A stretch of DNA of 64,000 bases. Source: Blastopirellula retiformator. GTDB taxonomy: Bacteria; Planctomycetota; Planctomycetia; Pirellulales; Pirellulaceae. A program made the translations under genes and the position numbers. Shown here piece after piece: positions 1-64,000 of the stretch (position 1 is its first letter; each line of letters starts with the position of its first letter). The DNA is taken from positions 515,729 through 579,728 of the forward strand of contig NZ_SJPF01000002.1 of the NCBI RefSeq assembly GCF_007859755.1. Reading direction: 5' to 3'. Below the pieces are notes generated by a model. It saw only the letters and a list, made by a program, of their open reading frames with translations, searched no databases and was not told the origin of the DNA.

Positions 1-7
1 TTTTTGT

Positions 8-310
8 TTAACCGGTTTGCAGCGCCGCGGCGATCTTTTCTCGCAGCTCGTCCATTTCAATACGCGCGACCAGCACCTTCTTCTGCCGACTGGTCAGTCC
101 CGAGACGATCTCCAGCTGCGACTTGCGAAGCTTCAGCTGTTTGGAAAGCAACTGGACGATTGCTTTGTTCGCCTTGCCATCTTCTGGGGCGGCGGTGACC
201 GAGACCTTGAGCGCCCCCTCCTGCTCTCCACGCAACTCGTTCTTCTTCGCGCCTGGCAGTGCGCGGACCGGCAGCAGAACGCCGTGATCGTGCGGCTGAA
301 GATCAATCAC
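8..310 (-). CDS. DUF167 / YggU family protein
   Basis: A 100-residue protein with the compact alpha/beta fold pattern of the DUF167 (YggU) family, including the conserved run PGAKKNE near residue 20 and the segment EDGKANKA near residues 43-50. Its length is normal for the family, whose biochemical role is unknown. The start is GTG at 310, two bases after the stop of the yggS-like gene, so the two are translated from one transcript. DUF167 and YggS genes are neighbours in many bacteria, which supports the call. The first seven bases of the window hold nothing further. Confidence 0.9.
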   Translation of the reverse strand: MIDLQPHDHGVLLPVRALPGAKKNELRGEQEGALKVSVTAAPEDGKANKAIVQLLSKQLKLRKSQLEIVSGLTSRQKKVLVARIEMDELREKIAAALQTG

Positions 311-312
311 CG

Positions 313-1011
313 CTAGATTCCCTCGAACAGCGATGAACCGACCCGAACCATCGTGGCCCCTTCGGCGATCGCCGCTTCAAAGTCGCCGCTCATCCCCATT
401 GAGAGTTCGTCCAAAGCAACCTTATCCGGGGCGTTTTTCGCCAACGAATCGCGCAGCTCACGCAGCGCCGCAAAGTTCCGCCGGGCGACATCGACGCCAC
501 CCTCCCGCGCGGCCATCCCCATCAGTCCCTGAATCTCTAGTTGGGGTAGTTTCGCCGCCGCATCCAGCACTTTCGCCGCGTCGTCGGGGGCGATGCCGTG
601 TTTCGCGTCGTCGCCCGAGATGTTGATTTCCAGCAAGATCGGCAGCGGGCGGTCAACGGCGGCGGCGCTAAGCGCTTCCAGCAATCGCAGACTGTCGCCG
701 GAGTGGAGCAGCGAGGTGACCGGGGCGGTTCGTTTCGCCTTGTTGGTTTGCAGATGCCCGATCATGTGCCAGCGGACGTCGCGATCGGCGAACTCTTCCG
801 CCCGCTGCCACAGTTGCTGCGGCCGGCTTTCGCCCAGATCGTGACAGCCGAGCTCGACCAGCGCCGCGGCGGTCTCGATCGCCGCGTATTTGGTCACGGC
901 AATCAAGCGAACCTCTTCTGCAGCCCGGCCCGCTCGAGCTGCGGCGTCCGAAATCCGCAGCCGAATTTGCGTCAGGTTTTCTAACAGTCGCTGTTGCTGA
1001 GCCGCTTGCAT
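313..1011 (-). CDS. YggS family pyridoxal-phosphate homeostasis protein
   Basis: A 232-residue protein of the YggS/PROSC (PLPBP) family, which binds pyridoxal 5'-phosphate and buffers the cellular pool without known catalysis. The PLP-lysine segment is visible as AVTKYAA at about residues 38-44, followed by the typical ESRPQQL, WHMIGHLQTNKAK and LSMGMSGDFEAAI segments; the phosphate-binding end of the barrel is RVGSSLFEG at the C terminus. Full length. It sits in a minus-strand group between a large unknown gene (13 bases upstream) and a DUF167 gene (2 bases downstream). Confidence 0.93.
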   Translation of the reverse strand: MQAAQQQRLLENLTQIRLRISDAAARAGRAAEEVRLIAVTKYAAIETAAALVELGCHDLGESRPQQLWQRAEEFADRDVRWHMIGHLQTNKAKRTAPVTSLLHSGDSLRLLEALSAAAVDRPLPILLEINISGDDAKHGIAPDDAAKVLDAAAKLPQLEIQGLMGMAAREGGVDVARRNFAALRELRDSLAKNAPDKVALDELSMGMSGDFEAAIAEGATMVRVGSSLFEGI

Positions 1012-1024
1012 GCCTGGTCCCGCT

Positions 1025-2845
1025 TTACTCCGACTCGGCGTGCTCGATTTCCAGCAAACGGGTCAGCCCTTCGTCGCCATCGTACCGCACAAGGACGCTT
1101 TCCGCAGTCAGGTTCACGCCCATGATGGTGCGGTTGGCGATCTCGGTGAAGGAGCGATACATCATCCAATTCGTCTCGCTCAGCTGGAACCGATATCCGA
1201 CCGCAACTTCGCGCGATTGGATCTCCAGGTTCTCAGCGATGGTCAGCTGACGCCAGGTGTAATGCTTCAGTCGGCGGCTCCGCTTCAGATCGAACAGCAG
1301 CGGGGCGTGAAGGTTTTTCCCGTCGATCTTGAGCTGCAGGATCGGCTGACCTTCTTCGCGCTCAAAGCGGCCGCGGCTGGTGTCAATTCGCCACTCGGGC
1401 AGCGCCAGCGGCAGCACGCGACTCCACCCCTTCCCTTTCTTCAGATCGATCTCGCACGTCTCATCGGCGGTGGTCGTTTCAACTTCGCCGGCCAACGGCA
1501 ACGGCAGTTCGTATTCGAGCTTGCCCGACGCGTCTTTGAGCAAAACGGCGTCGGCAACCAGCAAAAATTGATCTTCGCGCGCCAGAAAGAAAACCCGCTG
1601 CAGACGATGTCCGCCGCTCAAGGTAACTTCCAGCTCCAGGTAGTCGCCATCGTCGTCGGTCAGCCACCCCACCTGTTGCCACTCGTCTTTGCAGGCCAGC
1701 TCTTGACCGTCGAGCGAAATCCGCGGCTTCCACAAACCGGCCGCCAAGATCTCTCCTTCCGACGCCAATTCAACCCGAACGTCGTCTCCTGAATAGTCGA
1801 TCGCGATCCGAGGACAACGCTTCGACCAGTCGGTCCGCAGCACAGCCAACTCCGACCATTCCGATTCGTACGACGATTCGCCCAGCGACCAGTCGGAAAC
1901 GTCTTCTTTGGTCGACTTGCCGGGGAGCGCGAACTCGGCGATCTGCAAGTCTTCTTCGTCTTGCGCCACGTCGAGCGCCGTTTGGAACAGATGTTTCGAG
2001 TAGCGGCTGGCGATGCCGTCGGACAGCATCTGACTGCCGTCGGCCTGAGTCAGACGAATCGCCTGACGGACGGCCCACGAAAATTGCAGCGCCGCATCCT
2101 TGTGGATCTTCGCTTCTTTGATCTCTTTGGCCAGGACCAGCGAACGCGTCCAACAGGCGAGCAAACCGCGGAAGTTGGGCAGGTTGGCGACCGACGGCAT
2201 CCCCTGCCCATCGAGCAAGTTGTCGATGCCGTCGCTGATCACCGCGGCCGACGGTTTGGCCAGCTCGGCACACGCTTTGATCTCCGGAAATTGATAGGCG
2301 AGCGTCAGCGGCAATTCGCCGGCGAGAAACTGCTCCGGCACGTGATCTTCAAAATTGGCGCCCAGCGCATCTTGAGCCGCTTGCTGCAGATGCGACAGCA
2401 GGCTCCACCAGGTCGCTTCGCTCAGCTTGCCAGCCAACTGCGGCAGCGCGTGCGCCCAAGCGAGCATTTCGATTCCCAGGTTCCGCTCGTCGGCCCGCTT
2501 ACCGGCTTCGGCCAGCCAGAGGTCGGCGGTCGCTTGCCAATCTTGTTTGACCGACTTGCCGCGAGCCACTTTGCTTAACACTTCGACCCAGTCGAAGGTT
2601 CGCCCGTCGATCGACTCGTCGGGCAAATAGGCCCAGGCCAGCGGCGTTTCTTTCTTGCCGGAGACTAGCTCTTGCAGCGGCTGCGGCAGCTTTCGCTCGG
2701 TCAGGTAGTTGGCCCAGCTTTTCCAGTCGTCGAGCTTGCAGCGGCGGCGAAACTTCGCGGCGCAGACAGCCCACTTTTTGCCTTCGGCAACCGATTCTTC
2801 CGTGGCGACGCCCATCGAGTGGGTCGAGGCGGTTGACTGGATCAT
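1025..2845 (-). CDS. large conserved hypothetical protein, unknown function
   Basis: A 606-residue protein that I do not recognise. The N-terminal half (to about residue 320) is rich in predicted helix with many Trp, Ala and Leu residues; the C-terminal half is rich in beta-strand patterns (alternating hydrophobic residues, for example RLQRVFFLAREDQFLLVADA). This helical-toroid-then-beta-sandwich layout is reminiscent of heparinase II/III-like polysaccharide lyases, but I see no catalytic motif that proves it. There is no signal peptide, so it appears cytoplasmic. The start is ATG at 2845 with a purine-rich stretch just upstream. It heads the three-gene group with yggS and DUF167. Confidence 0.75.
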   Translation of the reverse strand: MIQSTASTHSMGVATEESVAEGKKWAVCAAKFRRRCKLDDWKSWANYLTERKLPQPLQELVSGKKETPLAWAYLPDESIDGRTFDWVEVLSKVARGKSVKQDWQATADLWLAEAGKRADERNLGIEMLAWAHALPQLAGKLSEATWWSLLSHLQQAAQDALGANFEDHVPEQFLAGELPLTLAYQFPEIKACAELAKPSAAVISDGIDNLLDGQGMPSVANLPNFRGLLACWTRSLVLAKEIKEAKIHKDAALQFSWAVRQAIRLTQADGSQMLSDGIASRYSKHLFQTALDVAQDEEDLQIAEFALPGKSTKEDVSDWSLGESSYESEWSELAVLRTDWSKRCPRIAIDYSGDDVRVELASEGEILAAGLWKPRISLDGQELACKDEWQQVGWLTDDDGDYLELEVTLSGGHRLQRVFFLAREDQFLLVADAVLLKDASGKLEYELPLPLAGEVETTTADETCEIDLKKGKGWSRVLPLALPEWRIDTSRGRFEREEGQPILQLKIDGKNLHAPLLFDLKRSRRLKHYTWRQLTIAENLEIQSREVAVGYRFQLSETNWMMYRSFTEIANRTIMGVNLTAESVLVRYDGDEGLTRLLEIEHAESE

Positions 2846-2974
2846 TTTCTCTTTGCGTCTTTCGTACTGGGAAACGAAATAGTGTCGACGTAGACCAAAA
2901 CGCGGAACCGCATTATCTTAACAGTGTGCCATTTGATTGCCTTCCCCCTTCCGCTCAGAAATTGGGGCTTCGTC

Positions 2975-3805
2975 ATGCGTACTTTCCACATCGCCGCCAC
3001 CTGCCTCATTTTTTGGGGCGTCGTTTCCGTCGTTTCGGCCCAAAAAGAAGCGCCGGACGCCAAAGATCAACCCCCGGCCAAGTCGGAAGTCCGCAAACTG
3101 TCGGACCAGCATCCGATCTGGTTTGATCCCAGCCGCAAAATGGTGATCGCGGACGGGGAGATTTGCCTGCGGAAAGGGACGCTCGAAATGTTCGCCTGCC
3201 TGCAGGGAACCAAAGAGCATGAGTCGATCGTTTCGCTGCCGATCAAAGCGATGATGCTGCACGCCGGCCTCAACGCGATCGGTGCCGTCGAAGGGAAGCC
3301 GGTCAAGTTCTCGCCCAAGTTCTCGCCGGCGACCGGTGAAGAAATCGCAATCTATGTCCAGTGGAAGGACAATAATGGAAAGACGCAGATCGCCAACGCC
3401 AAAGACTGGATCCGCAAGTCGGGCGGCAAAGAGACCCTGCAGACCAACTGGGTCTTTGCCGGCAGCTACTTCTGGAAGGATGAACGGACCGGCGAAGAAG
3501 TTTACACCGCCGAAGGAGGCGATCTGGTCTGCGTCAGCAACTTCATGACGGCCACCCTGGACCTGCCGGTCGAAAGCAGCCAGGAAAACGCCAATCTAAC
3601 CTTCGAGGCGTTCACCGATCGCATTCCCGAAGAAGGAACCAAGGTCCGGCTGTTCTTTGTGCCGAAGTTCAAAAAGGAAGGCGCCAAGCCGGCGATCGAC
3701 GAAGATAACCCAATGCCGATCGAAAAGCCGACCCCGATGCCGATGGAAGAGGCGAAGGACAAACCGGCCCCCGTCGCCCCGCCCGCCGAATCGGATAAAG
3801 AGTAA
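2975..3805 (+). CDS. secreted YdjY-domain protein
   Basis: A 276-residue exported protein. ATG at 2975 begins a clear signal peptide (MRTFHIAATCLIFWGVVSV, cleavage after VSA). The mature part carries the conserved block HPIWFD, GEICLRKG, LEMFAC and GTKEHES, then VFAGSYFWKDE and GGDLVCVSNF, which I recognise as the YdjY domain common in planctomycetes; its function is not known. The C-terminal 45 residues are low-complexity Pro/Lys/Glu. An in-frame ATG 51 bases upstream would hide the signal peptide and is unlikely. It is divergent from the gene ending at 1025, across a spacer of about 130 bases that should hold both promoters. Confidence 0.9.
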   Translation: MRTFHIAATCLIFWGVVSVVSAQKEAPDAKDQPPAKSEVRKLSDQHPIWFDPSRKMVIADGEICLRKGTLEMFACLQGTKEHESIVSLPIKAMMLHAGLNAIGAVEGKPVKFSPKFSPATGEEIAIYVQWKDNNGKTQIANAKDWIRKSGGKETLQTNWVFAGSYFWKDERTGEEVYTAEGGDLVCVSNFMTATLDLPVESSQENANLTFEAFTDRIPEEGTKVRLFFVPKFKKEGAKPAIDEDNPMPIEKPTPMPMEEAKDKPAPVAPPAESDKE

Positions 3806-3824
3806 CCCAAGCACCAACTGGTTA

Positions 3825-3850
3825 GCCCAGGTAGCTCCCGCTACCTGGGC
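3825..3850 (+). terminator. stem-loop after the YdjY gene
   Basis: An 11-base-pair perfect stem (GCCCAGGTAGC / GCTACCTGGGC) with a four-base loop lies 20 bases after the stop at 3805. There is no T-run after it, so it is either a 3'-end-protecting hairpin or a factor-dependent terminator, not a classic intrinsic terminator. Confidence 0.55.
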
Positions 3851-3914
3851 CGACGAAGTCCGCTGGAAGCATCCATCCGCGGCTCGATCTTCAGCGGCGG
3901 AAGTCTCACTCGAA

Positions 3915-4031
3915 CTAGAGCGGTTTTCTTCAATCTGTAGCGTTCTGGCTGGTTGCGCCCGCGCTGGTCGGCGTTGACCAGCTTGCCTCACCGGCGCCAG
4001 AAACGATACCGCTATCAGAAAAACGCTCTAG
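3915..4031. repeat. 117-base palindromic element (MITE/REP-like)
   Basis: The two ends are inverted copies: CTAGAGCGGTTTTCTTC at the left and AGAAAAACGCTCTAG at the right, with inner arms GTAGCGTTCTGGC and GCCAGAAACGATACCGC also pairing. The whole forms one long imperfect hairpin with no coding capacity. The right tip overlaps the stop codon of the minus-strand gene at 4028. The left arm (22 bases) recurs at 39455-39476, again at a stop codon. Confidence 0.7.
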
Positions 4032-4522
4032 CCGATTTGGATGCCCAACACGCTGGCAAAGATCCAGGTGATCACCCCCAGGATCATCAGAAAGACGCTG
4101 GCCGTGGCGATCGCGCCGAAGATCATCGCCGTGCGAGTTCGAATCCTGCCGCTGTTGTCCATCGCGCCGACTTTCATCGCTTTCAGATCGCCGCGGGCCA
4201 ACAGCCAGGCGGGCGCCCCAAACAGCAGCCCCAAGAATGGCTGCACGATGAGCAACAGCACGCGATCTTCCGGCAAGAAGAACGCCATCACCAGCGGCGT
4301 GATCGACGTGACGAGGCCCACCAGTCCCAGCAGCAGCAATAATCCGCCGCGATGCCCGACCGTCACTTCGTAGTCGCCGGCGCGGTACGTTTCGCCAGCG
4401 GCGAACGTCGACTCGGCCTCCACCTTGGGATCATGGCGTTCGGCAAACGGGTTGGCCTCCCCTTCGCCCAAAGCGGGACGAGCGACATCGGAAAGTCGCA
4501 GCGGACGATTGTCTTTGGCCAT
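4028..4522 (-). CDS. small membrane protein of unknown function
   Basis: A 164-residue protein starting at ATG 4522 (MAKDNRPLRL). The first 65 residues are hydrophilic. Two or three membrane segments follow: GLLLLLGLVGLVTSITPLVM, then LLLIVQPFLGLLFGAPAWLL, then AMIFGAIATASVFLMILGV. The order (two helices, a short charged loop with LARGDLKAMKVG, one helix) resembles DUF4190-type membrane proteins, but I would not assign it firmly. It starts 38 bases after hemQ and is probably co-transcribed. Its TAG stop is supplied by the tip of the palindromic element at 3915-4031, so the last residues may differ from relatives. Confidence 0.78.
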   Translation of the reverse strand: MAKDNRPLRLSDVARPALGEGEANPFAERHDPKVEAESTFAAGETYRAGDYEVTVGHRGGLLLLLGLVGLVTSITPLVMAFFLPEDRVLLLIVQPFLGLLFGAPAWLLARGDLKAMKVGAMDNSGRIRTRTAMIFGAIATASVFLMILGVITWIFASVLGIQIG

Positions 4523-4560
4523 CACGTTCGCCTTATGCGCGGAACAGCGCCCCGTCCCGA

Positions 4561-5403
4561 TTAACGGACGTGGCAATGATTCAGCATCTCTTCCGCCGTG
4601 CTGACATAGCTGGTGTAGAACGGTCCGAACTCGGCATAGCGGGCGCTCGCTTCGTCAAACCGCATTTTGTAGACGATCTCTTTCAGGTATTCCGGATTGC
4701 GGGCCCACAAGGTGACGCCCCATTCCCAGTCGTCCAGGCCGACGCTGACCGTGATCAACTGCGATACCCGGCCGGCGAACTGCATGCCGCTTTGGGCATG
4801 CTCGGCCATCAGCGAGTTCCGCTCGCTAAAGGGAAGCGTGAACCAGTTCTCGCCGACCTTTCGCTTTTTGTTCATCGGATAGAAGCAAGTCGCCGGCCAC
4901 TGCGGGAACTCCGGCGTCAGCCGCTGCTTGCGCATCATCGGCTCGCGCTGACGGTAGGCGTTGACCTTGGCTTCGTACGCTTCGCTGCCGGCGACTTCGC
5001 CGTCGCGGACCAGCCGCTCGCCATACTGCTCAACCGACGGGACGTATTCCGAAACTTCCGACATCGAGACGAACGAGTAGGTCGCTTGAGTCGCCGGTCC
5101 CAGCGTCGAGGCGAGAACTGCCTGGTGGATCGAGTCGATCTTCAACGGATCGGGATCCATCATCATCACGCCGAAATCGGCCTTGTGGCCGCTGACGATC
5201 GACGTCTGCAGCCGCTCGACGAGCCCTTCGTCCGGATTCAAGATCGTGATCAGCTCGGCTCGGCCCGCTTCCATCTCGTCGGCGTCAAACGCTCCGAGAA
5301 TCGCCCGATCGAACGAATAGTAGAAGTGTGCGCAATGCCACCCTTCGGTCGGGACAATCGATGGCGGCGGGGGAGGCGTTTGACCTGGGCGACCGTGACT
5401 CAT
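4561..5403 (-). CDS. hemQ: coproheme decarboxylase (HemQ/ChdC), chlorite dismutase family
   Basis: A 280-residue member of the chlorite-dismutase fold family that decarboxylates coproheme III to heme b with hydrogen peroxide, the last step of the coproporphyrin-dependent heme pathway. Visible hallmarks are the catalytic-tyrosine segment FYPMNKKR (Tyr175), the proximal-histidine segment LMAEHAQSG (His202), and the HemQ signature GLDDWEWGV at 222-230 followed by KMRFDEASARYAEFG. The arginine typical of true chlorite dismutases is not obvious, so HemQ is preferred. The N-terminal Pro-rich stretch (residues 5-18) is an extension. Cytoplasmic. Confidence 0.93.
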   Translation of the reverse strand: MSHGRPGQTPPPPPSIVPTEGWHCAHFYYSFDRAILGAFDADEMEAGRAELITILNPDEGLVERLQTSIVSGHKADFGVMMMDPDPLKIDSIHQAVLASTLGPATQATYSFVSMSEVSEYVPSVEQYGERLVRDGEVAGSEAYEAKVNAYRQREPMMRKQRLTPEFPQWPATCFYPMNKKRKVGENWFTLPFSERNSLMAEHAQSGMQFAGRVSQLITVSVGLDDWEWGVTLWARNPEYLKEIVYKMRFDEASARYAEFGPFYTSYVSTAEEMLNHCHVR

Positions 5404-5720
5404 GCGAAAACAGCTTTGCTAGAAGACAGGATGCAGTTCAAGACGACCTCCAAATCGTAGCAAATCGCACGCCTCTTCAGAAGTAGATGCCCTGCTTGAT
5501 GATCCAAGCGATGGAACACGGAGGGCACGGCCAGAGGCACGGAATACACGGTAAGAAGACAACCGAATAGTCCCGATTAACCGTTGCAGACAGTCCGATT
5601 TACGGCATTTTTCTGAATTTGGCTCGACTGCGTTGAATACCAACCACCGCCTTCCCGCTTCTGACCGCGTCTCTTCGAGTTCTTCAGCCGTGGCCTCCGT
5701 GTCCCATTCCTCTCTGAATC
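5404..5720. repeat. intergenic spacer with a long imperfect inverted repeat
   Basis: No convincing gene is present in these 317 bases. Near the hemQ side is GGAACACGGAGGGCACGGCC (about 5512-5531), and near the other end is its inverted relative GCCGTGGCCTCCGTGTCCC (about 5687-5705). The arms are about 155 bases apart and could fold into one large hairpin. The CACGGAGG-type arms look like a dispersed intergenic repeat. The hemQ promoter must also lie here. Confidence 0.5.
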
Positions 5721-6179
5721 TTACTCGCCAGCCAGGCTATCCAGATCGCGGGCCAAACGTTCGACCACGTCGCGGGTCATGCGCAGTGGGGCTGACTCGC
5801 GGGTCTGTTTCGGGGCGGCCTTGTAGCGCTGCAGGTCGAAACCGTCTGGCCGGGCCCACCCTTCGTAATAGCTTCGCTCGTCTTCGGACTGGTGCGGTTT
5901 GTCCGAGCGGAGCAGGATCGACTCGGCCTCGACCTCAATCACCTCGAGCGGTTCGAGCAGATAGTGGACGCGGTCTTTCAGCTTGCCGGCCAGTTGTTGG
6001 CCCGACTCGCCGCTGACGTTCCAGTCTTGGTTGGGCGCGTAGTGGGCGCCGCTGGCCGAAACGCCGACCGCTTCGACCGACGCGTCGCGCAAGCGGAGCT
6101 TGCCGCCGGGTAACGTAATATCAAGATCGCGCGGCTTGGCGCCGTGGGCGTCGAGTTGGTTTTGAATCGATTGCGACAT
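5721..6179 (-). CDS. conserved hypothetical protein downstream of spoVR
   Basis: A 152-residue soluble protein without a signal peptide or membrane segment. It begins MSQSIQNQLDAHG and includes a Trp-containing central part (APNQDWNVSG) and an acidic, Arg-rich C-terminal half. I do not recognise the family. It starts 27 bases after the spoVR stop on the same strand and is likely the last gene of the prkA-spoVR transcript. Regular codon use and a clean reading frame support a real gene. Confidence 0.7.
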   Translation of the reverse strand: MSQSIQNQLDAHGAKPRDLDITLPGGKLRLRDASVEAVGVSASGAHYAPNQDWNVSGESGQQLAGKLKDRVHYLLEPLEVIEVEAESILLRSDKPHQSEDERSYYEGWARPDGFDLQRYKAAPKQTRESAPLRMTRDVVERLARDLDSLAGE

Positions 6180-6206
6180 GGTTTTGCCCTTCCGGATCGA
6201 GCGAGA

Positions 6207-7751
6207 CTATTCGTCCTCGAGCGCGATCACTTTTTCGTCGGTTTTCTTGATCTCATGGTTCGTTCCGTCGAACGAGACGATCGTCACGTGGTCGTCCAGG
6301 ACCGTTTCAATATGAACCGGTCGCCGCCAGAGCGCAAACAGGTTCTTGAGGGTGTCATGGGCGTAGTTCAGCTTTAGCTCCACTCCATTGAAACGATGCT
6401 GCAAATAAAGTTCGTTGCGATTCTTGTAGTTTCCGTCCTTCACATAGATTTCGGGCCGTCCCATATTGGTCAGGCTGAACAGCAACTGCCGCTTGACTTT
6501 GGGAAACTCGCGGCTTTCGATCTCGTAGTAGTCGGCGTGCTTGTTGTAGCCGAACTGAAACAGCTTGTTCTGGCGGCAAAAGTCGAGCGTCAAGAATTCA
6601 TCGATGAAGGTCAGGTCGTTATGAATCTGGCGAACCTCGAAGATCTTTTCGCGGCCCAGGCCCAACTGCTTGTCCCAATCGGCCCGCTCGCGCATGTCGT
6701 CGCAGTCGTCGTACTCTTGACCAAAGCAACCGCGATTCCAGCGATCTTCGACGTCGCGGATCAGCTCTAGCCCCAGCTTGTACGGATTCAGTCGCGAGGG
6801 ACTGGTCGCCAGCGTACCGGAGGTGTGGTCGGCGTAGCTGATCACTTCCGAGGCGTTCAGACCGTGCCGCGTCATGATGGTCGAGTGCCAATAGGTGGCC
6901 CAACCTTCGTTCATGATCTTGGTCTGCCCTTGCGGAGCGAAATAGTACGCCTCGTCACGGACGATCGACAATACGTCGAGCTGCCACTGCTTCAATGGTG
7001 CGTATTGCAGCAGAAACAGCATGACGTCTTTCATCGGCTCAGCCGGGGCGTGGATCGCCTTGGTCTCACGAACCTCGGCCAGGTCGTCGTCGAGCCGCGG
7101 CTTGGGATTGATGAACGACTCCATGTATCCCTTGGCCGGTAGTCGCCGTGACGGGGGAAGCTCGGCTTCGCCCGCGTCGGTCGGCGACTTGAACTGACTT
7201 GATTCGTCCGGGGCATAGCGGCGGATGAAGGGCGAATGGATGTCGATCAGGTCTTCGATGCTGAGGCAGTTGTCAATGAAGCTCTCGACCTCTTCGACGC
7301 CAAATCGATCCATATAGCGGCGAATCCGATTGCCGTGGTTCGCCATGTTATCGATCATCTTGCGATTGGTCTGGCTGAACCAATAGTTGCACTTGAAAAA
7401 GTCGCAGTGCCCGTAAACGTGCGCCATCACCAGTTTGTGATCGGCGTACTCGTTGCTGGACAGCAAGTAGGCGTAGCAGGGATCGTTGTTGATCACCAGT
7501 TCGTAAATCTTCTGCAGCCCATAGTGATAGCCGCGCGATAGCTTCTCGTACTCCATCCCGAAACGCCAATGCGGATAGCGAGTTGGGAATCCGCCATACG
7601 CCGCGATCGCGTTGAGCTGGTCGACATTGACCAGCTCAAAGATGGTCGGGAAAAAGTCGAGCCCATACCCGGCGGCATATTCTTCCATCTCCAGCTGGAC
7701 GTCGACCAGCTCGGCCGGAAGATTCGCAAAGGTCCGATTGGTAATGGGCAT
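6207..7751 (-). CDS. SpoVR family protein
   Basis: A 514-residue full-length SpoVR/YcgB family protein. Recognisable blocks are the N-terminal YGLDFFPTIFELV, the central GYHYGLQKIYELVINNDPCYAYL, then HVYGHCDFFKCNYWF, and the later EGWATYWHS and PYKLGLELIRDVEDRWN. The His-rich and Glu-containing segments (HVYGHCDF, EGWATYWH) suggest a metal site, but the biochemical activity is not established. The family was named for a Bacillus cortex-formation gene, yet it is common in non-sporulating bacteria. Here it lies in one operon with PrkA and DUF444, as is usual, pointing to a stress or starvation response. Confidence 0.93.
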   Translation of the reverse strand: MPITNRTFANLPAELVDVQLEMEEYAAGYGLDFFPTIFELVNVDQLNAIAAYGGFPTRYPHWRFGMEYEKLSRGYHYGLQKIYELVINNDPCYAYLLSSNEYADHKLVMAHVYGHCDFFKCNYWFSQTNRKMIDNMANHGNRIRRYMDRFGVEEVESFIDNCLSIEDLIDIHSPFIRRYAPDESSQFKSPTDAGEAELPPSRRLPAKGYMESFINPKPRLDDDLAEVRETKAIHAPAEPMKDVMLFLLQYAPLKQWQLDVLSIVRDEAYYFAPQGQTKIMNEGWATYWHSTIMTRHGLNASEVISYADHTSGTLATSPSRLNPYKLGLELIRDVEDRWNRGCFGQEYDDCDDMRERADWDKQLGLGREKIFEVRQIHNDLTFIDEFLTLDFCRQNKLFQFGYNKHADYYEIESREFPKVKRQLLFSLTNMGRPEIYVKDGNYKNRNELYLQHRFNGVELKLNYAHDTLKNLFALWRRPVHIETVLDDHVTIVSFDGTNHEIKKTDEKVIALEDE

Positions 7752-7790
7752 GATCGATCTGTCTCCCTACGGTGAATTCCGCGCGTCGCC

Positions 7791-7991
7791 TTAAGCTGTC
7801 GGCCAGAGATCGAGGACTTGAAAGCGACTGTCGGCCAGCTTGGAGATCACGTCCCACAAGCGAGGGAAATCGCGACACAGTTTTTCTCGCGCCATCCGAA
7901 TCGCATCGACCGGCGAGTTCGACTGGACGATGACCGAAGCGTGCCCGACGCTGACCTGATATTTATGAAGCTGCGAACCGATATCCATCAT
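7791..7991 (-). CDS. small conserved protein between DUF444 and spoVR genes
   Basis: A 66-residue protein beginning with two consecutive ATG codons. The strong AGGAG lies six bases from the second (7988), so that is the likelier start. It contains YQVSVGHASVIVQSNSPVDAIRMAREKL, looking like a short beta-alpha unit. I do not recognise a family. It sits 24 bases after the DUF444 gene and 39 bases before spoVR, inside the operon, so a role in the PrkA/DUF444/SpoVR pathway is inferred from position only. Confidence 0.72.
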   Translation of the reverse strand: MMDIGSQLHKYQVSVGHASVIVQSNSPVDAIRMAREKLCRDFPRLWDVISKLADSRFQVLDLWPTA

Positions 7992-8015
7992 GGACTCCTT
8001 GTTTGAAGAAGCGAA

Positions 8016-9119
8016 CTACTTGCCCTTTCCGAGGAACAACTTGATCGAATCGTAGATCGCCGCGCGATCTTCAATCTCGGAAAGGATCAAGTTCTCGTGA
8101 CCGCGGCCGAAATGACCGGCCAGCGAACGAATGTATTCGCCGCTGCCATAGGGACTTTCGACCTGGCCATAACAAAACAGGTTGCAGATGGGTAAAAACT
8201 TCTCTTCCAGCATTCGCATACAACGCTGGTTATCTTCGCCCCAGTTGTCTCCGTCAGAGAACTGGAAGCAGTAGATGTTCCATTGGCTCGCCGGAAAGTC
8301 GCGGTCGATGATCTCGCCCGCCGTTTTGTAAGCGGTGCTGATCCGCGTACCGCCGCTTTCCCGCGTGTGATAAAAGGTCTCTTCGTCCACCTCTTTGGCG
8401 GCTGCGTCATGAATCACGTAGCGACGCTCAACGCCGCTGTACTGGCTCTTTAGCCAAGTGTCGATCCAGAACGCTTCGGTTCGCACAATTTGCTTTTGTT
8501 CGTCGGTCATTGAGCCCGAAACGTCCATCATGTAGATGATCGCCGCGTTCGCTTCGGGCTGTTCGATCGTTGACCAGGCGCGATATCGCGTATCTTCCCG
8601 AATCGGAATGATCACCGGGTTGTCGGGCGAATACCCGCCCGAGGCGATCTGCCGCCGCAGCGCCTTGACGAACGTCCGGCGAAAATGTCGTAGCGACTCG
8701 GGACCGCTGCTGCGGATGCTGTCGTAGCGATGCCGCTCTTGCTTCAGATTGGCGTCCCCTTTCGGCTCGATCAGCGGCAATTCCAGCTCGTCGCCAAGCA
8801 TCGTCGCCAGTTCGTCGAGCGAGACTTCCACTTCCAGCAAGTGCCGCCCCGGTTCGGCGCCAGCTTCGCCGGCGCCATCGCCATCTTGTCCGCGGCCGAC
8901 GGGGTCGCCGACGTCCCCTTCGCCTTGGCCGACGCCACCTTCATTCTTGCCATAGCGAAAATGAGGCACGTCGAGCGATGGAACCGGAATGCTGACGAGA
9001 TCCTTCCCCTTACGGCCGATCATCTCGCCGTGGGTCACGTACTTACGGAGGTTGTTGCGAATACGTCCTCGCACAATCTCCTTGAAACGAGACGCATCAC
9101 GGTCAATCTTTAACGACAC
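8016..9119 (-). CDS. DUF444 (YeaH-like) protein with VWA-type metal site
   Basis: A protein of 367 residues related to E. coli YeaH. The MIDAS-like motif of a von Willebrand A domain is visible as [13 protein letters not shown] (DVSGS near 199-203). The N-terminal region holds a Gly/Asp-rich low-complexity linker (about residues 62-90). GTG at 9119 is chosen because AAGGAG lies eight bases upstream; a TTG two codons earlier is too close to that site. The protein is encoded between prkA and spoVR, its standard partners, and probably acts as an adaptor for PrkA; that role is inferred from gene association. Confidence 0.9.
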
Positions 9120-9199
9120 GTTCAAGGCTCCTTCTCGTCAGCGATCATTGCTGACGAACCAAATAAGCGGATTCATTCGCACCTAGCCGCAGCGAAACG

Positions 9200-11242
9200 T
9201 TAACTCTTGACGTCGCCTCGGGCGAAGATGCTGGCGACGAAGTTCAGCACGTCGGTCGCACTTTCGTCATCGTAGCCGTAGTCGCGAATGAGCCGACCTT
9301 TCACCACATCGATCTTCTCTTGCGTATCTTGATCGATCACGTTAGAGACGAGACTGGTGAGTTTGATCGAATCCTTCTGATCCTCGAAAAGTTTCAATTG
9401 CAACGCTTTGTACAAGCGTTCGTTGGTCTTGTAGTCGAACTTCTTGCCGTCGATCGACAAGGCGCCGATGTAATTCATGATCTCGCGGCGGAAGTCGTCT
9501 TTGCGACTGTCCGGAATATCGATCTTCTCTTCGATCGACCGCATCAACCGCTCGTCCGGCTCTTCATACTGGCCGGTAAACTTGTTTTTGACCTTCTCGC
9601 GCTGCGTGTAGGCTTTGACGTTGTCGATGTAATTGGCGCAGAGCCGCTGCATCGCATCTTCGTCGGCGGCGATCGCCCGTTGAACTTCGTTCTTGACGAT
9701 GTTCTCGTACTCTTCCTTCACCACCTCCAGCAATTCGCGATAATGGTCTCTCTGTTCTTCGCTGGTAATCAGCGAGTGATTCTTGAGCCCGGTCTCCAGT
9801 TCGTTGATCACCATAAACGGGTTGATCGACGTCGCGTCGGGATGGGCCACCAAAGCGTTAGAGATCTTGTCCTGCACGTAGCGCGGAGAAATGCCGAGCA
9901 TCCCTTCCCGTTTCGTTTGCGACTTCAGCTCTTTGACGTTCTCTTCCGTGAAGCCGGGGAGCGACTTACCGTCGTACAGCTTCAACTTTTGCATCAGCGT
10001 CAAGTTGGCGTTCTTCGGCTCTTCCAACCGGGTCAAAATCGCCCACATCGCCGCCATCTCGATGGTATGCGGAGCGATATGTTTTCCTTTGACTCGCTCG
10101 TTGTTGTAGTCTTTCTCGTAGATCTTGATTTCGTCCGCCAGGCGGGTGACATACGGGACGTCGATTTTGACGGTACGATCGCGGAGCGCCTCCATAAACT
10201 CGTTGTTCTGCAGGCGGCGATACTCAGGCTCATTGGTATGACCGAGGATCACTTCGTCGATGTCGGTCTGGGCGAACTTCTTTGGTTTGACCTTATGTTC
10301 CTGGCTGGCGCCAAGCAGGTCGTACAGGAACGCTACGTCCAGTTTCAACACTTCGATAAACTCGACGATGCCGCGGTTGGCGACGTTGAACTCACCGTCG
10401 AAGTTGAAGGCCCTCGGATCGCTATCGGTGCCGTATTCGGCGATCTTACGATAGTTGATGTCGCCGGTCAGTTCGGTCGAGTCCTGATTCTTTTCGTCTT
10501 TCGGTTGGAAGGTGCCGATGCCAACCCTATCTTGCTCACTGAGCAAGATGCGACGTACGCGGACGTCTTTGATGACGCTGCCCCAATCGCCCCCTTTTTG
10601 ATGCATCGCTTCGTTGAACATGAAGCGGCAGAAGGGGCAGAGGTCGCCGGAGATCTTGACCGGGTAGCGGAGGTGCGGCGATTCAGAATTGAACCTATCC
10701 GCAACTTCCGCTCTGTGAGCGTCGGGAATCAGGTGCAGCGGCTCTTCGTTCATCGGGCACCAATGAACGTTGTCGTCGCCGGGTACGACCCAGCCCAGCG
10801 AGTAGAGGGCGCCTTCGTCTTTCGTCGAATAGCGCTCCAGCCCTTTCTTCAGCAGCCGGGCCATGGTGCTCTTGCTGCTGCCGACCGGGCCATGCAACAA
10901 CAGCACGCGTTTTTCGATACCGTATCCGTTAGCCGCACTCTTGAGCGCGTTGACCAATTGGATCTGGGCGTCCCTAAGCCCGAAGATCGCGTCGCGACCT
11001 CCATCGACTGGGTCGTCAAAGAACTTGTAATGCGTACGGACTTCCCGCGACTCCTCGTACTGCTCGACACCGTAACCCATGATCATGTCGTAGCAGCGCT
11101 GGAACGCGTTGCGAACGATCAGCGGGCTTTCCGCGACCAGGTCAAGGTATTCCAGAAAGCTTCCATGCCAGTTCTTCTTGCGGAACTGTTCTAGATTCTG
11201 ACGCTCCGTCAACAGAGCGACGATGTCTGAGCCCTTCGCCAT
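9200..11242 (-). CDS. prkA: PrkA-type AAA+ serine protein kinase (YeaG-like)
   Basis: A 680-residue protein of the PrkA family, which joins an N-terminal AAA domain to a C-terminal kinase-related domain. The P-loop reads [10 protein letters not shown] (about 118-126). Downstream blocks such as [23 protein letters not shown] and [13 protein letters not shown] are family hallmarks. ATG at 11242 is chosen for the excellent AAGGAGGGTGA just upstream; an in-frame ATG 78 bases earlier lacks this and adds a non-homologous tail. Two Cys in CPFC may bind a metal. It is the first gene of the prkA-DUF444-small protein-spoVR operon and its promoter lies in the spacer upstream. Confidence 0.95.
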
Positions 11243-11895
11243 CCGAATATCACCCTCCTTCTCCCACGGCAGCCAAGCTGCTTCCTTTCGTCGAAACGAA
11301 AGATGCGTCGATCGGCGCATGAGCCGACTGGGGCGGAGAATTGTTTTGATGCGACGTCGACTAAGGCGCCAACGTCTAATGCGATGAACCAGGGAGGCGG
11401 TCGAACCACGTCCTGCTCGCTAAATCCGAGCGATCCTTTATCTTTCTGCGCACGCGCATGCACATTCCCAAAGGAGAGGTTGAAGCACACGGCGCGCAGA
11501 GATTTAAAAAGATCGCGACGAAAGAAGCGAGAGTTAATCGAGGAACGGAAACCTCGTTATCCAGACGCATTTACCACCACGAGTCGGATAACGTTTAACC
11601 CTCATTTGCAAGTATCGGTAGAGTGCCGATGCGTAGCAATAGAAAGTTTTACGGTTTACGCCGACGGCTCGCATTGTGAAAAATGGAACGAATCGGGAAG
11701 CTGTTGAATCGCAATGGTTTTCGTACAATTCGCGCGCAGAAAACCCGCTCGGCAAATTTTTTGAAATTGCGAGAATTGAGCAGGAGTTTTGCCGCGGGAC
11801 TGTTCCCAGCTCGGCGTAGATTGCCAAACCGGCGCGAAGATAGGCAGGAACCAAGCGTCCCTGAGAGTTCCATTTTTGCCGTCGTTAGCGACGAC
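11243..11895. other. long intergenic region upstream of prkA
   Basis: About 650 bases with no supported gene. It is more AT-rich than its neighbours, especially at 11560-11800. The region must carry the prkA promoter (minus strand) and the 3' end of the response-regulator transcript. I looked for a -24/-12 promoter because prkA orthologues can be sigma-54 controlled; a GGCAC/TTGCA pair exists near 11605-11630 on the minus strand, but the spacing is wrong. Confidence 0.5.
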
Positions 11896-12288
11896 CTACT
11901 GGTCCAGAAGGTTGGCCACGCTATCGAGCAGCCGATCCATTGGGAACGGCTTGCGGATGTAGTCGTCGACCCCCAGCATCTCGGCGTAGGCCTTGTGCCG
12001 GCTTCCCTCGTTGGCGGTCACCATGATCACCCGAATCGGCACCGGGCGGGTCTGACGCAGCTTTTCCAGAACGAGAAAACCGCTCCGTTTCGGCATCATC
12101 ATGTCGAGAATCACAAGATCGGGATCTTCGCGCTCGACCAGCGCCAAACCTTGATTGCCATCGCGGGCAACGAGCGTCTCATAGCCGCGTGCCTCGAGCG
12201 CATAGCGGAGGGTCTCGACGATTTCGGCATCATCGTCGACCAACAGAATCCGCTTCCTGTCCGTTTCTTTGGTCGTGTCTTCGCTCAT
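11896..12288 (-). CDS. single-domain response regulator (receiver only)
   Basis: A 130-residue CheY-like receiver. The acidic pair is in LLVDDDAE (Asp18-20), the phosphoacceptor is Asp62 in VILDMMMPK, the conserved Thr/Ser is in IMVTANEG and the Lys is in IRKPFP. ATG at 12288 is used because the upstream in-frame extension lacks homology. There is no output domain and no adjacent kinase, so it must act through protein contact, as part of a phosphorelay or with a distant kinase. It is divergent from the oxidoreductase gene across about 245 bases. Confidence 0.9.
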   Translation of the reverse strand: MSEDTTKETDRKRILLVDDDAEIVETLRYALEARGYETLVARDGNQGLALVEREDPDLVILDMMMPKRSGFLVLEKLRQTRPVPIRVIMVTANEGSRHKAYAEMLGVDDYIRKPFPMDRLLDSVANLLDQ

Positions 12289-12533
12289 GCGGTATGTCGC
12301 CCTACGTCCGATGAATTTGCGTCCGGTGGGTTGCCGAGTGCAAGCAGCTTGTGCGTAATTCTCCAGTACTACCTGATTTACGTCCCAGATGCAACATCCC
12401 CACGCGCCCTGGGAATTGCTTCTCAGCCGGTGGCGCCTATCGTTATAGTCATCCAATTGGGCCCCAAAATGCGAGCGGCCTGACGCGATTTTCGATTACT
12501 TTTTTCCTTGCACCCAGGAAGGTTTGATCCGAC

Positions 12534-13652
12534 GTGACTGCGGAAAAAATACGAAAAACAGTTCCCCCGCCTGGCGCCCTCGAGCTAGTCCCCGCGCCCG
12601 AGCTTCCGTACCGCCCACAGGACCCCCAAAACTACGCCCCGGGAATCGGCCTGATCGGCTGCGGCGGAATCACCAAAGAGCATCTCACCGCCTACAAGGC
12701 GGCCGGCTATCGGGTTGTCGCGCTGTGCGACATCAATCGCGAGAACGCCGAGCGTCGCCGGGACGAGTTTTACCCCAATGCCGACGTCTACCACGACGCC
12801 GCCGACCTTTTGAAGCGGGACGATATCGAGGTGGTCGACATTACGACTCACCCGGCGGTCCGCCCACCGCTGATTAAAGCGGCCCTGTTGGCCGGCAAGC
12901 ATGTGCTGAGCCAAAAGCCGTTCGTCCTCGATCTGGACGAAGGAGAGCGGCTCGTCGCACTGGCCCAAGACTGCGGTCGCGAGCTGGCCGTCAATCAGAA
13001 CGGCCGCTGGGCGCCTCATTTCAGCTATGCCCGCCAGGCGGTCCGCCAAGGTTTGCTTGGCGACATTAACGGCGTCCACATGTCGGTTCATTGGGACCAT
13101 CGCTGGACCGAGGGAACGCCGTTCGCCAAGATCAAGCATCTGATCCTGTACGACTACGCGATCCACTGGTTCGACATGATCCAATGCCTGCTGCGCGATC
13201 AGACGCCGCTGCGAGTCTTCGCATCGACGACCCGCACCAAAACGCAGACGATGATGCCGCCGCTGGGCGCCCAAGTGGCGATCGAATTTGATCACACTCA
13301 AGCGTCGCTATCATTTGACGCGGCGACGATGTTTGGCCGCCAAGATCGGACCTATATCGCCGGCGACCAGGGAAGCCTTTACAGCCTGGGGCCGAACGAA
13401 AAAGAACAGACGGTGACGCTCTACAACGCCGACGGCGTCAGCCAACCCGAGTTGACCGGCAGTTGGTTCCCGGACGGATTTCACGGCTCAATGGGAGAGC
13501 TATTGCGGGCGATCGAAGAAAAACGGCGGCCGATTCACTCGGCCGCCGACAATCTGGCGAGTCTGTCGCTTTGCTTCGCCGCGATCCACAGCGCCGAAAC
13601 TCACCAGGTGGTCATCCCTGGCGAGATCCGGCGGTTGCCGATCGACGACTAG
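12534..13652 (+). CDS. Gfo/Idh/MocA family NAD(P)-dependent oxidoreductase
   Basis: A 372-residue cytoplasmic dehydrogenase-like protein. The Rossmann nucleotide site is GLIGCGGITKEH (about 39-50), and the active-site lysine is in SQKPF (Lys128), replacing the more usual EKP. The C-terminal half carries the alpha/beta substrate domain with DYAIHWFDM and SLCFAAIHSAETHQ. The family oxidises or epimerises sugars, inositols and related polyols; the substrate cannot be read here. It starts at GTG 12534 with AGGAAGG eleven bases upstream. It converges with the next gene, 16 bases apart. Confidence 0.9.
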   Translation: MTAEKIRKTVPPPGALELVPAPELPYRPQDPQNYAPGIGLIGCGGITKEHLTAYKAAGYRVVALCDINRENAERRRDEFYPNADVYHDAADLLKRDDIEVVDITTHPAVRPPLIKAALLAGKHVLSQKPFVLDLDEGERLVALAQDCGRELAVNQNGRWAPHFSYARQAVRQGLLGDINGVHMSVHWDHRWTEGTPFAKIKHLILYDYAIHWFDMIQCLLRDQTPLRVFASTTRTKTQTMMPPLGAQVAIEFDHTQASLSFDAATMFGRQDRTYIAGDQGSLYSLGPNEKEQTVTLYNADGVSQPELTGSWFPDGFHGSMGELLRAIEEKRRPIHSAADNLASLSLCFAAIHSAETHQVVIPGEIRRLPIDD

Positions 13653-13668
13653 CGGCGATGCGCCCGGT

Positions 13669-15477
13669 CTACAAGCCTTCCGCTCGTTTCAGCTGGAAGG
13701 CGATGTAGTGAATTCCGGTCTCGTCGTTGATCCAGATGCCGCCGCCGGGCGCTATGTACTTCGAGAGTACGCCGAACGGCGGTAGCGGGTTGGCCTCGAG
13801 CTGCGTCTTCAGGTTCCCCAGGAACGGATTCTCTTCCGAAAGCTCGCCCAGGAACTCCCTGGTCGAATCGGCCTCGGCCAGTTCGTACCACATCCGCAGC
13901 GTTTGCTCCGGCTTGCTAAAGCTGATCGCGCTGATGTTGCGTTCGCCCGCTTGTCGCTGCAACTTGCTGAGCATCAGCTTGTAGCTAAGGTCGTCCGACA
14001 GCCGACGTTCGCCGGTCGCCTGAGTGCGGATCGCCTGCTCGATCAAACTGGGGCGATCCGCGACGAAGATGTATTCGCCCATCACGCCGAAGGTCGGTTC
14101 GGGACGCATCCGCCGGGCGCGCTCGATCCGGCGACGACGGGCTTCGTCCATGTCGTCAGGCAGCGGGCGATCGGGGGGAATGAAGGTCCAATAAGTCGCT
14201 GCACCGGCGTCGTGCCGCTCGACCGTCAGCCCCAGGTCCCCTTCAAAGAAGTTGGCGACGATCGCTTCCATCGTCTGGCGAGCCGCCGCCGAGTCGCGCA
14301 CCTTCGCCGCCACCATCATCCCCTGACTGTTGATCCGGGCGGGCGGCTCGTACCACCGCATCAGCGTAAAGCGACCATCAAGGTTGTCGACGATTTCAGC
14401 CTTAAAGTCGATCTTCAGTTGGTTGTTGATCCGGCGGTCGATATCTTCGGCCAGTTTGCCTTCGCCCCGAATGCTGTCGTACAAGGTTTCGAGGGCGTTG
14501 TACGTCTTGTCGACGTCCCAGTTGACCGTCATATAGCTGGTCACATCGGCCGGCACCCACATCTCGGGCGTCGTTTCGGCATTTTGCGGCGCGATCATCG
14601 CCAGCACGCCGGTGCGGGGACGCTCGAGCATCACGTGCAGATGCGAGACCGAATCGAAGTCTTCGGTCGCCATCACATGACTGCCGCCGACCGCTTTGAC
14701 TCCGTCCAGCCCCAACACCGGCAAAAAGGCGAGCATATAGCCCGATCCGCGTCCGCCGGCAGCCGCTTCCCGCATCGTTTCGATCGGATCAACAAACCAG
14801 ACCAGTTGCGGCGGCTCGTCTCTGGCGCCGCGTGAGTTCGCCATGATCGTGACGAACTTCTGGTTCTGCGACAGCGGATTGTCGCGCTGCCCGCTCCAGT
14901 TTTCGATCACATCTTCGAGCGCCTCGGTGCTGTTCGAGAGAAGGAGCGTTTCGTCCTGTTCACAATAGACGAGCGGTCCGTTGCGGCCGTCGATGATGTT
15001 CAGCTTCGTCCCTTTGAAAGTCTGCGAGTCGAGCGCGGCGCCATCGCCGGTCGCTAACTCTTCCAGCGTCTCCATCGCCTTGCGGGCGGCGGTCGGGTTA
15101 TCTCCTAGATCGATAAACAGTACGAAAGCCAGCGGACCGCTCTCCTGCGGCATCAGGGCGAAGGCGACTTCTCCCTGTGGAATCGAGAGGACCTCGTCCA
15201 GGCTGATGCCGACCTGGTCTTCGAGCTGAGCGACGGAGTCAGTCACCGCGGCCCAGACGCTGGCGACGAAAGGCTGCATCTGGGGGTCGCTCATCATCTT
15301 GCCGATGGAGGTCTCGCCAAACTTCTCGCGGATCTCGTGGATGTTCGACAGGCGCCCGTAAACGACCGTGGCGTCGGGCAAAATGTCAGAAGCGGCCGGC
15401 CGAGCCGCGAAAACCGTCGAGGCGCCGGAAATCAGCCATCCGGCGCAAATGACGGAGCAAGCCAGCAAGAAACGCAT
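13669..15477 (-). CDS. large secreted protein of unknown function (DUF3352-like)
   Basis: A 602-residue exported protein. ATG at 15477 begins the signal peptide MRFLLACSVICAGWLISG, with cleavage after VFA. The mature protein is built of alternating short strands and helices, with repeats of a unit that ends in patterns such as FALMPQESGPLAFVLFIDLG and LLLSNSTEALEDVIENW. This resembles DUF3352-type proteins found in planctomycetes and cyanobacteria, but the call is by eye. No catalytic motif was recognised. It is probably periplasmic or surface-associated. Confidence 0.78.
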   Translation of the reverse strand: MRFLLACSVICAGWLISGASTVFAARPAASDILPDATVVYGRLSNIHEIREKFGETSIGKMMSDPQMQPFVASVWAAVTDSVAQLEDQVGISLDEVLSIPQGEVAFALMPQESGPLAFVLFIDLGDNPTAARKAMETLEELATGDGAALDSQTFKGTKLNIIDGRNGPLVYCEQDETLLLSNSTEALEDVIENWSGQRDNPLSQNQKFVTIMANSRGARDEPPQLVWFVDPIETMREAAAGGRGSGYMLAFLPVLGLDGVKAVGGSHVMATEDFDSVSHLHVMLERPRTGVLAMIAPQNAETTPEMWVPADVTSYMTVNWDVDKTYNALETLYDSIRGEGKLAEDIDRRINNQLKIDFKAEIVDNLDGRFTLMRWYEPPARINSQGMMVAAKVRDSAAARQTMEAIVANFFEGDLGLTVERHDAGAATYWTFIPPDRPLPDDMDEARRRRIERARRMRPEPTFGVMGEYIFVADRPSLIEQAIRTQATGERRLSDDLSYKLMLSKLQRQAGERNISAISFSKPEQTLRMWYELAEADSTREFLGELSEENPFLGNLKTQLEANPLPPFGVLSKYIAPGGGIWINDETGIHYIAFQLKRAEGL

Positions 15478-15809
15478 GTCAGAACGCCTTGTTACGAATT
15501 TTGGGGACAAGGAGCGGCGCCAAACCACCGCTTTGGAGTTACGTAAACAACTACTTCGCTCGCAGCGGCAAAGTTTCGAAGGTCGCCGATGCGAAAAAAT
15601 CGGGATGGCGCCGATTTTGGGGGTCGCGGCGGAGAATCGCCTCGGCTCGAAATCTCGTGGCTGGCCTGGCTAGCTGGTCGATGATGGAAAATGGTACGAT
15701 CCGCGGGCATTTTTCCCGCCTACACTGGGCGAAAAACATTGCCTGATCGGCCAATTTTCGCGACAATGCGCTAGTGAACTGCGCGGTTCAACTACTGGAG
15801 CTTGCTGAA
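15478..15809. other. divergent intergenic region
   Basis: A 332-base spacer between two divergent genes for exported proteins. It should hold both promoters. A short GCGGG / CCCGC stem around an A/T loop lies near 15702-15719. I see no gene, repeat or strong operator. Confidence 0.45.
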
Positions 15810-16511
15810 ATGCGTTGGAAAATTTTGACGGCTACCCTTCCGGCCGTCGCTTTGCTCACCTTTGTCGGTGTCGCTCATGGCCAGATCTCTCAGCCGACCA
15901 GCAATTTTGGCACTGGTAATAGCAACAGCAACATTGGCAACTCCATCACGCCGTCCGCCTCGGCGTTCTCCAACGCCACCCAAGTGACCCCGCAGTCGCT
16001 GACCAGCGGCACATCGGGGGGGACCACCGGCAGCGGTCTAGAAAGCGGAACCGGCGGAACGTCGACCGGCGCGGTCAACTCGGCAGCCCAGCAGATGCAG
16101 CAAAATAACGCCGTCAACCCGTTTGGCGCGTCAGCGACCGGTGGAGCCGCGTCGTCGACCAATCGCAACTCGGCGATGAACCAGTTTGCCCGCGGCATGA
16201 GTTCGATGTTCGGCAACCAGGCGTTTGGGCAAAACTTCGGCAACACCGGCGAACAAAAGCAGATCCCGACCAAGATGGTCGTCAAGTTCCGTCACCCGAC
16301 GATCAACTCGGCCGTAGTCGGCCGCTCGCTTCGGCGTTCGCTGCCATGGCCTAACGTATCGGTTGCGATGGATGGCTCTGTGGCCACGTTGACTGGTTCG
16401 GTTGAATCTGAGGACCTGAAAACTGTGGCGGAACGGTTTGTGAAGATGGAGCCAGGGGTTGCGGAGGTAAAGAATGAGTTGCAGGTTGAACCGCAACCTC
16501 TTCGCCAGTAG
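15810..16511 (+). CDS. secreted BON-domain protein
   Basis: A 233-residue exported protein. ATG at 15810 starts a signal peptide (MRWKILTATLPAVALLTFVG, cleavage after AHG). The middle (residues 25-145) is low-complexity Ser/Thr/Gly/Asn/Ala. The C-terminal 75 residues form a BON-type domain with VVGRSLRRSLPW, VSVAMDGSVATLTGSVES and VAERFVKMEPGVAEVKNEL. BON domains bind membranes or other envelope components. Its last 161 bases overlap, tail to tail, the coding region of the lipoprotein gene on the other strand. Confidence 0.85.
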   Translation: MRWKILTATLPAVALLTFVGVAHGQISQPTSNFGTGNSNSNIGNSITPSASAFSNATQVTPQSLTSGTSGGTTGSGLESGTGGTSTGAVNSAAQQMQQNNAVNPFGASATGGAASSTNRNSAMNQFARGMSSMFGNQAFGQNFGNTGEQKQIPTKMVVKFRHPTINSAVVGRSLRRSLPWPNVSVAMDGSVATLTGSVESEDLKTVAERFVKMEPGVAEVKNELQVEPQPLRQ

Positions 16512-17595
16512 ACCGACGCCCGGTCGCTAGATACTCGCTGAACTCCGCCGAGTTGTGAAAGTCGGGGCGAAAGTTCCGGATGTTCACGCCGGCATGCATT
16601 CCGCCGGCGCCTTCTCGCTGCCATGGCTGGTACGTCTGACCCGCCGCCGCTTGCGGCTGCCGCGGATCACGATACTGCGGCGGGACCGGCTGTTGCTGGT
16701 ATTGAACCGGAGCCGCCGGATAAGCCGCGGCGCCTTGCTGCTGATACTGAGCGGCGCCTTGCTGGTAAAAGCTGCGCGGCTGGTACCGATTGAAGGTCTG
16801 CACCGGCGGCGGAGTTGGCACAGCCGGCTGGGTGATCGGCTTGCGGTTGATGCCGCTGGTATCGCCCTGCATCATGAGCCGTTGCTCGAGCATCGAGGGA
16901 ACCGGAATCGTCGTCGTCCGCAGGTGCTCGCGATTGAGCGTCGGCTGCGGCGCCATCGGCTGCTGTTGCATCGGTTGTTGCCCAGGCGGCACGTACGATG
17001 CGGGCTGCGTGGCGTAGTTGATCATCACCGGGCCTGACGGCACTTGTTCCGCCGGCTGCGTCTCTTCTTCGCCGCTGACATGTCCCAGCAAGATCGTACG
17101 GCTCTGCTCACCGGAAACTAGCGAGCCCCCCTCAGCTTGGAAGAACGGCGCCAGCGTGATGCAGCATTGTTCTCCTCCCATGGCGTCCCAAGGAATCCAG
17201 AAGCTATACGAGTGGCCGATCTTCGACGCGCTGTAGTGACTCTGCAAATCGCATTCATCAAACACGAATTTGCGATCCGGTTTGTTGGTGCGACTCACCT
17301 GCTGGGCGTCGTCATCATAGGCGTAGACGGTAAATGTACCGCGAACGCGAATCGGTTTTTGGGTCGCATCATAGAAATAAACGCGGCCGCCAAAGCCGCG
17401 GGTTGGACGCCCGCCGCTCGGCACCATTACCTGATCTTTCCAGATGGCGACCAGCTTGGCCGGTTCGCCATATTCCTCTTCGTCCTTGTCTTGCCAAGGC
17501 ATCCGCGGTGCGCGACGCGTGATCGTGTTGCACCCGACGCCAATCGTCAGAATCAAAAGCCCGAGAATCGCGCCGCGTCTTGAAGCTTGGAACAT
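16351..17595 (-). CDS. putative lipoprotein at the end of the type II secretion operon
   Basis: A 414-residue protein. ATG at 17595 starts a lipoprotein signal with lipobox-like IGVGC (Cys near residue 22). The first 160 residues after it look folded (VYFYDATQKPIRVRGTFTVYAYD, FDECDLQSHYSASKIGHSYSFWIPWD); the rest is Gln/Pro-rich and disordered. The family is common in planctomycetes but without known function. It follows the secretin gene by 58 bases and may be an outer-membrane accessory of the secretin, which is inferred from position. The last 53 codons overlap the BON gene antisense. Confidence 0.75.
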   Translation of the reverse strand: MFQASRRGAILGLLILTIGVGCNTITRRAPRMPWQDKDEEEYGEPAKLVAIWKDQVMVPSGGRPTRGFGGRVYFYDATQKPIRVRGTFTVYAYDDDAQQVSRTNKPDRKFVFDECDLQSHYSASKIGHSYSFWIPWDAMGGEQCCITLAPFFQAEGGSLVSGEQSRTILLGHVSGEEETQPAEQVPSGPVMINYATQPASYVPPGQQPMQQQPMAPQPTLNREHLRTTTIPVPSMLEQRLMMQGDTSGINRKPITQPAVPTPPPVQTFNRYQPRSFYQQGAAQYQQQGAAAYPAAPVQYQQQPVPPQYRDPRQPQAAAGQTYQPWQREGAGGMHAGVNIRNFRPDFHNSAEFSEYLATGRRSTGEEVAVQPATHSLPPQPLAPSSQTVPPQFSGPQIQPNQSTWPQSHPSQPIR

Positions 17596-17653
17596 CCTTG
17601 TCCCTTTCCGTCGTTGTCGTTGTATCTGCCTGAAAACCGCCGCCGCACCACTT

Positions 17654-20600
17654 CTACCGGCCAACTGCCGGCAGGCGAATCATTTGCGGACGTTGCGGAT
17701 ACGACATGCCGTTGTACGCGGCTGGCGCTACTCCAAAGTTGCTGGCCGGTTGCAGCGACGCCGGCGTCAATTGCGGCGCCCCGTTCGGATTGGCCGAGTT
17801 GTTGTAAACGGCCGGCTGCATATCGGGCGAGTGGTTCATGCTCGCCCCCGTCGATTGCATTCCGGCCGGGATCATCACGCCGGATCCAACCGGCTGCGTC
17901 GCAGGAGCCGGAATCATCTCGGGGCCCGGCATGATCAACTGGGTTTCGCCGGTCGGATTCGAGTCAGGGCGAATCTCGATGATTTCCCCTTCCGGAATCG
18001 AGTGATCGACGCCGTACAACGCCTCGGCCCCATAGATGTCGGCGACATCGGCCAGGCACCAGCTCATGCGGCCCATCTCTTGTTCGCGGAGACGTTCGAC
18101 ATCTTGATCCGAATCAACGACCGTCGGGGTCAAGATGATCATCAGTTCGCTACGGTCGCCGTCAAAGCTGTCGTAGCGGAACAGCGTACCGACCACCGGA
18201 ATGTCGCCCAGGATCGGAACGCGTCGCGATACCACGGTCGTTCGTTTCTGAATGAGCCCACCCAGGACGATCGTCTGGCCCGAGCGAGCGCTGACCGTAG
18301 TCGTCGCCGTCTGGGTGTCGATCCGCGGAGCGCGAATGACGTCGCCGTTCTGGTTGATCGAGATCGGAATGCCGTCCGCTTCGTTGCCGACTTCCGAACG
18401 TTCGGCCTGGACGTACATCACAACCATGCCGTCGGGGCTGATGCGCGGGATCACGTTCAAGATAACGCCGGTGTTTTCCAGCGTAATCGAGTTGACGGTA
18501 CCTTGGTTGGTGACCTGGGTGTCGGTGATGTACGGCACGCGTTGACCAACCTGAATGAACGCCGGTTGGTTGTCCATCGTCATGACGTGCGGGCGAGCCA
18601 GCACCTCCAACCGTTGGTCTTGCTGCAGGGCGCGAATCAGGACGTTGACCGACTCGCTGGCGGCCGAGAAGACGAAACCGCCATATCCCAGGCTGGAATT
18701 GGTGCGTCCAAGTCCCAGGTCAGACAGCCCCTGCGAACCAATCGCATTGGCGGTCGCCAGGCTACCGGCCGCGGCGGAGTTGCCCAAGGCGCTGTTATTG
18801 AAATTGAAACCTGGATCAAGCGTGCCGCTAGAGACGGTGCTGCGATCGAACAACAGCGAGTCTTGTAGGCCAAACTCGAACCCAAGCTCTTCGACCTTGC
18901 CCAACTGAACGTTGGCGATGAGCACCTGAATCGAGACCATCGGCGGCCGAGCGTCAAGCTCTTCGACGATCTTGACGATCTCTTTGAAGTACCGCGGCGT
19001 CGCCGTGATGATCAGGCTGTTGCTGAACGTTTCGGGCACCACGATCACTTCGCGAGCGACCTGCTGGAACGAACTGGTCAGCGTCGGATCGATCTGCTGC
19101 AGTTGGCTTTCGGTCTGCAGCAATTCGGTCAGCGAAGCGGCGACCAACTCGGCGTTCGAGTTCTTCAGTCTGACGACCAACATCTGACGCTGCTGGACGT
19201 CGTCTTGATCCAAGCGAAGCAAGATCGCCTCGACGATCGCCAGTTCGGCGGCCGAGCCCGACGAGATGATGCTGTTGGTGCGAGCGTCGACCGAGAAGCG
19301 AATCGGAATCAGCGAAGCGTCGCCGCCGGCGCCCACGCTGAACGGCAACTGGTTCTGGTTTTGACCACCTTGCGTACCGACGCCGAACAACGTTTCCAGC
19401 ATCGTGGCCAACTGGGTGGCGTCGCCGTTAACGATCGTGAAGACTTTGATTTGCGATTCGGCCGAAGGCTGCGAATCGAGCCGTTGGATCAACGCCCCAA
19501 TCAGGCCCATGCTTTCACGCGGCGCCCGGACGACCAGAGCGTTCGAGCGGGTGTCGGCCGTGATCTGAGCTTCCGTCAGGATGCCCGACTTCAGCAGTTG
19601 TCCTTCGCGGGAATCGAGCGTCATGAAGGAGAGCATCGCCGCCCGCACTTGCGCGGCGTTCGCGTTGCCCTGCTGCTGGTTGTTGGTACCGGCCGCCGGC
19701 GTGCCGCTGATCGCCGACTGCAAGACGGCAGCCAGATCTTCGGCCAATGAATTCCGTAGTTCAAAGACCTTCAGCTCCAGCGTCGATTCGGCCGCCGGAA
19801 CGTCGATCTGACGGATCATGTATTCGACTTCCGCCATGTCGCGGGGGCCCGCCTGCACGATCAAAGCGTTACTGCGATAGTCGGCGGTCGAGCGAACTCG
19901 GGGGTTCTGGTTGACCGGATCAGCATAGAACTCGGTCACGCGGGTTTGCGCGTCGGCCGATGAGATGTAACTCAGCTGAAAGACCTTCAGCAGACGCTCT
20001 GGGCTGGTCGGCTGATCCAGCTTGTCGATCAGTTCCAGGATGCCGTCGACGCTCTGCTGGCGTCCGATCAACAGAATGGCGTTGGGACGACCCAGCGGCG
20101 TGATGCTGACTTCGCCGTAGCGGGTTTGCAGCAGGTCTTCGTACAGCTGCTGGATGGTTGCGGCGACCGCCTCGCTGTTGGCGTGCAGCAGTTCGCGAAC
20201 TTCGATGACCGGCTGCGTTTCGGCGCTCAGTCGTTCGATGTCGTTGATGATGCGGGTGATTCGCTCGACGTCGCGACGATGACCTTTGACGACAATCACG
20301 TCCAGGCCTTCGAGGAACTCGATCTGAACCGGGCCAATCAAGCCGGCGTCATCGCCAGGGCCCAGCGTCACTTCGTCTTCGACCACCGGCTGATCGACGG
20401 GCTGCGCGTCAGCGCCGGGCGCGGCGTCCTCAGCAGCGGCGCCGTCTTGCTCTTCACCCGGCTGGAAGATCATCGCCGCCATGTCGCCGCTCCAGCGCAT
20501 CTTTTGCTGTCCGGCGACCTGCTTGAGAGCTTCGAAGATTTGTTTCTTCGTCGATTCGGTATCGCTTTCGGTCAACGGCGCCAAGGCTTCGGCCACATCG

Positions 20601-21304
20601 GCTCGGCGGGCGTTACGAAGCGAGACTAGATCAGTGCGAAACTGATCGTTGCGGGGCTGAGCGTCGATGGCGTTGACCACTTGCGACCAGGCCTTTACGC
20701 CCGGTTCTTCGCCGCGAAGCACCACCATGTTGTCTTTACGGTAGACCTGCATGGCGATGTTCCTGTCGCCATTGGTCGGCAGCGTCAGCGTGGCGATGGC
20801 GCCTTCGGCGGTCAGTGCGATGGGCGGACGTTCGCCCAACAACTGAGCGGTGCGGGCTTCCAACTGCCGCCAATCGGACTGGTTGAGCTTCACCTCAACT
20901 TCGATCTGACCGTTGCCCAGCGAGCGGGTCACCGGCCGACGAACCGTTTGGGCTGCAGCCGCAGGTCGAACCATCGCCGGTTTGACGACCCCTTGGCGGA
21001 GATAGCCGGATCGCTGCAGGAAGGCCTCGACTTGGCCCTGCACTTCCGGCGTCGCGGCGACGACCAGCGTGCCTCCCTTGGCGTCGGAAGTGAACGTGGC
21101 CCCTTGTTGCTGGGCGTATAGCTGCCGGAAAACCTCGAGCAGGTTTTGCAGTCGATCGGGATCGACCGAATAACTGCGAATCTCTCGCGAGCTTGCTGAC
21201 GCTCGAACCTGAGCACGAGCAGGTAGAACCGAGCTAGCGGTCCAGGTCGCCATCAACAGCGCGACGATAAGAGATTTTTTCTGCCCCAAAATGCATCTAA
21301 GCAT
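17654..21304 (-). CDS. gspD: type II secretion secretin (GspD-like), extra-long
   Basis: A 1216-residue outer-membrane channel protein. ATG at 21304 gives a signal peptide (LIVALLMATWTASSVLPARA) and has AAGGG upstream. After an N0-like start come at least five N1-type repeats, each ending in a unit like RSNALIVQAGPRDMAEVEYM or TNSIISSGSAAELAIVE. The secretin core has LARPHVMTMDNQPAFIQVGQ, VILNVIPRIS and the gate/late motif VPILGDIPVVGTLF. Classical GspD proteins are about 650 residues with three N1 repeats, so the periplasmic vestibule is much longer here. The last 150 residues are a Pro/Gln/Asn-rich tail. Confidence 0.92.
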   Translation of the reverse strand: MLRCILGQKKSLIVALLMATWTASSVLPARAQVRASASSREIRSYSVDPDRLQNLLEVFRQLYAQQQGATFTSDAKGGTLVVAATPEVQGQVEAFLQRSGYLRQGVVKPAMVRPAAAAQTVRRPVTRSLGNGQIEVEVKLNQSDWRQLEARTAQLLGERPPIALTAEGAIATLTLPTNGDRNIAMQVYRKDNMVVLRGEEPGVKAWSQVVNAIDAQPRNDQFRTDLVSLRNARRADVAEALAPLTESDTESTKKQIFEALKQVAGQQKMRWSGDMAAMIFQPGEEQDGAAAEDAAPGADAQPVDQPVVEDEVTLGPGDDAGLIGPVQIEFLEGLDVIVVKGHRRDVERITRIINDIERLSAETQPVIEVRELLHANSEAVAATIQQLYEDLLQTRYGEVSITPLGRPNAILLIGRQQSVDGILELIDKLDQPTSPERLLKVFQLSYISSADAQTRVTEFYADPVNQNPRVRSTADYRSNALIVQAGPRDMAEVEYMIRQIDVPAAESTLELKVFELRNSLAEDLAAVLQSAISGTPAAGTNNQQQGNANAAQVRAAMLSFMTLDSREGQLLKSGILTEAQITADTRSNALVVRAPRESMGLIGALIQRLDSQPSAESQIKVFTIVNGDATQLATMLETLFGVGTQGGQNQNQLPFSVGAGGDASLIPIRFSVDARTNSIISSGSAAELAIVEAILLRLDQDDVQQRQMLVVRLKNSNAELVAASLTELLQTESQLQQIDPTLTSSFQQVAREVIVVPETFSNSLIITATPRYFKEIVKIVEELDARPPMVSIQVLIANVQLGKVEELGFEFGLQDSLLFDRSTVSSGTLDPGFNFNNSALGNSAAAGSLATANAIGSQGLSDLGLGRTNSSLGYGGFVFSAASESVNVLIRALQQDQRLEVLARPHVMTMDNQPAFIQVGQRVPYITDTQVTNQGTVNSITLENTGVILNVIPRISPDGMVVMYVQAERSEVGNEADGIPISINQNGDVIRAPRIDTQTATTTVSARSGQTIVLGGLIQKRTTVVSRRVPILGDIPVVGTLFRYDSFDGDRSELMIILTPTVVDSDQDVERLREQEMGRMSWCLADVADIYGAEALYGVDHSIPEGEIIEIRPDSNPTGETQLIMPGPEMIPAPATQPVGSGVMIPAGMQSTGASMNHSPDMQPAVYNNSANPNGAPQLTPASLQPASNFGVAPAAYNGMSYPQRPQMIRLPAVGR

Positions 21305-21515
21305 CAGTAAACCCTTCTTCGGACTGGACGCCCTATTCGACGAAGCGACCGCGCACTTTGACTTTTTGGTTTGATCGGAATGTGACCACCAATCGCTACA
21401 AGCATTCCTGCCCGGAAAAGCGCCACAGCTTGCCACGCGTGAGAAGATGTAACGTCTCGGTAAGGAGAGTAGCGCCATCGCTGTCGCGTCGACGCTAGCA
21501 CTGCGCGAAGGGCAT

Positions 21516-21547
21516 AGAAAAAGCACGCCCCCAGAAGAGGCGCGCTT
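21516..21547 (-). terminator. intrinsic terminator-like hairpin between gspM-like and gspD
   Basis: On the minus strand the stem AAGCGCGCC / GGCGTGCTT (one G-U pair) is followed directly by TTTTTC. It lies 34 bases after the gspM-like stop and 210 bases before the gspD start, so it could end or attenuate the upstream transcript, with gspD having its own promoter in the 277-base gap. Confidence 0.6.
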
Positions 21548-21581
21548 GTGTGGCGTGCGTCGAAAATGAGCAGCGTTGAAG

Positions 21582-22763
21582 CTACAGCGCCTCGCTTCCC
21601 CGAGCTTCGCTCAAGGGCTGACCGATTCGCAATTGGACCGTTTCGCCGCCGATCTCAATTTCGATATATTTGTCGCCGACCGAAACGATCTTTCCCTTCA
21701 GCTGCCCGATCTCGAACTTCTCGCCCGGCTTCAGCCGGAGCATCTTGTTCTTGGTCCGCAGACTAACCCACGCTTCCGGCTGTTCGCCCGAAACAATCGT
21801 GGCGGTCAGGAAGGCGTGCTGGGCGTCGTCAAACGAAGGCTTCGGTTCGGGACGCGTCTCGGGCGGCTTCGGCTCGACGACGGCGATCGTAAACTCCTTG
21901 GTATCCATCACGCTCGGCTGGCGATCATCATGGACCATCACGTTGAACTTGTACTGGCCAAGTTCCTCCGGTTTCCATAGCAGCGTACCGCGATCGCTTA
22001 GCTTCAAGCCTTCCGGCGCCCCTTCTCCCAATTTGAAAGAAAGGAGATCTTTCTTGTCCGGATCTTCCGCTTTGACGGCGTAGCTAAACGTCTTCCCCAT
22101 TTCGGCGGTGTGCTTGGTGGTCGAGACGAGTCGCGGCGGCTTGTTGCCAGGGCGAAAGAAGTCGCGGGCCAGGATCACTTCCTGGTAGTCCTTCAGATTG
22201 CCATGCTGCAGCGAATCATGTCGTTGCTTTTTCGGGTCGACCAGATTGGCGACGTCCTTGATGCCGACCACTTCGACCGTCAGCGCCACTTCCAGGTTTT
22301 CCGATTCCTGGATCGGACGCAGCACAATCGACTTGATCTTGTGCAGCACGTCAAACGCATAAAATTCATAGCAGAATTGCGTCACCCGCGCCAGCGGCGC
22401 TTTCGCGCGAATGCTGAACGCGTACTCGGCATGCATGCCCACCTTCTTGCCGCTGACCGGCTTGATCACCACATCCTCAAACCCCGCTTCGGCCACCTTC
22501 TCATGCAGCCAGCTGGAGTAGAGCGATTGGGCGGCGCGGTAATCTTCCGGCAAACAATGCTCTTGGTACGTGGCGAGTCGCTGGGCGGCGAAGATCGCCT
22601 GGATCTCGGTATACTCTTCGCGGTCGATCTGCTGTTTGAGCGAGTCGAGCTGTTTCGCTCGTTGGTCATAGGCGGATGCATAACGGCTGTAGCCGAAATA
22701 GAGCACGCCCAAAACGACCAGCATGCCGACGACGCCGACCAAAACTTTTTCGCGTTGGCTCAT
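21582..22763 (-). CDS. GspM/PilO-like inner-membrane protein with cadherin-like and PilP/GspC-like parts
   Basis: A 393-residue protein. An N-terminal membrane helix (VLVGVVGMLVVLGVLYFGYS) and the coiled coil after it match the PilO/GspM layout. A putative-Ig or cadherin-like beta domain follows (residues 210-305: FSYAVKAEDPDKKDLLSFKLGEGAPEGLKL to DTKEFTIAVVEP). The last 70 residues (KMLRLKPGEKFEIGQLKGKIVSV) resemble the PilP/GspC HR domain that touches the secretin. No separate gspC was found, so this fusion may replace it. It overlaps the gspL-like gene by four bases (ATGA). Confidence 0.78.
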   Translation of the reverse strand: MSQREKVLVGVVGMLVVLGVLYFGYSRYASAYDQRAKQLDSLKQQIDREEYTEIQAIFAAQRLATYQEHCLPEDYRAAQSLYSSWLHEKVAEAGFEDVVIKPVSGKKVGMHAEYAFSIRAKAPLARVTQFCYEFYAFDVLHKIKSIVLRPIQESENLEVALTVEVVGIKDVANLVDPKKQRHDSLQHGNLKDYQEVILARDFFRPGNKPPRLVSTTKHTAEMGKTFSYAVKAEDPDKKDLLSFKLGEGAPEGLKLSDRGTLLWKPEELGQYKFNVMVHDDRQPSVMDTKEFTIAVVEPKPPETRPEPKPSFDDAQHAFLTATIVSGEQPEAWVSLRTKNKMLRLKPGEKFEIGQLKGKIVSVGDKYIEIEIGGETVQLRIGQPLSEARGSEAL

Positions 22764-24316
22764 GATTGGGCCTCCTCTTCGGCAGCTGGCTCAGCCGTCG
22801 GCTCGGTATTTACCGGTTCGGTCTTGGCAGGCTCCTTCTCTTCCGCCGTTTCGGACGCAGGCTCGGCTTTCCCTGGCTGCGGTTCTTCCGGCTCATCCGT
22901 AAAGGGATTGCTGGTCGGCTTGGCGACGGTAATCCGCTCTTGGAAATTCCAGGCGTAGCCGGAGACTTCCGACTGCTTACTGCCGAGATTGCTCACCTCG
23001 TGCGTCTCGTCCCGCAGAGCGTTTTCCAGCTTCTTGATTCCACTATCGTCGGCGACGTAGCCGTCGAGCATGATCACGCCGCCGGCTGCTTGCGTCGCGT
23101 CCATCTGCATCCGCGACAGAATCGTCGCTTCGGCCGGGGGCATGGTGTTGGCCATCCAGTAGGCTTGGTCCAACCACTGAATACTGGAGTCGAGCCAGCG
23201 ATCGATCTTCTCGACGTCGTTTTGCTGCAAGACCGCTTCCTTGTTCGAAGCTTTCAGCTTGGCGAGCTTCTCCTGCGCCTCTTTGATTTGACCATCCAGC
23301 GAACCGAGCCGCATCCAGATGACGCCGATCACCAAGGCGGCGATCACCGCGGCGGCGGTTCCATAGGTGACGTACATCCGCCGCTTGCTGGGCGGGGCCG
23401 GGCGTTTCCGCGGATTTCGCAGGTCGAGCGAGTGAGCCGAGGGCGAAGATTGATCGGCCAACAGGCCCAACAGCCCCGCATAGCGACCACGGTGAACCAG
23501 CTTGTCGGCGCCCGAGTACTTGACTGCTGGGCTGGCGAACGGATCGTACAGATCGGCCGGCAGTCCTAAGGTCGCGGCGAGCGACGCCTTCATCGGCGAC
23601 AGCTCTTCCTGCCCCAACAACAGGATTTTCTCGACGGCATGCGCCCCTAGCTGGTTGCGCGCCGCGATCAGCGTTCGGCGGGCTTCCAACTGCAGCGCCT
23701 TTTGACGCTCTTCCGAACCTTCCTCGCCAGGCAAGCGAGTCGAGCGAGAAAAGACGACGGCGCCGTCGGCGATGATGGTCAGTTCGATATCGTCGGAGCT
23801 TGATTCAACGACCATCGCCACGGTCGACGCATGTTCCGGATCGCGGGCAATCAACGACGCGGCGGCCAGCGGGCGAACGCCGACTTGTTCGACGGTCAGC
23901 GCGGCGCTGGCACAGGGCGTCTCGACGCTCTTCAAACCTTTGCCGGAGATGCCTGCCGCCAACACGGTCGACTGACCGACGGCGTTTTCTTCAATCGGCG
24001 TGTAGTCGAGCAGCCAGTCGTCGGTCAGCGCCGTGAACTCGCGCATCGCGGCGAAGCGAACCATATCGGGCAGCTCTTCCGCCGGCGCCGGCGGCAACGT
24101 GAGGACATGCAATTCGACATTGCTGCGCGACAGCGTCACGCTGACCGGTCCGCCGGCGACGCCGCGGTCGGCAAGCGCCGTGCGGATCGATTCGGCCAGG
24201 TCGCTGGTCCGGGGGGCGGCAAACGCAGCGTCGACCGTCAAGCCGCCGATGCGCGAGCGCGCAACGACGACGCGGATCTCGCTGCCGTCCCATTCAATTC
24301 CAATCATTTTCGCCAT
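22760..24316 (-). CDS. gspL: GspL-like protein (PilM-like cytoplasmic part plus PilN-like membrane part)
   Basis: A 519-residue protein. Residues 1-300 look like a PilM/GspL actin-fold domain (MIGIEWDGSEIRVVVARSR, then VELHVLTLPPAPAEELPDMVRFAAMREF). A membrane helix follows at about 333-352 (VTYGTAAAVIAALVIGVIWM). The periplasmic part has a coiled coil and a PilN-like domain, and the last 60 residues are an acidic Glu/Pro/Ala tail. It links the GspE ATPase to the inner-membrane platform. ATG at 24316 follows gspK by 17 bases. Confidence 0.82.
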   Translation of the reverse strand: MAKMIGIEWDGSEIRVVVARSRIGGLTVDAAFAAPRTSDLAESIRTALADRGVAGGPVSVTLSRSNVELHVLTLPPAPAEELPDMVRFAAMREFTALTDDWLLDYTPIEENAVGQSTVLAAGISGKGLKSVETPCASAALTVEQVGVRPLAAASLIARDPEHASTVAMVVESSSDDIELTIIADGAVVFSRSTRLPGEEGSEERQKALQLEARRTLIAARNQLGAHAVEKILLLGQEELSPMKASLAATLGLPADLYDPFASPAVKYSGADKLVHRGRYAGLLGLLADQSSPSAHSLDLRNPRKRPAPPSKRRMYVTYGTAAAVIAALVIGVIWMRLGSLDGQIKEAQEKLAKLKASNKEAVLQQNDVEKIDRWLDSSIQWLDQAYWMANTMPPAEATILSRMQMDATQAAGGVIMLDGYVADDSGIKKLENALRDETHEVSNLGSKQSEVSGYAWNFQERITVAKPTSNPFTDEPEEPQPGKAEPASETAEEKEPAKTEPVNTEPTAEPAAEEEAQS

Positions 24317-24333
24317 AAGGCGTACGCTCCGAG

Positions 24334-26052
24334 TTAGTTGGCGGCGCCGGAATAACCGAGCCCGATACCTAGCACTTCTAAGGGATGCCCGCGCCCGAGA
24401 TGGCTGATATCTCTCCACAATAATAGGCGCGGCTGGGGCTGAGTAGCGTCAATTACGGCCTCATGCCGGCTAAATGCGAGTCCACCTTCGTAATAACCGA
24501 CAATCTGCGCGCGATGGACGTCGCCCCCGGCGTTGATCAGCGGAAATAGCGTCTTCATTTCGTCGAGCGTCACCAGGCCTTCCACCCAAATCCAGGTTTC
24601 GTAGGCCCTAAGTGGGTTATCCTCGTCGGCATTGGGGAGCCTAGCCTCGATGATCGCATTGGCCGCTTCTTCGGTCATGCCGGGGATGGCGACCAAAATC
24701 TCGCGCGGCGCCTGATTGATGTTGATCCGACCCGGAATGATCGGCGACTGGTTGACCGTCAGCAGTTCCATAAAGTCGGGCATCCAATCGGCCGCGTTGA
24801 ACGCCGTGAATGGCGACTTCATGATCTGCGTCTGACCATTTCCGCCGCCATTCTGATTGCCGCCTTGCGAAATCGAAACTTCGGCGTCGATCAGATCGAG
24901 CGCGCTTGCGAACGTTCCCTGCGGGTCTTGGCTGAAGTCGAACTGCGCAGTCGTTACGGTCCGCTGGTTGGTCGCATTGGCGGACGAGCTGCTCGGCCCG
25001 TACATTCGATAAGCGACGATAAAGTCGGACCACTCCTGGGGCAACACTTCCTGCAGCCGGCCGTAGAGCGCCTCGACATCTTCGTCATTGATGAAGATCT
25101 TTTCGGTACCATCGTCGCCGTAGTTCTTCTCCATGCTGTAAAGCGTCAGGTACGACGACCATCCGCGCTCCGGCACTTCGTCCAGCATCTGCTGCTCCAT
25201 CCGATCGTCGGTGGCCGAGAAGGTCTGCTCTTGCGGATCAATCACCCCGTTGCGGTTTTCATCGCGACCAAACAACAGCTGCGGCGTGACGCCGCGCACT
25301 AAGAGAAGCTCTTCGACCGTTTCCAGCGGACCATTCTTGGGAGCGTACGGAGGATCTAGGCCCGAGTAATAGTCGATCTCGGCGCCATACTCACGCGGCT
25401 CGTCATCCTCGTCCAGATAATCGAGAATGGCGTCGGCGATCTCTTCGGTCATGCCAGGCAAGCCCATCAAGAGCTGTCGCCCGGTACTGCCGGAGGTGAG
25501 CGTCTCGTCGCTCGCCAGTCCACTCAAGCCAGAGCTGGAACCGCCCAGCGCTGCCGAGGCCGCCGAAGCGCCATCTTCGCCCGACAATCCTGCCGAACTG
25601 GCGACGCCGGCGGCACTGCTCGCTTGTTCGTCCAGCATCAACAGGGCGTTCAGATTCAACCGGGCCGATTCATCTTCCAAGCCATAGCGAATTCCGTTCA
25701 AGTAGCCATCCACGTCGACCAGCGGCGCGAGCACCGTAAACCGCCCCCGCTGCCGATCGTCTTCTTCGTCGTCGATAACCAGTTGCCCTTGGAAGAGGGC
25801 CGGGTTGTCATAGATGCCCCCCTGTTCGATCATCCCTTCCGGACCAAGGGCTAAGAACGATTCGAGAAACGACTCGCCCGACTCGGCCAACGCTCGGGCT
25901 TGAATCTGCCGCCCGGTTAGATGAACGGCGTGACTTTCGACCTGCATCAACTCGGTAAACGCGTACGCGCCGAGCGACAGCATCATCACCACGACCAGCA
26001 CCACAATCAGCACGGCGCCGCGGCGGGCTTTTTGAGTTTGCGTACGACTCAT
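24334..26052 (-). CDS. gspK: type II secretion minor pseudopilin GspK
   Basis: A 572-residue GspK-type protein with an N-terminal pseudopilin helix (RRGAVLIVVLVVVMMLSLGA). The family's helix-hairpin-helix-like units are visible as LPGMTEEIADAILDYLDEDD and IPGMTEEAANAIIEARLP. It is longer than typical GspK (about 330 residues) because of a Ser/Ala/Gly-rich insertion (about 165-185) and a long central domain. In type II systems GspK caps the pseudopilus tip with GspI and GspJ, encoded just upstream; it overlaps gspJ by four bases. Confidence 0.88.
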   Translation of the reverse strand: MSRTQTQKARRGAVLIVVLVVVMMLSLGAYAFTELMQVESHAVHLTGRQIQARALAESGESFLESFLALGPEGMIEQGGIYDNPALFQGQLVIDDEEDDRQRGRFTVLAPLVDVDGYLNGIRYGLEDESARLNLNALLMLDEQASSAAGVASSAGLSGEDGASAASAALGGSSSGLSGLASDETLTSGSTGRQLLMGLPGMTEEIADAILDYLDEDDEPREYGAEIDYYSGLDPPYAPKNGPLETVEELLLVRGVTPQLLFGRDENRNGVIDPQEQTFSATDDRMEQQMLDEVPERGWSSYLTLYSMEKNYGDDGTEKIFINDEDVEALYGRLQEVLPQEWSDFIVAYRMYGPSSSSANATNQRTVTTAQFDFSQDPQGTFASALDLIDAEVSISQGGNQNGGGNGQTQIMKSPFTAFNAADWMPDFMELLTVNQSPIIPGRININQAPREILVAIPGMTEEAANAIIEARLPNADEDNPLRAYETWIWVEGLVTLDEMKTLFPLINAGGDVHRAQIVGYYEGGLAFSRHEAVIDATQPQPRLLLWRDISHLGRGHPLEVLGIGLGYSGAAN

Positions 26053-27032
26053 AGTCCCGACTCCATGCTCGAGTCGGTTTCGGTCAGCGCCTCTTCTTCG
26101 GCATACGGATCAATTGGTACAGCGATCGGGATCCGGATCAAGCGGCGATAGACCATGTCTCCCTCAGCAACGCCCACCACAAACGGGTCGTCGCTTTGCT
26201 GCGCGCTGGCTCGGTCGTCGGCCGAACGAATCGCCAACACAATATCGACCGCCAAAGGCAAGCCTTCCATCGCGGCCGAGTCCCATTCTTCGTACCACTC
26301 GTAACCATCGAAATAGCGGAAGTTGAGATAGCTGACTTCCGGCGCCACGATCTCGCCGCTGGCGTCGAGTTGTTTGGTGTCGCCGTTCTCCATCGCCCAC
26401 TGCGTTACCGAACGGTCGAGCACGCGGCGGACCAATCCGGTTTGCTCGGCGGTGCGATCTGCCGGATCGCCGACCACCCCTTGATACGCGGTTCCCGGGA
26501 TCAACAGATAGTAGGTGACGGTTTTGACGTCGCTTGGCTTGTCGGCGATCGCCAGCGAACGAAAACCGACAAATTCGGGATCGTACTCATCGACTCGCGG
26601 CAAGCGACTCATGTCGAACTGCAGTTCGGTCGCATTGCCGTACAGACCGATCTGCATGGCGGGCGTCGTCGAAGCGGCTAGGTCGGTGGTGTTGGAGAGC
26701 GTCTCCGCTTCGTCCCCCATCTCGATTCCGCCGCTCAAGCCGGTCGAGTCAAGCAATTCGCTCGCCCCGGCCGTTTGATCGGCGGCAAGTTCGGCCACCG
26801 ACGAGAAATCGATGTCGTTCTTCCAGATGCAGTTTCGCAGATCGTCTTCCATCAATTTCATGACGGCGCGCCCGAGCTGCGCCTCTTCGACGTTGGTTCG
26901 TCCGACGTCGACGCTTTTCGAGTACATATGAATCGCCGCGCTGACCCCCGCCATCAAAACGACGGCGATCGCCGATGCGACGATCAATTCCAGCAGCGAC
27001 AACCCATGGCGATTTTGGCGAGGCGTCTTCAT
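26049..27032 (-). CDS. gspJ: minor pseudopilin GspJ-like
   Basis: A 327-residue prepilin-like protein. The prepilin peptidase site and helix are RHG|LSLLELIVASAIAVVLM, with the conserved Glu at +5. It then continues as a beta-rich globular domain. Size and position between gspI and gspK support GspJ. It overlaps both neighbours by four bases (ATGA), showing translational coupling. Confidence 0.85.
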   Translation of the reverse strand: MKTPRQNRHGLSLLELIVASAIAVVLMAGVSAAIHMYSKSVDVGRTNVEEAQLGRAVMKLMEDDLRNCIWKNDIDFSSVAELAADQTAGASELLDSTGLSGGIEMGDEAETLSNTTDLAASTTPAMQIGLYGNATELQFDMSRLPRVDEYDPEFVGFRSLAIADKPSDVKTVTYYLLIPGTAYQGVVGDPADRTAEQTGLVRRVLDRSVTQWAMENGDTKQLDASGEIVAPEVSYLNFRYFDGYEWYEEWDSAAMEGLPLAVDIVLAIRSADDRASAQQSDDPFVVGVAEGDMVYRRLIRIPIAVPIDPYAEEEALTETDSSMESGL

Positions 27033-27544
27033 ATTGCGCCTCCGCTGCTACTGCTGGTGGTTGAATTGGGATCGCTTGAGTCGGGCATTTCCAGCAGGTC
27101 CGCTTCCGGATCGGGAATCCAGCGAATCAACTCAAATTGATCGGCGTTGGCCAGCGAGGTCGCATTGGCGCGGCGCACGATCACTTGCACCGCCAGCAAA
27201 CCTTCCATCGCCGATGGCTGCGAGTCGATTGAATAAACCCAGTCGGCCGTTCGGTTGGGGATCACGACGCTGGAGTCGGTCAGCATGTCGATCGGGATGT
27301 CACTAACCGGATCAGGCAAGCGAACGCCAACAATGATCTCGTCCATAATCGTCTGGCAGAGCATCTGCGACTCGGTTAGCCCCTCGGCCTCGCGAGCGCT
27401 GCGGAAACCGATGCTGATCAGTTGCCCCAGCACCGCCAATGAGCCGGCCAGGATCGCGAAGGCCAGGACGACCTCGATCAGGGAGAACCCGCGTGAAGTG
27501 CGATTTGGCGCCCGGGAACTCAACCTATGCATCAAACCACTCAT
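27029..27544 (-). CDS. gspI: minor pseudopilin GspI-like
   Basis: A 171-residue prepilin-like protein with the processing site and helix RG|FSLIEVVLAFAILAGSLAVL and Glu at +5. It matches GspI by size, by the ALAEANAL-like region LTESQMLCQTIMDEI, and by gene order. The ATG at 27544 overlaps the gspH stop (ATGA); a second in-frame ATG four codons later is possible. It is predicted to join GspJ and GspK at the pseudopilus tip. Confidence 0.84.
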   Translation of the reverse strand: MSGLMHRLSSRAPNRTSRGFSLIEVVLAFAILAGSLAVLGQLISIGFRSAREAEGLTESQMLCQTIMDEIIVGVRLPDPVSDIPIDMLTDSSVVIPNRTADWVYSIDSQPSAMEGLLAVQVIVRRANATSLANADQFELIRWIPDPEADLLEMPDSSDPNSTTSSSSGGAI

Positions 27545-28161
27545 AACGACAGATCCTCCGCTGATTGGACCTCGCCGATTTTAGCGATGCCGGTCAAGCC
27601 GCGGAGTTTGACCATCGTCATGGCGCCATCTTCCGCCTTCATGACGACCATCGCATCGGAGGTCGTGCCGTCAGGATAGAACAGAACCGGCCGCGAGAGT
27701 CCTCCTTGGGCGTCAGCGATTTGTCCGTCGGTCGTGTCGTAAGAGCGCATGTCGATGTCGACCTGCTCTCCCATGAAGACGATCCCCTCGGCCAAAATCT
27801 CTTGGCGGGTCGTCGCTTGGACCGATTGCTCGATCAAGCCGTTGCCGACGACGCGGTCCCCTTCTCCGACGAGGTTGTTCTCTTGCGTATCGCTAGACCG
27901 CACAAACGGCTCGACCTGGTAGCTGCCGGTATTGGTCTGAAACCGGAACATGCGAACGCGGCCCGACTCCATCGCTTCGACGCGGGCCTTGGCGAACTCG
28001 GCGCAGATGGTATCCGCGGCATTTTTCAACCGCGAACCACGGAGCGGCGCCATGATGCTCGGCGCCGCCAATGACAACAAAATCACCAGCAACGTCAGCA
28101 CGACGAGCAATTCCAACAGCGAGAAGCCGTCGGCATTTCGAGTTGTCGCGCGCGGTTGCAT
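27541..28161 (-). CDS. gspH: minor pseudopilin GspH-like
   Basis: A 206-residue prepilin-like protein with site and helix DG|FSLLELLVVLTLLVILLSLA. The sequence after the helix (RLKNAADTICAEFAKARVEAMESG) is the GspH/FimT pattern. It is 6 bases from the gspG stop. Confidence 0.86.
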   Translation of the reverse strand: MQPRATTRNADGFSLLELLVVLTLLVILLSLAAPSIMAPLRGSRLKNAADTICAEFAKARVEAMESGRVRMFRFQTNTGSYQVEPFVRSSDTQENNLVGEGDRVVGNGLIEQSVQATTRQEILAEGIVFMGEQVDIDMRSYDTTDGQIADAQGGLSRPVLFYPDGTTSDAMVVMKAEDGAMTMVKLRGLTGIAKIGEVQSAEDLSL

Positions 28162-28167
28162 AGCGAA

Positions 28168-28584
28168 TTACGATTCCTTGGTCGGGACGTCGTCGTCGGT
28201 CCCTTCCACGCCATCCGGACCAGCCGAGAAGACCCGCGGCATGCCGTTGACGACTTCATACTTGAACTGGTTGCCCCAGGCGTCTTCGGGCAGCGTTTTT
28301 TCCAGGTAAGGGCCTTTCCACTTGGTCGAACCGGCCGGAGCGCTCACCAGATCTTGCAGGCTTTGCGGCGGTTGGCCGACGTTCAGCATGTATTGCTTGC
28401 AGGCCTGGTTCAGCATTTCGACCTGAACCTTCACGCTGTCCCCCTTCGCCTGATCGTAGGCGCGGAAGATCGCGACGCCGGCGAACGAAGCGAGGATCAC
28501 GAGGATCACCAGAACGAGCAACACTTCGAGCAACGTAAAGCCGCGGCGACGACGATTGCGCTGGGGGCAATTGCGCTTTGACAT
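28168..28584 (-). CDS. gspG: major pseudopilin GspG
   Basis: A 138-residue major pseudopilin with processing site RRG|FTLLEVLLVLVILVILA and Glu at +5. The C-terminal half has the GspG pattern YMLNVGQPPQSLQDLV, WKGPYLE, LPEDAWGN and the acidic GTDDD calcium-binding end. ATG at 28584 follows AGGAG by eleven bases; a TTG two codons earlier is less likely. GspG polymerises into the pseudopilus that drives substrate through the secretin. Confidence 0.93.
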   Translation of the reverse strand: MSKRNCPQRNRRRRGFTLLEVLLVLVILVILASFAGVAIFRAYDQAKGDSVKVQVEMLNQACKQYMLNVGQPPQSLQDLVSAPAGSTKWKGPYLEKTLPEDAWGNQFKYEVVNGMPRVFSAGPDGVEGTDDDVPTKES

Positions 28585-28624
28585 GTCCAAAAATACTCCT
28601 AACCGTTGAAACGAAAATTGAATC

Positions 28625-29830
28625 TTACAAGCTGCTGCTCATGCGGAAGATCGGCAGCAAGAGAGCGATGACGACGACAAGCACGACGCCTGCCATCACC
28701 AACAGCATCATGGGTTCTAACATTCGCACGGTCAGATCGAGTCGCCGTGAGGTCCGCTTTTCGAGACCATCGGCAATTTCGACCAGTACCGTATCAAGCG
28801 AGTTCGACTCTTCGGCGACGCTGATCATTTCGACCACGTTGCGGGGAAAGTAGCCGGACGTCGAGAGCGGCGTCGCCAGCGATTCGCCGGCGCTGATGTT
28901 TTCGGAAGCGTCTTCGATCGCCTTAGCCAGGATCACGTTGCCGGCGGCGTCGCGACTGATTTCGAGCGAACGCAAGATCGGCACGCCGTTTTTCAGCATT
29001 GTCCCCAGCACGCGACAAAACCGGGCGACCGCCAAGGAAAGGAAAATCGGCCCCATCAGCGGCATCTTCATCTTGAACCAGTCCCAGCGTCGTCGGCCCG
29101 CTTCGGTCTGCAGTTGGTAGTTCAAGAAGAACCCGAGGCCGATCACGCCGATCAAGATCGGCAGGCCGAAGCTTTTGACCGATGTGCTGGTCCAGAGGAG
29201 CCAGTCGGTAATCGCCGGCAATTGACCTCGCTCGCGCAGGCGACCGAATAGTTCGTCAAACTGCGGTACAAAGACCAACAACAAAAAGCCAAGCACACAG
29301 GAGCCGACCACGCCTAGAAAGACCGGGTAGGCCAAGGCGCTCATCGTCCGCCCCTTCAGGTCTTCCTGGTCTTCGGTAAACCGAGCGACGCGATCGAGCG
29401 CGTCTTCCAAAAAACCGCCTTCGGCGCCGGCGCGGACCATGTTGATCGCCATCTCGCTGAACGCCTTGGGGTGCCGTCGCATCGCTTCGTCGAGCGCGGC
29501 GCCCTCTTCGACCTTGCTGACGATGTCGTCCAGCACTTCCTGCATCGCGACGTTCGACGCTTGTTCGCGCAGCACCTTCAGCGATCGCATCAGCGGCACG
29601 CCGCTGCGGATCAGCGAAGAAAGCTGGGCGTAAAAGATCGCCGCCTGTTGAGCGCTGACTCGTTTGCCGCCAATGCTAAATCCGCTCCCCTTCGACTCGG
29701 CCTTGACCTCGATCGGAAAGAGCGACTTGCCCGAGAGCATCGAGATCACGTCACGTTCGGTCGCCGCCGACAGCACGCCGTTGACCTTGCGGCCGGTAGA
29801 ATCTCGCGCGATGTAACTGAAGTCGGGCAT
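28625..29830 (-). CDS. gspF: type II secretion inner-membrane platform protein GspF
   Basis: A 401-residue polytopic protein with the GspF pattern: a start of FSYIARDSTGRKVNG, two homologous helical domains (residues 70-170 and 270-370), and membrane helices near VFLGVVGSCVLGFLLLVFVP, GLPILIGVIGLGFFLNY and the C-terminal MLLVMAGVVLVVVIALLLPI. It is the platform that couples GspE to the pseudopilus. It follows gspE by 61 bases. Confidence 0.93.
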   Translation of the reverse strand: MPDFSYIARDSTGRKVNGVLSAATERDVISMLSGKSLFPIEVKAESKGSGFSIGGKRVSAQQAAIFYAQLSSLIRSGVPLMRSLKVLREQASNVAMQEVLDDIVSKVEEGAALDEAMRRHPKAFSEMAINMVRAGAEGGFLEDALDRVARFTEDQEDLKGRTMSALAYPVFLGVVGSCVLGFLLLVFVPQFDELFGRLRERGQLPAITDWLLWTSTSVKSFGLPILIGVIGLGFFLNYQLQTEAGRRRWDWFKMKMPLMGPIFLSLAVARFCRVLGTMLKNGVPILRSLEISRDAAGNVILAKAIEDASENISAGESLATPLSTSGYFPRNVVEMISVAEESNSLDTVLVEIADGLEKRTSRRLDLTVRMLEPMMLLVMAGVVLVVVIALLLPIFRMSSSL

Positions 29831-29891
29831 GGGTGACTATGGAAGCGTGAAAAAGGTTGGAAAGCGTTCGGTAGGTTGGACGCGGGTCGCG

Positions 29892-31598
29892 TTAGACGTC
29901 CCCTTTGGTGACGCGCAAAATTTCATCGATCGATGAGTCGCCGGAAATCGCCTTGCGCCAGCCGTACTGACGCAGGGTTAGCATGCCGTTGCGCTGCGCG
30001 GCGAGTTTGATCTTGTGTGTGCTCAGTCCTTCGTGGGCGAGTTCGCGAATCTCTTCGGTCGTTTTCAACAGCTCGTAAATACCCATTCGCCCCCGATAGC
30101 CGACGCCGCGGCACTGCCGACAGCCATTCGGTTGGGCCAACTTGCCGCCCGACTCCATGAACTCGTCCCACGGGAAGTCGCTCGGCAGGTCGGAACGCTT
30201 CGGTTCGTAGATCGTCTTGCAATGCGGGCAGAGCTTCCGAACCAGACGCTGGGCCATCACCCCTTCAACCGTACTGGCGATCAAAAACGGCTCGACGCCC
30301 ATGTCGATCATACGGGCGAACGCGCCAGCGGCGTCGTTGGTATGCAGCGTACTGAACACCAAGTGACCAGTTAGCGAAGCTTGCACCGCGTTCTCGGCCG
30401 TTTCTTTATCACGAATTTCACCGACCAGCACCACGTCGGGGTCATGACGCAAGATGCTCCGCAGCGAAGCCGCAAAGGTGAGCCCGATCTTCGGATGGAC
30501 CTGAATCTGATTGATGCCGTCCAGCTGATATTCAACCGGGTCTTCGGTCGTGATAATCTTGGTCGCTTCGTCCCGGATCTCAAGCAGCGAACTATACAGC
30601 GTGGTCGTCTTACCAGAACCAGTCGGGCCGGTCACCAGGACGATGCCGTGCGGCATCGAGATGATGCTCTTGAAATCGTGATAGACGTCTTCGTCCATGC
30701 CGAGCGTGCGCAAGTCGAACGTAAGCGAGCCCTTGTCGAGCACACGCATCACGATGCTTTCGCCGTGAATCATCGGGATCATTGAAACGCGGATGTCGAT
30801 TTCGCGGCCGCGAACCTTCAACTTAATGCGACCATCTTGCGGCAGGCGTTTTTCGGCGATGTTCAATCGCGCCATAATCTTCAAACGGCTGATGATCGCC
30901 GCCTGAAAGTAGTTGATCTCCGGCGGGACCGGCTGCGAGTGCAACATGCCGTCAATACGATAACGGACGACCAGGCCGTTCCCTTGCGACTCGATGTGAA
31001 TATCGCTCGCCCGCGATTCGATCGCTTCGAGCATGATTTCATTCACCAGGCGAACCACCGAGGCCTCTTGGGCCATTTCGGACAGTTCCGAGCCGTCCGA
31101 CTCGATATCGTCGAGCAGTTCGACTTCGTCGTCGGTCTCCTCTTCTTTGAGCGCCAGCAGGCCTTCGACCGTTTCGCCGCCGACGCCCAGGTTGGCTTTG
31201 ATCAACTTGGCGATTTCGCTGCGAGCGGCCAACACCGGCACGACCGACAACCCGGTCACCGCGGCGACTTCGTCGAGCGGATACAGGTCGAACGGATCGC
31301 TCGTGGCGACCACCACGCTGCCGTTGTTGCGCTGCAGCGGAAAGAGCGATTGGCGATAGATCAACCGCTGCGGCAACGTCTTCAGCAGCGAGAGATCGAT
31401 GTCGGCGGTCGTTAGATCAACGAAGTCGAGCCCCACTTCGACGCCCAGCGCCTTCAGGGCTTCCTCTTCATCCACGAACCCCAACTCCACGGCGCGGTCG
31501 ATGGCGTCGCCTGGTAGTTTTTGTTCGCGACGGACGATCTCTAGCTGTTCGGCAGAGATCAATCCGTGACGCACCAAGATTTCGCCGGCTTCGACCAT
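29892..31598 (-). CDS. gspE: type II secretion ATPase GspE
   Basis: A 568-residue secretion ATPase of the GspE/PilB family. An N-terminal MshEN-like domain is followed by the catalytic part with Walker [10 protein letters not shown] (324-332), the Asp-box region [10 protein letters not shown], Walker [11 protein letters not shown] (387-396), and the His-box STLHTND. The tetracysteine zinc motif is Cys456/Cys459 and Cys492/Cys495. It powers pseudopilus growth. ATG at 31598 is used. It is the first gene of the secretion operon, and a terminator-like hairpin sits in its leader. Confidence 0.94.
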
Positions 31599-31621
31599 GA
31601 TTGAGGCAGATTAGGGGCTGG

Positions 31622-31665
31622 AGGAAAAAGGAGACGAGAAGGATTTCATTGTACTTCTTCGTCTC
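31622..31665 (-). promoter_or_regulatory. leader hairpin upstream of gspE
   Basis: On the minus strand the stem GAGACGAAGAAG / CTTCTCGTCTC (one bulged base) is followed by CTTTTTCC, 24 bases before the gspE start. It could be a leader attenuator or a transcript-stability hairpin; the function is inferred. Confidence 0.4.
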
Positions 31666-31758
31666 GGAAAAGGGTTCAATTGTTCGAAGGTTTGTAAGGC
31701 TACTAAGGTCCAACGCCAGAAATCAGGCGAAAGTTTCGCAAATCGAACAAGCCGCAAC

Positions 31759-31798
31759 AAAAAACCCCTGGGCTCGAGCGAGCGAACCAGGGGTTTTT
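31759..31798 (-). terminator. intrinsic terminator of the gene at 31825
   Basis: A stem AAAAACCCCTGG / CCAGGGGTTTTT with a 15-base loop lies 27 bases after the stop of the minus-strand gene. It carries A and T runs on the two sides, so it could work in both directions, but only the minus-strand gene feeds into it. Confidence 0.8.
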
Positions 31799-31824
31799 CG
31801 ACTGGTTATGCTTCACTCGCCCCA

Positions 31825-32598
31825 CTAAATGCGGTCGTCGTCGCCGTCGCCACCGCGCCGGTTATTCTGACCAGGACGATTATTCTGGCCGCGACCGCCG
31901 AAACCGCGGAATTGCATTTCGTACGGCTCGCCCAGCAATTCCTTCCACTTCGCTTGCTGTTCCGGGGTCAACACGCTCAGCAACTCCTCTTCCGCTTCTT
32001 TCGTCGCGGCGGCAATCTTTTCACGCAGTTCCGCGGTCACTTCTTCCCGCTTCTTACGCAGCTCTTCGATTTGCTCTTCGGTCAGGCCGAGCGCTTCGGC
32101 GACTTGCTCGCTCTGCAACGCGTTCGCCGCGCCGGTTCCGCCGCCGGGGCCACCGCCCCACTGGACTTGCTGTTGCAAGGCAATTTGCTTGAGGCGGGTC
32201 ATCTGATGCGGCAGCAGAACCTCTTCCAGGTCGGCTTTCACTTCGGCCTGCACTTCCGCCATTTTGGACTGCATCGTTTCGCGGAATTCGGCTCGCTCTT
32301 CGTCGCTCATCTCCCGGAAATTGCCCATTCCCTGGAAGACTTCCCGCATTTTCTCGCGGACCGAGCCCATAATCTCTTGGATCTCTGCAAATTGGGCCTC
32401 GGGAATTTCCAGATCTTCACGGACCTGCGGGTTCATCAACAATCCGAATTCGGCGCCTCCGCCTGGCCCACCGAAACCGCCTGGACCGCCAAAACCACCT
32501 GGTCCCCGACCTCCGGGACCTTGAGCGAGCGAGTACGAGCTAATCGTAACCAGAAGCGCCGCAACCATTAGCGACAAACGGGCGAACCGCAAATTCAT
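31825..32598 (-). CDS. secreted helical protein (CpxP/LTXXQ-like)
   Basis: A 257-residue exported protein. ATG at 32598 begins the signal peptide (LSLMVAALLVTISSYSLAQG). A Gly/Pro repeat (GPGGFGG) precedes a long amphipathic helical part. This contains LGLTEEQIEELRKKREEV and LLSVLTPEQQAKWKELLGEP, close to the LTxxQ pattern of periplasmic CpxP/Spy chaperones. The C-terminal 25 residues are Arg/Asn/Gly/Asp-rich. A periplasmic stress or chaperone-like role is inferred. It is divergent from the EF-hand protein gene over about 215 bases. Confidence 0.78.
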   Translation of the reverse strand: MNLRFARLSLMVAALLVTISSYSLAQGPGGRGPGGFGGPGGFGGPGGGAEFGLLMNPQVREDLEIPEAQFAEIQEIMGSVREKMREVFQGMGNFREMSDEERAEFRETMQSKMAEVQAEVKADLEEVLLPHQMTRLKQIALQQQVQWGGGPGGGTGAANALQSEQVAEALGLTEEQIEELRKKREEVTAELREKIAAATKEAEEELLSVLTPEQQAKWKELLGEPYEMQFRGFGGRGQNNRPGQNNRRGGDGDDDRI

Positions 32599-32812
32599 GA
32601 TCTGAAACTCCGCGAATAGGTAGAAGCAAACGCCCGGCAAGGCGTGAGTTGTGGACTTGCAACGGTTATCTAACCTGCGAGAGGGCCTGAGGTTCCGGCC
32701 GTTTCAGGTCGATTCTTCGAAAACCGAAACCCTCTGGGCCCGTGGTTGTTAATAATAGGGAACCACGAAATTCAACAATCCTGATATGGGCTGTGCCCGG
32801 GACTCGCTCTCG

Positions 32813-34123
32813 ATGCGTAACCTTCTACTAATACTATCGTTAACTCTCACCCTGCCCGTCCTGGCGAACGCCCAGCCGCCAAGCGGTTGGGGGGGACGCG
32901 GGGGCGAGCGAGGTGGTGACCGTGGCGGCGACCGGGGAGATCGGGGTGGTCGGGGTGGTCGGGACCGCGGTAGTGACGACCGCGGACGAGACCGTGGCGG
33001 CGATGACCGTCGCCGTAGCTTCGATCCGACTGAAATGCTCAAGCGGATGGACCGCAACGGCAACGGCAAGCTGGAAGATGACGAAGTCTCGGACCGAGCC
33101 CGTGGATTTCTCGATCGGATGAAAGAGAGTTCCGGCTATACCGCCAAAGGACCGCTCGACATCGAGAAGTTGACCGCCGCCATGAAGAAACAACGCGAAG
33201 GTGGCGTCCCGGGAACCATTCCTGGTTTTGGCGAAGATTCCGATCTCGAGTTGGCCCAAGGCTTTGACGCTCCTCCGCCGCTTGGCGATTTGGCCCTGGA
33301 AAACAAGTTTGACGCCAAAACGATCGAAAGCGTCAACAGCATGCTAGAGCGGTACGACAAAGACAAAAACGGTTTCCTCGACGATTACGAATGGTCGGGC
33401 GCGCGTTGGCGAACGCCGCCGGAAGGATCCGACCTGAACAAAGATGGCAAGCTTGATCGACTGGAGTTGGCGAAACGAGTCTCCGGTTTCTCGAACAATC
33501 GTCGTGGAAACGACGATGACAACGAGCGGGGCGATGATCGCCGCGGATCGGACGGCGACGACAGCGTCGCTAAAAACGCCAAATCGCTGATGTATCAGCA
33601 CGACAAAGACAAGAGCGGCTACCTCGAGAAAGAGGAATGGTTCAAAGATGACCTGGGCCGATATGACCGCAACAAAGATGGCAAGATCTCGACCTACGAA
33701 CTGGAGAAGCGAATCGAGAGTTTCGCCAGCCGCTCATCGTTCTCGAGCCGCGGCGATGGCGAGAAGGTCGACACCTATCGTTTCCTCAGCCCGCTGGAAC
33801 GTCTTCCCAAGGGTCTTCCCGACTGGTTCAACTCCAACGACTCGGACGAAGATGGCCAGATCCATATGAGCGAGTATTCCGCCGCCTGGTCAGATAGCAA
33901 GGCGGAAGAGTTCGCCCGGTATGATTTGAATGGCGACGGTTTTATTACGGCGAAAGAAGCGCTCGGCGCCGATGGCAAATCGATCGCGTCGACCGCCTCT
34001 TCTTCTAGTCGTTCCTCTTCGAGTTCGTCGTCTGGCGGGCCGCCGTCACGCGGAGGATTTGGCGGCCGGGGCGGTTTCGGCGGCGATCGTTCTCGCAGCT
34101 TCGGCGGCTTTGGTCGACGCTAA
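32813..34123 (+). CDS. secreted multi-EF-hand calcium-binding protein
   Basis: A 436-residue exported protein with signal peptide MRNLLLILSLTLTLPVLANA. A Gly/Arg/Asp-rich tract (RGGERGGDRGGDRGDRGG) follows. Seven EF-hand-type loops can be read: DRNGNGKLEDDE, DKDKNGFLDDYE, DLNKDGKLDRLE, DKDKSGYLEKEE, DRNKDGKISTYE, DSDEDGQIHMSE and DLNGDGFITAKE. Each has Asp at 1, 3 or 5 and Glu at 12. A Ser-rich stretch and a Gly/Arg/Phe tail close the protein. It should bind several calcium ions outside the cytoplasm. The five-hairpin repeat starts immediately after the stop. Confidence 0.88.
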   Translation: MRNLLLILSLTLTLPVLANAQPPSGWGGRGGERGGDRGGDRGDRGGRGGRDRGSDDRGRDRGGDDRRRSFDPTEMLKRMDRNGNGKLEDDEVSDRARGFLDRMKESSGYTAKGPLDIEKLTAAMKKQREGGVPGTIPGFGEDSDLELAQGFDAPPPLGDLALENKFDAKTIESVNSMLERYDKDKNGFLDDYEWSGARWRTPPEGSDLNKDGKLDRLELAKRVSGFSNNRRGNDDDNERGDDRRGSDGDDSVAKNAKSLMYQHDKDKSGYLEKEEWFKDDLGRYDRNKDGKISTYELEKRIESFASRSSFSSRGDGEKVDTYRFLSPLERLPKGLPDWFNSNDSDEDGQIHMSEYSAAWSDSKAEEFARYDLNGDGFITAKEALGADGKSIASTASSSSRSSSSSSSGGPPSRGGFGGRGGFGGDRSRSFGGFGRR

Positions 34124-34273
34124 CAGTCCGCTGATTTTCTCGACGGACTGCGTGATCGCACGGATGCGATCCCAAAATAGCGACGTAAGTCGTTATTTTG
34201 GGAGCCGCGAAGAGCTACGCTCTGAGCCTGGCGAGGTTGGAAAATGCCACGATGGCATTTTCCAACAGGCAGC
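34124..34273 (+). repeat. five-hairpin 3'-end repeat, copy 1
   Basis: The repeat begins on the base after the EF-hand gene's TAA. In order: stem 1 CAGTCCG...CGGACTG (34124-34150); stem 2 GATCGCA / TGCGATC (34154-34171); stem 3 AAAATAGCGAC / GTCGTTATTTT (34171-34202); stem 4 AGAGC / GCTCT (34211-34223); and stem 5 TTGGAAAATGCCA / TGGCATTTTCCAA (34237-34265). The conserved tail is CAGGCAGC. Copies at 39301-39450 and 50999-51098 are in the same orientation relative to their genes. Confidence 0.88.
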
Positions 34274-34307
34274 TAGGCCGCGACCGGACAACTTGCGATT
34301 TGTACAG

Positions 34308-34332
34308 AACCGCTTCTTCAGAAGCGGTTTTT
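34308..34332 (+). terminator. intrinsic terminator after repeat copy 1
   Basis: A nine-pair stem AACCGCTTC / GAAGCGGTT with loop TTCA is followed by a T-run. It lies 185 bases after the EF-hand stop, so the repeat is inside that gene's transcript. Confidence 0.82.
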
Positions 34333-34723
34333 CTCTTGCTTGGCTCGGGCAGGATCCTGAAATTCGCGTTGGTTGCACCCTTCAGCATCGCAATTGGTCC
34401 TTCACGGCGCAATCCTTAGCAAACGCGATCGATTTCCTGGCAGCTTTCGGCCAGCATTGTCTTGCGCACTAAAAACGAAAGTCGTGCGCAATTCGTCTAG
34501 AATTCGTCTAGAAGATACGCGAACTACCTATAGCTGGCAGACCGCAAAAAGGACTGTCAGATAATTCCCGTTTCCAGAAACTATTTAGTTCAGAAAAAGA
34601 GGGACAATATCACCCCAAATCTCTTGGGAAATTGAACAACCAACCGGCATAATGGCACTATTAAGAAGCAAACGCTCTCACTTTTCAGCTAACTCTTTTT
34701 CGTCGACGTGTGGGGAACCTGTC
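34333..34723. other. intergenic region upstream of the NHL-propeller gene
   Basis: About 390 bases with no gene. It holds a short tandem duplication of AATTCGTCTAG at about 34488-34510 and an AT-rich stretch near 34560-34640 that probably carries the promoter of the gene starting at 34724. No operator was recognised. Confidence 0.45.
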
Positions 34724-36004
34724 ATGCAAATACGCCAATTCGTTTATGTCCTTACGTTGATCTTTGCGACCAGTAGTTTCGCGCTGGCCGTCGAACAACC
34801 CGCGAACATTGACGAAAAGGCGACGCACGAGCAGGTCGGCTTGATCGAAATTCCGAAAGAGAGCCCGATCAACGCGTTTTGCTTGAACGCAGAAGGGCAG
34901 CTCCTGACCGCGATGGGAAGCGGCCCCGGAGAAATTCGGATCCTCGATGCTAGTGGCGAGCAAGTCGCCGCCTGGCAAATTTCGATCAAACCGGAAGCGA
35001 TCAATACCGCGCCGGATGGCACGATCCTGGTCGCCGGCAATGGCCAGGTGATGCGATTCTCGCCCGAAGGCAAACTGCTGTCCAAAGCCAAATCGCCACA
35101 TGCGAAAGCGGTCGAAGACAATCAAGAAGACCTTCGCCAGCAGGCCGAACAAGAACTGTCGCAAATATCTCGTCCCGCCGCGGCGATGATCGAAATGTAC
35201 ACCAAGATGATGGACCAACTGCAGGCGAAGCAAGAAAAGGGAGAGCTGAACGACCAGGAGAAAAAGGTTCTGAAGATCCTGCCCGATAACATCACTCGCC
35301 TAGAAGAGCAGAAGGCGCTAGAAGAGCAGCAGGCGGCTGAACTATCGCAGCCCGAAGAGTCGGGCGAATCGAAAGAAGCGAAGATCGCCGTACGGATGAA
35401 GGCCCTCTCGCAACGCAAGTTGCACGTCGCGTCGGTCAGCAGCGATGGCAAATTCGTCTACATCGCCGCGCCGGCCGTGAAAGGCTATACGTATGACGTC
35501 TGGCGGATGAGCCCGGAGTTCGCCGATGGCCAGATCGTCGTCACCGACCTCCGCGGTTGCTGCGGTCATATGGACGTTCAGGCCTGCGAAGCGGGATTGT
35601 TCGTCGCCGAGAACGCCCGACATCGCGTCGCTCGGTTTGACGCCGATGGCGTCGCCGGCATCACCTGGGGCAAGGCCGATCGCAGTGGCGAAGATGGCTT
35701 TACCAGCTGCTGCAATCCGATGAACGTTTGCTTCAACAAGAGCGGCGACGTCTACACCGCCGAGTCGAACACCGGCCGCATCAAACGCTTCGCCGCGGAC
35801 GGCACGTTCAAAGAGTTTGTCGGCGACGTGAAGCTGGTGCCGGGTTGCAAGAACGTTTCGATCGCCGTTTCGCCCGACAGCGATAAGGTCTATATGCTGG
35901 ACATCACCCGTAACCACATTGTGTTGATGCAGCGCAAGTCGGCTGAAACGGAAGCGACTGAAACCGCGGAAGCCAAAGTCGAAACGACCGAGTCCTCGCT
36001 GTAA
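34724..36004 (+). CDS. secreted NHL-type beta-propeller protein with paired cysteines
   Basis: A 426-residue exported protein. ATG at 34724 begins the signal peptide (QFVYVLTLIFATSSFALA). The two parts of the propeller (residues 25-130 and 235-410) are split by a charged, helical insertion of about 100 residues that looks like a coiled coil (EDLRQQAEQELSQI, LEEQKALEEQQAAEL). In the second part are two paired-cysteine motifs, RGCCGHMDVQAC and TSCCNPMNVC, suggesting a metal or redox site. The end is low-complexity Glu/Thr/Ala. It precedes the PhnD-like gene by 88 bases; a shared role is possible but unproven. Confidence 0.82.
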   Translation: MQIRQFVYVLTLIFATSSFALAVEQPANIDEKATHEQVGLIEIPKESPINAFCLNAEGQLLTAMGSGPGEIRILDASGEQVAAWQISIKPEAINTAPDGTILVAGNGQVMRFSPEGKLLSKAKSPHAKAVEDNQEDLRQQAEQELSQISRPAAAMIEMYTKMMDQLQAKQEKGELNDQEKKVLKILPDNITRLEEQKALEEQQAAELSQPEESGESKEAKIAVRMKALSQRKLHVASVSSDGKFVYIAAPAVKGYTYDVWRMSPEFADGQIVVTDLRGCCGHMDVQACEAGLFVAENARHRVARFDADGVAGITWGKADRSGEDGFTSCCNPMNVCFNKSGDVYTAESNTGRIKRFAADGTFKEFVGDVKLVPGCKNVSIAVSPDSDKVYMLDITRNHIVLMQRKSAETEATETAEAKVETTESSL

Positions 36005-36092
36005 GGCTCTCGTCAACTGGCGCCATTGCTCTTCTCGCGTGCTCGCGAGAAGAGCATTTCCTGAACCCCGCTTCACTTCTCGGACTGATCCT

Positions 36093-36953
36093 ATGCGTAA
36101 CCTTCTCCTCTTCGCCACCCTCGGCCTGTTGGTTGGCCTGACTTCGTCGCCGGCCCGCGCCGATCAGCCGCAGTCAGCCAAGCTGACGATGGTGGTGATG
36201 GATCCGCTCGCCGCTCCCCTTTCCTGCCCTTGCGTTGAAGGTTACGCCCAGCGGCAGTACGAAGCCCTGCAGGCGTTCCTTGAAAAGAAGTTAAGCCGCC
36301 CGGTCGAGCTTCATTTCGCGCCGACCCTGTCGGTGTTGAAGAAGGACGGCGTTGCCCTCGATTCGGTTGACCTGATCATCGGCAAGGATTCGGTCGTGCG
36401 GTACGAAGGGAAACAGGGAAAGATCGACGTTACGGCGCTGGCTCGGCTGACCGACAAAGAGGGCTCAACCACACAGTACGGCATGATCGTGGTCCCCAAA
36501 GACGACCCCGCTCAAACGGCTGGCGACCTGGCTGGCTATCACGTGATCTTCGGCGATGTCGACGCCGCCGAGAAGCATCAGGCCGCCATCGACCTGCTGA
36601 CCGCCGCCGGCGTGAAACTGCCGGAGAAATTGGAAGTCTCGGCCGCGTGCAGCGATGGCGCCTGTAAGATATTGGAACTGGACGGTAAGTCGGCCGCGGT
36701 CATCTCCAGCTACGCGGCGCCGCTATTGGAAGGTTGCGGCACGATTAAGAAGGGCGAGCTGCGCATCGTCGCTAAAACGAAGGAAGTGCCGTTCGTCACC
36801 GCCTTCGCCACCGGGCATCTCACTGCGGCCGAACAGGGAGAACTCGGCCAAGCCTTGGCCGAAGTAGTCAAGAATCCCGAACTGTGCGGCCAGCTGGAGT
36901 CGCTGATCGGCTTCATGCCGATCGACGCGCAGGATGCTGTAAAAAAAAAGTAA
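36093..36953 (+). CDS. secreted PhnD-like substrate-binding-domain protein (zero-frame product)
   Basis: A 286-residue protein with signal peptide MRNLLLFATLGLLVGLTSS and cleavage after ARA. It resembles the phosphate/phosphonate/transferrin-type (PhnD/SsuA) binding fold: MVVMDPLAAPL, then SVDLIIGKDSVVRY, YGMIVVPKDDP, VIFGDVDAAEKHQAAIDLL and TAFATGHLTAAEQGEL. A CPCVEGYAQRQY segment near the start holds two cysteines. No transporter genes are nearby. The frame ends in GTA AAA AAA AAG TAA, a perfect A9-G slippery site followed by a stop, and the next frame continues into a propeller. The protein may therefore also exist as a 676-residue fusion. Confidence 0.85.
   Translation: MRNLLLFATLGLLVGLTSSPARADQPQSAKLTMVVMDPLAAPLSCPCVEGYAQRQYEALQAFLEKKLSRPVELHFAPTLSVLKKDGVALDSVDLIIGKDSVVRYEGKQGKIDVTALARLTDKEGSTTQYGMIVVPKDDPAQTAGDLAGYHVIFGDVDAAEKHQAAIDLLTAAGVKLPEKLEVSAACSDGACKILELDGKSAAVISSYAAPLLEGCGTIKKGELRIVAKTKEVPFVTAFATGHLTAAEQGELGQALAEVVKNPELCGQLESLIGFMPIDAQDAVKKK
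36941..36953 (+). other. candidate programmed frameshift site (A9-G then stop)
   Basis: Nine A residues (36941-36949), then G and the zero-frame TAA. The zero-frame codons AAA AAG after an A match the dnaX heptamer A AAA AAG. A -1 slip, or an extra A added by the polymerase, joins the PhnD-like frame to the frame that begins GTA at 36950. A short CGCGG / CCGCG stem lies about 35 bases downstream. Confidence 0.6.
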
Positions 36954-38122
36954 TCGCTAACTTCGCCCCTGCGTGGAATCAGTGGCGCGGCCCTGACCGC
37001 GACGGGCGGTATCCGCAGCTTCCCAAGTCGCTGGCCGCCGCTCCCCAGCAACTGTGGCGGATCGACGTGGCGAGCGGCGGACTGGGCGGGCTGGCCGCCA
37101 ACGACAAGTACGTGTTGGTCAGCCATCGCGACTTTGATGATTTTCAAGACGTCTTCCAATGTCGGGACGCCGCCACCGGCAAATCGCTCTGGACGCTCGA
37201 ATATCTGGCGATTGACTCGCTCGACTATGGGCAATCTTCAAGAGCGACGCCAACCATCGTCAGCGACGCGGCGATCTTGCTGGGCGCCATGGGCGACTTG
37301 CACTGCGTGAATCTCGCCGATGGCGCCATTCGCTGGAAGACCAACCTCCGCTCGCAGTTCTCGGTGACGGCCGAGTTACCGTGGGGCTACTGCGGATCTC
37401 CCTTGGTGGTTGGAGATAAGGTCATCGCTCAGGCCGGCGGGGCCGAAGCTTCGCTGGTCGCCTTCTATCTGTCCGATGGTAAGCTCGCCTGGAAGTCAGC
37501 CGGTTCGGCCCCTAGTTACGGCTCGCTGATCGTGGCCGAACTGGGCGGCAAGCGGCAGATTGTTGGGCACGACGTCGACTCGCTGGGTGGCTGGGACGTT
37601 GAAACCGGCAAACGCCTCTGGACCTACAAGCCGCCGCTGGCGGGCGACTTCAACGTGCCGACGCCGCTGGTGATCGACGACAAGCTGTTGATCGTCACCG
37701 AAAACAACGGCGCCCGGCTTTTCGCCTTTCAAGACGACGGCACGATCGACCCAACCCCGGTGATGGAAAACCAGAAGCTGACGCCCGACATGAGTTCGCC
37801 GGTCGTCGTCGGCGACAAGGTCTTTTGCGTCGACAAGTTTCTCTATTGTCTCGACTTAAAGAACGATCTCGACGAAATGTACCGCCAGCGCGATCCCGCC
37901 TTGGGCGACTATGGCGCGATCATCGCCGATCAGGATCGTCTGCTGGTGATCGGCAATGGCGACCTGCTGCTGGTCGACGCGAAGGCGGACAAGTTTACGC
38001 TGCTTTCGCGGCAGAAGTTCAGCGAGGAGAAGATGGAGATTTTCTCTCACCCGGCGCTGGTTGGCGATCGGCTTTTTTTGCGCGATGAGGCGACGATCTA
38101 CTGCTGGTCGCTGGGCGAATAG
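36950..38122 (+). CDS. PQQ-type beta-propeller domain, no start codon of its own
   Basis: About 390 codons in the -1 frame relative to the PhnD-like gene. It opens VIANFAPAWNQWRGPDRDGRYP, the usual first blade of PQQ-binding-like (BamB-type) propellers. Blade signatures recur: AATGKSLWTLEY, LADGAIRWKTN, LSDGKLAWKSAG, VETGKRLWTYK. There is no signal peptide, no start codon close to the first blade and no ribosome site. The only upstream in-frame ATG (36884) lies inside the PhnD-like gene. Expression as the C-terminal part of a fusion is most likely; a sequencing error in the A run is the alternative. Confidence 0.8.
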   Translation, partial: VIANFAPAWNQWRGPDRDGRYPQLPKSLAAAPQQLWRIDVASGGLGGLAANDKYVLVSHRDFDDFQDVFQCRDAATGKSLWTLEYLAIDSLDYGQSSRATPTIVSDAAILLGAMGDLHCVNLADGAIRWKTNLRSQFSVTAELPWGYCGSPLVVGDKVIAQAGGAEASLVAFYLSDGKLAWKSAGSAPSYGSLIVAELGGKRQIVGHDVDSLGGWDVETGKRLWTYKPPLAGDFNVPTPLVIDDKLLIVTENNGARLFAFQDDGTIDPTPVMENQKLTPDMSSPVVVGDKVFCVDKFLYCLDLKNDLDEMYRQRDPALGDYGAIIADQDRLLVIGNGDLLLVDAKADKFTLLSRQKFSEEKMEIFSHPALVGDRLFLRDEATIYCWSLGE

Positions 38123-38130
38123 ATATCGCG

Positions 38131-39141
38131 TTACTCGTCGGTCTTGTTTGTCGGCACATCCCAACGCTCGAGCCGAATTCGGTTCGGTTCGACGTCAACG
38201 CATCGGACGAGCCCGGTAACTGGCGGTGAGGGCCAACAGTCGAACCGCCGCAGCGGCGTAGGGACCGCTTCGCCGGTGTCGAGTCGATACGCGGCGATCG
38301 GCTTATATCGCAACTGCAGCGTGCCAGGCGTTATCGCCAGCGTCTCCAATTTTGGCATCTGCTTGAATTCGCAGACGCATTCCTCGGTAATTTGCGTGCC
38401 ATGGATTGTGACCATTCCCAATGCGGGCGCGTTGGTCAATTGCCGAAAGCCTCGATTGGTAATCGACGGCGCTTCGACGATCTGCAGAAATCGAATCGTC
38501 TTGATTTCACTTAGCGACTTCATGCCCTGATCCGTGGTTGGCCCTGAGACGATCGTGACGCGCGCCATCTGCACGGCGTGCGGCAGTTCCGCCAAGACCT
38601 CATCCGCAGCCGCCGCTCCGCGAAGCTCCAAATACAGGAGAGACTCACAGGACAACAGACGGCGCATCTGCTGCGGCGTTATCTCCGAACAATCGAGCGT
38701 CAATTGATACAAGTGCGGCAATTGGGCGACGCTATCGATTAACTGGTCGCCTTGCGGTCCGGCAGGCAATGACAACGTGTCGAGCTGCGTTAACTGCCCC
38801 AGCCCCCTGGCGATTGTGCTGGTATCTCTAACCCCGCTCAGATCAACCGAGCTGATCCGTGAAAAAATGTTATCGCCGAATACCGCCCGCATCAGCCATG
38901 GCCCCTTCGGCTCGGTGGAGATGCACGACGCGGCGTAAGCGTTATAGTCGAAGCGGGCCTGACCTCCCGCTTTTCCGACCGCCATCGCGAAGGCGGTCTC
39001 GCGCTGAGAGACGTTTATCAAGGCGCCGAGCCAGGCGAGCGGAATCGCCAGCGCGAACACCAAGACCAACATTCCTCGCAGACTAAATCGTAGCCAGCGG
39101 CGCATTGGCGACAAAGCAAGTTTGGTCGATCTATTCGTCAT
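38131..39141 (-). CDS. membrane-anchored leucine-rich-repeat-like protein
   Basis: A 336-residue protein. The N terminus (MRRWLRFSLRGMLVLVFALAIPLAWL) is the RFSLR-membrane-helix pattern frequent in planctomycetes. The rest has weak leucine-rich repeats of about 24 residues, for example LTQLDTLSLPAGPQGDQLI, LPHLYQLTLDCSEITPQQM, IRFLQIVEAPSITNRGFRQL and MPKLETLAI. It is probably a protein-interaction module outside or at the membrane. It converges with the propeller gene, 8 bases apart. Function is unknown. Confidence 0.82.
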   Translation of the reverse strand: MTNRSTKLALSPMRRWLRFSLRGMLVLVFALAIPLAWLGALINVSQRETAFAMAVGKAGGQARFDYNAYAASCISTEPKGPWLMRAVFGDNIFSRISSVDLSGVRDTSTIARGLGQLTQLDTLSLPAGPQGDQLIDSVAQLPHLYQLTLDCSEITPQQMRRLLSCESLLYLELRGAAAADEVLAELPHAVQMARVTIVSGPTTDQGMKSLSEIKTIRFLQIVEAPSITNRGFRQLTNAPALGMVTIHGTQITEECVCEFKQMPKLETLAITPGTLQLRYKPIAAYRLDTGEAVPTPLRRFDCWPSPPVTGLVRCVDVEPNRIRLERWDVPTNKTDE

Positions 39142-39300
39142 CGCAGCGGAGTCCGCAAGAAAGTGAAGCTACCTTTAGAGCGTAACGCACCTTTTGCGTA
39201 GCTGCGAGAAGAAGTCTCGGCAACTGTTCGCCACGTCCGCCGCTCGAATATTGAGACGAAGCAGGCGCCATTTCGGTTTTCTGGATCGTGCAGCGGTATT
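39142..39300. other. spacer upstream of the LRR-like gene
   Basis: This 159-base segment, with the adjoining repeat copy, makes a 331-base gene-free stretch. It holds a small ACGCA / TGCGT hairpin near 39189-39200 and otherwise no recognised feature. It should carry the promoter of the gene starting at 39141. Confidence 0.4.
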
Positions 39301-39450
39301 GCTGCCTGTTGAAAAATGCCATCGTGGCATTTTCCAACCTCGCCAGGCTCAGAGCATAGCTCTTCGCGGCGCGCAAAATAACGACTTACGTCGCTATTTT
39401 GGGATCGCATCCATGCGATCACGCAGTCCGTTGAGAAAATCAACGGACTG
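39301..39450 (-). repeat. five-hairpin 3'-end repeat, copy 2
   Basis: Full-length minus-strand copy, 150 bases, starting 22 bases after the histidine-kinase stop. Stem 1 is a perfect 11-pair version (CAGTCCGTTGA / TCAACGGACTG). Stem 5 carries a G-U pair (TTGG.../...TCAA) where copy 1 has G-C and copy 3 has A-U. Between the kinase stop and this copy is CTAGAGCGGTTTTCTTCAAT, the tip of the palindromic element at 3915. Confidence 0.88.
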
Positions 39451-39472
39451 CTAAAGATTGAAGAAAACCGCT

Positions 39473-40978
39473 CTAGTGCCCTTTCGCCGCCTGCTTCGCC
39501 GATTCACCAACCGTTTCTTCTCCCACTTCCCCGTATTGATCCTCGGAGCGAAGATCGTGCAACGGCAACGTGATCCGAAAGGTGGCCCCTTCGCCGGGGG
39601 CGCTTTCGACTTTGATCTCGCCATTGTGGGAGTGAATCACAGCGGCGCAGATGCTGAGCCCCAGGCCGGTCCCTTGCGTCGGTTCTCCCGGCACGCGATG
39701 ACCATCGCCGCGGAAGAACCGTTCGAACACCTTGTCGTGCTCCTCTGTCGGGATGCCATAGCCGTTGTCGGCGATCGCCAATTCGACCGTTGACTGATCG
39801 GCCGAGCGGCGGAGCGTGACGTCAATGCCGCCACCTTCCGGCGTGAACTTGACCGCGTTGTCGAGCAGATTGTTGACCACCTGCCGCAGATGCTCGACGT
39901 TGCCTTTCACCCAGCTTGGCTGCAGTTTGGCATGCAAGGCAAGCCCGTTTTCTTCGGCCACTCCGCGAAACATCTCCACCGAGCGCTGCACCGCCTGGTC
40001 GAGCGAAATCGGATGCAGATGAATGAAGTGGCGATCCGATTCGGTTTCGGAAAGAAGCAGCAGCTGGTTGACGAGATTCTCGAGATGATCGTTCTCTTCG
40101 ATCAATTCGCCCAGCAGCTCTTGATAGTCCTCGACGCTGCGCGGTTCGTTCAGCGTCACTTCGATACTGCTGCGAATCGCGGCCAACGGGGTCCGCAGTT
40201 CGTGCGCCGCGTTGGCCAGCAAGTCTTGCTTACGCGAGACATGGACGGCGATTCGGTCGAGCAAACCATTGATCGTCGCGGCCAACTGATCCAGTTCGTC
40301 GCCGGTGCCGCGCCACGGCAGACGCTCTTCAAGATGACTGGGCCGCAATCGCGCCGAAGCGTGAATCATGTCCGATAACGGTTCGGTCGCCCGGCCGGCG
40401 AGCCAATAGCCGCACATCGGCGCCAGCAACAACACCAGGCCCGAAGCCCCCAGCACTTGTCGATCGACCCGCGCCAGATCGTCCCAGATCGACCGCAAGC
40501 TGGTTCCCAAGCGAACCGCAGCGATCCCTGCCGACGGTTTCTCTAGCCTGTGCTGGATGAACCGAATCGCGTCGACCTCGGTCGGCCGCGACTCGGCAAG
40601 CTTCTCGGGATAATCGATCGCTTCGTCGGGCGCCTTAGCGCTGGACCAGACGACCTTCCCCTCTTGATCCAGGAACGCCACAAACCAGCCGTGTTGGATA
40701 TGCCCTTCGGCATGCTGCTCGAGCGTCTGATACATGTCGGGCAGGTCGACGGGACGCTCCTCGAGCATCAACACGATTTGCCGCATGTCTTCCGCTAGCA
40801 GCTGATCAACTTCGTGGTAGAGGGCGAAGCGGACTCCTTCTCGCAGTCCCGCTAGCGTAGCGCCGGCGGCCAGGACCACGACGATTGCGTTCCAGACCAT
40901 CAACCGAAAGCGGAGCGTTTGCGACGCCGTTTTCAGCGATTTCCACCGTGCGCCGATCCAGTTTTCATCGGAATTCAT
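39473..40978 (-). CDS. membrane sensor histidine kinase
   Basis: A 501-residue two-helix sensor kinase. Membrane helices are at about 28-44 and 174-194, with a periplasmic sensor between (its family is not recognised). HAMP follows at about 195-247. The H-box is ANAAHELRTPLAAI (His259). The ATPase motifs are NLLDNAVKFTPEGGG (N), IADNGYGIP (G1) and GTGLGLSIC (G2). It is the natural partner of the OmpR-type regulator at 42585-43256, whose gene lies upstream on the same strand but is separated by the oppositely oriented porin gene. Its stop codon is supplied by the repeat tip CTCTAG. Confidence 0.93.
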   Translation of the reverse strand: MNSDENWIGARWKSLKTASQTLRFRLMVWNAIVVVLAAGATLAGLREGVRFALYHEVDQLLAEDMRQIVLMLEERPVDLPDMYQTLEQHAEGHIQHGWFVAFLDQEGKVVWSSAKAPDEAIDYPEKLAESRPTEVDAIRFIQHRLEKPSAGIAAVRLGTSLRSIWDDLARVDRQVLGASGLVLLLAPMCGYWLAGRATEPLSDMIHASARLRPSHLEERLPWRGTGDELDQLAATINGLLDRIAVHVSRKQDLLANAAHELRTPLAAIRSSIEVTLNEPRSVEDYQELLGELIEENDHLENLVNQLLLLSETESDRHFIHLHPISLDQAVQRSVEMFRGVAEENGLALHAKLQPSWVKGNVEHLRQVVNNLLDNAVKFTPEGGGIDVTLRRSADQSTVELAIADNGYGIPTEEHDKVFERFFRGDGHRVPGEPTQGTGLGLSICAAVIHSHNGEIKVESAPGEGATFRITLPLHDLRSEDQYGEVGEETVGESAKQAAKGH

Positions 40979-41057
40979 ACTTCACCTTCGGCGTGTTCGC
41001 CCTTGCCTACCCGCGATGCCAGCATGATAGCTGCAGTCTAAACGGGGTAACACAGAG

Positions 41058-41083
41058 ACCTTAAGGTATTTTAATACTTGACT
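41058..41083 (+). promoter_or_regulatory. possible operator/promoter upstream of the porin
   Basis: ACCTTAAGGT is a perfect 10-base palindrome and is followed at once by TTTTAATACTT. Together they give two TTAA half-sites, as bound by some OmpR-type regulators such as PmrA or QseB, although the spacing is one base short. A TTGACT (-35-like) begins at 41078, but the -10 is poor. Binding by the neighbouring regulator is a guess. Confidence 0.3.
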
Positions 41084-41159
41084 TTGGTAAATGCGCAAGC
41101 CGATGAAAGTGGAGCACCCCCCAACATCGTGAACGATCTATTGTTTTGGAGTAAACCTC

Positions 41160-42572
41160 ATGACTTGCCGGATAGCGACTCTGTTTGTGCTGGTCGCAAC
41201 CGCCATCGCGGCTCCCCGACTCTACGGTCAAGAAACCGATGTCGAGCGGCGTCTGTTGATGATGGAAAACGAGATTGAACTGTTGCGGAGCCAGCTTTCG
41301 GCGGTCAAGTCGGTCGGTCCGACCTACCAGGAAGCAGGCTACGGGATCCCGGCGCAAGAGGCGGGCATGGTGATCAACACCAACGCCGGTTTTCCCCCCT
41401 GCCCTCCGGCCGGTCCCGTTTATCCAACGGTCAAAGTGAGCGGCTTCTTTCACCTCGACACCGACTGGTTCGATCAAAACCAGGCGAACCTCGATACGGT
41501 CGGCGACATACAGAACAGCGACGGTTTTCGCCGAGCCCGTCTCGCCGCTAAGGGCAAAGTCGCCGACAACGTCAGCTACATCATGGAGTACGACTTTGCG
41601 ATCAGTCAGGCGCGGTTTGTCGACGTCTGGCTGCAGTTTGAAGAGGTCGCCATGCTGGGGACCGTACGCATCGGTCGCTGGCGACAGCCGTTCGGCATGG
41701 ACGAGCTGACCAGCGTTCGCGAGATCCCCTTTCTGGAACGCTCGCTCATCTTCTCGATGGCGCCCTTCCGCCAGACCGGTATCGGCTTTTTTAACAACAA
41801 CGAAGCCGAGGACATGACCTGGGCGGCGTCGGTGATTCGCTACCCGAGCGATTCGTTCGGCAACGTCGGCGGCGATAACGGCGGATACGGCTTTGTCGGT
41901 CGTTACACGATTCTGCCGTTCTATCAAGACGACGGCGAACGGTTGCTTCACCTGGGCGCCGACTATTATTTTGTCGACCCGGCGATGAATGAGGCGGGCT
42001 TCGCGTCGCAGCCTGAAATTCAAATCGTCGACAGCGCCGGGAACATTCCAACGATCCTGTCGAGCGTGCCGCCGTTTATCAACACCGGCACCGTCCCGAC
42101 CAACAACATCAGTTCGTACCGCCTGGAAGCGGCGGCCGCGTGGGGGCGACTGTACGTGCAGTCCGAAGCGCAGTGGCTGCAGTTGGATCAGATTGGCGGA
42201 ACCAACGAAACGATCGAAGGCGCCTACATTCAGTTTCGCTATGTGCTGACTGGCGAGAAGCTGCCGTACGATCGGAAGACGGGCGTCTTTAAGACGATCA
42301 CGCCGTTTCATGACGTCAAGCCGTGCTACGGCGGCATCGGGGCTTGGGAAGCGACCGCGCGCTGGTCGTACGCCGACTTCAACGGCGCGTGGCTCGGCAA
42401 TCCGGCGACGCATCCAGGCCGTCAGTTGAACGACTTGACGCTCGGCATGAACTGGTACGTCAATAAGTTCACCAAGTTCCAGTTCAACTACATCCATGCG
42501 ATGTTGAACGATCCGACGATTGGCGAAAGCAATGCAAACATCTTCGCGGCTCGTTGTCAGTTGCAATTCTAG
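41160..42572 (+). CDS. OprP/OprO-type outer-membrane porin
   Basis: A 470-residue outer-membrane protein. The signal peptide is MTCRIATLFVLVATAIAAPRLYG, and a short coiled coil (DVERRLLMMENEIELLRSQL) follows. Family blocks are SGFFHLDTDWF, RRARLAAKGKVADNVSYIMEYDF and VRIGRWRQPFGMDELTSVREIPFLERS, with the aromatic C-terminal strand ending in Phe. GGAG lies nine bases before the ATG. OprP-type porins pass anions such as phosphate or pyrophosphate; the solute here is unknown. It lies between, and opposite to, the kinase and regulator genes. Confidence 0.9.
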   Translation: MTCRIATLFVLVATAIAAPRLYGQETDVERRLLMMENEIELLRSQLSAVKSVGPTYQEAGYGIPAQEAGMVINTNAGFPPCPPAGPVYPTVKVSGFFHLDTDWFDQNQANLDTVGDIQNSDGFRRARLAAKGKVADNVSYIMEYDFAISQARFVDVWLQFEEVAMLGTVRIGRWRQPFGMDELTSVREIPFLERSLIFSMAPFRQTGIGFFNNNEAEDMTWAASVIRYPSDSFGNVGGDNGGYGFVGRYTILPFYQDDGERLLHLGADYYFVDPAMNEAGFASQPEIQIVDSAGNIPTILSSVPPFINTGTVPTNNISSYRLEAAAAWGRLYVQSEAQWLQLDQIGGTNETIEGAYIQFRYVLTGEKLPYDRKTGVFKTITPFHDVKPCYGGIGAWEATARWSYADFNGAWLGNPATHPGRQLNDLTLGMNWYVNKFTKFQFNYIHAMLNDPTIGESNANIFAARCQLQF

Positions 42573-42584
42573 GCGACGTCGGCA

Positions 42585-43256
42585 TCACGACGTTCGCAGC
42601 ACGTAGCCCCGGCCACGGACCGTGTGGATCAGGGGCTCGTCAAAACCGCGATCGACCTTTTGCCGCAGATGGTTGATGTGAACGTCGATGACGTTGGTCA
42701 TCCCGTTCCAGTCTTGTCCCCAGAGATGCTCGTTGAGCATCTTTCGCGATACGATCTGACCGGCGTTGCGCATCAGCAATTCCAGAATGCTAAACTCCGA
42801 AGGCGACAGGTCGATCTCTTTGTCATCGCGCGTCACCTTTCGACTTCCCAGGTCGAGCGCCAGCGGGCCGGCCTCGTAGTTGAGCGCCGGTCTCGGCGTG
42901 GCGCGGCGCCACATGGCGTTCAGCCGGGCCAGTAGCTCGGGAAAGGCGAACGGTTTGACCATGTAGTCGTCGGCGCCATGATCCAGCCCTTGCACGCGAT
43001 CATCGACCGAACCGAGAGCGGTCAAAATCAAGAGCGGAGTGCCGATTCCCTCGTCACGCAGCTTCTGGACGACCTCCAGCCCGCCGATCCCTGGCAGCAT
43101 CAGGTCGAGCAATATGGCGTCAAACTGCTGGGTCCGTGCATACTCCAGCCCCTTCTCACCGCTGCGGGTCCAAGTACATTCGTGCCCGGCCTCGGTCAAA
43201 CCCCGCGACAGCGACTTGCCCAACAGCTGTTCGTCTTCGACCACTAAAATGTGCAT
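42585..43256 (-). CDS. OmpR/PhoB-family response regulator
   Basis: A 223-residue regulator. Its receiver has VVEDE near residue 5, phosphoacceptor Asp51 in LLDLMLPG, Thr in LILTAL and Lys in MVKPF. The winged-helix output has LSPSEFSILELLMRNAG, VIDVHINHLRQKVD and the end IHTVRGRGYVLR. ATG at 43256 gives the normal N terminus. It pairs with the kinase at 39473-40978. The porin between them is the obvious candidate target. It converges with the porin, 12 bases apart. Confidence 0.93.
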   Translation of the reverse strand: MHILVVEDEQLLGKSLSRGLTEAGHECTWTRSGEKGLEYARTQQFDAILLDLMLPGIGGLEVVQKLRDEGIGTPLLILTALGSVDDRVQGLDHGADDYMVKPFAFPELLARLNAMWRRATPRPALNYEAGPLALDLGSRKVTRDDKEIDLSPSEFSILELLMRNAGQIVSRKMLNEHLWGQDWNGMTNVIDVHINHLRQKVDRGFDEPLIHTVRGRGYVLRTS

Positions 43257-43742
43257 TACGGCAATCCAAGCGTCATTTTCAGTTTTCAAGCGGCAGACGA
43301 GCTGCCGCAGCAACCGCTAAATCTACGCACTATTCCGCCGCTGCGCGGGGAACATGAACGTTTTTTAATTCTAGACGTATTTGCACTTTTCGGCATCACC
43401 ACGCAGAATTGCATAACGTTGGAAATGCACAACACCCGCCGCATGAGCAGGCCCCAAAATCGGGCGAAACTATCGCGACGGACGACCCGAAAAAAACATT
43501 CCCACAATGCCAGCCTCCGCACGTGTTCCCGGCATTCCGCACTGGAACAGGACAACAAACCGACTTGCGGACCCCACGATTCACAGTTGATACGCAGCGT
43601 TCCCCAGCACCTGAGCGGCGGCTGCGACTTCGGTCGCATCCAGCCGCCGCACAGGTCTGCTGACGCCGGGAGGGCGTCCGTTTCGCTCGCAGCCGTTTGA
43701 TTTGCAACACCGCCGCAAGAGAGCTTCGCTTCCAGTAACGCC
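43257..43742. other. long intergenic region with a UUCG-capped hairpin
   Basis: 486 bases with no convincing gene in any frame. At 43610-43655 is a very stable stem: CCTG, one unpaired A, GCGGCGGC, one unpaired T, GCGAC, loop TTCG, then GTCGC, a five-base bulge, GCCGCCGC and CAGG. Its TTCG tetraloop is the classic stable RNA loop. It could be a 5' leader or small RNA. The rest is AT-richer with no recognised site. Confidence 0.5.
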
Positions 43743-44141
43743 ATGGCAACGCACCAAGTCGCAATCCCGGTCAATCGCCCTTCGCACCCCCAAGTGGGCG
43801 GCTGCGAAACGTTGACGTCGGATGTGGCGGTGATCGGCATGGCCCTGCTGCGAGGCGATCTGGCTCGCTCATTGGCGATACCGCTGGTCGCGGTGCTGCT
43901 GACCGCGCTGGTTAGCGCCTATTTCTCCCCCAGCGACCGCCAATCCCAAAGTCCGGTGCTGACCGCCGAGGGACAGTTCGACGCCGACTCGGAAGTCGCG
44001 TCTATCTTCCCAGAGGCGACCACGACGTTTCTCTCTCACCTCGCTAACGACGTCGCCTGCTCGGTGCTCTACGAGCGGCAGCAGCACGACGCAACGCTTG
44101 CGGCGACCGCCATTCTGCTTCGCGGTCCGCCGGCGGCATAG
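43743..44141 (+). CDS. small hypothetical membrane protein upstream of sbtA
   Basis: A possible 132-residue protein with one membrane segment (SLAIPLVAVLLTALVSAYF, about residues 43-61). ATG at 43842 (MALLRGDLARS) is an alternative start that leaves only the helix and tail. The family is not recognised. Codon use looks coding but the gene is short. It ends 212 bases before sbtA on the same strand. Confidence 0.45.
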   Translation: MATHQVAIPVNRPSHPQVGGCETLTSDVAVIGMALLRGDLARSLAIPLVAVLLTALVSAYFSPSDRQSQSPVLTAEGQFDADSEVASIFPEATTTFLSHLANDVACSVLYERQQHDATLAATAILLRGPPAA

Positions 44142-44353
44142 GCCCCGTCGCCTTCTCGCCCCAACATGCACATTGAACTTATTTCGTTTTGAAAGTGCGG
44201 CAGTTCTGATTTCTTCTAACCGATCGTCCGCGCGATCGACTTGAACTACACGAGAAATCAATCTGCCGTCAAAGCGAAACCTGGCGTCGACTTTTACGCA
44301 GAAAGTCCGCCTCAATCCATCGATCAACCCCACTCGAGTTTTATAGGTGAAGT

Positions 44354-46171
44354 ATGCAAGAGCTGAATAACCGCTCTGCGAATCGTGCAACTGCCGGCCG
44401 GCGCCGGTGGTGGAAAGCCGCCTGCCTGGCGATTGTCTTGACGACCGTTGGTCAGTGCGTGTTCTGGACGACAGGCGCCGCCACCGCGCAAGAGGGCGAA
44501 GCGACCGCCGTGTCGCAGGTCATCTTGGGACAAGCGCTGGTCAAGGAAGCGAAGGCGGCCCCGGTGAGCAAGTCAAAGTCGTCCGACGAACTGAAAACCC
44601 GACCGATCGGTACGAAGGTCTTCAAGACGATCGTCGAAGTTGAAGATCCGTCGGCAGTGAAAGCGGGCGACCTGGTCGACGTTTCGCTGGTTACCATCGG
44701 CGGCGATCACGCCCACGTCGAGAAGATCCTGAAGAAGGTAGTCGTGCACTCGGTCGAACCGGCTCGCGGCGAACAGCCCGAACCCGCCAAGCCGGCCGAA
44801 GAAGGCGCAGGAGAAGCGGAAGACGCGGTCGCCGAACATGGCGAGCCTGAACTTTACCCGACCCTGGTCGTCGGCTTGCAGCTCGACAGCTCGAAACTGG
44901 AAAAGATTCGGACCGCCGATCACCAAGGGGCGCTGCGTTTGACGCCGTTTATCGACCACTCGAACGACGGCATCGTTCAATCGATCGTGCACAACTTCGT
45001 CTCGAACTTGTTTCAGCCGCTGTTGCTCTTCTTCTTCATGGGCTTCGCCATTCCGCTGCTGCATGTTCCCTTTGAATTTCCGAAAGCTTTGTACCAGAGC
45101 TTGACCATTTATCTGTTGGTTGCGATCGGCTGGCACGGCGGCGAGCTGATGGCGGCCCTGGCGACTTCGGAACTGGCGGTTGCTGGCGGATTGGCCGTAG
45201 TGGGGTTCATCGTGAACGCGTTCATCGGAGTCGCAGCAACCTGGATCCTGCGAACAACAACCCCGATGCGCCGGATCGATGCGGTGACCGTCGGTTCCTA
45301 TTATGGCTCGGACTCGGCAGGTACGTTTGTGACCTGCCTGGGCATTCTCGCCACCCTGGGCATCTTGGCCGACAGCTATATGCCGGTCATGCTGGCCGTG
45401 ATGGAAATCCCCGGCTGCCTGGTCGGCCTGTTTCTGATCTCGCGTTTGCGTCGCCAGGGCATGGATCCTTCGGGCAACATGCCCGGCGAACCGGGCTATC
45501 ATGACTCGGTCGGCAAAGATTCGCTGGACGACGATTCGTCCGATCCGTACGCTCATGACGACTCGCAGAAGCTCGTGCCCAAATCGGTCGGAGCGGCTGC
45601 GGCTGCCGGCGCCCATGAAGACGGCGGCATCTTGAGCCCGAAGATCTTGCACGAGGTCTTCCTGAACCCCGGCCTGTTCATGTTGTTCGGCGGTTTGATC
45701 GTCGGCTTCATCAGCGGTCGCCAGGCGCTTGTCGATCCGCATGTCGTCGAAGGCCCGAACAACTTTTTCGTGATGATGTTCAAAGGGGCTCTCTGCTTGT
45801 TCCTGTTAGAAATGGGCATCACCGCTTGCCGCCGTCTGCAAGATCTGAAGTCGGCGGGGATCGGGTTCATTGTGTTTGGTTTACTGGCGCCTAACCTGTT
45901 CGCCCTGATCGGCATCGTGGCGCTGCACGGATACAGCATGGCGTTGGGCCATCACTTCCACTTGGGGACGTACGCCTTGATGGCGGTGCTTTGCGGAGCC
46001 GCATCCTATATCGCCGTTCCGGCGGTGCAGCGGATTGCGATTCCCGAAGCCAGCCCGACGTTGCCGCTGGCGGCTTCGCTCGGTCTGACGTTTACTTGGA
46101 ACGTGACGTTGGGCATCCCGATCTACATCGAGCTCGCGAAGTTTGTGACTGAATCGTTGCCGGTCACCTAG
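44354..46171 (+). CDS. sbtA: sodium-dependent bicarbonate transporter SbtA with N-terminal SAF/RcpC-like extension
   Basis: A 605-residue membrane protein. Residues about 205-600 are the SbtA permease (two groups of helices around a hydrophilic loop at 364-435), including the substrate-site block YYGSDSAGTF near 316-325. Cyanobacterial SbtA is about 370 residues. The extra 200 N-terminal residues have an export signal or anchor (KAACLAIVLTTVGQCVFWTT) and a domain (about 85-200) whose pattern VKAGDLVDVSLV, VVVHSVEP, TLVVGLQLDSSKLEKIRTAD and GALRL matches RcpC/CpaB-type SAF domains. AGGTGA precedes the ATG. It leads an operon with an SbtB-like gene and carbonic anhydrase. Confidence 0.92.
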   Translation: MQELNNRSANRATAGRRRWWKAACLAIVLTTVGQCVFWTTGAATAQEGEATAVSQVILGQALVKEAKAAPVSKSKSSDELKTRPIGTKVFKTIVEVEDPSAVKAGDLVDVSLVTIGGDHAHVEKILKKVVVHSVEPARGEQPEPAKPAEEGAGEAEDAVAEHGEPELYPTLVVGLQLDSSKLEKIRTADHQGALRLTPFIDHSNDGIVQSIVHNFVSNLFQPLLLFFFMGFAIPLLHVPFEFPKALYQSLTIYLLVAIGWHGGELMAALATSELAVAGGLAVVGFIVNAFIGVAATWILRTTTPMRRIDAVTVGSYYGSDSAGTFVTCLGILATLGILADSYMPVMLAVMEIPGCLVGLFLISRLRRQGMDPSGNMPGEPGYHDSVGKDSLDDDSSDPYAHDDSQKLVPKSVGAAAAAGAHEDGGILSPKILHEVFLNPGLFMLFGGLIVGFISGRQALVDPHVVEGPNNFFVMMFKGALCLFLLEMGITACRRLQDLKSAGIGFIVFGLLAPNLFALIGIVALHGYSMALGHHFHLGTYALMAVLCGAASYIAVPAVQRIAIPEASPTLPLAASLGLTFTWNVTLGIPIYIELAKFVTESLPVT

Positions 46172-46273
46172 GCCCAGTTGAAATCAGCGGAGGTACGTCG
46201 GTCGTTATTTGATGCCCGCGAATAGGCCGACGGCCTCCCTTTCCTACACCAACGCTCATTTGGAGTCATTCCT

Positions 46274-46603
46274 GTGTTCACCACCAAAAATGCAAGACGC
46301 GTCACCATTGTGATGGACGCCGCTCTTCAGAGCCTGATGCTCGACAAAATTTCGGAGTTGGGAGTTCGCTACTACAGCATCATCAAATGCCATGGCCAGG
46401 GACATCACGCCGTCACCGGCGACCTGTACGGTGGCGACGGGCTGCTGCGAGTCGAGATCATCACCTCCAACGACGTCGGGGCGAAGATCCTCGACTGGAT
46501 CCATGCCGCTCAGTTCGCCCAGTTGAGCCAATACGCCTTGTTCGCCTTCGCCGACTACGTCGAAGTCGATGAGCGGGACCAGTCGTTCCGCGGCGATCGC
46601 TAA
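46274..46603 (+). CDS. sbtB: SbtB-like PII-family regulatory protein
   Basis: A 109-residue PII-like protein next to sbtA. It begins at GTG 46274 with TGGAG upstream. The ferredoxin-like core is readable (ARRVTIVMDAALQSLMLDKISELGV, LRVEIITSNDVGAKILDWI, ALFAFADYVEV). SbtB binds adenine nucleotides and gates SbtA in cyanobacteria. The Cys-containing C-terminal clip of cyanobacterial SbtB (CGPEGC type) is absent here, so redox control through it is unlikely. Confidence 0.85.
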   Translation: MFTTKNARRVTIVMDAALQSLMLDKISELGVRYYSIIKCHGQGHHAVTGDLYGGDGLLRVEIITSNDVGAKILDWIHAAQFAQLSQYALFAFADYVEVDERDQSFRGDR

Positions 46604-46716
46604 CCAGCTCAAACGATCAACCAACCGCCTGTGCAGCGAGCGCTGACTCGCCCCACAGGCGCCGCCAACCGATCCACACTTCGCAGCGACTGCGTTCTCC
46701 CTTAGGATTGCGTCAC

Positions 46717-47589
46717 GTGACTACCGGCTTCGCCTACAATCCGAACCTCAAGTATTTGCACAGCACGCCCATGGAACGCCCAGCTGACGCCGCCGCCGCT
46801 CAAACTGCCCTGGAACGAGGCAACCTCGCTTTCCGCAACTGGATCGCCAGCGCCTATACCGCACAAGAAACGCCCGATCAGCTCGATCCGGCCCAGCGCC
46901 GCACCAAGCTCGAAACCGATTTCCCCACCGGCCAGGTTCCCAAGCAAGCGCCGTTCGCCATCGTCTGCGGCTGCTCCGACGCCCGCGTGCCGGTGTCGCA
47001 ACTCTTCAGCCGTTCCGTCAACGATCTGTTTGAAGTTCGTACCGCCGGACAGGCGATGGGGGACGAATGCCTCGGGAGCGTGGAGTATTCCCTTTCGCAC
47101 ATGTCGTCGGTCAAAACGGTCGTTGTGCTGGGACATAGCGGCTGCGGCGCGGTCACTGCGACGGTCGACTCGTTCCTGCAAACTTGGGGGATGAACCTGG
47201 GGCTGTCGTCGGTCGGTCTGCGCAGCATCTTGCAGCGCATTCATCCCGCGGTCTCGCTCGCCGCCCAGTCGATTCAATCGTCGACGATGGGCATCGATTT
47301 CCGCCGCGACGCCGATCACAAGAGGTTGATCGACGTCGCCACGATGCTCAACGCCGCCGGATCAGCGCACCAACTGCGATTGCTGGTCAACAGTCTCGGT
47401 CGAACCGACGTCAGCGTCTTATTTGGCGTCTACGACATTGCGTCTCACGCCGTCGTTCGCCCTCCGGTTGGCGCGATTGACGGACAGAAGTGGACAGAGG
47501 GGCTGGCGAAAGCCCCCGACGCCGATGACCCGATCGATACGCTGGCTGAAGTCTGCGTTTCGGCCTCCGACCCGCAACAAATTGTTTGA
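46717..47589 (+). CDS. beta-class carbonic anhydrase
   Basis: A protein of 290 residues that interconverts CO2 and bicarbonate. The zinc and catalytic residues are all present: CSDARVP (Cys86, Asp88, Arg90) and GHSGCGAV (His140, Cys143). GTG at 46717 follows AGGA by nine bases; a TTG three codons earlier is the alternative. There is no signal peptide, so it acts in the cytoplasm, where it can convert bicarbonate imported by SbtA. It is longer than average (about 220) owing to N- and C-terminal extensions. A strong terminator follows. Confidence 0.93.
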   Translation: MTTGFAYNPNLKYLHSTPMERPADAAAAQTALERGNLAFRNWIASAYTAQETPDQLDPAQRRTKLETDFPTGQVPKQAPFAIVCGCSDARVPVSQLFSRSVNDLFEVRTAGQAMGDECLGSVEYSLSHMSSVKTVVVLGHSGCGAVTATVDSFLQTWGMNLGLSSVGLRSILQRIHPAVSLAAQSIQSSTMGIDFRRDADHKRLIDVATMLNAAGSAHQLRLLVNSLGRTDVSVLFGVYDIASHAVVRPPVGAIDGQKWTEGLAKAPDADDPIDTLAEVCVSASDPQQIV

Positions 47590-47631
47590 CGGCTTGCGAG
47601 GATTCCAGCCCCTCGCAGACCGTTGTTGCGT

Positions 47632-47677
47632 AACCCGCATCGAGTCCCCCTACCTTCTCGATGCGGGTTCTTTTTTT
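47632..47677 (+). terminator. intrinsic terminator of the sbtA-sbtB-carbonic anhydrase operon
   Basis: A 13-pair perfect stem (AACCCGCATCGAG / CTCGATGCGGGTT) is followed by C and seven T residues. It lies 43 bases after the carbonic anhydrase stop and closes the cassette. Confidence 0.92.
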
Positions 47678-47785
47678 CTTGAACACGCGGGAATTTAGGG
47701 CTCCGACTTCAATCTCAGGCGATCACCCAGGCGGAAGGTATAATAGGACCAAACGCCTTTTGCCCTCCCCCCGCTTGAGTTGCTG

Positions 47786-48727
47786 ATGATTCGCTCCGCG
47801 TTGCTTGTCGCCCCGATCCTCGTCTTCTTACTGCGCATCGCCGCAGCCGAGCCGAGCGCATCGTGGCAGCGGTACGAAAGCGTTCGTCCGCTGATGGGCA
47901 CCGTGGTCAAAATCGTCGCCTACGCCCCGTCACAGGCGAAAGCGGAAGAGGCGATCAACGCCGCCTTCGCCGAGATGCAGCGGCAGAACGGCATTCTCAG
48001 CGATTACGAGGCCAAGTCAGAGGTCACCCAGCTAAGCCAAGCGAGCCCCGGCAAGCGGCAGATTGGCCCTGAACTGTGGGACGTCCTGTTCTACTCCGAG
48101 CAGGTCAGTCAGGCGACCGATGGCGCCTTCGACGTCACGATCGGCCCGCTTACCAAAGCATGGCGGCGGATGCGCCGCCGGAAGGAAATCGACCGAGAAG
48201 CCATCGCCGAACTGCTGCCGGCCGTTGGCTATCAGAAGCTACTACTCGATCCCGCCATGCACACGGCCGAGCTGACCGCCGCCAACATGCGGATCGATCT
48301 GGGCGGAGTCGCCAAGGGCGCCATCATTGACGCGGGATTGCGCACGTTGGCCAAACATGGCTTGCAGCAAGCGCTGGTCGACGCCGGCGGAGACATGGCG
48401 ATTGGCGACGCGCCTCCTTCAGCGGCCGGCTGGAAGATTTCGGTCGCTCAGTCGAAACAACCGGGCGCCGAGGTGATGCTGGTGGAGCTGGCCAACTGCG
48501 GCGTCGCGACCTCGGGCGACGCCTATCAGTTTGTCCAGATTGACGGCAAGCGCTATTCGCACATTCTCAATCCGCAGACTGGTTACGGCGTCACGACCAG
48601 TAGCACGGTCACCGTCTTCGCCCCCACCGCGATGCAGGCCGATGCGTGGGCTTCCGCCATTAGCGTCATGGGAGCGACCAACGGTTTTCCCCATTCATGC
48701 GGCAGGCCGATCATGCCGCGGCGGTGA
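47786..48727 (+). CDS. ApbE-like FAD:protein FMN transferase, probable 3' frameshift
   Basis: A 313-residue exported protein (signal peptide MIRSALLVAPILVFLLRIAA) that would attach FMN to a Thr/Ser of partner flavoproteins. Family blocks are RPLMGTVVKIVAY, TDGAFDVTIGPL, IDLGGVAKGAIID, VDAGGDMAIG and SGDAYQ...HILNPQTGYG. After AISVMGATNG the frame runs into a short unlikely tail. One extra base in the TTTTCCCC run (48685-48692) would restore a C terminus continuing FMRQADHAAAVTTLDQGKL to a stop near 48798. A sequencing error or recent frameshift is therefore suspected. Confidence 0.88.
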   Translation: MIRSALLVAPILVFLLRIAAAEPSASWQRYESVRPLMGTVVKIVAYAPSQAKAEEAINAAFAEMQRQNGILSDYEAKSEVTQLSQASPGKRQIGPELWDVLFYSEQVSQATDGAFDVTIGPLTKAWRRMRRRKEIDREAIAELLPAVGYQKLLLDPAMHTAELTAANMRIDLGGVAKGAIIDAGLRTLAKHGLQQALVDAGGDMAIGDAPPSAAGWKISVAQSKQPGAEVMLVELANCGVATSGDAYQFVQIDGKRYSHILNPQTGYGVTTSSTVTVFAPTAMQADAWASAISVMGATNGFPHSCGRPIMPRR

Positions 48728-48784
48728 CGACCCTAGACCAAGGAAAACTAAACGTCAAAAAGACGCCGAACCTGGATGCCTGGA

Positions 48785-50398
48785 TTACTGCTCACTAGAA
48801 GCCGGGTTTTCCCGAGCGGGGTTCTTTTCTACGGCCGACTCCTCTGCGGCCAGTTCTTCCGGCATCTCGCCAATGCCAAGAATCCCATGCAGCTTCGTCG
48901 TGTCGACTTCGATCGTATGCAAACGCCCCTGACGCTCGACCACCAAACGTAGCGGCTTGGCAAAGTCAGTCACGAGGCCAAAGAACTGATTTCCGTCTTG
49001 GAACTGCTGGCCGTTCGCCTCATAGACGCGATCGCCAACCAGCAGCCCCGAAGAGGCCGCCAGCGATCCCGGCACGACCGCGGTCAAAAAGACCAGGTCG
49101 CGGTTCGCTTCGTCGCTGCGCCAGCGAATGCCGAGCGGCGACGGCTTTTCGTTCAGCGTCAGCGGCAACTCCAGCGACGCTTCCTCCCCTTCCCGTTCGA
49201 CCGTGATCGTCGTGTCGTTGGGGGCGGCTTGGACGTTGATTAGGAACTGTTCGATATCGTTAACCGGCAGCCCAGCGAATTTGACAATCTTGTCGCCGTT
49301 GCGGACGCCCGCCTGGTAAGCGGGCAAACCAGGGGTCGACTCTTTGATGATCAGGCCGTCGCTGATCTCGGAATCGGTCGCCCAGCGAATCCCCAGTCGC
49401 GTGCGACGTCCCGTGTAGGCGCTTTCAAACTGGCGCCGCTGCGACGGTCCTTCGCGTCGGGCGGCGTCGCGGAAGCTGCGCGGCAATTCTTCGTTGCTCA
49501 GCAGCCAAATCAGCTGAAACGCCATCCGCGCGACCGACTCGACGCCGTCGTACGAGATGAACTCGACGTCGTCCTGGGGTCGGTGGTATTGATCGTGCAG
49601 TCCGGTGTGAAGCATCACGTACGGGAAGCTTCGCTCGAAGAACGGGTGGTGATCGCTATTCGCTTTCACTTCCCACTGGAAATCCAGGGCCAGTTGCGTC
49701 CCTTCGTTCGCGCTGGTGATCAGCCGGCGCAACCCGTGCGAGGTTCGGCCTCCGGAGACTTCGACGCGTCCTTTCCGCAGCCGCCCAATCATGTCGAGGT
49801 TGATGTAGAACTTGACCCGCGCCAAGTCGATCGTTGGGTGCTGCAGCCAATGCTTTGACCCCAGCAGCCCCTTCTCTTCGCCGTCCCAAAAGACGAACAA
49901 GACGCTCCGCTGCGGCGGTTCAGCCAGCTTCGAGAACGCCTCGACGACTTCCAGCAAGCCGGAAGTCCCGCTGGCGTTGTCGTCCGCCCCGTTGTGGATG
50001 TATCCGGTTGGGCCAAAGCTGTTGGTCGAATTCCCATAACCGACATGGTCATAATGGGCGCCGACGACGATCACCTGCTCGGCCAGCTCTGGATTCTTGC
50101 CCGGCAGCATCGCCAGGATGTTGCGGTACTCGCTGCCAAACCATTGGAAGTAGGTTCCGTTGTCGCCGGCCGGCTTCAGGCCGTGGTCCTTCAGGAACTC
50201 CACGAGATAGTTGCCGGCTGCCCGACCGCCGCGGCTCCCCGCCTCGCGACCCTCGAAAGAATCGTCGGCCAGCATATCGAGATGTTTCTGGATCTCGCCG
50301 CTTTGGATCGAATTAACCGCTTCTCCCAGGCTCGCCTCCCCGGCGGACGCCAAGGAAGAACAGACGAAAAGCACGAAAATCGAGGACAGGCGAGTCAT
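48785..50398 (-). CDS. secreted M28-family zinc aminopeptidase with PDZ domains
   Basis: A 537-residue exported peptidase (signal MTRLSSIFVLFVCSSLASA). The M28 zinc ligands and base are visible: GAHYDHVG (His), NGADDNASG (Asp), WDGEEKGLLGS (Glu pair), INLDMIG (Asp) and HTGLHDQYHRPQDD (His). After the catalytic domain come two PDZ-like regions (about 340-415 and 420-510: GLPAYQAGVRNGDKIVKFAG and LAASSGLLVGDRVYEANG). The C terminus is a Glu/Ala/Pro tail. It probably trims peptides in the periplasm or outside. Confidence 0.93.
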   Translation of the reverse strand: MTRLSSIFVLFVCSSLASAGEASLGEAVNSIQSGEIQKHLDMLADDSFEGREAGSRGGRAAGNYLVEFLKDHGLKPAGDNGTYFQWFGSEYRNILAMLPGKNPELAEQVIVVGAHYDHVGYGNSTNSFGPTGYIHNGADDNASGTSGLLEVVEAFSKLAEPPQRSVLFVFWDGEEKGLLGSKHWLQHPTIDLARVKFYINLDMIGRLRKGRVEVSGGRTSHGLRRLITSANEGTQLALDFQWEVKANSDHHPFFERSFPYVMLHTGLHDQYHRPQDDVEFISYDGVESVARMAFQLIWLLSNEELPRSFRDAARREGPSQRRQFESAYTGRRTRLGIRWATDSEISDGLIIKESTPGLPAYQAGVRNGDKIVKFAGLPVNDIEQFLINVQAAPNDTTITVEREGEEASLELPLTLNEKPSPLGIRWRSDEANRDLVFLTAVVPGSLAASSGLLVGDRVYEANGQQFQDGNQFFGLVTDFAKPLRLVVERQGRLHTIEVDTTKLHGILGIGEMPEELAAEESAVEKNPARENPASSEQ

Positions 50399-50664
50399 TC
50401 AGACAGCTCCGCGGGCAGGGCGAATATCGAGCCCACCACGATCGCCGGAAGATTTTTCGACAAACCGGGGGCTGTTGAAGGGATCGAGAGTTCGCCGCCA
50501 AAACGCCAGATTTACGCTGGTTTGCCGCGATTTTCTCTCCCAATCGCAGGAATCTATGCCGATTAGTCCGACAATTCCACCCCCAAACCTCGAACCAGGC
50601 CACCGATTTCTGCGTCTCCCCATTGCCGAAACCGAAGGCAAAAGTTAACCTGTTCGTTCCCCAA

Positions 50665-50754
50665 GGAGAGATGGCAGAGTGGTCGAATGCGCCGGTTTGC
50701 TAAACCGGTGAACGGTGTAAAACCGTTCCACGGGTTCGAATCCCGTTCTCTCCG
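50665..50754 (+). tRNA. tRNA-Ser (anticodon GCU)
   Basis: A 90-base class II tRNA. The acceptor arms GGAGAGA / TCTCTCC pair fully. The anticodon stem CCGGT / ACCGG encloses TTGCTAA with GCT at 50699-50701, reading AGC and AGU codons. A long variable arm (AACGGTGTAAAACCGTT) marks tRNA-Ser. The T arm is CGGGTTCGAATCCCG. The 3' CCA is not encoded. Confidence 0.96.
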
Positions 50755-50762
50755 CTCGATTG

Positions 50763-50796
50763 AAAAGCCGTCAACGTAAGTCGTTGGCGGCTTTTT
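50763..50796 (+). terminator. intrinsic terminator after tRNA-Ser
   Basis: A 14-pair stem (AAAAGCCGTCAACG / CGTTGGCGGCTTTT with one T-G pair) is followed by TTTTT, ten bases after the tRNA. Confidence 0.85.
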
Positions 50797-50998
50797 CTTT
50801 GCGCCGATGGAAATTCATTTGTCTCCGTTACTGGGACAAGTAAACGTCACATCCCTCTCCTGTTTGGTAGGTTCGCGACCGCATAGCCCTCGGCGTCCAT
50901 CTTCGTCTGCGTGACGATCTCCCAGACGGTCGTCCTAACGGCGAAAGCCAAGTCCCCAAAATACTGCGATGTCGCAACTATAAAGCGCCCCAAGACTA
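50797..50998. other. gene-poor spacer, possible gene remnant
   Basis: About 200 bases without a supported gene. A 62-codon minus-strand open frame crosses it and runs into repeat copy 3. Its product (for example QYFGDLAFAVRTTVWEIVTQ) has no recognised family and could be a degenerate gene end. Nothing else is seen. Confidence 0.3.
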
Positions 50999-51098
50999 GC
51001 AGCCTATTGAAAAATGCCATCGTGGCATTTTTCAACCTCGCCAGGCTCAGAGCGTAGCTCTTCGCGGCTCGCAGTCCGTTGAGAAAATCAACGGACTG
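50999..51098 (-). repeat. five-hairpin 3'-end repeat, copy 3 (short form)
   Basis: A 100-base version that lacks stems 2 and 3 by a clean deletion. Stem 1 (perfect 11 pairs) abuts the TAG stop of the DUF1552 gene. Stem 4 (AGAGC / GCTCT) and stem 5 (TTGAAAAATGCCA / TGGCATTTTTCAA) are intact, and stem 5 has A-U where copy 1 has G-C. Confidence 0.85.
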
Positions 51099-52379
51099 CT
51101 AACCCTGCTTTGCCGATAGCCCGGCGAGCGTTGTGCCGCCGCTGGCGAACTGGTCGACTTCGATCTGCAGGTGCTGCAGTTGGCTGACGAACAGGTTGCA
51201 CAGGGGGGGCGGATTTTTGGGGTCGAAGGCGAGATGCTGGCCATGCTGGAAGCGTCCGCCGGCGGCGATGATCGGCAGGTTCGAGTTGTCGTGGCTCGAC
51301 GCATTGCCGAGGTTCGACCCTAGCACGATCGACGTTTGATCGAGCAGCGTGACGTCTCCCTCTTGGACGTCGTCCAACTTCTGCAGCAATTCGGCGAACA
51401 GGCGCATCTCTTCCAGTTCGATGATCGCCAGCATCTTGATCTTCTCTTCGTCGCGTCCGTGGTGGCTGAGGTTGTGCCAGCCATCTTCGACGCCGTCGAG
51501 CGCGACGACGCCATTGTCGCCGGCGCCAGACAAGGTGATCAGCCGGGTCGAATCGGTCTGAAACGCGAGAAAGATCATATCGTACATCAACTGCATCCGG
51601 GCGGTCAGTTCCGACCGATCGGCGATATCCTCCGGCGGTTTGCGATCGACGACCGGCTTTGGCTTGTCGATCCAATCTTCGGCGTTCCGCAGACCTTGCT
51701 CCAAATCGCGAATGCTGCTCAGGTACTGGTCGAGGGTTTGACCATCCTGCTTTCCCAGATCGCGGGCCACGCTCTTGGTCTGATCCATGACCAGGTCCAT
51801 GATGCTTTGCCCGTTTTGCACGCGCTGCAGTTGGGTCGCCCGCTCGGCCGCGGTGCCGGCCAAGAAGAGCTTGGCGAACAACCGGGAGGGGCGACTTTCG
51901 CACGGGATCGAAACGCCGGCTCGCGTCCAGGACATGCTCGTCCCGTTCAGCCCCAAGGCAAGCGACGGAAAGCGGGTCGCCCGGCCGATAAACTCGGCGG
52001 CGTATTGATCGACCGAGATCGTGTTTTGAAAACCAGGGCGTCCCGGGTGCGCGGCGCCGGTCAAAAACGATTTCTCAGCGCTGTGCCCGCCGTTGACGTC
52101 AGGATGACTGAGCCCCGAGATGACGGTAAATTTGTCGCGAACCGCCTGCAGCGGCTCGAGGTAGGGGGACGGCTTGTAGTCGGCGCCTTCTCCTTCCGGA
52201 AAGAAATAGGGCCCGTAATAACCGAGGGGCGAGCAGATCGACAGCATCCGGCGAATGTCGCCGCGGGGCTGTTCCGGTTCGCTCGCTTTGGCTTTACCAA
52301 CGCCTAGGCTCGCCAGCAACGGCAGTCCAATGGCTACGCCGGAAGACTGCAAGAATCGTCTACGGTGGATCGCCTTCAT
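51099..52379 (-). CDS. DUF1552 family secreted protein
   Basis: A 426-residue DUF1552 protein typical of planctomycetes. ATG at 52379 starts a twin-arginine signal (HRRRFLQSSGVAIGLPLLASLG). The segments LGYYGPYFFPEGEGADY, VISGLSHPDVNGGHSAEKSFLTG, ISVDQYAAEFIG and MLAIIELEEMRLFAELLQKL, with SNLGNASSHDNSNLPIIAAGG near the end, match the family. The function is unknown; Tat export suggests folding or a cofactor in the cytoplasm. It lies 64 bases after the DUF1592 gene, its usual partner. Confidence 0.94.
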   Translation of the reverse strand: MKAIHRRRFLQSSGVAIGLPLLASLGVGKAKASEPEQPRGDIRRMLSICSPLGYYGPYFFPEGEGADYKPSPYLEPLQAVRDKFTVISGLSHPDVNGGHSAEKSFLTGAAHPGRPGFQNTISVDQYAAEFIGRATRFPSLALGLNGTSMSWTRAGVSIPCESRPSRLFAKLFLAGTAAERATQLQRVQNGQSIMDLVMDQTKSVARDLGKQDGQTLDQYLSSIRDLEQGLRNAEDWIDKPKPVVDRKPPEDIADRSELTARMQLMYDMIFLAFQTDSTRLITLSGAGDNGVVALDGVEDGWHNLSHHGRDEEKIKMLAIIELEEMRLFAELLQKLDDVQEGDVTLLDQTSIVLGSNLGNASSHDNSNLPIIAAGGRFQHGQHLAFDPKNPPPLCNLFVSQLQHLQIEVDQFASGGTTLAGLSAKQG

Positions 52380-52443
52380 TACGTTTCTCTCTTTCGTCAA
52401 GCGGCAGGTGAATGGTTGGGGCGCTGTTGCAGCTTGCGCGGTC

Positions 52444-54843
52444 CTAGGGGTTCGGGGTCGGAGACAGAAACAAATCGCTGGTGACGATCGCTTGGATCAT
52501 CGACTTCAAACCGTAGTCGTGCGACTCGGTGCTCTGCACGATTTCCTCAATCTGCCGCCGATCGGCGAACGTCACCGGGCGTCCGCCGCCATAAACCAAC
52601 AGCTTGGTGGCGATCGCTCGGGCAATCTGCGGGCGCCGGTCCGCCATCAGTTCGCGAAACTCGGCAAACCCGGCGAACTCTTGCCCATCGGGCAGCGTGC
52701 CGGCAGTTTGCAGATCTTGACCAATGCGGTAAGAGACCTTGCCGGGCAGCTTCTTCCCTTCGCCAATCGAACGGTACCACTGCCGCTCACCGCCGATGAC
52801 GTCGAATTTTTCCAGGGCAAATCCGATCGGATCGATCCGCCGATGGCAGCTGGCGCACATGGCGTCCTGGCGGTGCAGCGCGAGTTGCTCGTGAATCGTC
52901 GTCGCCCCGCGAATGTCGGGCTCAACGGCCGGCACCTTCGGTGGCGGCGGCGGAGACGGGCAACCGAGAATGTTATCCAACACCCAGACGCCACGGGTGA
53001 CTGGTGAGGTCGACGTGCCGTTGGCGGTCACCTTCAAGACGCTCGCTTGCGTCAGGACGCCGCCGCGAAGCGAATCGGCCGGCAAGCCGACTTTGCGATA
53101 CTGTTCGTTACCGCGGACTTGTTCAATTCCATAGTGCCGAGCCAACCGCTCGTTCACAATCGTCCAGTCGGCGTCGACAAAGTTGATGACGCTCAAGTCT
53201 TCTTTCAGCACCTGCTGAAAGAACCGCCGCGTCTCTTCGACCATCGCCTGCTGCAACAGGAAATCAAATTCCGGATAGAGTTTCGAGTCGGGCGTGGTGA
53301 ACTCAATGTCGTCCAGGTCGAGCCACCGCCCCGTAAAGTCAGTCACAAAGCGTTCGATCCGTGGATCGGCGATCATTCGCTCGACTTGACCGTTTAGCAC
53401 CTGCTTGTCACGCAGCTTGCCTGCGGCCGCCAAATCCAACAGCTCTTGGTCAGGCGCCGTTGACCACAGAAAGTACGAAAGCTTCGACGCGATGTCGTAG
53501 TCGTCTAGCTGCTCTGATCGCTCCAGCAACAAAAACTGCGGCGAGCACAAGACGGCCGTCACGCCAGTGCGGACGGCATCTTCAAACGACTGGCCGCTAC
53601 GATGACACTGCAAGGCCAGTTCAACGTAAGGCTCGACTGTCTCTGCGTCGACCGGCCGGCGAAACGCCTTGGGCAGGACGTTGGTCAAGATCCGCCGAAT
53701 GTCTTCCTCGGGGTGATCCGATTCAACGCGGCACGACTTGACCCCTTTGCGATGGCGCATCCAAACTGGCTGGTCTTCGACCAAGTGTAGGCTGTCCACG
53801 TCACCAAACAACTGCCGCTGTGCCTGGGAAGGAAAATCTTGATCAAGCGGCCCGTACGTCTCCGCCCACGCGACGGCGATACCAGGACGCTTCTCATGTT
53901 TGTCGCGCCACGTGACATGCTCGGGCCAGATCTGCGGCAAGATGTGAACGGTATCGCCCGCTTTCATGGCGGTCGTAAACTCGATCACCCGCGGCTTATC
54001 GGAGGTCCCGGTCACGTCGTAGACGCCGATCAACTTGCGCGTCGTCGAACCAAACAGACTGCCGACGTAGAGCGAAACCGAGAGCGTCCGATCGCCCGCC
54101 TGATAAGGCCACAAGGCGACGCGGCAGCGATAAACGCCATCCTCAATTGGATGAGCCGGATCGATCCGGGCAGGCGGCCAACCGGGGGTGAATTTGACGA
54201 ACGAGCCTTCCGCTTCCAGCGTCCCACCTTTCGCCTTCTTGACCGAATCGACGTTCTCCTTCACCTCCATCAATTCGATATGCCGCGTCTCGGGCTCCAG
54301 CGGACGAATGCGACGGATTGTGGCGTCGAAGGCGACGTTGGCCGCTTCCAAGTATTGTTCTAGCAGCACCGAAGAGATGCTCAGCCCGGCCGCCCCTTTG
54401 TCAAAGCCTTGCGCGTCGCCATCCTCGGGCAACAGATCGGCCAGCGGTTGGTCGATCCCCAGCAGATCGCAGACGGTATGCTCGTACTCTTTCCGGTTCA
54501 ATCGTCGCGTCGCCGGTCCCACGGCTTTGGCTGGTCGGGCGACGCTGGCCACGATGTCGTCGATGGCGGACCGAACTGTCGCGGCCGCCGGCTGCGTTTC
54601 TTCGGGCGGGGGCATCTCGCCATTTTCGAGCGCCGTGACGATTCGCCGCCAGGTGTCGAGCGTCGCCGGCGTCGTCTCGTGCAGCGTCAGCTGATCGAAC
54701 CGCAAATCGCCTTCCTGGGCATCCTCTCCATGACAACTGGTGCAATGGCTTGTGAGAAACTGCCGGACGTCTAAACCTGCGGCCCAGGCTGCTTCGATCC
54801 CAACGAAAAAGGCTAGAATTGCAATGACAATTCGATGCGACAA
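52444..54843 (-). CDS. planctomycete cytochrome-c / DUF1592 multi-domain secreted protein
   Basis: A 799-residue exported protein. A signal peptide (IVIAILAFFVGIEAAWAAG) precedes a cytochrome-c type domain with heme site CTSCHG and likely axial Met in GEMPPPEE. The order DUF1587, DUF1595, DUF1592, DUF1588, DUF1585 is then readable, for example RLNRKEYEHTVCDLLG (DUF1587), YDIASKLSYFLWSTAPDQELLDLA (DUF1592), CASCHRRIDPIGFALEKFDVIG (DUF1588, with a second CxxCH) and LLVYGGGRPVTFADR (DUF1585). The family is abundant in planctomycetes and always near DUF1552. An extracellular redox role is inferred. Confidence 0.94.
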   Translation of the reverse strand: MSHRIVIAILAFFVGIEAAWAAGLDVRQFLTSHCTSCHGEDAQEGDLRFDQLTLHETTPATLDTWRRIVTALENGEMPPPEETQPAAATVRSAIDDIVASVARPAKAVGPATRRLNRKEYEHTVCDLLGIDQPLADLLPEDGDAQGFDKGAAGLSISSVLLEQYLEAANVAFDATIRRIRPLEPETRHIELMEVKENVDSVKKAKGGTLEAEGSFVKFTPGWPPARIDPAHPIEDGVYRCRVALWPYQAGDRTLSVSLYVGSLFGSTTRKLIGVYDVTGTSDKPRVIEFTTAMKAGDTVHILPQIWPEHVTWRDKHEKRPGIAVAWAETYGPLDQDFPSQAQRQLFGDVDSLHLVEDQPVWMRHRKGVKSCRVESDHPEEDIRRILTNVLPKAFRRPVDAETVEPYVELALQCHRSGQSFEDAVRTGVTAVLCSPQFLLLERSEQLDDYDIASKLSYFLWSTAPDQELLDLAAAGKLRDKQVLNGQVERMIADPRIERFVTDFTGRWLDLDDIEFTTPDSKLYPEFDFLLQQAMVEETRRFFQQVLKEDLSVINFVDADWTIVNERLARHYGIEQVRGNEQYRKVGLPADSLRGGVLTQASVLKVTANGTSTSPVTRGVWVLDNILGCPSPPPPPKVPAVEPDIRGATTIHEQLALHRQDAMCASCHRRIDPIGFALEKFDVIGGERQWYRSIGEGKKLPGKVSYRIGQDLQTAGTLPDGQEFAGFAEFRELMADRRPQIARAIATKLLVYGGGRPVTFADRRQIEEIVQSTESHDYGLKSMIQAIVTSDLFLSPTPNP

Positions 54844-55099
54844 GGGGTTTCTCCAAGACGGGGGCGAACCGGTGACGGCAACCTACCATTCTACCTGGGA
54901 AACTCGCCAGCCGCCAAACTCGATTTGTGGGCGAAGGATCCGCCACTGCAGCTCCACCTTTCTTTTCGGTATCCCTGCCGCCGATACCAGCGTGATCGAG
55001 TGCGTCAGGTAAACTGAAAGAGAGGGTCCGACCGCCGTTGTGACGCGTGCCCCCTGCCCGCCAAGTTTTTCACGCCGATTTGAGAAAGGGAGGTGTCCG

Positions 55100-55549
55100 A
55101 TGTCTTCCAAACCTGTCAAAGAGATCCTGGATCAAATACGCTCGGCCCATCGCCAGGTGATGAAGTCGTGCCGCAAGCTTCGCACCGCCGAGCCGGACTC
55201 GCGGATGCAGCTCCTCTTCGAGTTTATCGAGCGGCACGAAGAGGAGTTCAACATCGCCGTGCGGCATTTTGAAAAAGACGCCGGCGGAAACGGACAGCTG
55301 GAGACCTGGCTGCAGTTCACCTCGGAAGAGGACATCAACGAAAATCTGCAACAGATCGAATTGACCGCCGACATGTCGGCGGAAGAAATCGTCGGGCAAG
55401 TCCTGGCGTTCGCCGACAAGTTGATCGCCACCTATCGCGATCTCGCCGCGACAACATCGTCACCCCAATTGCAGGAACTGTTCCAAGACCTGGTTCAATT
55501 TGAGGAAGACAAACAAAAACAGTACGCCAAGATGATGCAAGACTGGTAA
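55100..55549 (+). CDS. small helical (ferritin-like) protein of unknown function
   Basis: A 149-residue cytoplasmic protein, all-helical by pattern. GGGAGG lies six bases before the ATG at 55100. Glu and His occur in helices (RHEEEFNIAVRHFEK, FEEDKQKQYAKM), and the LETWLQF segment follows. A four-helix bundle of ferritin or hemerythrin type is plausible, but I cannot place a metal site with certainty. Monocistronic. Confidence 0.72.
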   Translation: MSSKPVKEILDQIRSAHRQVMKSCRKLRTAEPDSRMQLLFEFIERHEEEFNIAVRHFEKDAGGNGQLETWLQFTSEEDINENLQQIELTADMSAEEIVGQVLAFADKLIATYRDLAATTSSPQLQELFQDLVQFEEDKQKQYAKMMQDW

Positions 55550-55889
55550 CTTGTCGTTTGCTCCGCAAGCGGTCGACAGGCCATCCACGCCCAAAATGCC
55601 GCGCGCGAAGCGAGGATTCATGATAATTCGCTGGCGGCGCTATAGTTTTGAGACATATTATTAAGGGGTGCGTTATTCTCCGCCAATCGGGCGGCAGCGT
55701 GACCGATTGCGGATCTCTTTCCCCTTGCCAGGTTCCCTATAAACGCGTTGCGAGAGTTTGGCCTCAGCGCTCCGCTCGGAGCGACGATCGCGCGTCGTTC
55801 TGATCGCCCCCCCAACAACCGTACCTATCACTACTCCCGGGCATCGCAGTCATAGCATGGCGCTCGTCTGTTTGCGTAGCCTCGTATCG
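55550..55889. other. intergenic region between convergent genes
   Basis: 340 bases with no gene. A seven-pair hairpin CGCTCCG / CGGAGCG is at 55768-55783, and an overlapping CGACG / CGTCG stem follows. An AT-rich stretch lies at 55635-55680. No T-run terminator was found. Confidence 0.45.
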
Positions 55890-57053
55890 CTAGATCAGCG
55901 ACGTTCCGCCGCGGGCATCCTTGACGAGCAAATGAATAAAGTGAATTTTGCGGACCACCGAGCGCGACATCACAAATGGGTAGAAGTCTTGCTGCCCCAT
56001 GCTGCGGGCCAGTTCGTTAATGACCGTCGTCAGTTGCACCCACGAGTTGATCAGCAGGATCACCCGCTTGGCGTCTTCGTCCTTCGGGTCGTACAGGTCG
56101 TCGACCGTAAACGGCTCGACCGCCTGCTCGACTTCTTCTCCCCGTAGCCCAAAGCGAAGCGCCGTGTCGAGGCTATCGACCACATGCAGATAGTGGGCCC
56201 AACATTCGGCCCAATCTTCCCAGGGATGGACCGACGCGTAAGAGCTAATAAACCGATTGGCCCAGTCGGCGGGAGGACCATGTTCGTAATTGCGCTTCAG
56301 AGCGGCGGCGTAGTCCGCGCGCTCATCGCCAAATACTTCGCGAAACTTCTTGTGCCACTCGGTCTTGTCGACCAGGCGATCCCAATAGTAATGACCGATC
56401 TCGTGGCGAAAGTGACCGAGCAGCGTGCGATACGGCTCGCGCATCTCGTGCCGCGTCTTCTCGCGAATCGAGTCGTTCGCCTCTTCGATGTTCAGCGTGA
56501 TTAAGCCATTGGCATGCCCGGTCATCACCCGCGGGCCTCCCTCCGGCGAACGGAGAAAGTCGAACATCACTCCACGCTCTGGGTCTTCGCTCACTTTTGA
56601 GACGACCGGCAACCCCAATTGCAGCAGCTGCGCGACCAGGCGACGTTTGGCGTTCTCGATCTTTCGCCACCATTGCCCATTCTCGTCAATGTCGAGACCG
56701 GGAATCGTGTTATTCAGCCGGCACGAGCGGCACAACGGCTCCTCTTCTTCGGCAGGAACCAGCCAATTGCAGCCGGCCGGCGAGTGGAAGTTCTCGCACC
56801 GTTTCCAGAGGGCGCCTTCCTCTTCCTGGCCAGCGACCACCCAGGCGTCTTTCTCGTCGGCCGGGGTCATCGCCAACACCTGCAACAGATCGGGCTGAAA
56901 GCCGAGCGGCGTCTTACAGCCCAGGCAAAAGCTGTTGTAGAAATATACCGGCCGCTGGCAGCGGCACCGATAGGCGTTGCGGCGACCGGTCGGCTCGTCC
57001 GACTTCCACGACTCGATGAGACGCCGCGTGATCGCCTCGAAGATTTCCAACAT
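55890..57053 (-). CDS. zinc-ribbon plus putative zinc metallopeptidase (COG4307-like)
   Basis: A 387-residue cytoplasmic protein. The N-terminal third has a zinc ribbon (CRCQRPVYFYNSFCLGC) and further Cys (CENFHSPAGCNW, CRSCR). The C-terminal part has the HExxH motif RHEIGHYYWDRLV, then YNYEHGPP and HPWEDWAECWAHYLHVVD, matching a putative zinc-binding peptidase family. ATG at 57053 is preferred over an upstream in-frame start. The substrate is unknown. Confidence 0.87.
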   Translation of the reverse strand: MLEIFEAITRRLIESWKSDEPTGRRNAYRCRCQRPVYFYNSFCLGCKTPLGFQPDLLQVLAMTPADEKDAWVVAGQEEEGALWKRCENFHSPAGCNWLVPAEEEEPLCRSCRLNNTIPGLDIDENGQWWRKIENAKRRLVAQLLQLGLPVVSKVSEDPERGVMFDFLRSPEGGPRVMTGHANGLITLNIEEANDSIREKTRHEMREPYRTLLGHFRHEIGHYYWDRLVDKTEWHKKFREVFGDERADYAAALKRNYEHGPPADWANRFISSYASVHPWEDWAECWAHYLHVVDSLDTALRFGLRGEEVEQAVEPFTVDDLYDPKDEDAKRVILLINSWVQLTTVINELARSMGQQDFYPFVMSRSVVRKIHFIHLLVKDARGGTSLI

Positions 57054-57414
57054 TGCGAGTCGCTTTCCTTGCCGGCGAGACGAATAATCCGAATGCGGCG
57101 TCAATTATAGAGCGGCAAGGTTTCGCCACCAATCGATTTTGGAGGGGACCTTTTCTGATCGGCCGGGCGACCCTGTCCCGGCCCGTTTTTCAATTTACGG
57201 CGGCGAAATCGGCACTCCCGCTCGCGGAAGCTGGCGAAAATCGCCTTGGCCAGACTCCAGCAGTCGCACCGGCGATTTGGTTCAGTTAGACTGTAACGCC
57301 ACCAAACCCATTTCCCCCCGCCCTGCACCGTTTGCCGGCCAGCTTTGCTCTCCCCGCCTGCGGCCGCACTGGTGCATTGCCCCCGTACACGATCACGACA
57401 TTCGGAGTCGCCTC
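57054..57414. other. divergent intergenic region with a leader hairpin
   Basis: 361 bases between the zinc peptidase gene and the esterase gene. At 57161-57190 the plus strand has the stem GGCCGGG / CCCGGCC followed by CGTTTTT, a terminator-like structure 225 bases before the esterase start. This could be an attenuator or the end of a short leader RNA. No other gene was found. Confidence 0.45.
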
Positions 57415-60009
57415 ATGCACCGTTCCGTTTTCTGTTGGATTCTCGCTTGCCTGGCCTTGGCGCCGGCTCTGACTCCGGCGCTGGCCGAAGAGCACCCGGA
57501 CCGCGTCGTTCAGCCCGGCGTGCCAAAGGGAAAGCTGACTTCCGGTACGTTCACCGACAGCAAGCTCTTCCCCGGCACGGTCCGCGACTATCAAGTCTAT
57601 GTGCCGGCCCAATACGACGGCAGCCAGTCTGCTTCTTTGCTGGTTTGCATGGATGGCCTCGGGTTCGCCAGTGCGAAAGGCGCCTATCGCGTGCCGACGA
57701 TTCTGGACAACCTGATTCACAAGAAAGAGCTGCCGGTCACGATCGCCGTCTTCGTCAATCCTGGCAAGATTCCCGCCACCATCCCCGGCGGCCAAACCCT
57801 CAGCAATCGCTCGTACGAGTACGACTCGCTTGGCGATCGCTACGCTACCTTTCTGATTGACGAGTTCCTGCCGGTCGCGCTGAAAGACTTGAAGGTCACC
57901 ACCGATCCGGCGCAGCGGGCCGTTTGCGGCGGTTCGTCAGGCGGCATCTGCGCGTTCACGGTCGCCTGGGAGCGTCCCGATCAGTTCGGCAAGGTCCTCA
58001 GCAATATCGGCAGCTATACCAACATCCGCGGCGGCTGGGCCTATCCCGGTTTGATCCGCCAGACGAAGGACAACCCGAAGCCGATCAAGGTTTACCTGCA
58101 AGACGGGGTCGACGACCTCAGCAACCTGCACGGCAGTTGGCCGCTGGGCAATCATGACATGGCCGCCGCCCTGCAGTTTGCCGGCTACCCCTACAAGCTG
58201 GTCTTTACCGAAGGGGGTCACAGCGGCAAGTGGGCCGGCGAAGTGCTGCCAGAGGCGCTGAAGTGGCTGTGGGATGAAAATGCCGAGTCGACCAACGTGC
58301 CGATCGTCAACACCAAGCCAAAGTGGGAACCCCACCCCGACGCCGTCGTGCAAGAGGGCGTGCCGCAAGGTACCGTCCACCAGATGGAGCCATGGGAATC
58401 GAAGATCTTCCCCGGCACGATCCGCGATTGGTCGATCTACGTGCCGGCGCAGTACAAGGCCGATCAGCCCGCGGCGCTGATGGTCTTTCAGGATGGCGAA
58501 AGGATGCGCGACGTCAAAGGACGTTGGCGCGTCCCGACCGTCTATGACAACCTGATTGCTCGTGGAGACATGCCCCCGACGATCGCCATCTTTATCAACC
58601 CCGGTCAAGACAAGACTAAGGAGCCGAGGAGAGGGAAATTCTCGAACCGTGGTTACGAGTACGACAGTCTCGGCGACCGCTACGTTCGCTTCCTGACCGA
58701 AGAGATCCTGCCCGAGGTTCGCAAGCAATACAACATCACCGACGATCCCAATCTGCACGCGATTGGCGGGTCGAGCTCGGGCGCCATCTGTGCGTTTACC
58801 TCGGCCTGGGAGCGGCCCGACGTTTTCCGTAAGGTTTATTCCAGCGTCGGCAGCTTCACCAACCTGCGCGGCGGCAACATCTACCCCGCCCTGGTTCGCA
58901 AGACCGAGCCGAAACCGATTCGCGTTTACATGGCCGATACCAGCGGCGACGTCGACAACGCCTTCGGCAGTTGGCCGTGGGCCAATCAGCGGATGTCGTC
59001 GGCGCTCAAGTACATGGGCTACGACCATCGTTTCGACTGGGCTGAAGGGTATGCGCATAATTCCGATTTCGGCGGCGCCCGCTTCCCTGAGGCGATGAAA
59101 TGGCTCTGGCGCGACGAAACGCACGTGCCGCAGATCAATACCAAGGACGACCTGCGCAGCGACTACACGCTGCTCACGTTGCTTGTGCCTGGCGAAGACT
59201 GGGAACTGGTCGCTGAGGATCTCGGCTTTGCCGACGCCCTGTGTGCCGACGATGCTGGCAATCTGTACTACTGCGACATGAAGGCCCCGGCGATCGTCCG
59301 CATCAACGCGGCCGACGGCTCGAAGACCGAAATCGCCAAGGAGTCGGTCAGCGGGCTTGAGTTCAGTCCCGATCAGACCGTTTTGTACGGCTGCCAAGGC
59401 TCGAAGAACCGGGTGATCTCGATCAATGTGAAAAGCGGCGAGATCAAGACGGTCGCCGAAGGGGTCAAACCGAACGACCTGGCGGTCACCAAGGACGGCT
59501 TCATCCTGATCACCGAAACGGGCGCCCATCAGGTTACCCGCATCGATCCAAAGACAGGCGAAGTGACGCCGGCCGACGTCGGCATCGCCAAGCCCAACGG
59601 GATCGCGCTGACCAACGATCGCGGTACGCTGGCCGTTTCCGACTACGGCGGCGACCATACGTGGACCTTCCGCGTTAACCCGGGCGGCGTTCTGGACGCC
59701 AAACAATCGACGATGCCGATGCGGCTGCCGATTGATCCCCAGGGAGAGTTTCGCTTCAATCAGCCGCCGCCGTACGTCGCCGCGGCGAAGGGGGACGGCA
59801 TGGCGATCGACAAGGCGGGCCGCTATTACGTCACCAGCGCGCTGGGCGTCCAGGTCTTTGATCCAACTTGCCGGCCGTGCGGCGTGCTGCCAAAGGTTGA
59901 CCCCGATCAACCGCTGACCACCTGCATGCTGGCGGGCGAAGATCACAGCACGCTGTTCATCGCCCACGGCAAGAATATCTATCGCCGCAAGTTGTCGATC
60001 GAGAAGTAG
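57415..60009 (+). CDS. secreted protein with two tandem esterase domains and a C-terminal SMP-30-like propeller
   Basis: An 864-residue exported protein (signal MHRSVFCWILACLALAPALT, cleavage after ALA). Two enterochelin-esterase-like (esterase D fold) domains repeat head to tail: residues 35-290 and 313-580, with parallel blocks LFPGTVRDYQVYVPAQY / IFPGTIRDWSIYVPAQY. Nucleophile motifs are GGSSGG (Ser175) and GGSSSG (Ser454), and His is in EGGHSG and GYAHNS. The last 250 residues are a gluconolactonase/SMP-30-type propeller (LVAEDLGFADALCADDAGNLYYCD, PNGIALTNDRGTLAVSDY). Carbohydrate-ester hydrolysis is inferred. Confidence 0.9.
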   Translation: MHRSVFCWILACLALAPALTPALAEEHPDRVVQPGVPKGKLTSGTFTDSKLFPGTVRDYQVYVPAQYDGSQSASLLVCMDGLGFASAKGAYRVPTILDNLIHKKELPVTIAVFVNPGKIPATIPGGQTLSNRSYEYDSLGDRYATFLIDEFLPVALKDLKVTTDPAQRAVCGGSSGGICAFTVAWERPDQFGKVLSNIGSYTNIRGGWAYPGLIRQTKDNPKPIKVYLQDGVDDLSNLHGSWPLGNHDMAAALQFAGYPYKLVFTEGGHSGKWAGEVLPEALKWLWDENAESTNVPIVNTKPKWEPHPDAVVQEGVPQGTVHQMEPWESKIFPGTIRDWSIYVPAQYKADQPAALMVFQDGERMRDVKGRWRVPTVYDNLIARGDMPPTIAIFINPGQDKTKEPRRGKFSNRGYEYDSLGDRYVRFLTEEILPEVRKQYNITDDPNLHAIGGSSSGAICAFTSAWERPDVFRKVYSSVGSFTNLRGGNIYPALVRKTEPKPIRVYMADTSGDVDNAFGSWPWANQRMSSALKYMGYDHRFDWAEGYAHNSDFGGARFPEAMKWLWRDETHVPQINTKDDLRSDYTLLTLLVPGEDWELVAEDLGFADALCADDAGNLYYCDMKAPAIVRINAADGSKTEIAKESVSGLEFSPDQTVLYGCQGSKNRVISINVKSGEIKTVAEGVKPNDLAVTKDGFILITETGAHQVTRIDPKTGEVTPADVGIAKPNGIALTNDRGTLAVSDYGGDHTWTFRVNPGGVLDAKQSTMPMRLPIDPQGEFRFNQPPPYVAAAKGDGMAIDKAGRYYVTSALGVQVFDPTCRPCGVLPKVDPDQPLTTCMLAGEDHSTLFIAHGKNIYRRKLSIEK

Positions 60010-60014
60010 GTCGC

Positions 60015-60794
60015 CTACTTCTCTTGCGGCATTCCAGGAAAGAATGCATTGGTCCGGGCGACATAATCTGCGTAGCCCGGCTTTTTTTGCGATAGCGACT
60101 TCTCGAGCAAAGTCACGCCGGAGACCTTCATCAAGAAGACCGACATCGCCGCCGGTCCAACCGCCGTCCACCATGGCGCGCCATGTGCGAGTGCGACCAG
60201 GTAAAGGCCCCACCAAACCAGAAAGTCGCCAAAGTAATTTGGATGACGCGTATATCGCCACAGGCCGCGATCGAGCACCGCGTTCTCATCTGCGCGAGTC
60301 GCGCGAAAGTGGGCCAGTTGCCAATCGCCGACCGCTTCAAAGAAAACGCCCGTCGCCCAGACGGCGGTCCCCAAGATCGCTAGCCAAATCATCGGCGGCG
60401 CTTCCGTCGCGATTCCGGCCTGAATCGGTAGCGAAACGACCCACATCACAAAGCCTTGCAGCGCGAAGACCGTCACCAGACTTACCCAGGGAAACGCGGC
60501 GCCCCAGTGATCGCGCATCTCACGATAACGGTAGTCCTCTTCCTTGCCATGGTTCCGCCAGGCGAGATAGCCGCTCAGCCGCACGCCCCACAAGGTCGTC
60601 AGTAGGGGCAATAGAAGGCTCGCGTGCTGGCTCACCCCAAACGACGTCCAGCTGATCAGGACAAACCCCAAGCCCCACGCCACATCGACGACGCTGGCGT
60701 CCTTGCGCCATAAGCTAACCACCCAGACAAGCGTCATGAACCCGGCGATGACGCTTGCCGAGCTGAGGAAGACTTCGCTCAATTCTGTGGACAT
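60015..60794 (-). CDS. DUF1295 membrane protein (steroid 5-alpha-reductase-like)
   Basis: A 259-residue polytopic membrane protein starting at ATG 60794. The family signature is RYTRHPNYFGDFLVWWGLYLVAL, preceded by WRNHGKEEDYRYREMRDHWG. About six membrane helices are visible. Members resemble isoprenylcysteine methyltransferases and steroid reductases. The start overlaps the stop of the methyltransferase gene (16 bases), so the two are coupled. It is the last gene of the lipid cluster. Confidence 0.9.
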   Translation of the reverse strand: MSTELSEVFLSSASVIAGFMTLVWVVSLWRKDASVVDVAWGLGFVLISWTSFGVSQHASLLLPLLTTLWGVRLSGYLAWRNHGKEEDYRYREMRDHWGAAFPWVSLVTVFALQGFVMWVVSLPIQAGIATEAPPMIWLAILGTAVWATGVFFEAVGDWQLAHFRATRADENAVLDRGLWRYTRHPNYFGDFLVWWGLYLVALAHGAPWWTAVGPAAMSVFLMKVSGVTLLEKSLSQKKPGYADYVARTNAFFPGMPQEK

Positions 60795-61921
60795 CGTTGA
60801 AACAGATAATGAGAAACGAACCACTGCTGGCCGCCGGCGTAGGCGAACAGCTCTTCACACGCGATAAAGAACATCCGCCAGCGGTTGTGCCAGCGATTCG
60901 CCTCGTCGGCCCCATACGTTTGCTCAAAGACCTGCCGAAGTTCGCGTCGCGCCGCATCTTGATTCCGCAGCCACGCCCGGCAGGTTTTCGCATAGTGAGT
61001 TCCTTCCCAGATCCAATGCGACTGCAGGTCTAAAGGCGATCCGCAGTTCGGCAACAGATCGACGCTCGGCATCATGCCGCCGGAGAAGAAATAGCGGCCC
61101 ATCCAGTTCCGTTCTCCTTCGGACTGGAACAGGTAGGGGGCCTCGTTCTGGCAAAAAATATGGACGAACAACTTTCCGCCAGGCCGCAGCCAGGTGTCGA
61201 TCCGCCGCATCAACTCACGATGGTTCCGCATATGCTCAAACATCTCGACCGACACGACCCGGTCAAATGTCCCGCTGGTCGCAAACTCGTTCATATCGGC
61301 GGTGATGACGGTCAGGTTCGTCAGTCCCCGTTCTTTGGCCTGCGCCTGAATGAATTCTCGCTGCGAGTTGGAGTTGGAAACCGACGTGATTCGGCTCTGC
61401 GGATAATGCTCGGCCATCCACAGCGACAGCGAGCCCCAGCCGCATCCCAGCTCTAGCACATCTAACCCGTTGACCAGTTCGGCGTGCTCGCAGGTGATCC
61501 GCAGGGCATTCTCTTCCGCTTCGTCCAACGTGCGGGTCTGCGGCGTCCAGTAGCAACAGCTGTACTTCAGCCGGGCGCCGAGCGCCTTCTTAAAGAACGC
61601 GGCCGGCACCTCATAGTGCTGCTCGTTCGCCTTTTGCGGCACAACGGCGATCGGCGCCGCTTGAGCGGCGCGAATGAAGTTCTCCAGCGCATGCTCGTCG
61701 TGACGATCGCCGCGCTGCCGCATCCCTTGCTTCAGCAAACTACGAACGCCAAACCGAATGAGCGCATCGGGCAAACGGCCATTCTCGGCCGCACCCAACA
61801 GCAGTCCAAACCAGGAAACGCGCCGATCTTCTAATAGTTCGGCTTGTCCCAGGCAATCTGGACAACTCTCACCGCTTTCTCGCGAAACGCCGCTTCGCAA
61901 TAACACAGGTAGTACTCCCAC
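60779..61921 (-). CDS. cyclopropane-fatty-acid-synthase-like methyltransferase
   Basis: An SAM-dependent methyltransferase of up to 380 residues. The SAM site is VLELGCGWGSLSLWMAEHYP (LELGCGWG), followed by SNSNSQREFIQAQ and VVSVEMFEHMRNH. The N-terminal part starts inside the previous gene; homologous sequence begins only around VSWFGLLLGAAENGRLP, so the true start may be a later TTG and the first 30 residues may be untranslated. It lies in a DUF1365-CFA-CFA-DUF1295 cluster, which points to fatty-acyl chain modification. Confidence 0.86.
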   Translation of the reverse strand: MGVLPVLLRSGVSRESGESCPDCLGQAELLEDRRVSWFGLLLGAAENGRLPDALIRFGVRSLLKQGMRQRGDRHDEHALENFIRAAQAAPIAVVPQKANEQHYEVPAAFFKKALGARLKYSCCYWTPQTRTLDEAEENALRITCEHAELVNGLDVLELGCGWGSLSLWMAEHYPQSRITSVSNSNSQREFIQAQAKERGLTNLTVITADMNEFATSGTFDRVVSVEMFEHMRNHRELMRRIDTWLRPGGKLFVHIFCQNEAPYLFQSEGERNWMGRYFFSGGMMPSVDLLPNCGSPLDLQSHWIWEGTHYAKTCRAWLRNQDAARRELRQVFEQTYGADEANRWHNRWRMFFIACEELFAYAGGQQWFVSHYLFQRCPQN

Positions 61922-63108
61922 ATTCGGATGAAACGATCGTCAAAGCCAAGCCGCTTCACTTCGTCAATTGAATCGAAAAACCGCTCTCGCCAATGCCGTA
62001 AGGTCGTCGCATAGTGGGGCGAAATGTCTTCTACGCAGTCGAGACGCAAGTTGGACGTCCGCCCAATCGAGGCCTGCATCGCCGCAACCGACGGCAGAAA
62101 GCCCCCAGGAAAGATGTACGCCTGGATAAAATCGATGCCGCGGCGATACGCGTCGTACCGCTCTTCCGGCATCACGATCGCCTGCAATACCAACCGTCCG
62201 CCCGGCTTCAACAGTCGGGCACACTGGCGGAAGTAGTCGTCCAGGTATTTCTCGCCGACCGCTTCGACCATTTCGATCGAGACGATCTTGTCGTATTGCC
62301 CTTCCAGGTCACGATAGTCGGCGCTGAGCAGCTGAATCTGATCGGCGACGCCGGCCGCTTGAAATCGTTCTTGCGACTTCTCGTATTGCATTTGCGAGAT
62401 CGTCGTCGTGGTGATGTCGCGGACGCCGCGCTCGGCGGCATGCAGCGCGAAACCGCCCCAGCCGGCGCCAATCTCCAGCAACCGATCGCTCGGCTGCAGG
62501 TCAAGCTTGTCGGCGATCCGCCGCAACTTGGCCACCGAGGCCTCCTCCAATGTCATCGCTTCGTGTTCAAAGATGGCGGACGAATACATCCAGGTATCGT
62601 CCAGGAACAGCGAGAAGAACTCGTTACTCAGATCATAGTGAGCGGCGATATGGCGGCGACTGCCATCCCGAGTGTTACCGTCGAAGAAGCTCAGCACGCG
62701 TCGCGCCAGTTTCGCTACCGACGCCAAGCCCGAGTCGGCGTCGTTGGTCCTTTCCATGTTCCGACATAAGATCTGCAATAGCGCCGTCAGGTCGTCGCTG
62801 CGCCATTCTCCCTGCAGATACGACTCGGCGATGCCGACGCTACCGCCGGTCGCCAGGCGAGAGAAGAAACGATCGTCACTGACCGTCCAGGCGGCCTGCA
62901 GTTGATCAGGCGTCCGCTCTCCACAGTCCAACGTGCGGCTGGCGTCGGCGTATCGGATCTCTCCACCGACCACTTCTTCCAGCCACCGCAACAATTTCCG
63001 CCGCGACAGTTGCTGCAACCAGGTTCGGCGCACCGTCGCCATCGGCCGAGCTTCGGCGGCGATCGGGTCGGCTTGCGGATCAGAAGCGAGGAGCGTACTA
63101 GATGTCAT
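61831..63108 (-). CDS. cyclopropane-fatty-acyl-phospholipid synthase (CFA-like)
   Basis: A 425-residue CFA-synthase family protein. Family blocks: GIAESYLQGEWRSDDL, HYDLSNEFFSLFLDDTWMYSSAIF, SAM site LLEIGAGWGGFALHAAERG, SIEMVEAVGEKYLDDYF, FIQAYIFPGGFLPSV and HYATTLRHWRERF. It adds a methylene bridge (or methyl) from SAM to unsaturated acyl chains of membrane lipids. ATG at 63108 follows the DUF1365 gene by 18 bases. Confidence 0.93.
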   Translation of the reverse strand: MTSSTLLASDPQADPIAAEARPMATVRRTWLQQLSRRKLLRWLEEVVGGEIRYADASRTLDCGERTPDQLQAAWTVSDDRFFSRLATGGSVGIAESYLQGEWRSDDLTALLQILCRNMERTNDADSGLASVAKLARRVLSFFDGNTRDGSRRHIAAHYDLSNEFFSLFLDDTWMYSSAIFEHEAMTLEEASVAKLRRIADKLDLQPSDRLLEIGAGWGGFALHAAERGVRDITTTTISQMQYEKSQERFQAAGVADQIQLLSADYRDLEGQYDKIVSIEMVEAVGEKYLDDYFRQCARLLKPGGRLVLQAIVMPEERYDAYRRGIDFIQAYIFPGGFLPSVAAMQASIGRTSNLRLDCVEDISPHYATTLRHWRERFFDSIDEVKRLGFDDRFIRMWEYYLCYCEAAFREKAVRVVQIAWDKPNY

Positions 63109-63126
63109 CGATGTTCCTTCGTGGCG

Positions 63127-63969
63127 TTACGTCGAAAGCGAATCTGCGGCGGTTTCGGGGTGAGTCGACTCAGCGGCGGCTTGAGGGTGGGGATGGTAGG
63201 GAACCTTCTTCCACCAGAGGCGCAGCGCCTGCCAGTAGATCGCGGCCAACATTTGCGCCGACATGAGGGGAAACCAGAGGACCGTCTTCAAAACGTTCGG
63301 CAAGCTTAGCGCGCGTCGCGAAAGGCCCAGCGTTGCGTCAAACGCCTTTTCATCCCCTTGCATGTTTTCCAGGTGAACCGTCAGGCGATCCTCGGGCCGC
63401 GAGACTCGCCAGCGATATTCCATCTCCATCGGCATGAAGGGAGAAACGTGAAAATCCTTCGGGTTGGCGAAGCGTCCGATCCGTCCTTCGCCCGCAAACG
63501 GAATCACATAGCTATACCGCTCGCCCCAGGGCGTGTTGGTCACTTCGGCGACGATGGCGCGTAGGTTTTCCTCGGCGTCATAGCAGTAAAACAGCGAGAT
63601 CGGATTGAAGACGATTCCCAGGCAGCGAATCTGCGTCAGCAGGCGGATCGGTCCATCCAGCGCCAGGCCCAGTTTCTCGTGAACCAAGTCACGCACGCAC
63701 TCGGCCAACGGCCGGTCCGCTGCCCCGAGGTAGTCGGACCGACAGAAGCGAAACAAGCTGTACGGCTGCGTTGACCAGAGTAACGGAAAGCGAAAAACCG
63801 AGTCGACCTCGTCCAAATCGATCGAAAACAAGAACAGAGGTCGACGAAATTGATGCGGAATCGGCGTGAAACGACGATGACGCACGGCGCCGACATACAG
63901 ACAGGAGGCCCGCTCGCGATTGTCCTGCGACCGATCCGTGGCGCGCCTGGTCGCTACTTTTTGAATCAC
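63127..63969 (-). CDS. DUF1365 family protein
   Basis: A 280-residue DUF1365 protein. The diagnostic blocks are CLYVGAVRHRRFTPIPHQF, FLFSIDLDEVD, GIVFNPISLFYCYD, VTNTPWGERYSYVIPF and KDFHVSPFMPMEMEYRW. The biochemical role is not known, but it is nearly always beside CFA-type methyltransferases and an FAD-dependent oxidoreductase. GTG at 63969 overlaps the stop of the upstream gene (GTGA). Confidence 0.93.
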   Translation of the reverse strand: MIQKVATRRATDRSQDNRERASCLYVGAVRHRRFTPIPHQFRRPLFLFSIDLDEVDSVFRFPLLWSTQPYSLFRFCRSDYLGAADRPLAECVRDLVHEKLGLALDGPIRLLTQIRCLGIVFNPISLFYCYDAEENLRAIVAEVTNTPWGERYSYVIPFAGEGRIGRFANPKDFHVSPFMPMEMEYRWRVSRPEDRLTVHLENMQGDEKAFDATLGLSRRALSLPNVLKTVLWFPLMSAQMLAAIYWQALRLWWKKVPYHPHPQAAAESTHPETAADSLST

Positions 63970-64000
63970 GCCCCTTCTCCCGCCAGCGAGGTTTCGGCGT
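63966..64000 (-). CDS. 3' end of an upstream gene, probably an FAD-dependent oxidoreductase (partial)
   Basis: Only the last 11 codons are inside the window (AETSLAGEGA then TGA). The TGA overlaps the GTG start of the DUF1365 gene by four bases, as expected for an operon. The oxidoreductase identity is inferred only from the usual gene order. Confidence 0.4.
   Translation of the reverse strand, partial: AETSLAGEGA

Follow-up and report, generated by a model that had tools for sequence, protein, structure and literature searches.

The five-hairpin repeat present in three copies in the window, i. e. the whole stretch of 64,000 nucleotides of the Blastopirellula retiformator genome analysed here, is very probably a MITE (non-autonomous DNA transposon) ~149 bp long, with an IS1182-like DDE transposase moving it in trans. 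Judged by its sequence, the repeat is a MITE: dispersed, short, non-coding and sharply bounded. It would be a new MITE of the IS1182 type with five conserved hairpins; MITEs themselves are already known. A preliminary description had named a mobile MITE-like origin, a conserved mRNA 3'-end structure and a protein-binding RNA as three options. Target duplications and inverted repeat ends speak for the first of these.

The repeat and its copies

The three copies with their five hairpins, reported in the preliminary description, were found again, with lengths of 149, 149 and 99 bp. The neighbouring genes, encoding an EF-hand protein (PF00036), a histidine kinase and a DUF1552 protein (PF07586), and the distances of 0, 22 and 0 bases to their stop codons are likewise as described, and so is the terminator behind copy 1. 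The features are as follows (positions in the window).

34120-34123, plus strand: left flank CTAA of copy 1, target site; its TAA (34121-34123) serves as stop codon to the EF-hand gene
34124-34272, plus strand: MITE copy 1, 149 bp, full length
34124-34150, plus strand: hairpin 1 of copy 1, whose outer arm forms the left terminal repeat
34154-34171, plus strand: hairpin 2 of copy 1, as in the consensus fold
34173-34200, plus strand: hairpin 3 of copy 1
34204-34232, plus strand: hairpin 4 of copy 1
34236-34266, plus strand: hairpin 5 of copy 1; its apex holds an IS4-family IS in other copies
34273-34276, plus strand: right flank CTAG of copy 1, one mismatch to the left flank
34306-34331, plus strand: intrinsic-terminator-like site 3' of copy 1, outside the element
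39298-39301, minus strand: right flank CAAT of copy 2 (minus strand); the duplicate is no longer there
39302-39450, minus strand: MITE copy 2, 149 bp, full length, starting 22 bp past the histidine kinase stop codon
39451-39454, minus strand: left flank TTAG of copy 2 (minus strand)
50996-50999, minus strand: right flank CTAG of copy 3, one mismatch
51000-51098, minus strand: MITE copy 3, 99 bp, without hairpins 2 and 3, which were lost by a deletion between two TGCG words
51099-51102, minus strand: left flank TTAG of copy 3; its TAG (51099-51101) serves as stop codon to the DUF1552 gene

A search of the window with a covariance model (E up to 1e-8) found no fourth copy. With Rfam at its gathering thresholds no curated RNA family was found at the element, and the window gave only a tRNA. 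An exact 4-bp duplicate is absent in all three copies (CTAA/CTAG, TTAG/CAAT and TTAG/CTAG), and these imperfect flanks may be the reason why the target duplication was missed at first. At 39451-39476, across the stop codon of the kinase gene and the left flank of copy 2, lies a second short repeat, CTAGAGCGGTTTTCTTCAATCTTTAG or near-identical to it. Repeats of this kind have YTAR at both ends and adjoin further MITE copies (L095, L075, L042, L135).

In the 6.2-Mb genome the core AGCCTGGCGAGGTTG was matched 308 times with at most one mismatch, 155 times forward and 153 times reverse; the reversed core pattern, used as a control, had no match in the genome. Allowing up to three mismatches, 159 and 161 occurrences of the left end were found in the genome. 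The sample examined comprised the first 100 core places listed, with ~3 kb around each, and the window, i. e. 101 core copies. Both ends were present in 89 of the 101, and 78 of these 89 were exactly 149 bp long. In a larger set this length was found in 127 of 140 distinct copies. After one wrongly bounded copy had been dropped, the remaining 126 copies of 149 bp showed a mean identity of 97% to their consensus. Because of this high identity the spread of the element in the genome was probably fairly recent.

Shorter copies of 132, 115, 110, 99 and 98 bp were also found. The junction in copy 3 joins two TGCG words. In ten further shortened copies the joined words are TGCGA in four (4 of the 6 copies of 115 bp) and ACGGA in one (a copy of 132 bp), and five share 0-2 bases at the junction. 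As the junctions vary, the shortened copies are deletions of varied extent and not the result of modular loss. Thus copy 3 has indeed lost stems 2 and 3, as first described, but these stems do not form a removable module. Solo hairpins of 27 bp, corresponding to hairpin 1 or to a like hairpin made from both ends, stand at five places (L122, L127, L131, L133, L135) with YTAR-like flanks, one of them with an exact TTAA duplicate.

Marks of transposition are apparent at the borders of the element. An exact 4-bp duplication flanks 62 of the 89 two-ended copies; 19.4% would be expected from pairing the flanks of different copies. The duplicated words were CTAG (19), TTAG (18), CTAA (15), ATAG (5), GTAG (2), ATAA (1), TTAA (1) and CTGG (1). 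Since TTAG, CTAA, ATAG and GTAG are not palindromic, this is true duplication. The 27 copies without an exact duplicate include the three of the window. The terminal inverted repeats, CAGTCCGTTGA and CTGCCTGTTGA, are imperfect and match at 8 of 11 positions in the consensus. The element was not found behind the kinase orthologues of three congeneric genomes (79-83% identical), all of which end within two residues of the end of the B. retiformator protein, nor behind the DUF1552 orthologue of one congeneric genome (86% identical, same end). This comparison of four gene ends is one at the species level.

Stop codons and gene context

For the gene context, genes were called with our own codon-usage script, by which genes split by an insertion would be undercounted as 'inside' cases. 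A stop codon is hit precisely in 37 of the 89 two-ended copies. In 18 sense cases bases 2-4 of the left flank make up the stop codon of the same-strand gene, and in 20 antisense cases bases 1-3 of the right flank make up that of an opposite-strand gene; one copy belongs to both groups. YTAR contains TAA or TAG, so the stop codon is restored after insertion. A TAR in frame can only be the original stop codon; therefore these insertions leave the protein unchanged. As a whole, the 89 copies lie between convergent genes (30), between tandem genes (26 antisense, 20 sense), between divergent genes (11), in an undetermined context (1) and inside a gene (1). This single copy inside a called gene, a count lowered by the method, compares with 47% of the YTAR sites.

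Stop codons received 37 of 88 insertions, more than their share of 14.6% among non-genic YTAR sites as a whole. This excess, which had suggested special targeting of stop codons, was gone once only gene 3' flanks served as the control. There the number of insertions per YTAR site was 0.239 at the stop codon, 0.237 at 1-25 bp and 0.104 at 26-50 bp; farther downstream it was 0.25 at 51-100 bp, 0.147 at 101-200 bp and 0.074 at 201-400 bp. As the rate within 3' flanks has no peak at the stop codon, the availability of YTAR explains the adjacency. Target sequence and survival account for it, and an attraction to stop codons is superfluous.

All copies had been described as lying on the coding strand, which is true for the three of the window; the larger sample is even in orientation. 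No sense-strand bias relative to the flanking gene was found among the 89 copies. The reading as a gene-linked 3'-end RNA of the sense strand was not borne out, with ratios of sense to antisense of 18/20 at stop codons and 20/26 between tandem genes. Random orientation, which the preliminary description had itself named as evidence against this reading, is what the 18 sense and 20 antisense cases at stop codons show.

A likely course of events is the following. The transposase would recognise the observed ends of the type CAG[T/C]C[C/T]GTTGA and cut YTAR with a stagger of four bases, and repair would give rise to the duplications seen at the borders. An insertion on a stop codon would be silent for the gene, because YTAR carries a stop triplet on both strands and the duplicate can restore TAA or TAG in either orientation. 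Insertions inside genes would be purged, and the survivors would accumulate at and behind stop codons, where they were counted. A 4-base target with stop triplets on both strands would be a route to hundreds of copies in a compact genome. Covarying hairpins behind genes need not mean gene regulation.

The IS1182-like partner and other mobile DNA

The search for a partner covered 25 transposase loci (23 distinct places) of the families PF01609 and PF13751. B. retiformator itself has a remnant, a gene with DUF772 and DDE domains (PF05598, PF01609, PF13751); it terminates on the right in TTCAACGGGCTG, next to CTAG, and on the left it is truncated beside another IS, by our reading an IS3-like one. 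Besides the remnant, the genome (97% complete) yielded a small fragment but no intact partner, which weakens the case for current activity. A DDE_Tnp_1_6 gene of more distant relationship (C4:8834) was not bordered by matching ends of its own.

The protein of the remnant was matched in 28 of 147 relatives (own genome included), with many of the matches weak. Among 13 loci examined, 7, which come from 5 genomes, are ~1.4-1.5 kb long, with CAGCCCGTTGA as inverted ends and YTAR on either side. Their flanks include the non-palindromic pairs CTAA/CTAA (twice) and TTAG/TTAG (once). The top NCBIfam model of the partner is IS1182, with 195 bits in three relatives versus a cut-off of 270; by sequence, the transposase is thus IS1182-like, below the family cut-off. 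In comparison with the IS ends CAGCCCGTTGA, the left end of the MITE differs at 1 of 11 positions and the right end at 2 of 11, and in one relative (G125) the left end of the MITE is exactly CAGCCCGTTGA. Strong IS matches (E below 1e-20) were present in 5 of 14 genomes with the MITE versus 10 of 133 others (p 0.006; 147 relatives including the query genome, phylogeny ignored). At two loci (L174 2745, L194 2724) the reading frame of the IS1182-like transposase continues across the terminal repeat and ends at a stop codon supplied by the target duplicate on the right.

Other mobile DNA was met as well. An IS4-family IS (NF033592, 215 bits; ends ATACYGTTCGGCACGCC; spans 1547 or 1774 bp) sits inside several MITE copies, in the hairpin-5 apex TGCCACGA(G/T)GGCA, with a duplication of ~11-13 bp (L060 5291, L086 3954, L092 1435, also L064 and L162). 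Another copy (L154) lies in G-rich sequence. This IS may target such palindromes. In addition, the query genome (G000) has repeated copies of a RAYT-like unit of ~765 bp, with AAGGTGTCAGGACTC and its inverse at the borders and mostly 95-98% identity, e. g. at L107 5782-6543, 8807-9573 and 10478-11247 and at L111-L115. RAYTs are usually single-copy; the unit, being multicopy, thus looks like a mobile RAYT unit.

With regard to the enzyme, two alternatives were considered. A MITE moved by another DDE transposase would fit the presence of several further multicopy transposases and the absence of an intact IS1182-like copy. However, at the 25 loci (23 places) of the two families searched, paired inward ends were found in MITE copies only, three of them split by the IS4-family IS with its own ends. 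The remnant has one end; two further single ends adjoin IS elements of a different kind, in one case 49 bp beyond the stretch common to the copies of its IS. We therefore hold another DDE transposase to be improbable. REP/RAYT-type palindromes moved by the Y1 (HUH) transposases of the genome would agree with the 21 Y1_Tnp matches found there, partial ones included, and with the terminal hairpin. Yet insertion of single strands by HUH enzymes is not expected to give a 4-bp target duplication, and the ends of the multicopy RAYT units, AAGGTGTCAGGACTC and its inverse, are unrelated to those of the MITE; none of the nine units whose ends were inspected had MITE ends. In favour of REP/RAYT-type palindromes, the GTAG ends of REPs can likewise supply TAG stops, as stated in the relevant part of PMC3733652. 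Overall, this explanation seems extremely improbable.

Hairpins, covariation and known systems

The consensus of the element folds into five consecutive hairpins. When the 23 sequences of an alignment were folded singly, many kept all five, and in some (e. g. own copy 1, G002b, G001, G123) one or more hairpins were paired otherwise. RNAalifold on the alignment A2 left out hairpin 2, at a spot that is misaligned. DNA homologues, ~71-89% identical over most of the length, were found in 14 of 147 relatives, and covariance-model matches in 21 of 297 genomes of the class, from several families of the order (own genome included in both). YTAR stands on both sides in 6 of 18 model hits displayed from relatives, with identical words in 5 of the 6. 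Five of the six are from genomes outside the model (G279, G305, G113, G373). In the remaining 12 hits YTAR is missing from one side or both, and the ones from one family have, by our reading, four hairpins instead of five.

The alignment of 23 sequences, from eleven genomes, was made without structure, and pairs were counted afterwards for the named structure. In it, 89.0% of the cells pair, and double changes occur in 23 of 56 pairs. The cells with double changes numbered 83 versus 28.8 in shuffles, a signal that was abolished by sliding the partner; further pair types were not above the shuffles (55 versus 52.5). For 52 model-aligned sequences from 15 genomes, an alignment that leans to the structure, the numbers were 306 and 84. 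The stem covariation claimed from three copies is thus real, and far stronger than three copies could reveal. The change G-C/G-U/A-U in stem 5 is also real: the pair 117-139 varies among the 126 own full-length copies (G-T 79, A-T 35, G-C 11, T-T 1). In hairpin 4 (A2 columns 96-97/112-114) the own type has a tandem G-A/A-G mismatch, which resembles a tandem sheared G-A motif of RNA; G090, G125 and G109 have G-C and C-G there.

Common and rare variants of the own copies behave differently. Among the common stem variants, 7 of 8 keep or restore the pair. Rare one-sided changes of Watson-Crick stem pairs, i. e. variants in under five of the 126 copies, gave G-U 26 times, A-C 27 times and other mismatches 35 times, with 0.94 rare changes per site in stems versus 1.24 outside. 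As the rare changes are not biased to pairing, pairing is not visibly maintained after insertion. By the compensatory changes in diverged copies from other genera and families, the hairpins are constrained in the propagating lineage, and the resident copies show little constraint. The five hairpins are old, and they have probably been preserved by compensatory changes in lineages still transposing and not by a function of each copy. Their likeliest role would be in the propagation of the element itself or in its harmlessness.

By RNA energy, the top strand is the more stable one for 46 of the 52 aligned rows and 125 of the 126 own copies. Imperfect pair types present in at least two genomes were G-U in 16 and A-C in 1 case among the 23 rows, and those of one genome 9 and 19. 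Among the 52 rows, at least two genomes gave 21 versus 11 (p 0.11). Counted by copies, the 52 rows gave 25/12 with at least two copies (p 0.047), 16/3 with at least three (p 0.004) and 43/34 with no cut (p 0.36). These data hint that the top strand is folded in the propagating lineage, with a G-U lean that varies with the cut. A tentative and rather unlikely extension is that the folded top strand, as RNA or single-stranded DNA, is functional in the life of the transposon. The spread of the MITE would then need a strand-specific structured intermediate or transcript despite a DDE transposase.

Two further explanations concern the hairpins. A conserved RNA element of mRNA 3' ends, be it a stabiliser, a processing signal or a protein-binding site kept behind genes, would be in line with the strong covariation, the better folding of the top strand, the sense orientation of the three window copies and the somewhat lower number of rare changes in stems. 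MITE hairpins have been proposed to act on mRNA elsewhere, as a passage of PMC2229807 has it. However, the orientation to genes is even, the rare stem changes are spread over G-U, A-C and other mismatches as given above, and orthologous genes do without the element, which makes an mRNA element highly improbable. Covariation could also result from hairpin-templated repair instead of selection, which would be compatible with a MITE. Quasipalindrome correction is a known mutational process, and four double changes to new Watson-Crick pairs, each in a single one of the 126 own copies, would fit it. The imperfect pairs in at least three copies lean to G-U over A-C (16/3; 43/34 with no cut), which counts against it because the correction of double-stranded DNA should not yield such a lean. 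We consider it a serious rival for the covariation, albeit not the likelier source. For MITEs such as this one, a testable question is whether several hairpins are kept in the long term for transposition, for harmlessness or via hairpin-templated mutation.

The closest known systems share single traits with this MITE. In Methanosarcina acetivorans, a MITE of 160 bp related to ISMac2 is present in 14 copies and has an IS1182-family partner; it is listed with 26 and 4, which we read as inverted repeat and duplication, and a second one of 169 bp is listed with a duplication of 0 (PMC3852290). Like the element described here, the Methanosarcina MITE is small and non-autonomous with an IS1182-family partner, but it is archaeal, and the passages on it in PMC3852290 mention neither five hairpins nor stop codons nor covariation. 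ISPse1, a member of IS1182, has inverted repeats of 16 bp and, as here, a 4-bp duplication (from the relevant passage of PMC3281130); it is autonomous, whereas the relatives of our partner score below the NCBIfam cut-off for IS1182. The GTAG REPs with their RAYTs are likewise dispersed palindromes near genes with ends that can give a TAG stop, according to part of PMC3733652; their partner, however, is an HUH enzyme, and the RAYT units found here have unrelated ends. ERIC, NEMIS/Correia, RUP and the Caulobacter CIR resemble our element in their length of ~100-200 bp, their many copies and their strong stem-loops. As far as the passages of PMC2229807 describe them, ERIC, NEMIS and RUP form one end-to-end stem-loop and CIR two arms, whereas the MITE of B. 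retiformator has five hairpins in a row.
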